From Funneliformis mosseae (taxonomy: Eukaryota; Glomeromycota; Glomeromycetes; Glomerales; Glomeraceae), in NCBI GenBank assembly GCA_910592005.1, contig CAJVPP010000877.1, positions 1-25,096 of the forward strand: DNA of 25,096 bases, read 5' to 3'. The position numbers and the translations under genes are program-made. Shown here piece after piece: positions 1 through 25,096 of this stretch. Under the pieces are notes generated by a model that was not told the DNA's origin, did no database searches, and was given only the letters and a program-made list of their open reading frames with translations. Position 1 is the first letter of the stretch. Every line of letters begins with the position of its first letter.

Positions 1-2194
1 TTACGATGTGCTTGATTTATTACTCCTCGAATTTGTGCCATTGATAATACTTTTTTATACTAAAAAATAAAAAAAAAAAATTAGTTAATAAATTAGTAAA
101 TATAATAGAATTATTTTAAAATAAATTATATAAACTTACGTGTAACTGATTTCGTCTAGATGAATGTAAAAACCCATTGTAGACCACAATCTTTCAACTG
201 ATGCTGCATTAACACATATACTAAAAATTCGCATTGTAACAAAACCTAATTCTTTCGTTTTACTTAAACACCATTTCCAATATTGTAAAATATTGCCATT
301 CCATTGTCGCCAAGTTGCATTATTAAAAGGATAAGATTTATTCTGATATAATCCAAATTCACGAAGAATATTTTCAGGTTCTTTTTGGGCCCAAGTACAA
401 TAATAATAGATTAGCCACTAACCAAAGTCAACCCAATTCAAATTAGGTAATGTTATATCAAATTTTTCAAATCGATAATCTGGATGAAGAATAAATGAAA
501 GCAATAATAGTGGCTGTTTCCAAGTTTTCCATCAGTTTTGAAGACGTTTGCACATTTGAGTAGAGAAATTTTCATCTCTATATTATTAAAAATTTCATAA
601 AAATAGCCAAAAGAATGCAGAACTTCAAAGAGGCAGGTTTTATCTCTTTGTAAGATATTTAAGCATCCACATAAAGGTAAAAGTAAATCTTTTAAAATTC
701 TTGTGATTTTTCAAAAATTATCATTATTTATCGGATTACATAAATCTGCCGGTAAATATAATTGATTTTGATTTAATCTTGAACTAGATCCTTCTGGCCT
801 ATCAGGAGATTCATATTTTGCAACAAGCGTCTAAATTTTAATTATATTAAATAAGTATTTAATAGTGAATCAATGATAGAAATAATATTAAATACCTTTA
901 AAGCTTCTTTAGAATTTAAAATACTTCCAAAACAATAATAATAACTATTTCATCTAGTATCACCAGGTGGAATTAAATTAATATATTTTTCATATTGAGC
1001 TTGCTGTTCATCACGAAGTTTACCAATGAAGTATGTATGCAGTTTTGAAGTAAAATAGGTAGCAATTTTATTGGCATTTCTTGCAACTTCATTAAAATTA
1101 TCATTTTCTTTAAAAATATCAGCAACACAAAGATTAACTTGATGGGCAAAACATGGAAGATATGTAATATCAGGATGGAGAATTTGAAGTATACGTCTAA
1201 TAAATAATTTAAAATTTATTAATTTTATTTTAAATTTTTTTTTAGTTATATTTTTTATAATTTACCTGACGCTTGCATATTGTGAAGCACTATCCGTAAC
1301 AATTGCTAAAATTTTAATACCAGCATTCTTTACACTATTAGTTAATTCTTCAATCTTTTCTTGAACTTCTTCTTTTTGACTCCGATCTGCATTTATATCT
1401 TCAGCTTTCCAAACAAGTATATCACCATCAGATGTTATTAAAACACTACCTAATAAATTTTGGTTTATTACATTCGTCTATCCATCTAAGGTTAATGACA
1501 CCCCAATCTCATCCATTTTTACTTTTTTTTCAATTATTTGAGTAATATCAAAGCTGGCATTAGTTAGAATTTTACCACTTAATCATTTTCGTGTTGGAAG
1601 TTTTAAATTTGGATTAAGAAATGTAAACATTTCTTGAGAATCTTTATTTTCTACCTAACAGAAACTCCACCCATTAGAAATTGTTGCTTTTAAGACCACA
1701 TACCACCATTTTCGTTCTTGTGATTTAGATGGTTTTCGAATTGCAAATTTATTTATCGGACCGCGTTGAATACTAGAATTTGTAGAATCTACAGTAATGA
1801 TGGACATACTATCATCAAAAAAACTGTCATTTTTTTCATCTATTTTATTATCATTTAAATCTTGAGGTTCAATTACATCTTCGGATAATTCTTTAAATAA
1901 AATAATCATATTTATAAATATTTTAAAATTAAATATATGTATATATTTCAAATTTAAAAATAACTTACGAGGTCTTTTTTTATTTTTCAAACTTGCTTTC
2001 TGACGTTCTTTAGTAGTCTCACTATCTGTATTATTTAGTATTTCATCACCTTTTTCTTTACCTTGAATTGTAAAAAAATTCTCACATTTTTGAAGATGTC
2101 GTTTAATACATCTTTTTGTATTTACTATTTTATTTGCATAGGCATATTTGCAGGATACTCTTGTCTTACATGCTCTACATATTTGCCATTTCAT
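1..2194 (-). pseudogene. hAT transposase pseudogene (BED finger, DUF659-like, hAT dimerisation)
   Basis: A five-exon reading frame can be followed from ATG at 2194: exons 2194-1969, 1890-1266, 1196-896, 830-140 and 59 to beyond the left edge. All four introns are 65-80 bp with GT-AG ends. The N-terminus has a C-x2-C...H-x4-C BED-type finger (CRAC...HLQKC). Exon 2 carries the catalytic-core motifs LDG-stop-TN and IVTDSASQYA, exon 3 has LPCFAHQVNLCVADIF, and exon 4 ends in the hAT dimerisation signature NAASVERLWSTMGF. The final exon reads KKVLSMAQIRGVINQAHR. The copy is dead: stops at 1655-1657 (TAG), 1583-1585 (TGA), 1478-1480 (TAG), 950-952 (TGA), 711-713 (TGA) and more in exon 4, plus a frame change near 570-590. 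Several stops fall where the family normally has Trp. Superfamily assignment is firm; precise family is not. Confidence 0.8.
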
Positions 2195-2199
2195 TTAAT

Positions 2200-2616
2200 A
2201 CTTCTATATAAACCGTTAACCTATGCTTTTCCATTTTAAAAATTCTTGACGAAAGTTGATAAAAAATAATGCGAGACAAATGGATGAAAATATTAAATTG
2301 AGCAATCTAAAGACTGATGGTTTAAAAAGTGAAGGAAAAAAAAGAGAAATATATTACACAGCACTACAATATAGAATGCCGTAAAAATTTTTTAAATGTT
2401 ATTTACAATTAATGAGGTGAGTGAAAGGCCGCACGATTTTTTAACGTATAAAAAATAGAGGGTTTATATATTCCTAGAGAAAAAAATTCAAAGGAGGCTT
2501 TTCCTATCTAGGGAATGATCAAAGTTGATAAACAAAATATCAAAAAAAAAATTTATTATATAATATACAGTATAAATTGCTGATCATCGATTATTTCAAT
2601 TGAAGCAGCTGTTCAT
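2200..2616. other. hAT 5' non-coding region
   Basis: This lies between the transposase start and the subterminal repeats. I see no reading frame or RNA structure in it. It is presumably the transposase promoter and leader. Confidence 0.4.
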
Positions 2617-2699
2617 GTCCAATAATCCTTGTCCACTGGAATGGACTGTCCAGTCCAATAGAGTTCTATTGGACTGGTCCAATCTAATGCCCAACACTG
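2617..2699. repeat. hAT terminal and subterminal palindromes
   Basis: The stretch holds a near-perfect hairpin, CCAGTCCAATAG (2650-2661), loop AGTT, CTATTGGACTGG (2666-2677). An overlapping smaller palindrome is TGGACTG (2642-2648) with CAGTCCA (2651-2657). Short repeated TTGGAC motifs are what hAT transposases usually bind near element ends. The terminal TGCCCAACACTG is at 2688-2699. Confidence 0.65.
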
Positions 2700-2700
2700 G

Positions 2701-4041
2701 GTACAACAGATTCGCATTTATCCCAACTAGCAGGAGTTGCTAAAACTCAAAAGATAGATGGGAATAGTATCATGAACATACAATTGGTATCTTACCGTGA
2801 TTGTAAAAAAGGTATTAAACAAAAAAAGAAGGATCTATGCGCATTATATTAAAACGCCAAAAACTTTAATGATATCAAACTCAAATGGATCCTCAAAACT
2901 TCATATGACATTTGTGATGAAGCAATGAATGATTTGCTTAAAGGATATTCTTCCAATATTGCTACTAATCGTAAAAATTTTAAGATGAAGTTCCATTCCA
3001 AAAAGAATTCTCAACAGTCTATCACAGTCTTATCAAAGCATTGGGGTAAATCTCGTGGTGAATATTCATTTCTTCCTAAAATCAAGTCATCAGAATCTCT
3101 TCTAAAAAAACTTGAATATGATAGCCGTCTTGTTATGAATTGGCTTGGTGAATATTATCTTTGTATACTCAGACCACTTGAAATATAGGCTGAAAATCAA
3201 GGTCCTATATTTCAAAAGGTTTTTATCTATTTTTTTTTTTATTATTTTTATTATCTATTAAATCAAAACTTCAATTAATTTTATATTTAATAATTTAATA
3301 GGAAGGATCAGGAGTGATTTCTTTGGATCCAGGTGTACGTACATTTATGACCGGTTATGATCCAAGTGGAATGGCTATTGAATGGGGCAAAAATGACATT
3401 GACCGAGTTTACAGATTATGTCATGCATATAACAAACTCCAAAGCAAGCGTGATCAAATTCATGGAAAAAAAAATAAGCGAAAACGTTACAGGTAAATTT
3501 ATTAATCAATTAATTATAATATTTATTTATAATTTAATGTATTTATGACTTTGATTGTAGATTACGTCGTATTATGTTACGAATTTATAAGAAAATCCAC
3601 TGTCTTGTGAATGATTGTCATTATAAGCTTGCTAAATGGCTTTGTGAAAATTATCGTATAATATTACTACCCGAATTTCGCACTCAAGGAATGGTCCGAC
3701 GTGGGCAACAACGCATTGGTTCCAAGACTGCTCGAGCCATGTGTACATGGTCACATTTTCGCTTTCGACAACATTTGATCCATAAGTCACGTGAGTAGTC
3801 ATGGTGCCAAGTCGTAATGTGTACAGAAGAATACACAAGCAAAACTTGCGGATTCTGTGGCTATATTCAATAAAAACTAGGTGGATCCAAAGAATTTTGC
3901 TGCCCCCAATGTAAAATTAATCTTGATAGAGATATAAATGGTGCTCGTAATATTCTCCTACGATATCTTACAAAAAAGGAAAAGGAGTCAGCTTAGGCTG
4001 GCGTGGGAGCCTATTCCCTTACAGGACTTGTTATTGCATAA
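2701..4041 (+). pseudogene. Fanzor / TnpB-like RNA-guided nuclease pseudogene with two introns
   Basis: Fanzors are eukaryotic relatives of transposon TnpB: RuvC nucleases guided by an omega RNA. The N-terminal frame reads QIRIYPN (2707-2727), then KR-stop-MGIV and TYN, which is the usual TnpB/Fanzor opening. Next come KHWGKSRGEYSFLPKIKS and LDPGVRTFMTGYDPSG with the RuvC-I Asp at 3326. LLPEF holds the RuvC-II Glu (3673). The zinc finger is CGFC (3847-3858) with CPQC (3901-3912), and DRDINGARNILL is RuvC-III (3925 on). Introns 3219-3301 and 3493-3560 are GT-AG, and splicing joins the frames exactly. Stops at 2728, 2755, 2773, 2850, 3186, 3796 and 3871, plus a frameshift at about 2776-2790, show it is dead. 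TAG at 3994 may be the real end, but the frame stays protein-like (AGVGAYSLTGLVIA) to TAA at 4039-4041. The 5' end is cut by the hAT element. Confidence 0.85.
3994..4013 (+). ncRNA. Hairpin at Fanzor 3' end, possible omega-RNA scaffold piece
   Basis: TAGGCT (3994-3999) pairs with AGCCTA (4008-4013) around the loop GGCGTGGG. It sits at the 3' end of the nuclease reading frame in a G+C-rich patch. In TnpB and Fanzor loci the guide RNA scaffold usually overlaps or follows the 3' end of the gene. The placement is suggestive only: the same bases also read as plausible protein, and a 6-bp stem can arise by chance. Confidence 0.2.
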
Positions 4042-4305
4042 TTTAAACTTTGCGTAATGTGAGATTTTGTTAGTAATGATAGGTTTTAACGTAGGCGTAA
4101 AGTACGGTATTTGTCATAATATATTTGTCGATATCTTAAATTAAACTATATTAGCCAATCATGATATTTAACTATGCTTAGTTGATAGTGTTAAAAGGTT
4201 AGTAACACAAAACGCCATCAATAAAATTTTCTGTATAAAAGCATATGCGTAAAAAGATTACTAATTGAATATTATGAAATGCTACGATAACAGATAATCA
4301 AAGAA
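4042..4305. other. Intergenic gap between convergent genes
   Basis: This is A+T-rich sequence between the Fanzor end and the stop codon of the minus-strand gene. I see no reading frame, clear repeat or RNA. The right end of any element that carried the Fanzor should lie here or inside the next gene, but I could not identify a terminal repeat. Confidence 0.4.
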
Positions 4306-5830
4306 TTATTTTGGTGTTCTAGTTAAGTTGAATTCGGGAGTGCTTTCTACACATAAATTCCTCCTTTTACTTCTTACATTAAATAAATTTAAAGCTTTGA
4401 TATTTTCTTCAGTTTTTTTTAATTGTCTCTACAAAAATTGAATTAGTTATGCATTTATAAATTGTTAATTAATAATGATAGAATAAGTGAACATACTTCT
4501 AATTCTTTAAAGATACAATATAAATCTTCAAAAAGTCCACATTCATTCTCACAAGATGGTAGAGTACCTTTATCGACCAACCCAAATAGATAGGTACTAT
4601 TGCCTTCCCATTTTAACGCATAAACATTTATTTCAAGTCCTGCATTAAGAACAATTACATAAGTTATCAATAAAAGTGTGAAGTGCCTTTAAAATAAACA
4701 TACCATGTTGAGTCCAACCATATAAAACCACAGATTTTCGCTGATCATCATTGAGATTCCGCCATTTTTTAATTATTGAGTTGAGAATCTCTCAACATTA
4801 CGGACAATTTTATTTTGTCAAAAAAACGTTTCTTTCTTGTCGCAGCAGGAAGACCAAAAGGACCTAATCCACCAGAAACTTCCCCAAATAAAACTTCAAC
4901 CTTGAATGACGTCTCTTTAAGGTTACCAATCATATCTACTTTTCTACCAATTCTATCTTTTTGAAATGGGTTAGCGTCTTCATTTTGTGCTTCTTTTGTT
5001 GAATATGATTGAATTTCGCCCCTATAAATAAAAGACATAATTTTCATTTAATATTTTTTACATAAAATTGATGCAAAGTAACTTACCATCTATCTATTAA
5101 AAAAATCATTATTGATAACAGCACGGTAAAAAGGATAGATTGTTGTCATTTTGAGAACTTCTTCAGTTACACTTCCTTTAAGAACATCAATGTTTGCAAC
5201 TCTAGATAATATATGAAAGTAAAAAATTATCACAGAATTTTTGTAGATGAATTAACATTAAACCATTGATACTTACATATATTGAATGTTAGCATTAAAT
5301 TTTTTATTTTCATTACTTAAATTACTTAAATTAATACTACAATTGCTGTTGAAGTAATCCTGAATAGTTGACGGAGTTGACTCTGGCTTCCATTGAATTA
5401 CATTTGAAAATTCTTTTGACAAATACTTTAACATGTCATCATTAATTTCTTTACAATTAAAAAGTGATTCCTTTGTTAGGTCAATAATTCCCCAATACCC
5501 AGGCCTATAAATATTATAAGCAATATATTAAGTAATCAGGATAATGTCATGTAAAAATTATTGCAAAACTTACGTGACTATTCTTTTTGTTTTAGAGATT
5601 TTTGACCTGTACAAATCGAAGCTTCCTTTTATTTCTTCACTGGTATAAGAAGACTTCGTAGCATAAATATTTAACATTACTTCATCGCTCAGTGTTTGAT
5701 CATCAATTGTTGAAATAATATTTCTTTCGTTCCCTTCTTCAAATAAGTAATTTGCTTCCACCTCTTGTAACTCTTCAACATCTTCATAAGGTCGTTTTCT
5801 TTTTCCGTCCTTTTTATCGAAAATAAACAT
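4306..5830 (-). pseudogene. Six-exon unknown gene, two single-base frameshifts
   Basis: I do not recognise the function. The reading frame runs from MFIFDKKDGKRKRPYED (5830) through exons 5830-5574, 5504-5277, 5201-5087, 5021-4704, 4639-4497 and 4428-4306, ending NLTRTPK and TAA. All five introns are 64-75 bp with GTA...AG ends, and each junction keeps frame. Notable segments are GEIQSYSTKEAQNEDANPFQ, IGRKVDMIGNLKET, FGEVSGGLGPFGLPAATRKK, VVLYGWTQHGLEINVYALKW and FGLVDKGTLPSCE. I believe this resembles a large uncharacterised protein family of mycorrhizal fungi, but from memory only. Two breaks occur: an extra T in the T7 run at 5099-5105 (frame resumes as DRWGEIQS) and one extra base at about 4765-4776 beside an A6 run (frame resumes as KKWRNLNDDQRKS). 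Both sit at homopolymers, so sequencing error is as likely as real decay. It could be the 3' part of the locus starting at 6607. Confidence 0.6.
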
Positions 5831-5879
5831 AAATATACCAAATAATGTGTCAGAGTTGATGTTACTATCTATAATATAA

Positions 5880-6607
5880 TTACTTTATTCCTGTTTCTGC
5901 GGGTTGAGGCACTGAAGACGTCGTTTGCATTATTGTATTCTAAATAAGAAATAACCAATAAAATATATAATCGAAATGATTAACTCAAAACTTTTGCAGA
6001 AATTGACTTAAATTACTACTTACATCATTATCTAAACAAATTGAGACTTTATTTGAAACAAATGCTTCTCTAGATTGCTGCTCTGTTTGCTAAAGGTAAT
6101 TTAAAGGTGAACATTGATAAATTTATTAAATGACCACTTAATAATCACATACATGGTAAATATCTTTAATAGTAGATCCAAGCCTTAACTGCATTTGCGA
6201 GCTAAGGTAACGACTTAATACAAATTCTGTGCTTGAATCTAGTTTTTCGAAAGGCTAAAAAGAGTATTCACAATAAATCATATTCTTTGAGTTGAACACT
6301 TTATCTGTTCCAATATAAACAACCATGTTAATACCTGATAATCAATCAACCTTTTAATAAAGCTTCTATAAAATATATCTATGTCTTTTCTTGATCCTAA
6401 TAAATTCAATGAATCGATCCATGCTTGTTCTATATCTCCTACAGAGTTCACGGGAATTTTCAACAAAATTACTTGCAACACAAATTGCTGATAGGACCAG
6501 TCTTTTATGTTTATATTTGCTAAAGCTGGGTGTATATCAGCTGGTAGCGTATAAGACCCCATATTTGTATCCTCGATAATTAATTGTGGACGCGATTTCG
6601 ATGCCAT
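5880..6607 (-). CDS. Four-exon unknown protein, 166 aa, possibly 5' part of next gene
   Basis: I do not recognise it. ATG at 6605-6607 begins MASKSRPQLIIEDTNMGSYT. Exons are 6607-6335, 6254-6153, 6089-6024 and 5939-5880; introns of 80, 63 and 84 bp have GT-AG ends. All three introns are phase 0, and the spliced frame is free of stops for 165 codons until TAA at 5880-5882. No membrane segment or known motif stands out; the first exon is hydrophobic-amphipathic (NIKDWSYQQFVLQVILLKIP). The next reading frame downstream starts only 50 bases later on the same strand. Both could therefore be one gene joined by an intron from GTAATT at 5884 to AAAAG at about 5819, but that join gives the wrong frame as sequenced. 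The clean splicing argues for a real gene at least in the recent past. Confidence 0.6.
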
Positions 6608-7365
6608 TTTTCTAGACTACGCGTAAATTAGCACTATATCGTTATCATACGCAACTGTGATTTGCCGTGTAAAATCTACGTACACAATGTGCACATGAGC
6701 ACATCGAAAATTTTTGTGTACAAATGACATCACATTTGTGCACAGTAATAACGCGTCACATATCGACGCACATATTGCTTTATGATGCAAAACTCCTCTT
6801 TTATAGTTTTGAAGACTTGGACAACTGGATTAACTGACTTAAGTATGTAGAAGAGAGTTGGTATCATATCTTTTCGATTATTTAATAATGTACATATTAT
6901 TTTTAGAACCAATCGTTCTAACGCCTCAACATCGTTTTAATGTTAAATCAATCGTTTCCGACCAAGTGTTTTTGACATGCAAGACATTGAAATTGCTAAA
7001 AGCTCATTACTCTCAGTCGTAATTTCTTAAATATATTTATAAAAGTTATGCCTTTATTAATGTCTTTAAAGCCTTTATCAAACAAATTTTACGTTACCTT
7101 CTTATATTTTATAACATTATATTAACGTTTCATTTTTTTCTTTATGTTGTAGGTCCTTAAATGAAATATTAAAACATGGTACTTTTTCTATATAATTAAT
7201 TCCGTATATTTAAAGTTTCTTTATCCCAACTTATTTAAATATAGGTTTTTATCTTAACAGTTAACATTAATATTACACATAGATTTGCTGTCTCGAAAAA
7301 TTAGGAGCAATGAAACAAGAAAAATCACTGTTGAATATGTGTTTTTATTTAGCACATATTCAGCT
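6608..7365. promoter_or_regulatory. Upstream region of the minus-strand gene with palindromes
   Basis: No reading frame is convincing here. At 6715-6744, TGTGTACAAATG and CATTTGTGCACA form a 12-bp inverted repeat with one mismatch and a 6-base spacer, about 110 bp upstream of the start codon at 6607. GTGCAC also occurs at 6690-6695. This could be a promoter element of that gene, but it is unproven. The remainder to 7365 shows nothing clear. Confidence 0.3.
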
Positions 7366-7411
7366 CAGTTCTGTTACCTCCTGCGGCCATGTGGCGAGGA
7401 GACCAGAACTG
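7366..7411 (+). repeat. Array hairpin 1
   Basis: Outer stem CAGTTCTG (7366-7373) pairs with CAGAACTG (7404-7411) over 8 bp. An internal loop of 4 and 2 bases follows, then CTCCT (7378-7382) pairs with AGGAG (7397-7401). The apex is the shared core. This is the strongest of the five: 13 Watson-Crick pairs outside the core. Confidence 0.75.
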
Positions 7412-7422
7412 CACACTCATGT

Positions 7423-7450
7423 GCTATATGCGGCCATGTGGCGGTATAGT
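7423..7450 (+). repeat. Array hairpin 2
   Basis: GCTATAT (7423-7429) pairs with GTATAGT (7444-7450): five Watson-Crick and two G-T pairs directly below the shared core. Weaker pairing further out (CAC 7412-7414 with GTG 7458-7460) is possible but would crowd hairpin 1. Confidence 0.6.
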
Positions 7451-7470
7451 TCCTCTGGTGTACTTTATGT

Positions 7471-7508
7471 CAAATGCTATTGCGGCCATGTGGCGGATAG
7501 CCTCTTTG
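7471..7508 (+). repeat. Array hairpin 3
   Basis: CAAA (7471-7474) pairs with TTTG (7505-7508). Across a 1 by 3 internal loop, GCTATT (7476-7481) pairs with GATAGC (7496-7501), closing with a T-G pair below the shared core. Confidence 0.6.
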
Positions 7509-7531
7509 TAATAAAGTCAGACAGGTAAGAC

Positions 7532-7567
7532 GGAACAACGCTGCGGCCATGTGGCGAGCTGAGTTCT
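7532..7567 (+). repeat. Array hairpin 4
   Basis: GGAAC (7532-7536) pairs with GTTCT (7563-7567), and GCT (7540-7542) with AGC (7557-7559). The small internal loop between them can hold one more C-G pair (7539 with 7561). The shared core is the apex. Confidence 0.6.
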
Positions 7568-7570
7568 AAG

Positions 7571-7621
7571 ACAGTTTTTAATTTGTTATGCGGCCATGTG
7601 GCGGTAACTTATTGGAACTGT
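7571..7621 (+). repeat. Array hairpin 5
   Basis: ACAG (7571-7574) pairs with CTGT (7618-7621). After a bulged T, TTTTAAT (7576-7582) pairs with ATTGGAA (7611-7617) including two T-G pairs. Across a 2 by 2 T-T loop, GTTAT (7585-7589) pairs with GTAAC (7604-7608). About 16 pairs lie outside the core. Confidence 0.7.
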
Positions 7622-8390
7622 GGTTCTTTTATTTGTTAAAATTCAAAAACATTAATTAAAGACATGTTTAGTTCCACCCTCAATAGGTTTATCTTATGGT
7701 ATATATTATTTGGATTATTTATTATCAACGCAATGCAATAATTTATATCAGCATATCAACATACACTATTGTGAAATGCAGAAATAAAAATTTAAACTCC
7801 TTCGCTCTTACTCCTATTATCGTTTATATTATTTCGTGATTAAGTTTACATAAAAGTTAAGTATAATTTTGGTGCACTTTATTTTTTATAAAATAAATGT
7901 TATAGAATACTTATTATAGCTTCCTCTCTTTAAGTCATTGATGGAAGGTGTAATCCCAATCTGAGGTAATTGGAAACTGCTTTAACTCCAGGATCCAGCT
8001 AGGGTAGAGTTTGATCAATCCGATAAGTGTTAGGGTTTGATTAAATTGGTACAGTTTTATTCATTGTGTTACTTAATTTAGTAGGAAGTACTAACTCAAA
8101 AATATACTTATCAAAATACCTTTTTTTTGATTTTGCTGCTATAAAATTCGGGCTCTAGATCTGATATCAACTATTTCAGAATTTGCTAATTCTAAATACC
8201 AAATACCAAACAAATGAGAAAAATGTAAGACACATGAATCATTTGGTAATTTCAGTTTATAGAAATTAATGATCAGCAGCAAGGTGGTGTATTACTTTCG
8301 GAATGTCATTGTATTTATCTTAATTTTATGAAATATCTAGTTTTTGATATTTCTTTTGCAATAAATGAATACATAATGATTTACTGAATA
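7622..8390. other. Intergenic, no gene seen
   Basis: No reading frame or RNA is supported. The stretch at about 7,950-8,060 is richer in G+C than its surroundings and contains related short words (GTTTGATCAATCC and GGTTTGATTAAATTGG). It may be the end of a dispersed repeat, but I cannot define its borders. Confidence 0.3.
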
Positions 8391-8391
8391 T

Positions 8392-8511
8392 GAAAAAGCA
8401 ATAAATTTTTTACAAAATGGTTGTAATTGTGATTGTTCAAATAAAATTTTAAAAGAAAATTTTGCAAAATGCGAGAAAATTTTATCTAAATCAGAATAAG
8501 ATATATTTTTT
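8392..8511 (+). pseudogene. Short Cys-rich coding relic, probably transposon-derived
   Basis: The frame reads EKAINFLQNGCNCDCSNKIL, then KENFAKCEKILSKSE, a TAA at 8497-8499, and DIFF. A Gly-Cys-x-Cys-x-Cys cluster followed by a Lys/Glu helix resembles the N-terminus of integrase- or transposase-associated proteins that I have seen in fungal and animal repeats. It is too short for a firm assignment. Confidence 0.3.
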
Positions 8512-8639
8512 AATAATTCAATTTAAAGAAAGTTTACACGGTGTTTGAACACTAATCTCGTTACCAATATTTTGTCCTTTAGTTTTTCTTAATTTCTTAA
8601 TGCTGGTAAAAGTACTATTCGTATCACGTGATCCATGTC

Positions 8640-10470
8640 CAAACGCCCCTTATACAAATAGAAATTGCTTTTAAAGTAATAGTAAATATCTTAACTGAAA
8701 AATTAGATCCAATAAAAAATATTTTTATCATTAAGATTATAATATATCACATTATTAAAAAATATATTAAAAGTATTAGAAATCACTTAATAAATAATAA
8801 ATTAATTTCAAGAATTTATGATAATATAAAAAGAATATTATATAAAAACTAAAATTATAATAGATAAAAATGTTGCAAAAGCAGTTAAAAATTTTTTGAA
8901 AAATTATGTTGAATTTCATAAATTATTAAGTTCTAGTAAAAATATTAACTGAATTATCCAATTACTTATCCAATTACTTATATTTTTACTAATTAAACTA
9001 GCTATAAATCAGTTTATTGTAACTTTTTTGCAAGTCTTAAATAATGTAACATATTAAATTTATTAAAATATATATTTTACAAGTTGTAATATCAATTAAT
9101 ATCTTATATTTAAATTATAAGCTTAAAAATAAAAAACAAATTTATATGATATTTGCTAATATTTTTAAAATATAATAACTATAAAAAGAAAGATGCAAAA
9201 GATTTACTAATAAAATATAAAAAACATTTGACTAAGATTAAGTTAAAAGAAATTATTATAATCAGAATATTAAATTAATAGAATAATAAAGAAAATTGAT
9301 AAATGACAATTATCTTGTAATAGAAGATAAAACTGATATTATAATGTTAATACTATTATTTACTAGTTATAATTAGATACAAAATATTTATATTTTATAT
9401 TCTATTAATAAATAAATAAAATTTACTATTTCAGTCTATGTAAAGTATATTTATTTAATATTCAAGATAAAATAATATATAAGCAAATTAATTTTGTTTT
9501 AACAAAAATAAAATAACAGACAAAGATTTTAATAATTAAGTATAATTTTTAATGAAATTAATAGATTAAATAAAGTAAAAAGCATTTAAAATTACTTTTG
9601 TAATATAAATAATTAAAATAAAAATAATGTTACTATTTGATTTTACTTATATTTAGTGAATTATGATTATTATAAAAGTGTTAAATTAAATTTTATAATA
9701 TCTGAATATAATAAATTCAAATATAAATAGCAGTTTTAATTTAATTAAAAAGCTTTATCAAAATGCAATAGTAGGTTATATAGATTATATTATTGAAATT
9801 ATAATAAGATTAATTATAATAAGATTAAATAAAATTTAGTATTATGTATGATGATAAGAAAGATTTTTAATATTTAAGAACTAGTCTAGCAAAAGTTGAG
9901 ATTCAACAAATTATGTAATTTCAAGAAAATCAAGTTTAAAATTATTGATTAATTTAGTAAATTATAATTTATTCTGTTATTTTTAAAGATTTTAAAATTA
10001 GTTTTTTATAAATTAAAATAAAATTTTACAAAGAATTTATTAAAAGCATTAGTTTTGCTTTAGTAAATTTATTTTATTTATTAAATATAATAATATAAAA
10101 ATACCAGTAATTATAAATTATGAAATATTATATTTTTTTAATATGTTATATATAAATTTTTTTATTTTCTAAAAATATAAAATTAAAATCTACAAAAATA
10201 AAGAAAAATATATTTAATAAAAGTTTTTAAATTTTTATTTAAAAAATAAATTTTATTAGAAAGCAAATTATTTTTATTAATTATCAATATTTAATTATAC
10301 TTGTTACTAATAAATTCAAGTATTTAAGTTTAAAAATAAAATTTTTAATAAAAGTAAAGAAAAAATATATAATTAAGATTATTATTAGGTAAAACTTAAA
10401 GATTAAAAAGATTTTGTAAGTTATCTAAATAGAAAAAATAAATTTAGCAAAATTATATTAAAATATAATT
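8640..10470. other. Extreme A+T region, no functional gene
   Basis: Base composition changes at about 8,640 from ordinary fungal A+T to very A+T-rich sequence that lasts to the window end. An open frame at 8628-8852 (plus; KLDPIKNIFIIK and similar) is low complexity and may be a relic or chance. Nothing else is recognisable up to 10,470. Confidence 0.5.
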
Positions 10471-10615
10471 AAAAAGTCTGCAAAATTCTAAAAAAGGTAA
10501 AACTATATATCAAAGCTTATAAAAATGTGAAACTATATTAAAATTTTAATAAAAATTAGCAAAATTAAAGTTTAGATATTTTTCATATCTAAAATAAGTT
10601 TAGATAAGTAATCTT
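10471..10615 (-). repeat. Dispersed repeat copy A (inverted relative to copy B)
   Basis: This segment closely matches the reverse complement of about 19153-19298. Shared words in the same order include TCTGCAAAATT, GGTAAAACTATAT or AGTAAAACTATAT, TCAAAGCTTATAAAAA, ATTAGCAAAATTAAAG and AAAATAAGTTTA. Similarity appears to weaken but continue left of 10,471, toward about 10,370. The element type is unknown. Confidence 0.6.
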
Positions 10616-10843
10616 AAATATAATAATTTAAAAAAATATATTAAAAAATTGATTATCAGTAATATTAATTGTACAACTATAATTGATTATCAAATTAAAT
10701 AATTAATAATTTTGTATAATTTCTATATATTTTAATTTTAAAAAAATATGTAAAAATCAATTTATTATTAAATATATAGAATTATAATACAAAATTACTA
10801 ATAATATATTAATAATGTATCATTTCTATATTATTTTCATATA

Positions 10844-11103
10844 TAGTCAACTCTCTATAAATACATTCCTCTTGAGATTAGGTATAAGGATGCATTTAAA
10901 AAAGGTGTATATTTATAGAATATATATAAATCTATATAATACTAATCTAAAATTAAGGTAATATGAAAAATTTATAAGTTAACTATATAAAAATTTTTTA
11001 TAAAAATGTATTTACAGGAAGTATAAATATAAAAAACATACATTTAGCATATTATGATTCAAATTGATATCAAATAAAAGATGTATTTATAGAGAGTTGA
11101 TTG
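10844..11103. mobile_element. 260-bp MITE with 23-bp TIRs and TA target duplication
   Basis: The left terminus (10844-10866) and the reverse complement of the right terminus (11081-11103) agree at 21 of 23 bases around TCAACTCTCTATAAATACAT. TA flanks both sides (10842-10843 and 11104-11105). The two mismatches, T/C at position 1 and G/A at position 3, restore a common start CAGTCAACTC, typical of Tc1/mariner/pogo-type elements. There is no coding capacity, so it is a non-autonomous element. Subterminal words related to the TIR recur inside (about 11,005). Confidence 0.8.
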
Positions 11104-11349
11104 TATAATTTTTTTATAAAATAGGTAAAAAATATATTGTTAATAGATTAATTTAAGATCAAATTTACGCTTACTTTTAGTTTTAATTTATTAATTATTT
11201 TATATGATAAATTCTGTAAAATGTCATTTTAATAAATAAATATAGATATAATTGTGATTTTAGATAGATTAATATCATGTTATAATCATTAAACATGTTT
11301 CTTAATAAATTATTTAAAGTAAAAGTTTATATTAGTAATTATTAAATTA

Positions 11350-13286
11350 CTGTACTATTTCAAAATTAGATAACCTTTTTTTGTTATAGGGTTGTTTAAT
11401 TTCAGGTACTTTTAAAAATAAAAAATTTAACTAAATTTAAAAAGAAATTTGACCTGTTCGGTCATGAATTAGGAATGCTAGTTTATTTGCAAGAAAGCTG
11501 TGCATTTAAACGTTAAATATCATGAAGATTGCTTGTAAAATATAATATAATATCACGATTAAATTTAATCACGCGCGATAATGATAAATCATGAGCTCGT
11601 TAATAAATCAGTTTAAAAATTTACACAAATGCTACCTTAAAAAAAAGCAAAATCATTTAAATGCTGTTAATAAAAAAATAGTTAAACAACGTCACAATTT
11701 ATATGCTGTTGAGTAAAAAAGACAAGTTGTCACTTATGCTAAAGAAAATAGAATAATTAAAGCAGTAAATACTTTTGAACTTGATAAAGATATAGTTAGT
11801 CGCTAGGTCAAGTCAAAAGAAAAATGGGTAAATGAACTAAACTAAAATAGCAAATGAATTAGCTTTGGTCGAAAATGTTTTTATCCAGAAGCTGAAAAAA
11901 AATTATATGATTAGATTATTGAGTAGAGAAAGTAGGAATTAGGTATTTCATATAAAATCACGCGAATTAAAATGCTGAATATTTTAAAAGAATCTGTTAT
12001 AATGAATCTTTATAAAGATTCAACAAATGAATTTAAAACATCAAACCATTAGATGTTTGTATTTATGAAGAGATATAATCTTTCTTGACGCTAGTATACT
12101 AAAATTTTACAAAAGCTTTTATTATAAACTGATGAGTTATTAAAAACTTTTATCAGTTTATCATCTGCCTTAAGACTGAAAAAATATTTGAGTTATCCAA
12201 TATTCTTAATATGGATGAAACTCCTGTTTGGTTTGATATGGTAGAAAACTTTACTATTGATAATATAGGTGAAAAAACAATTTATATTCATAGAATTGGT
12301 AATGAGAAAAATTGATTTACAGTTATTTTGACATATGTCATAAGTATAAATTATTTGACAATTTTTTTTTTTAGCTTTTTTTACTTATCTAATTTTTTAT
12401 ATTATAGATGGAACAAAATTTCTAGCAATTTGTATTTTTAAAAGAAAACGATTATCTCGTGGTAAACAGATTCTATCTGGTATTATTATTTGATTTCAGC
12501 AAAATAAATGGATGGATATTATTTTAATGAAGAAATATGTAGATTTATTAATGATAATCTAAGAATTAATAATACTTCAACAATAATGGTATATAATTTT
12601 TTTAGAGAATATCTTAAAGAATTAGTTAAAACTAAGTTTTGCGATATTGATATTAATTTAGTGATTATTTCAGGTGGTTTAACTAGCATATGTCAACCAC
12701 TTGATGTAACTATTAATAAGCTATTTAAAGACAATCTTCATAAGAAATAGCATATTTTGGATGGCAGAAGGTGATGCAAAAATTACTACATCAGAAAACC
12801 TTTATTGTGTCAAGTTATCTGATATTTGTAAGTAGATAAAACATGCTTGGAAAGGAATTCCAAATGAAATGATTATAGGGTCTTTTAAGACTTGTAAAAT
12901 TTCGAATATTAATAAATCAGATGATAATATTACCGAAAGTGAAGATTCTGGTAATGATATCATTGATTTTGATAATGATATTGATAGTATTTATAATGAT
13001 AGTAATATTGATAATGATATAAATAATAATAATGATATTAATAATATTGATGATGATGAATAAATGTAGATTTTAAAAAAAAACAGTAATAATATAATAG
13101 TTTATAATAAATAAAATAAATTTTATAGAAAATAATAAAAAATTAAATTTATTAAGTGCATTTAACATTTTATTAATATTTTTTATTATATTTTATTATA
13201 GAAATTTAAAGATTGCTTATTTTTAGATCTATATTAATTTGTTAGTTACTTATTTTTAGGGGTTGTTTAATTTTTGAACAGTACGG
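11350..13286 (+). mobile_element. Complete but dead Tigger/pogo-type transposon, 1.94 kb
   Basis: The right end reads outward-in as CCGTACTGTTCAAAAATT then AAACAACCCC. The left end reads CTGTACTATTTCAAAATT then AGATAACC, the same sequence with substitutions and a one-base offset. TA flanks both ends (11348-11349 and 13287-13288), the target used by this superfamily. The element contains one transposase-derived reading frame in the plus direction. The first 60 bases are also a foldback: a second TIR-like segment in the opposite orientation ends at about 11,409. Confidence 0.8.
11591..13063 (+). pseudogene. Tigger/pogo (CENP-B-like) DDE transposase pseudogene
   Basis: From ATG at 11591 the frame shows an N-terminal helix-turn-helix region (QVVTYAKENRIIKAVNTF), then KCFYPEAEKKLYD and FMKRYNLS of the CENP-B-type binding domain. 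The DDE core starts LNMDETPVWFDMVENF and continues DGTKFLAICIFKRKR. After a frameshift near 12,500 it reads DINLVIISGGLTSICQPLDV and INKLFKDNL, the strongly conserved tail of the catalytic core. Then come IKHAWKGIPNEMIIGSFK and an acidic Asp/Asn-rich end. A possible intron is about 12349-12407. Many TAG, TAA and TGA codons interrupt it; several TAG codons fall at usual Trp positions (R-stop-VKSKEKW, LYD-stop-II, H-stop-MF, CK-stop-IKHAW). The family match is by motif memory and is strong. Confidence 0.82.
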
Positions 13287-13485
13287 TATATAATATTAAT
13301 TTGTAATAACTTAGATTTTGACTTAATTATAAATTTGTTATGCTTATAATTAATAGGTAGATAAAGCTATAAAGGAATATACAATAATTGCTAAAAAAAA
13401 AACTGTTATATTTTCTAGTAACAGTTTAGATTAAAGAAATTTAAAATAATATCAATTTTGCAATAATATAATAATTTATTAAGTA

Positions 13486-13594
13486 CTGTGAGATCTCTAT
13501 AATAGCAAATAATTTTGAAGATTATTCTATTTTATTATGCTATTATAATATAAAAAAATATTTTAAAGAAAGAACTATTATAAAATTGACATAC
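13486..13594. mobile_element. Small TA-flanked MITE-like element
   Basis: The left end CTGTGAGATCTCTATAATAG resembles the left TIR of the adjacent large transposon (CAGTGCTGAATCTCTATAAT). The right end, read inward, is GTATGTCAATTTTATAATAG, a weaker match. TA flanks both sides. Inside, TATAATAGCA (13498-13507) and TGCTATTATA (13538-13547) form a perfect 10-bp inverted repeat. Confidence 0.4.
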
Positions 13595-13771
13595 TAATCA
13601 AATTTAATACAGTGCTGAATCTCTATAATAAGAACTTCATTATAGTAAAAATTGAACAAATTTAAAATATAAAAAAAAATTCTTTATGTAAACAATAATC
13701 TGCATTTTAAAATTTATCTAAATTTAATATAAAAACTGAAATTGAAAAAATTAAATGGTAATATATTCATG

Positions 13772-14658
13772 AAAATGATTTATTTATTATTTATTTAAAT
13801 AATATTTTTATCACTCCAAATGAACGATGTTTTATTATTCTAATTAAATGATTCTTTTATTATTCATTTAGAATGATATTTTATTGTTTTAGTCAAACTA
13901 TTCTTTTATTATTCTTTTAGATTAATATTTTATTTCAATTGAATAATTCTTTTATTGTTTATTTAAAATGATACTTTTATCATTCCAATCAAATGATATT
14001 TATCATTCTTTTGAAATGATATTTTATCATTTCATTTGAATGATTCTTTTATCATTTTTTTTAAAATAATATTTATCATTCTATTTGAACAATTCTTTTA
14101 TTATTTATATAGAATGATATTTTATCATTCTGATTGAACGATTCTTTTATTATTTTAATCAAATAATATTTATCATTCTTTTGGAATGATATTTTATCAT
14201 TCTGATCAAATAATATTTATCATTTTGTTAAATGATATTTATTGTTCTTTAGAACAATATTTTATCATTTTGATCAAATGATATTTATCATTCTTTTAGA
14301 ACAATATTTTATTATTCTAATTGAATGATTCTTTTATCATTTTTTTGAAACAATTATCATTTTAATAGAATGATTCTTTTATTGTTCTTTTAAAATGATA
14401 TTTTTATCATTCTGATTGAATGATTCTTTTATCATTCTTTTGAAATGATATTTTATCATTTTAATCAAATGATTCTTTTATTATTCTTTTAGAATAATGT
14501 TTTTATTATTTTTTTGAAATGATATTTATTATTTTTTTAAAATTATGTTTTATCATTCTAATTGCATGATTTTTTTATCATTCTTTTGAAATAATGCTTT
14601 ATCGTTCTGATCAAACGATTCTTATATCATTCCAATTGAATAATATTTATCATTCTTT
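13772..14658. repeat. Array of roughly 35-40 short palindromes
   Basis: Units of about 20-25 bases follow one another, each a small hairpin of the form GAATGAT, 4-6 T-rich bases, ATCATTC, with linkers such as TGATC or TTTTG. A few units keep CG where most have TG or CA: GAACGAT at 13822, a GAACG ending at 14140, and ATCGTTC...AACGAT at 14601-14618. Others show ATTGTTC with GAACAAT (around 14,240). The founding unit was therefore probably GAACGAT...ATCGTTC. It lies between the left TIR and the transposase frame of the 5.2-kb transposon. Confidence 0.75.
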
Positions 14659-15999
14659 AAAAATAAACCAATCAAAATCAAACTGAATTTGAAAATTTTA
14701 GATTAATCCTTTACCTTATCAAGTTAAAAGTAAATTTCAACAAATAGATAATTATAGAACTTGTAAAAATTACTCTTTTTTTTAAAAATTATATTATTTA
14801 TTATGCATTTTATTCTCACTTTATTTTTTTTTTTTTTGCTTTATATTTTAGAATTCAAATTATTTTTCATTCACTTATGCCTTTATTACACACATTATAA
14901 TCTGTTAAAAATTAAAAATGAGATAAATATAATAGTTTATTTACATTTAATAAACATAGAAAAAATGATAATTTTAAATTTAATAAATCTGATAATGATT
15001 TTTTTAAAAAAAGTGATTATGATTCTAATGGGTTTATAGATCAAAGAATGAAGTATTTATCTGAATTTAAATTAATATGGATTAATACTGCAGAGCTTAA
15101 ACAAAAAAAAAAAATACTATATATTGGTAATTCAATAACAATATATTATTGTAAATATAGATCAAAAGGAAAATTTACAGTAGTAGCAAAAAGGATGAAG
15201 TCACTTACTAATTTTTTTAAACCAGTTAAAGATAAACTTGTTATAAATTTAACAAATAATCAGAATGAACTAAGTGAATCTGATACTGAGATAGTTTCAA
15301 ATGATAATAATGTATTAGTTTATATAGATAATTCAAATTATTAGGATTTAATTGAAATGGATAACTTAAATCAATTTAATTTAATAGATGATGATATTGT
15401 ATCAGAAAAAGAAGATATTGATGATGAAATAAATAATGAGAGTATATTAGAAAAATAAAGTACAGCTAATGAAATACAAAGTATTAATAATGATAATTTT
15501 GACCTAAAATTATAAAAATTAGAATGTATTATTTTAAAAAATCAAAAAAATCAGATAGTATATAATTATTTGAGATATTGATATATATATACATATTTTA
15601 AATATTAGAAAAAAAGATAGTTTGACACAAATTAAAGCAAGTGAAAAAGTATTAAAGGAAGTTTACAATAAAGGAGTTTACAAATCTAGGGTTATTTATA
15701 AGTTAAATAATTATTAAATTGAATATAATTCATAATATATTTTATTATAAGATTGTCATTAAAAAACTAAATTATTAATTGATGATGAAGATGCAATTAA
15801 TTGTATATTTATACTCATGGTAGAAAAATAATACCTAGAGAATACAAAGAATTTGTAATGATAAAATTTTTCACAAATGGATATGATAATTACATGCAAA
15901 TCAATATCAATAAAATCTGCAAGAATATAACTTTATAAGTTAAGTTTAGCTTTATAATTACAAAAGAAAGGTATTTACTTTAATAAACATGAACATTAT

Positions 16000-16468
16000 T
16001 GGCTTAGTATCTGTAAACTTAAACAATAAACTTTTAATTCAATCTATTGAATTAAATACAAGACAATATTACAATCATGCCTATATGAAGATATTATAAA
16101 AGGCAATAGTAAATAAATTTAAAGATTCTTTTATTGAACTCTTGGTTTATTTCAAAACCTTAACTTAAGTTACTTTTCAACTTAAGAGAAAATACAAAAT
16201 ATTTATACAAAATAAAATAATATAAAATATACAATAATAAATATAATAATAAAGATAAATAAATATATAAGATAAATATAACTATTCTACTAACTATAAT
16301 ATAATTAACAAGTATAACGATTATAATTAATATAACTAATCTATCTAATATATTAAATAGATCAATGATAATCACTTTAGCAACTTAGTCTAATTTGTCT
16401 ACTTCGTTAACTTTGTTAATATTTTGATTATATGACTATCTAAGGCACAGTTATAAATTATAACTTCA
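16000..16468 (-). mobile_element. About 470-bp insertion, possibly a solo LTR
   Basis: The transposase frame stops making sense after NKHE (15,993) and resumes at about 16,470 (ILQYQKKILEV), so roughly 470-480 bp are foreign. Read on minus it starts TGAAGTTATAA and ends CTAAGCCA, the TG...CA ends typical of LTRs. Flanking 5-mers (ATTAT and ATATA) do not match well, so the exact ends are uncertain. It contains a perfect hairpin CTTAAGTT (16164-16171) and AACTTAAG (16179-16186). No coding frame is credible. Confidence 0.35.
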
Positions 16469-17358
16469 ATATAAAAATATATTGCAATATCAAAAAAAAA
16501 TTTTAGAAGTCATGATGAATTATAAAAGATTAATGCTAACATTTATTGGTAATGAAATGCAAATGATTCTTCTAGAACTTGAAAGTGAAGAAAAATTACA
16601 TATTTTAGTTACACATAATGAATGTCTTTTTTATGCTAATGATGATCATCCAATCATTTGAATTCCATTAGATGAACTATCACTTTAAAAAAAGTTAAGA
16701 AAAGTCTATAATGATTAGTGAATTTTTATTAGAAATTATTAGAAGACTTAAACTTAAAAATAAATTTGCTATAAGTTATCCAAATATTTTTAAAAATGCA
16801 AGAATATTTACATCTAGATAAAAATGAAAAAGATTGTGAACAGCAGAATATCTTTTAGATCAAGTAGTAAATTCAGTAATTCCAATTTTTAATATATTGT
16901 ATTCTAATAAAATAGCAGTTTTTGCATTTGATAATAGTATTAATCATGGTGCTATAGTAAAAGATAAATTAAATGCTTTTAATATGAATTTAAATCTAGG
17001 AGATAAAAAATCATGTATGTATAAAACTTATTATAGATCAAATAAAATATTATAATTTATGATTTTTTCACATAATTATCCAAAATATTCAAATCAATTA
17101 AAAGGTATAAAACAAATTTTGATTGAAAAAGATTTATGAAGAGATAATTTATTAACTAATTGTAAATTATATAAAGAAAAAACTAAGATAGCAGATGCAA
17201 ATAGAACAGATTATTATGCATATAAAATTTTATCATTACAAAAATCTCAACTTCAAAAGAAAATTGAAAAGTATGATCATAAATGTATATTTTATTCTAA
17301 ATATCATTATAAATTAAATTATATAGAAATGTATTGGGATGCAGTAAAAAGATATACA

Positions 17359-18329
17359 CTTTTTTTTATAAAGTTAATCTATGTTAGTCACCTATATGAA
17401 ACACAGAATCTGAAAATTTTATGATTCTCTGAGCAATATTATGCTTGGATATGTACTAGATGAGCTTAGAATAATTGGAACATAATGTGAGACAGTTTTA
17501 AAATACTTAAGATATAAAATATAGATAACACTATCTCTGAGTAACCAATTGCATAATTAAATTAGGTCTTAACATAACTTATAAGATTTATAAAGTAATC
17601 ACAATTAACCTTCATCTTATAGGATATCATCATAATTTTATATCACTGAAAATAGTAGTTCACTTCATACCACTTACTTTCAGCTTAAATAATTCACAAG
17701 AATTTTACTATAACTTTTAAATAGAAGGATTACTTCAACTATAGAGTTTGTCATATCCTATTTTTATCAAACTATATTTTATAGGTTTTATCTTATTGAT
17801 AACTTCTGAGATTATAAGATCAAATCTTTTATTTAGATAATAGTTTTGTACCTATAATGTCAAATTTATCTGAAAATTAACTCAATCTCTACCCTTAAGG
17901 ATAATATAATTAGATAATGCTACAGCTTGCAATGCAGTCTATTATTACTATAGCTACTTGAAGATAGTACTTAATCTACTAATTACTGGTTAATCACTTT
18001 TTTTACTTGTATAAGAATTTCTAAGTTTGAAGATGTGAGACAATATCCATTACAGATCTATTAATAAAGGTCAAATTTTTGTTGATTCTTGACTTTATTT
18101 ACATTTACATGTTCTTTAAAATCTAGTATTTAGGTATGATTAATGCTGATTGATTAACCAGTTACAAATACATATTAGTATATATACTCATATATTCAAT
18201 TACATATAAAATTCATAAGAAAATTATCTAGTTTTATACTTCAGCTGAGACCTGAACCTGTAGCTATTATAGTATAACTCACAATAAAAGCTTAATTATT
18301 ACTAACTGAACTAGAGATGCTGATTCTGC
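17359..18329 (-). mobile_element. 971-bp retroposon-like insertion with 13-bp target duplication
   Basis: AAAAAGATATACA occurs at 17346-17358 and again at 18330-18342, and the transposase frame is contiguous if one copy and everything between is removed. The left junction begins C then T8, which is an A-tail if the element is read on minus. At the other end, read on minus from 18,330, TAGTTCAGTTAGTAATA resembles a tRNA A box, and 55 bases further AGGTTCAGGTCTC resembles a B box. This fits a tRNA-headed SINE, or the 3' part of a LINE fused to one, inserted in reverse. At 971 bp it is long for a SINE. Confidence 0.65.
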
Positions 18330-18788
18330 AAAAAGATATACATGAGAATATTGTAATTATATATGAGTTAGATTACAATAAATTATTCTTAAAGTATTAG
18401 ATTCAGTTCCTTTAGTTACAATTTGAAAATATGTACAAATTCATGATGATATATAGATATTTATAGAAAAAAAATTACTGGAAAAATGGTAGAGTTTGCA
18501 GCTAAAAAATATAAGTTTTATCGTTGTGTACCTGATGCAATTTATAATAAAATATTAAAATAAAATAAAATAAATTATTTTATATAACTTTTAAATTCTG
18601 ATTTTTGATTAGATTATATATATATTATGCAATGTTTACATAATTTACAAAATTGAAAAAAAACTTTTTTTATAAAATCAATTCATTTTACAAAAATAAA
18701 TCATTTTTTTTTATTTGATTAAAATCCAATCAGTAGATTAAATTTTAATAATATTTTTTTAAGTTCCTATTATAAAGGTTTTGCATTA

Positions 18789-20240
18789 TATTAATCAGAT
18801 TACTATGGTAAAATTATAATAAAATATTAATCTTAAGAGTATTATTTTAAGAAATACTGTATAAAGTAATTAATAATACTTAGAACTTTAATATAAGTTT
18901 TTTGGATTCTTATTTACTATATTAAACAAATTCTCAAAATATATAAAATATTAATTTAATTTTATCTTGTTTCCTTAAAGTCATAAAAATTACAAAATAA
19001 AAATTTTACTTTAGAAAAATTTTTTTAATCCTACCTTTTAAAACTTAAGACATAAAATTTATTTTTTATATTTATTAGTAATAATAATTACATATAAATA
19101 TATATAAGTTAAAAATAAAATCTGATAAAAATGTAATAATATTCAATATAATTAAGGTTACTTGTTTAAACTTATTTTAAATTTGAAAAAACATTTAATC
19201 TTTAATTTTGCTAATTTTTTACTAAAGTTCAATATAATTTTGTTTTTTTATAAGCTTTGATATAGTTTTACTTTTTCTAAAATTTTGCAGATTTTTTAAT
19301 AAGGTTTTGTTTTAAACTCATTTTAAATTTAAAAAAATGTCTTAACTTTTGTTTCGCTAATTTTTTACTAAAGTTTTAATATATTTTTGTATTTTTACAA
19401 GCTTTAATATAATTTTATTTTTTGTAGATTTTAATAAGCTTTTACTATGATTTTGTTAAATTTTACCTTTTATTTCATTTAAATAACTTGCAAAACCTCT
19501 AAATTTTATTTAGCAATCTTAGTTATAAATTATTTAAAAAATTGCTAATTGATAATACTAAAAAATGAAAATACTTCTCTTTTCTGATAAACATAAGTTA
19601 ATTGATTTAGTATATTATTATTAATCAAAAAATATATTTTGATATTAGGATTTTATTATTATACCTAAAGCATATTAATCTGAATCCAACTGTTTTAATT
19701 ATTTATTATTTCAATAGATATTTTAAATGGTTTAAGAGCTAAAAATAATTTAACAAGCAATTCATATCTAAATGTAATAATTATATATCTTACTTATTTA
19801 GTTATTTTCAAATATATACAGATTTTATAAAGTAATATTATTTTAAAGTATCTATATCAAAAATGGTCTTATAAAGTTTATTATTATTTTTTTTTACTAT
19901 ATATCATAAAATTAATAATAAAAAATGATAAAACTTGTATCTTTAGCTTAAACTTTTTATTATAATATTCTGAAATATGTATTTTAATAATTTTAGAATA
20001 ATATTTACATATGCAAAACTCAAAACTTAACCTTTTATGTAATATTAAAATTTTATCTAATTATTTATTTTAGACTTGTTATATTTAAATTATTATATAA
20101 ATTATCAAAAATAAATTAAGTTCACGACTTTTACAAATTTATAAAACTTTAAATATAAAATAAAAACTTATTTTATATATTATAAATGCTTTTACTGTGA
20201 TATTAATTTAGTTTAAAAAGTGAATATAGTTATAAAAAGA
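18789..20240. other. A+T-rich spacer with dispersed repeat, no gene
   Basis: Apart from the repeat copies at 19153-19440 I see no feature. Frames are short and low in complexity. Confidence 0.4.
19153..19440 (+). repeat. Dispersed repeat copy B plus a tandem partial copy
   Basis: About 19153-19298 is the inverted counterpart of 10471-10615. A second, partial copy follows in the same orientation from about 19,299: CTAATTTTTTACTAAAGTT occurs near both 19,209 and 19,357, each followed by AATATA, an AAGCTTT word and a TAATAAG/GATTTTAATAAG word. Copy B is thus locally duplicated while copy A appears single. Confidence 0.55.
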
Positions 20241-20581
20241 TTATTAAACTTATAAATAATAGTAAATTTAAAACGTTTTAAGTTAGTTATGTTAGAAATG
20301 GAGTTTATGATCCTAATATAAATCATTTTAGATTAATTACTTTATTACAGTCTAGTAATAATATATATAAATATCAATATGATATATCAAAAAAAATTTA
20401 AGTTTATTTTATATGTGAAGTATAAAGTCAATTTGTAAAAATTAAAATATTTATAATAAAAATAATTCAATTTTGATTGATAAAAAAAAAATCAAATTGC
20501 AAAAACATCTGTAAAATCATTTAAACCTTTTAAATTTAATAATGTATTTAATTTAGATATTTTTTTTCTTTTAAATTAGTA
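20240..20581 (+). other. Possible coding relic upstream of the next frame
   Basis: Short frames such as SYVRNGVYDPNINHFRLITL (about 20,285-20,345) and FKPFKFNNVFNLDIFF (about 20,518-20,566) have non-random amino-acid content and lie in the same direction as the relic at 20582. They may belong to the same dead gene, with frame changes between. Confidence 0.25.
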
Positions 20582-20914
20582 ATTAAAATACCTGATTTAA
20601 TTAAATTAGTAAAAGTAATTACTTTAGAAAAAATATCAGCTTACTATAAATTTGATGATTTAGTATTATAAAAAGTTTGTGAAATATTTAGTTTAATAGT
20701 TCATATTAAATATAAATTATTTATAAAGCAGAAAAAAGAAATAGAAACGGGTATAATTTTAGAAGAAAAAGAGGATTTTGAAGAATTTATAAAGGAGTAC
20801 TATAGATTAATCAACTCTGATAAATTTTTTTTAATTATAGTAATTGTTAAAAAAAAAGAAAAATTTAAAAGAAAAAAGATATTTGTAATTTTTTTAAGGA
20901 TATATTATAATTAA
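20582..20914 (+). pseudogene. Coding relic of unknown protein
   Basis: One frame stays open for 110 codons except for a TAA at 20669-20671. It reads IKIPDLIKLVKVITLEKISA, YYKFDDLVL, KVCEIFSLIVHIKYKLFIKQ, KKEIETGIILEEKEDFEEFI and KEYYRLINSDKFF. In DNA this rich in A+T a stop is expected about every ten codons, and the helical, charged composition looks like real protein. I do not recognise the family. It could derive from a transposon or a host gene. Confidence 0.4.
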
Positions 20915-23900
20915 TTAATTATGTTTTTAATTAGAAAAATTTAAAGATATTAGTTGATAATAAATCTAAAAGTAAAGAAGATGAATCTGAATTAATTGTC
21001 AAACAAAAAATAAAAAAAAAATTATATTCCTAAAACAGATAATTTAAATGATATTAATTTTAAAAAAGAAGAAATCCATAAAAAATTTAAGAAAACATAT
21101 AAATAAAATATTTATAAATAAGATATTGATATTTTAAAGATGTTAAATTTTATGATATTTTCTAAGTAAAAATTAAAAAAAAAATGCAATTAACTAGTGA
21201 TTTTTAAAGATAAATAAATAATAAATTATTATAAAAAAATTAAAATTTTAAACTCATATATCTTGCTATATATCAATCTTAAAAATATAAAATACTACTA
21301 TTTAATAGACCTTAATGTAATGAAGCTAATAAATTAAATTTTAAATTTTGTAATTATTAAATAATAAATTATTTTTAAAAATTAAAAAATTAAACAATTA
21401 ATATATATTGATAATTATGAATTTAAAAGTTTAAAAATATTACCATTAGATACATCATAATATGATAAATCTAAAAATTTTATTTTATTTTTTTATTATT
21501 ATTAAATATTAAATTATATTAAATTTTTTAAAATATATTAGAAATAATTTTATATTTACAGTTTAAGGAATAATATTATATTTATTTATGTGAATTGATA
21601 AAATTATATGTAATTATATATTTTAATTTTAATTTTTTATTTATTTAAATATAAATTATTATGTTATTTATTTGTAGTATAAAAATTATTATAATTATAA
21701 AACTCTATCACTATATTCTAATTTTGAAACTGATAAATTTATCAAAAGTTTTAACAAAATCATTTTGACCAATAAATGATAATATAACTAATAATAATAA
21801 TACAAATTATTATTAATAACAATATATATTATCACTAAACTCATATTTTATTATTCTAAATAACCATTATATTTACTATTATATTTATTATCATATTTAT
21901 CTTTGTATTTATTATCACAAATATTATCATATTCACTATTATCATCATATATATAATTTACTTTAACCTTAAATATAATATCAAAAACTTTATAATCTAT
22001 ATCTTTATTATCTAATAATTTAGAATTATTTATAAGGATTTTTTAGAACTTTTTGACAAAAATTTGAAGAAGTAAGATATATAATTTATTTACAAAAATT
22101 TGAAGAAAAGAAAATTATAATAATATAATTTGCAGAAATGAATTTTAAAATTTTAATAAATAAATTTAGAATAAAAATAATTGGTTATAGATTAAACTTA
22201 ATTAAAAAAACAAAATTTTTTAATTTTTTATATAAAAAAATAATTTTTATTATTAATTTATATTATAATATTTTTATTATATTACATATTTTATTATATT
22301 ATAATTTTTATTTTATCATATATGTAATATAATATTTATGTCAAATTATCAATAATAAATAATAATTTTATATCATAAATATTTACTATTTTATTTAAGA
22401 TTTTAAAATAAGCTATAAAATAAACTATATAATGTACTAAAATCTAAGTTAATACATATAAATTGATTTATTAAAAATAACCTTTAGCTATATTAGATGT
22501 TACCTGAAATAATACTAATAAAAGTGAATATTTTAGATCACTACAATTTTTACAAATATTCTATTTTTCTTTAATCATAATTTAACTTTAGAAAATGCTA
22601 TTTCAATTGAATTATAATTTGAAAAATACAAAGACAGATAAAGTACTTTATATTCTATTTATTTAATTGATTTTATTAGTTTTTCACTATAATAGATTTT
22701 TATATTATTTATAATAATTACACTATTTTATTTAAATATTTATTTATTTGCAATAATTAAAAAACAATAAATACAATTATTTACTTAATAAACAAATAAA
22801 AAATACATATAACTTACATAAGAATAAATGTTTAAAATCATTTTTTATTACAATTTTTCTCTATAATATAAGCAGTTATAAATTAATCTAACATTAATAC
22901 TAATAGAATAATATATTTTTTTTCTTTTATAAAAACTACATTTTTAACTTTTATATTTTTAAACTATATTCATAAGCTATAAATAAACTTCTTTTATCTT
23001 TTGATATTTTATCAATAAAGATAGTATTTTGATCTAAATTTACTTTCTATTTTATATATAAAAATACTTCATAAAAGTTTATTTTTCTCTTTCACAAATG
23101 TTATAACTAAATAAAAAAATTTAGTTATAATTGATAACTAAAATAATTAAATAATTTAAAATCTATCTTTTTTTTTTATTATTCTGAGATGTTTAAATGT
23201 TTTTATAGATTTAGTATAAATATAAGTTTGCTAGTTAATCTTTTTATTTTAGAAGTCAATTTATCAAAATACCAATCTTTTTTATCTTTTACAAATATAA
23301 ATAATATCTATAATATTAAATTTAGTAAGTGATAATTTTAAAATAATTAATAATAAAATAAATTAATACATTTAAGTCATTAGAATTAAAAATTCTTTTT
23401 TTTCCTTAATAACTTTTGAATAGTTGATTTATACAATCCTAGTGATTATAAAATTTTCTAATTTAATATATAATAAAAATATCAATATAAGCATAAGAAC
23501 AGTTTCTTTTATTAAAAATCAATCAAGTTGATAATAAATAACATATTATTTTATATTATTACTTAAAGGTTTTCTTATATTTAAACTAAAAAAATAAAAT
23601 TATTTTATTATAAAAAAAATATTTTATAAAAATATTTATACATAATAACTTACAAATAATTAATGAAACATATTTCTAAAAAAAACAAATGATTTCTTGT
23701 CTTGCAATAATAAATTCATAAAAAATTACTAAAAATTATTAGAATTTGTATAAACTTTTATAAATTTTATAAGTTTTACAGGAAAAAAGTTTGTATATAC
23801 TACTAAACTTATGCTAAATATCTTATATAGCAGTATATTCTTATAAGTAAATAAAATTATAACTTAGTTTAGTAAAATTTAAATGTTATTTTAAGAAAAA

Positions 23901-24369
23901 ATTATGTAATTTTATAGTGATTATTATATAACTTTGATTATATAGATTTATAAAATTGCAATAATTTGAACTTTAATCTTTTTTAATATTATTAATTATT
24001 AGTTAAAAGTTAATTAACAAAGTAAAAATAATGTATACAGATTAAGTCTGATATATTAGACCATATATTTTTTATTATTGAAATACTGAAAAAGTAATGC
24101 TTTTATTATGAGAATTTTAAGATGAATAATTTTTTTGTAAAATAATAGATTAATTGAAAGATAAATGACGTTAAGCATTTTATAATTGAGATTTGAAAAT
24201 TAAATTTATCTTTTTTTCTTCATATTTAATTAATTTCTATTTGTATGTTATTACCTATTCTTTTTTATATTCATAAAACAATCTCTTGTTAAGACTGTTA
24301 TAGTTATAAAATAAATGTAATTAAATACATATTTTATGATATTTTTAAGAATGTTAATTTTATTAGTAA
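20915..24369. other. A+T-rich desert
   Basis: I see no gene, defined transposon end or RNA. An open frame at 22138-22332 (plus) is almost all Ile, Leu, Phe, Asn, Lys and Tyr and is probably chance. A run of ATTATCA/ATATTTA words at about 21,840-21,950 is a simple A+T microsatellite-like stretch. Confidence 0.4.
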
Positions 24370-24930
24370 AAGTTTAAAAGATTAAATCTTTATCATTTTG
24401 AAGCATGAAAGTAGACCATTTAAAATTATTTCTTATTTAATCTATAAAGACATTAGTTAATCAAGCAATAGAATAATAAAATGTATAAAGAAAATTTTGG
24501 TTGCATTTAAAACTTTTGTGTATCACCTAACTTTTTCTTATAAACATCACAATTTAATAATAAGTTAAAAAGAAGGATGTTAAATTTCTTGATAATTTGA
24601 ATGTCTTTAGTAATAATTTAAGCTATATTGTTTTCTTTTCTAAGAAACCAATTTCATTTTTTTTATTCTTTCAATATAATTTTTCTTATTTTCAATAAAT
24701 AAATTTTAATTTAATAGAATAATTATAAAATCTAATTTTATAGAATCCAATTTCTATTTCTTTATATCTTTATACAAAATAATTGCATCTGCTTTTTTAA
24801 CAGCATTAATTAAATGTTTATATAAAAAGAAATGTCTTTGATTATATGCAAAATGTGCACAAACCCATTTATCTATTTAGAAATATAACACATTAAAAGT
24901 AATTTGTAAAATTAGTCTTTTTAATATTCA
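24370..24930 (-). pseudogene. Coding relic on minus strand, unknown, probably repeat-derived
   Basis: Reading minus from about 24,925 one frame gives LILQITFNVLYF, stop, IDKWVCAHFAYNQRHFFLYK, HLINAVKKADAIILYKDIKK, TAG, and KLDSIKLDFIIILLN. The same frame continues with further stops through RIKKMKLVS, EKVR and YTKVLNATKIFFIHFIILLL, to IILNGLLSCFKMIKI. The composition is clearly protein-like. The TAG after DIKK is followed by KLD, where a Trp would be plausible. I cannot name the family. Confidence 0.4.
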
Positions 24931-25096
24931 TTTATATTTACATTAATAATTTTAAAAGTATTATAATTTTTTAAAGAACAGTTCGTGTTCATATACAAGT
25001 GAAATTAATATGAATTTAAAGAAATATTTCTTCAACCAATATAAATTTTTTTATTAATTGACCTAATATTTTTGATAGACAGTTTAATAACTCAAA

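Follow-up and report, generated by a model that had tools for sequence, protein, structure and literature searches.

Hairpin arrays with common apices on unrelated stems upstream of a gene family: a possible kind of gene-linked RNA

Why should a short sequence recur five times without a single change, each time at the tip of a different hairpin? This question is posed by a locus in a 25,096-nucleotide stretch of DNA, the whole of which is referred to here as the window. The 15-mer TGCGGCCATGTGGCG is found in five exact copies in the 82-Mb genome, and all of them are located within window positions 7382-7603. Their spacing is 47, 52, 61 and 47 bases. The count of exact matches bears out the first-pass annotation, which had described an exact 15-mer repeated five times at intervals of 47-61. 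A whole-genome search found no core site with up to one mismatch elsewhere. With two mismatches allowed, the genome yielded 182 matches compared to 118 with a reversed control; because only 100 of the 182 were listed, further arrays may be missed. Table 1 summarizes the features of the locus. Two of them, the core-less stem-loop hp0 and the outer closing stem of the minimum free energy (MFE) fold, were absent from the first-pass annotation. The window had no Rfam match at the gathering score, and no tRNA was found in it. Other parts of the window carry ORF pieces with LDPGVRTF, LLPEF and MCTWSHFRFRQHL (2576-3798, + strand), which resemble a TnpB/Fanzor-type protein and had no Pfam match among the pieces scanned, remains resembling a hAT transposase (950-2194, - strand; one piece with a sub-threshold DUF659 match, E 0.057) and a tandem array of about 17 copies of a 49-base unit (13773-14656).

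Table 1. The hairpin array and the neighbouring gene in the window
Feature	Position	Strand	Core	Remarks
Neighbouring unassigned gene with several exons, 5' part	4766..6607	-		start codon at 6607; exon borders inferred
Whole array	7313..7645	+		ends pair in MFE fold (outer closing stem, single-sequence fold only)
hp0	7330..7364	+		stem-loop without core, 14 bp in window
hp1	7366..7411	+	7382-7396	register test
hp2	7413..7461	+	7429-7443	register test
hp3	7462..7517	+	7481-7495	register test
hp4	7532..7567	+	7542-7556	weakest stem; register and energy tests
hp5	7571..7621	+	7589-7603	register test

The five cores form the same apex. Each starts with a U paired with A or G, followed by a bulged G and by C-G and G-C pairs; above these lie another bulged purine and CC/GG, with AUNN as the loop of four bases. 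Below the apex, the arms of all five copies pair in one exact register, in which 20 of 25 positions are Watson-Crick pairs. Position 1/16 is U-A in two and U-G in three of the five copies. Watson-Crick pairs occur in 5/5 copies at positions 0/17 and -1/18, in 4/5 at -2/19 and -3/20 and in 2/5 at -4/21. The register was counted on ungapped positions, as gaps were misplaced by MAFFT when the five hairpins were aligned. A total of 20/25 was reached by only one of 120 arm permutations, namely the true assignment, and by none of 100,000 random flank sets or 100,000 arm shuffles. This confirms the proposal that the left flank complements the right flank in every copy, and chance complementarity of the flanks is ruled out. 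Folding energies against shuffled controls, a check suggested at the outset, gave significant results for the whole region and for hp1, hp3 and hp5, and not for hp2 and hp4 singly. The region folds with z = -4.30 on the + strand and -3.16 on the - strand; in a second shuffle run the array gave -4.77 and -2.99, respectively. Flank shuffles were at least as stable in fractions of 0.005 (hp1), 0.017 (hp3) and 0.017 (hp5). For hp2 and hp4, these fractions were 0.143 and 0.794, so neither hairpin is significant by energy alone. The energy sum of the true arm assignment ranked third among the 120 permutations.

The register stems also carry information on the strand. In the arrays of the window and of two other loci, C2479 and C3286 (see below), the register stems read on the + strand contain 69 Watson-Crick pairs, 13 G-U pairs, no A-C pair and three others. 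The chance of finding no A-C among 13 is about 0.012 by our own arithmetic. Composition explains part of this bias, because mispaired arms also yielded more G-U than A-C (116 vs 47). The excess of G-U over A-C favours an RNA of the + strand, which would be directed away from the neighbouring gene.

A DNA search of the genome found the window type of array at three further places, i.e. four in all. L010 (C471) is part of a duplication of window positions 7051-10226, with interruptions. Between 7051 and 8275, 143 sites are G/C in the window and show a transition to A/T in L010, compared to 10 in the opposite direction; since this loss spans the entire segment including the flanks, it does not single out the array. 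Between 8361 and 10226, the G/C loss of the window and L010 is even (78 to 66). The second copy, L011 (C2195), retains the array from about window position 7284 to 7590 and is truncated on both sides by high-copy repeats. L012 (C177) retains two cores, one of which is split by another element, and combines the left hp2 arm with the right hp5 arm. In addition, it shows a weak match to the 5' end of the neighbouring gene over 128 bp (71%, E 6e-10; the tblastn match comprises 13 residues, E 3.3). A foldback micro-element, one of the options considered at first, is not supported: The search found only these four array copies, one of them cut by repeats (L011) and one lying within a longer duplication (L010). 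The hp2 pair 7422/7451 is T-T in the window and A-T in both L010 and L011; the search for pair maintenance or covariation in these two decayed copies was negative. Two side observations concern the same copies. A composition border is located at window positions 8275-8361, left of which only L010 lost G/C and right of which both copies lost it equally; GC content falls across it from about 0.3 to 0.11-0.23. The element within the L012 core (L012:1510-1850) has inverted-repeat ends (GGGTTTCCG/CGGAAACCC) with TA on both sides.

The copies differ from each other in the loop. Its fourth base is T in 5/5 cores of the window and of L010, and A in 4/4 readable cores of L011 and 2/2 of L012. Two annotated ORFs extend this comparison. 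P0002 was found by searching with a mechanical ORF across the window array, and P0003 was found with P0002. Both are accidental translations of the same array type. P0002 aligns to the window ORF with 30/38 residues and P0003 with 41/51; P0002 repeats the hp1-hp3 block, and P0003 matches hp0 at the peptide level (LNMYFYLAHIQ vs LNMCFYLAHIQ in the window). Because the search of the genome itself returned no such copies, we infer that both come from other genomes. For P0002, ATAA is the single loop compatible with 6/6 cores, and for P0003, ATGA is the single loop compatible with 3/3, compared to ATGT in 5/5 cores of the window. Across arrays of the window type, the arms of hairpins 1-3 persist, and a loop change affects every core simultaneously. 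Hence, the core described as fixed in the first-pass annotation is constant inside one array, but its loop differs between arrays (ATGT/ATGA/ATAA). Within any one array the apices agree, and from one array to the next they change together.

Could the repeat encode a protein? A 72-aa ORF spans the first three cores, and both P0002 and P0003 are annotated as ORFs. However, the spacing is uneven, the cores differ in frame, and the ORF does not extend to hp4 and hp5. P0002 and P0003 translate hp3 in a frame that differs from that of the window ORF, and the loop change is equal in all frames. A protein-coding repeat, to which we assign next to no probability, is rejected on frames. Mutation without function, by which template switching would perfect the stems (quasi-palindrome correction) and short exchanges would homogenise the cores, appears rather unlikely. 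The cores do act as recombination points, as seen at the hp2/hp5 junction of L012 and in the hp1-hp3 block repeat of P0002, and the lack of pair maintenance in the decayed copies fits as well. By contrast, the pairs left by correction would be Watson-Crick, whereas G-U accounts for 13 of the 85 register pairs, and both the conservation of hairpins 1-3 between sources and the recurrence of arrays beside one gene family would be left unexplained.

This gene family is defined by the exon at 4766-5020 of the neighbouring gene. A genome search with the exon gave 20 rows corresponding to 19 loci, the window and 18 related ones. About 3 kb upstream of the family exon were examined at 18 loci; C1144, which starts at the gene, was left out. 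A repeat array is located upstream at 10 of the 18: the window, C2479, C2186, C1381, C115, C1887, C960, C3286, C1711 and C652. At six loci (C4116, C2419, C176, C2661, C304 and C128) no array was seen there, and two (C3019 and C1850) were set aside, as their repeats are nearer the exon and by their look probably coding. 11-mers in at least three copies were found at 9/18 family loci and 1/32 control loci, and 14-mers in at least two copies at 12/18 and 5/32, the controls being mostly regions around repeats and not gene upstream regions. Where the array can be placed relative to the start codon of the family gene, the distance is about 280 to 720 bp. The family has no Pfam match above cut-off and no relative in the PDB by sequence, and the predicted structure of its exon is of low confidence (pLDDT 59.8). 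RNA binding by the family protein is thus a guess.

The constant place upstream of family genes is what one would expect of cis-acting DNA, that is, a homotypic cluster of binding sites upstream of the neighbouring gene whose arms extrude as cruciforms or aid a dimeric factor. The exact 15-bp identity and the partly palindromic apices point in the same direction. However, a DNA site has no need of complementary, freely varying arms in one register, and the 13 G-U pairs against no A-C favour RNA from one strand, even with composition as a part of that bias. We consider such a DNA site unlikely.

The hairpin register is seen in the arrays of the window, C2479 and C3286. The C2479 array, which surfaced in the relaxed core search, comprises eight hairpins in two tandem blocks with 92-95% identity and is separated from the start of its family gene by about 280 bp. 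Its cores are CGGCCATTTGGCG, in one case CGGCCATTCGGCG and in two cases CAGACCATTAGGCG. The apical architecture is that of the window, and the stems are unrelated to the window stems. Over the eight hairpins, 39/40 register pairs are formed (20/20 in h1-h4 and 19/20 in h5-h8, each reached by 0/20,000 random sets), and the closing pair is U-A or U-G in 8/8. Between h4 and h8, a G-C to U-A double change keeps the pairing, as judged by eye; similar double changes are visible in unit 3 of C2186 and between units 1 and 2 of C115. The registers of the window and of C2479 support the view, already raised in the first-pass annotation, that a shared apex on differing but complementary stems indicates a selected fold. 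C3286 carries five copies of GTCTGTTCCAGTCAATTGGCG with three distinct arm sets only. C960 and C1711 have CCAAGAG in common and short stems, and the arrays of C1887, C1381 and C652 are known as repeats only. Folding of these arrays is uneven. On the + strand, z is -2.45 for C3286, -2.52 for C115, -2.08 for C1887, -0.92 for C652 and -0.85 for C1381, and C960 (0.34), C1711 (-0.30) and C2186 (0.12) fold no better than shuffles. C2479 reaches only -1.66 on the + strand and -1.88 on the - strand; C1381 and C652 have - strand values of -2.10 and -2.42, and z for the flanks lies between -1.72 and 2.18.

Searches with single apices located related arrays. The C2186 apex has one additional exact match on C249 and four at one mismatch (reversed-pattern controls gave 6 and 9). 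The C3286 apex is exact only at C3286 itself; of five sites at two mismatches, three make up an array on C501. This array comprises three exact copies of TCTGCTCCAGGCAATTGG and a fourth that is one base off, with stems such as CCTCG/CGAGG. C3286 carries TCTGTTCCAGTCAATTGG in 5/5 units, which differs from the C501 apex by two bases, each version being common to the exact copies of its array. Judged from these copies (5/5 vs three exact ones), the pair represents a second case of concerted apex change. Over the 3.9 kb of sequence read there, the gene beside the C501 array shows no family exon, and it has only an N-terminal stretch in common with the family: Its first exon resembles that of C2479 (15/41 residues, 36.6%, E 1.4e-5). 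The same gene (L117:2130-2639, +) has a different conserved-looking C-terminal part, GADKFQLIYVEGARP, and no Pfam match. Related hairpins are also present on C589, where the adjoining gene lacks the family exon and has a sub-threshold SAM match. This SAM-like ORF (L118:1754-2083, -; E 0.0096) lies about 500 bp from that array, whose apex is GACGTAGT.

Taken together, we give a probability of roughly 0.45 to the following reading: the array encodes an RNA of several hairpins, transcribed divergently from the gene, in which every apex is a copy of one binding site for a cognate partner, with the neighbouring protein as a candidate. The sequence pattern is observed; transcription, its strand, a protein as partner and the neighbour in this role are what we infer. 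The array would be a structured-RNA gene on the + strand, directed away from the neighbouring gene, and the same apex presented on its own stem in each hairpin would provide repeated docking sites for one partner. A protein would be the most likely partner, and the neighbouring gene may well encode it, a guess from the position of this gene and the private apices. Each locus would thereby encode a private RNA-protein pair. If recognition shifted, all apices of an array would have to follow, and the stems would need only to remain stems. Such a shift across the whole array would account for loops that agree inside an array and differ from one array to another. Of the options named in the first-pass annotation, protein-binding hairpins are still the best, as a prediction, and processed small RNAs become a lesser rival. 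A hairpin transcript cut by Dicer, which we regard as improbable, would be compatible with long hairpins in a probable fungus, and mi/milRNA loci reported in Rhizophagus and Gigaspora were often confirmed (PMC9757828). However, such precursors conserve the arm, and here the arms differ within an array and the apex is common.

If the apices are indeed binding sites, a bolder and doubtful extension is that each family member is paired with its own divergent hairpin-array RNA, and that the homogenised apex serves as a private tag that coevolves with the protein. This would amount to an RNA-based specificity or antidote system acting in conflict, self-recognition or autoregulation. If so, a eukaryotic gene family would be accompanied by RNA arrays whose locus-specific tips all switch together; this would offer a natural repeated experiment in RNA-protein recognition coevolution and assign a function to an orphan family. 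Should the proposed function be wrong, a mechanism would still be needed for a pattern in which unrelated, covarying stems carry identical apices that are homogenised inside each array and differ from those of other arrays. Two candidates are coevolution with a partner and exchange confined to about 15 bases. Nothing alike was found in the open literature.

Known systems share single traits with these arrays. Short identical repeats at similar spacing recall CRISPR, from which the window array differs in the unequal spacing of 47-61 and in the mutually complementary flanks of each repeat; a simple tandem repeat does not fit the array either. A search for prokaryotic and viral relatives with a two-core pattern gave 21 stretches from genome contigs and one viral stretch. 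These were rejected: All have a GC content of 0.47-0.74 and look by eye like coding sequence or direct repeats. P0002 had no relative among viral sequences. Mitochondrial repetitive hairpin elements and GC clusters are described as GC-rich hairpins in AT-rich DNA at which recombination occurs (PMC2800124). Both properties are found here, but the mitochondrial elements are dispersed, with conserved stems and variable loops, whereas each of our arrays combines differing stems with a common loop. In the MS2-type coat-protein operator, a four-base loop is followed two pairs further down by a bulged purine. The C2479 hairpins h3 and h7, with a bulged A and the loop AUUA, resemble it in shape only, as there is no coat protein and the hairpins form arrays of 5 to 8. 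CsrB and RsmZ are bacterial RNAs with GGA loops and a global target. One such RNA contains many hairpins, each with the same protein-binding loop motif (PMC4005645). In contrast, the loops across our arrays are of the AUNN type (AUGU, AUGA, AUAA, AUUU, AUUC and AUUA) without a GGA motif, and the apices are locus-specific and lie next to a gene family. In type III toxin-antitoxin systems, repeats and toxin are read from the same strand. Unlike in ToxIN, the putative RNA reading is divergent from the gene, as suggested by the G-U/A-C polarity, and its units, hairpins in a eukaryotic host, vary both in their arms and in length. In ToxIN, a multi-repeat RNA antitoxin binds its toxin, an endoribonuclease (PMC8860590). 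The likeness lies in a protein gene accompanied by its own array of RNA repeats, and a corresponding position upstream of the gene is occupied in the window and at nine further family loci. The arrays beside this gene family look like an undescribed kind of gene-linked RNA.
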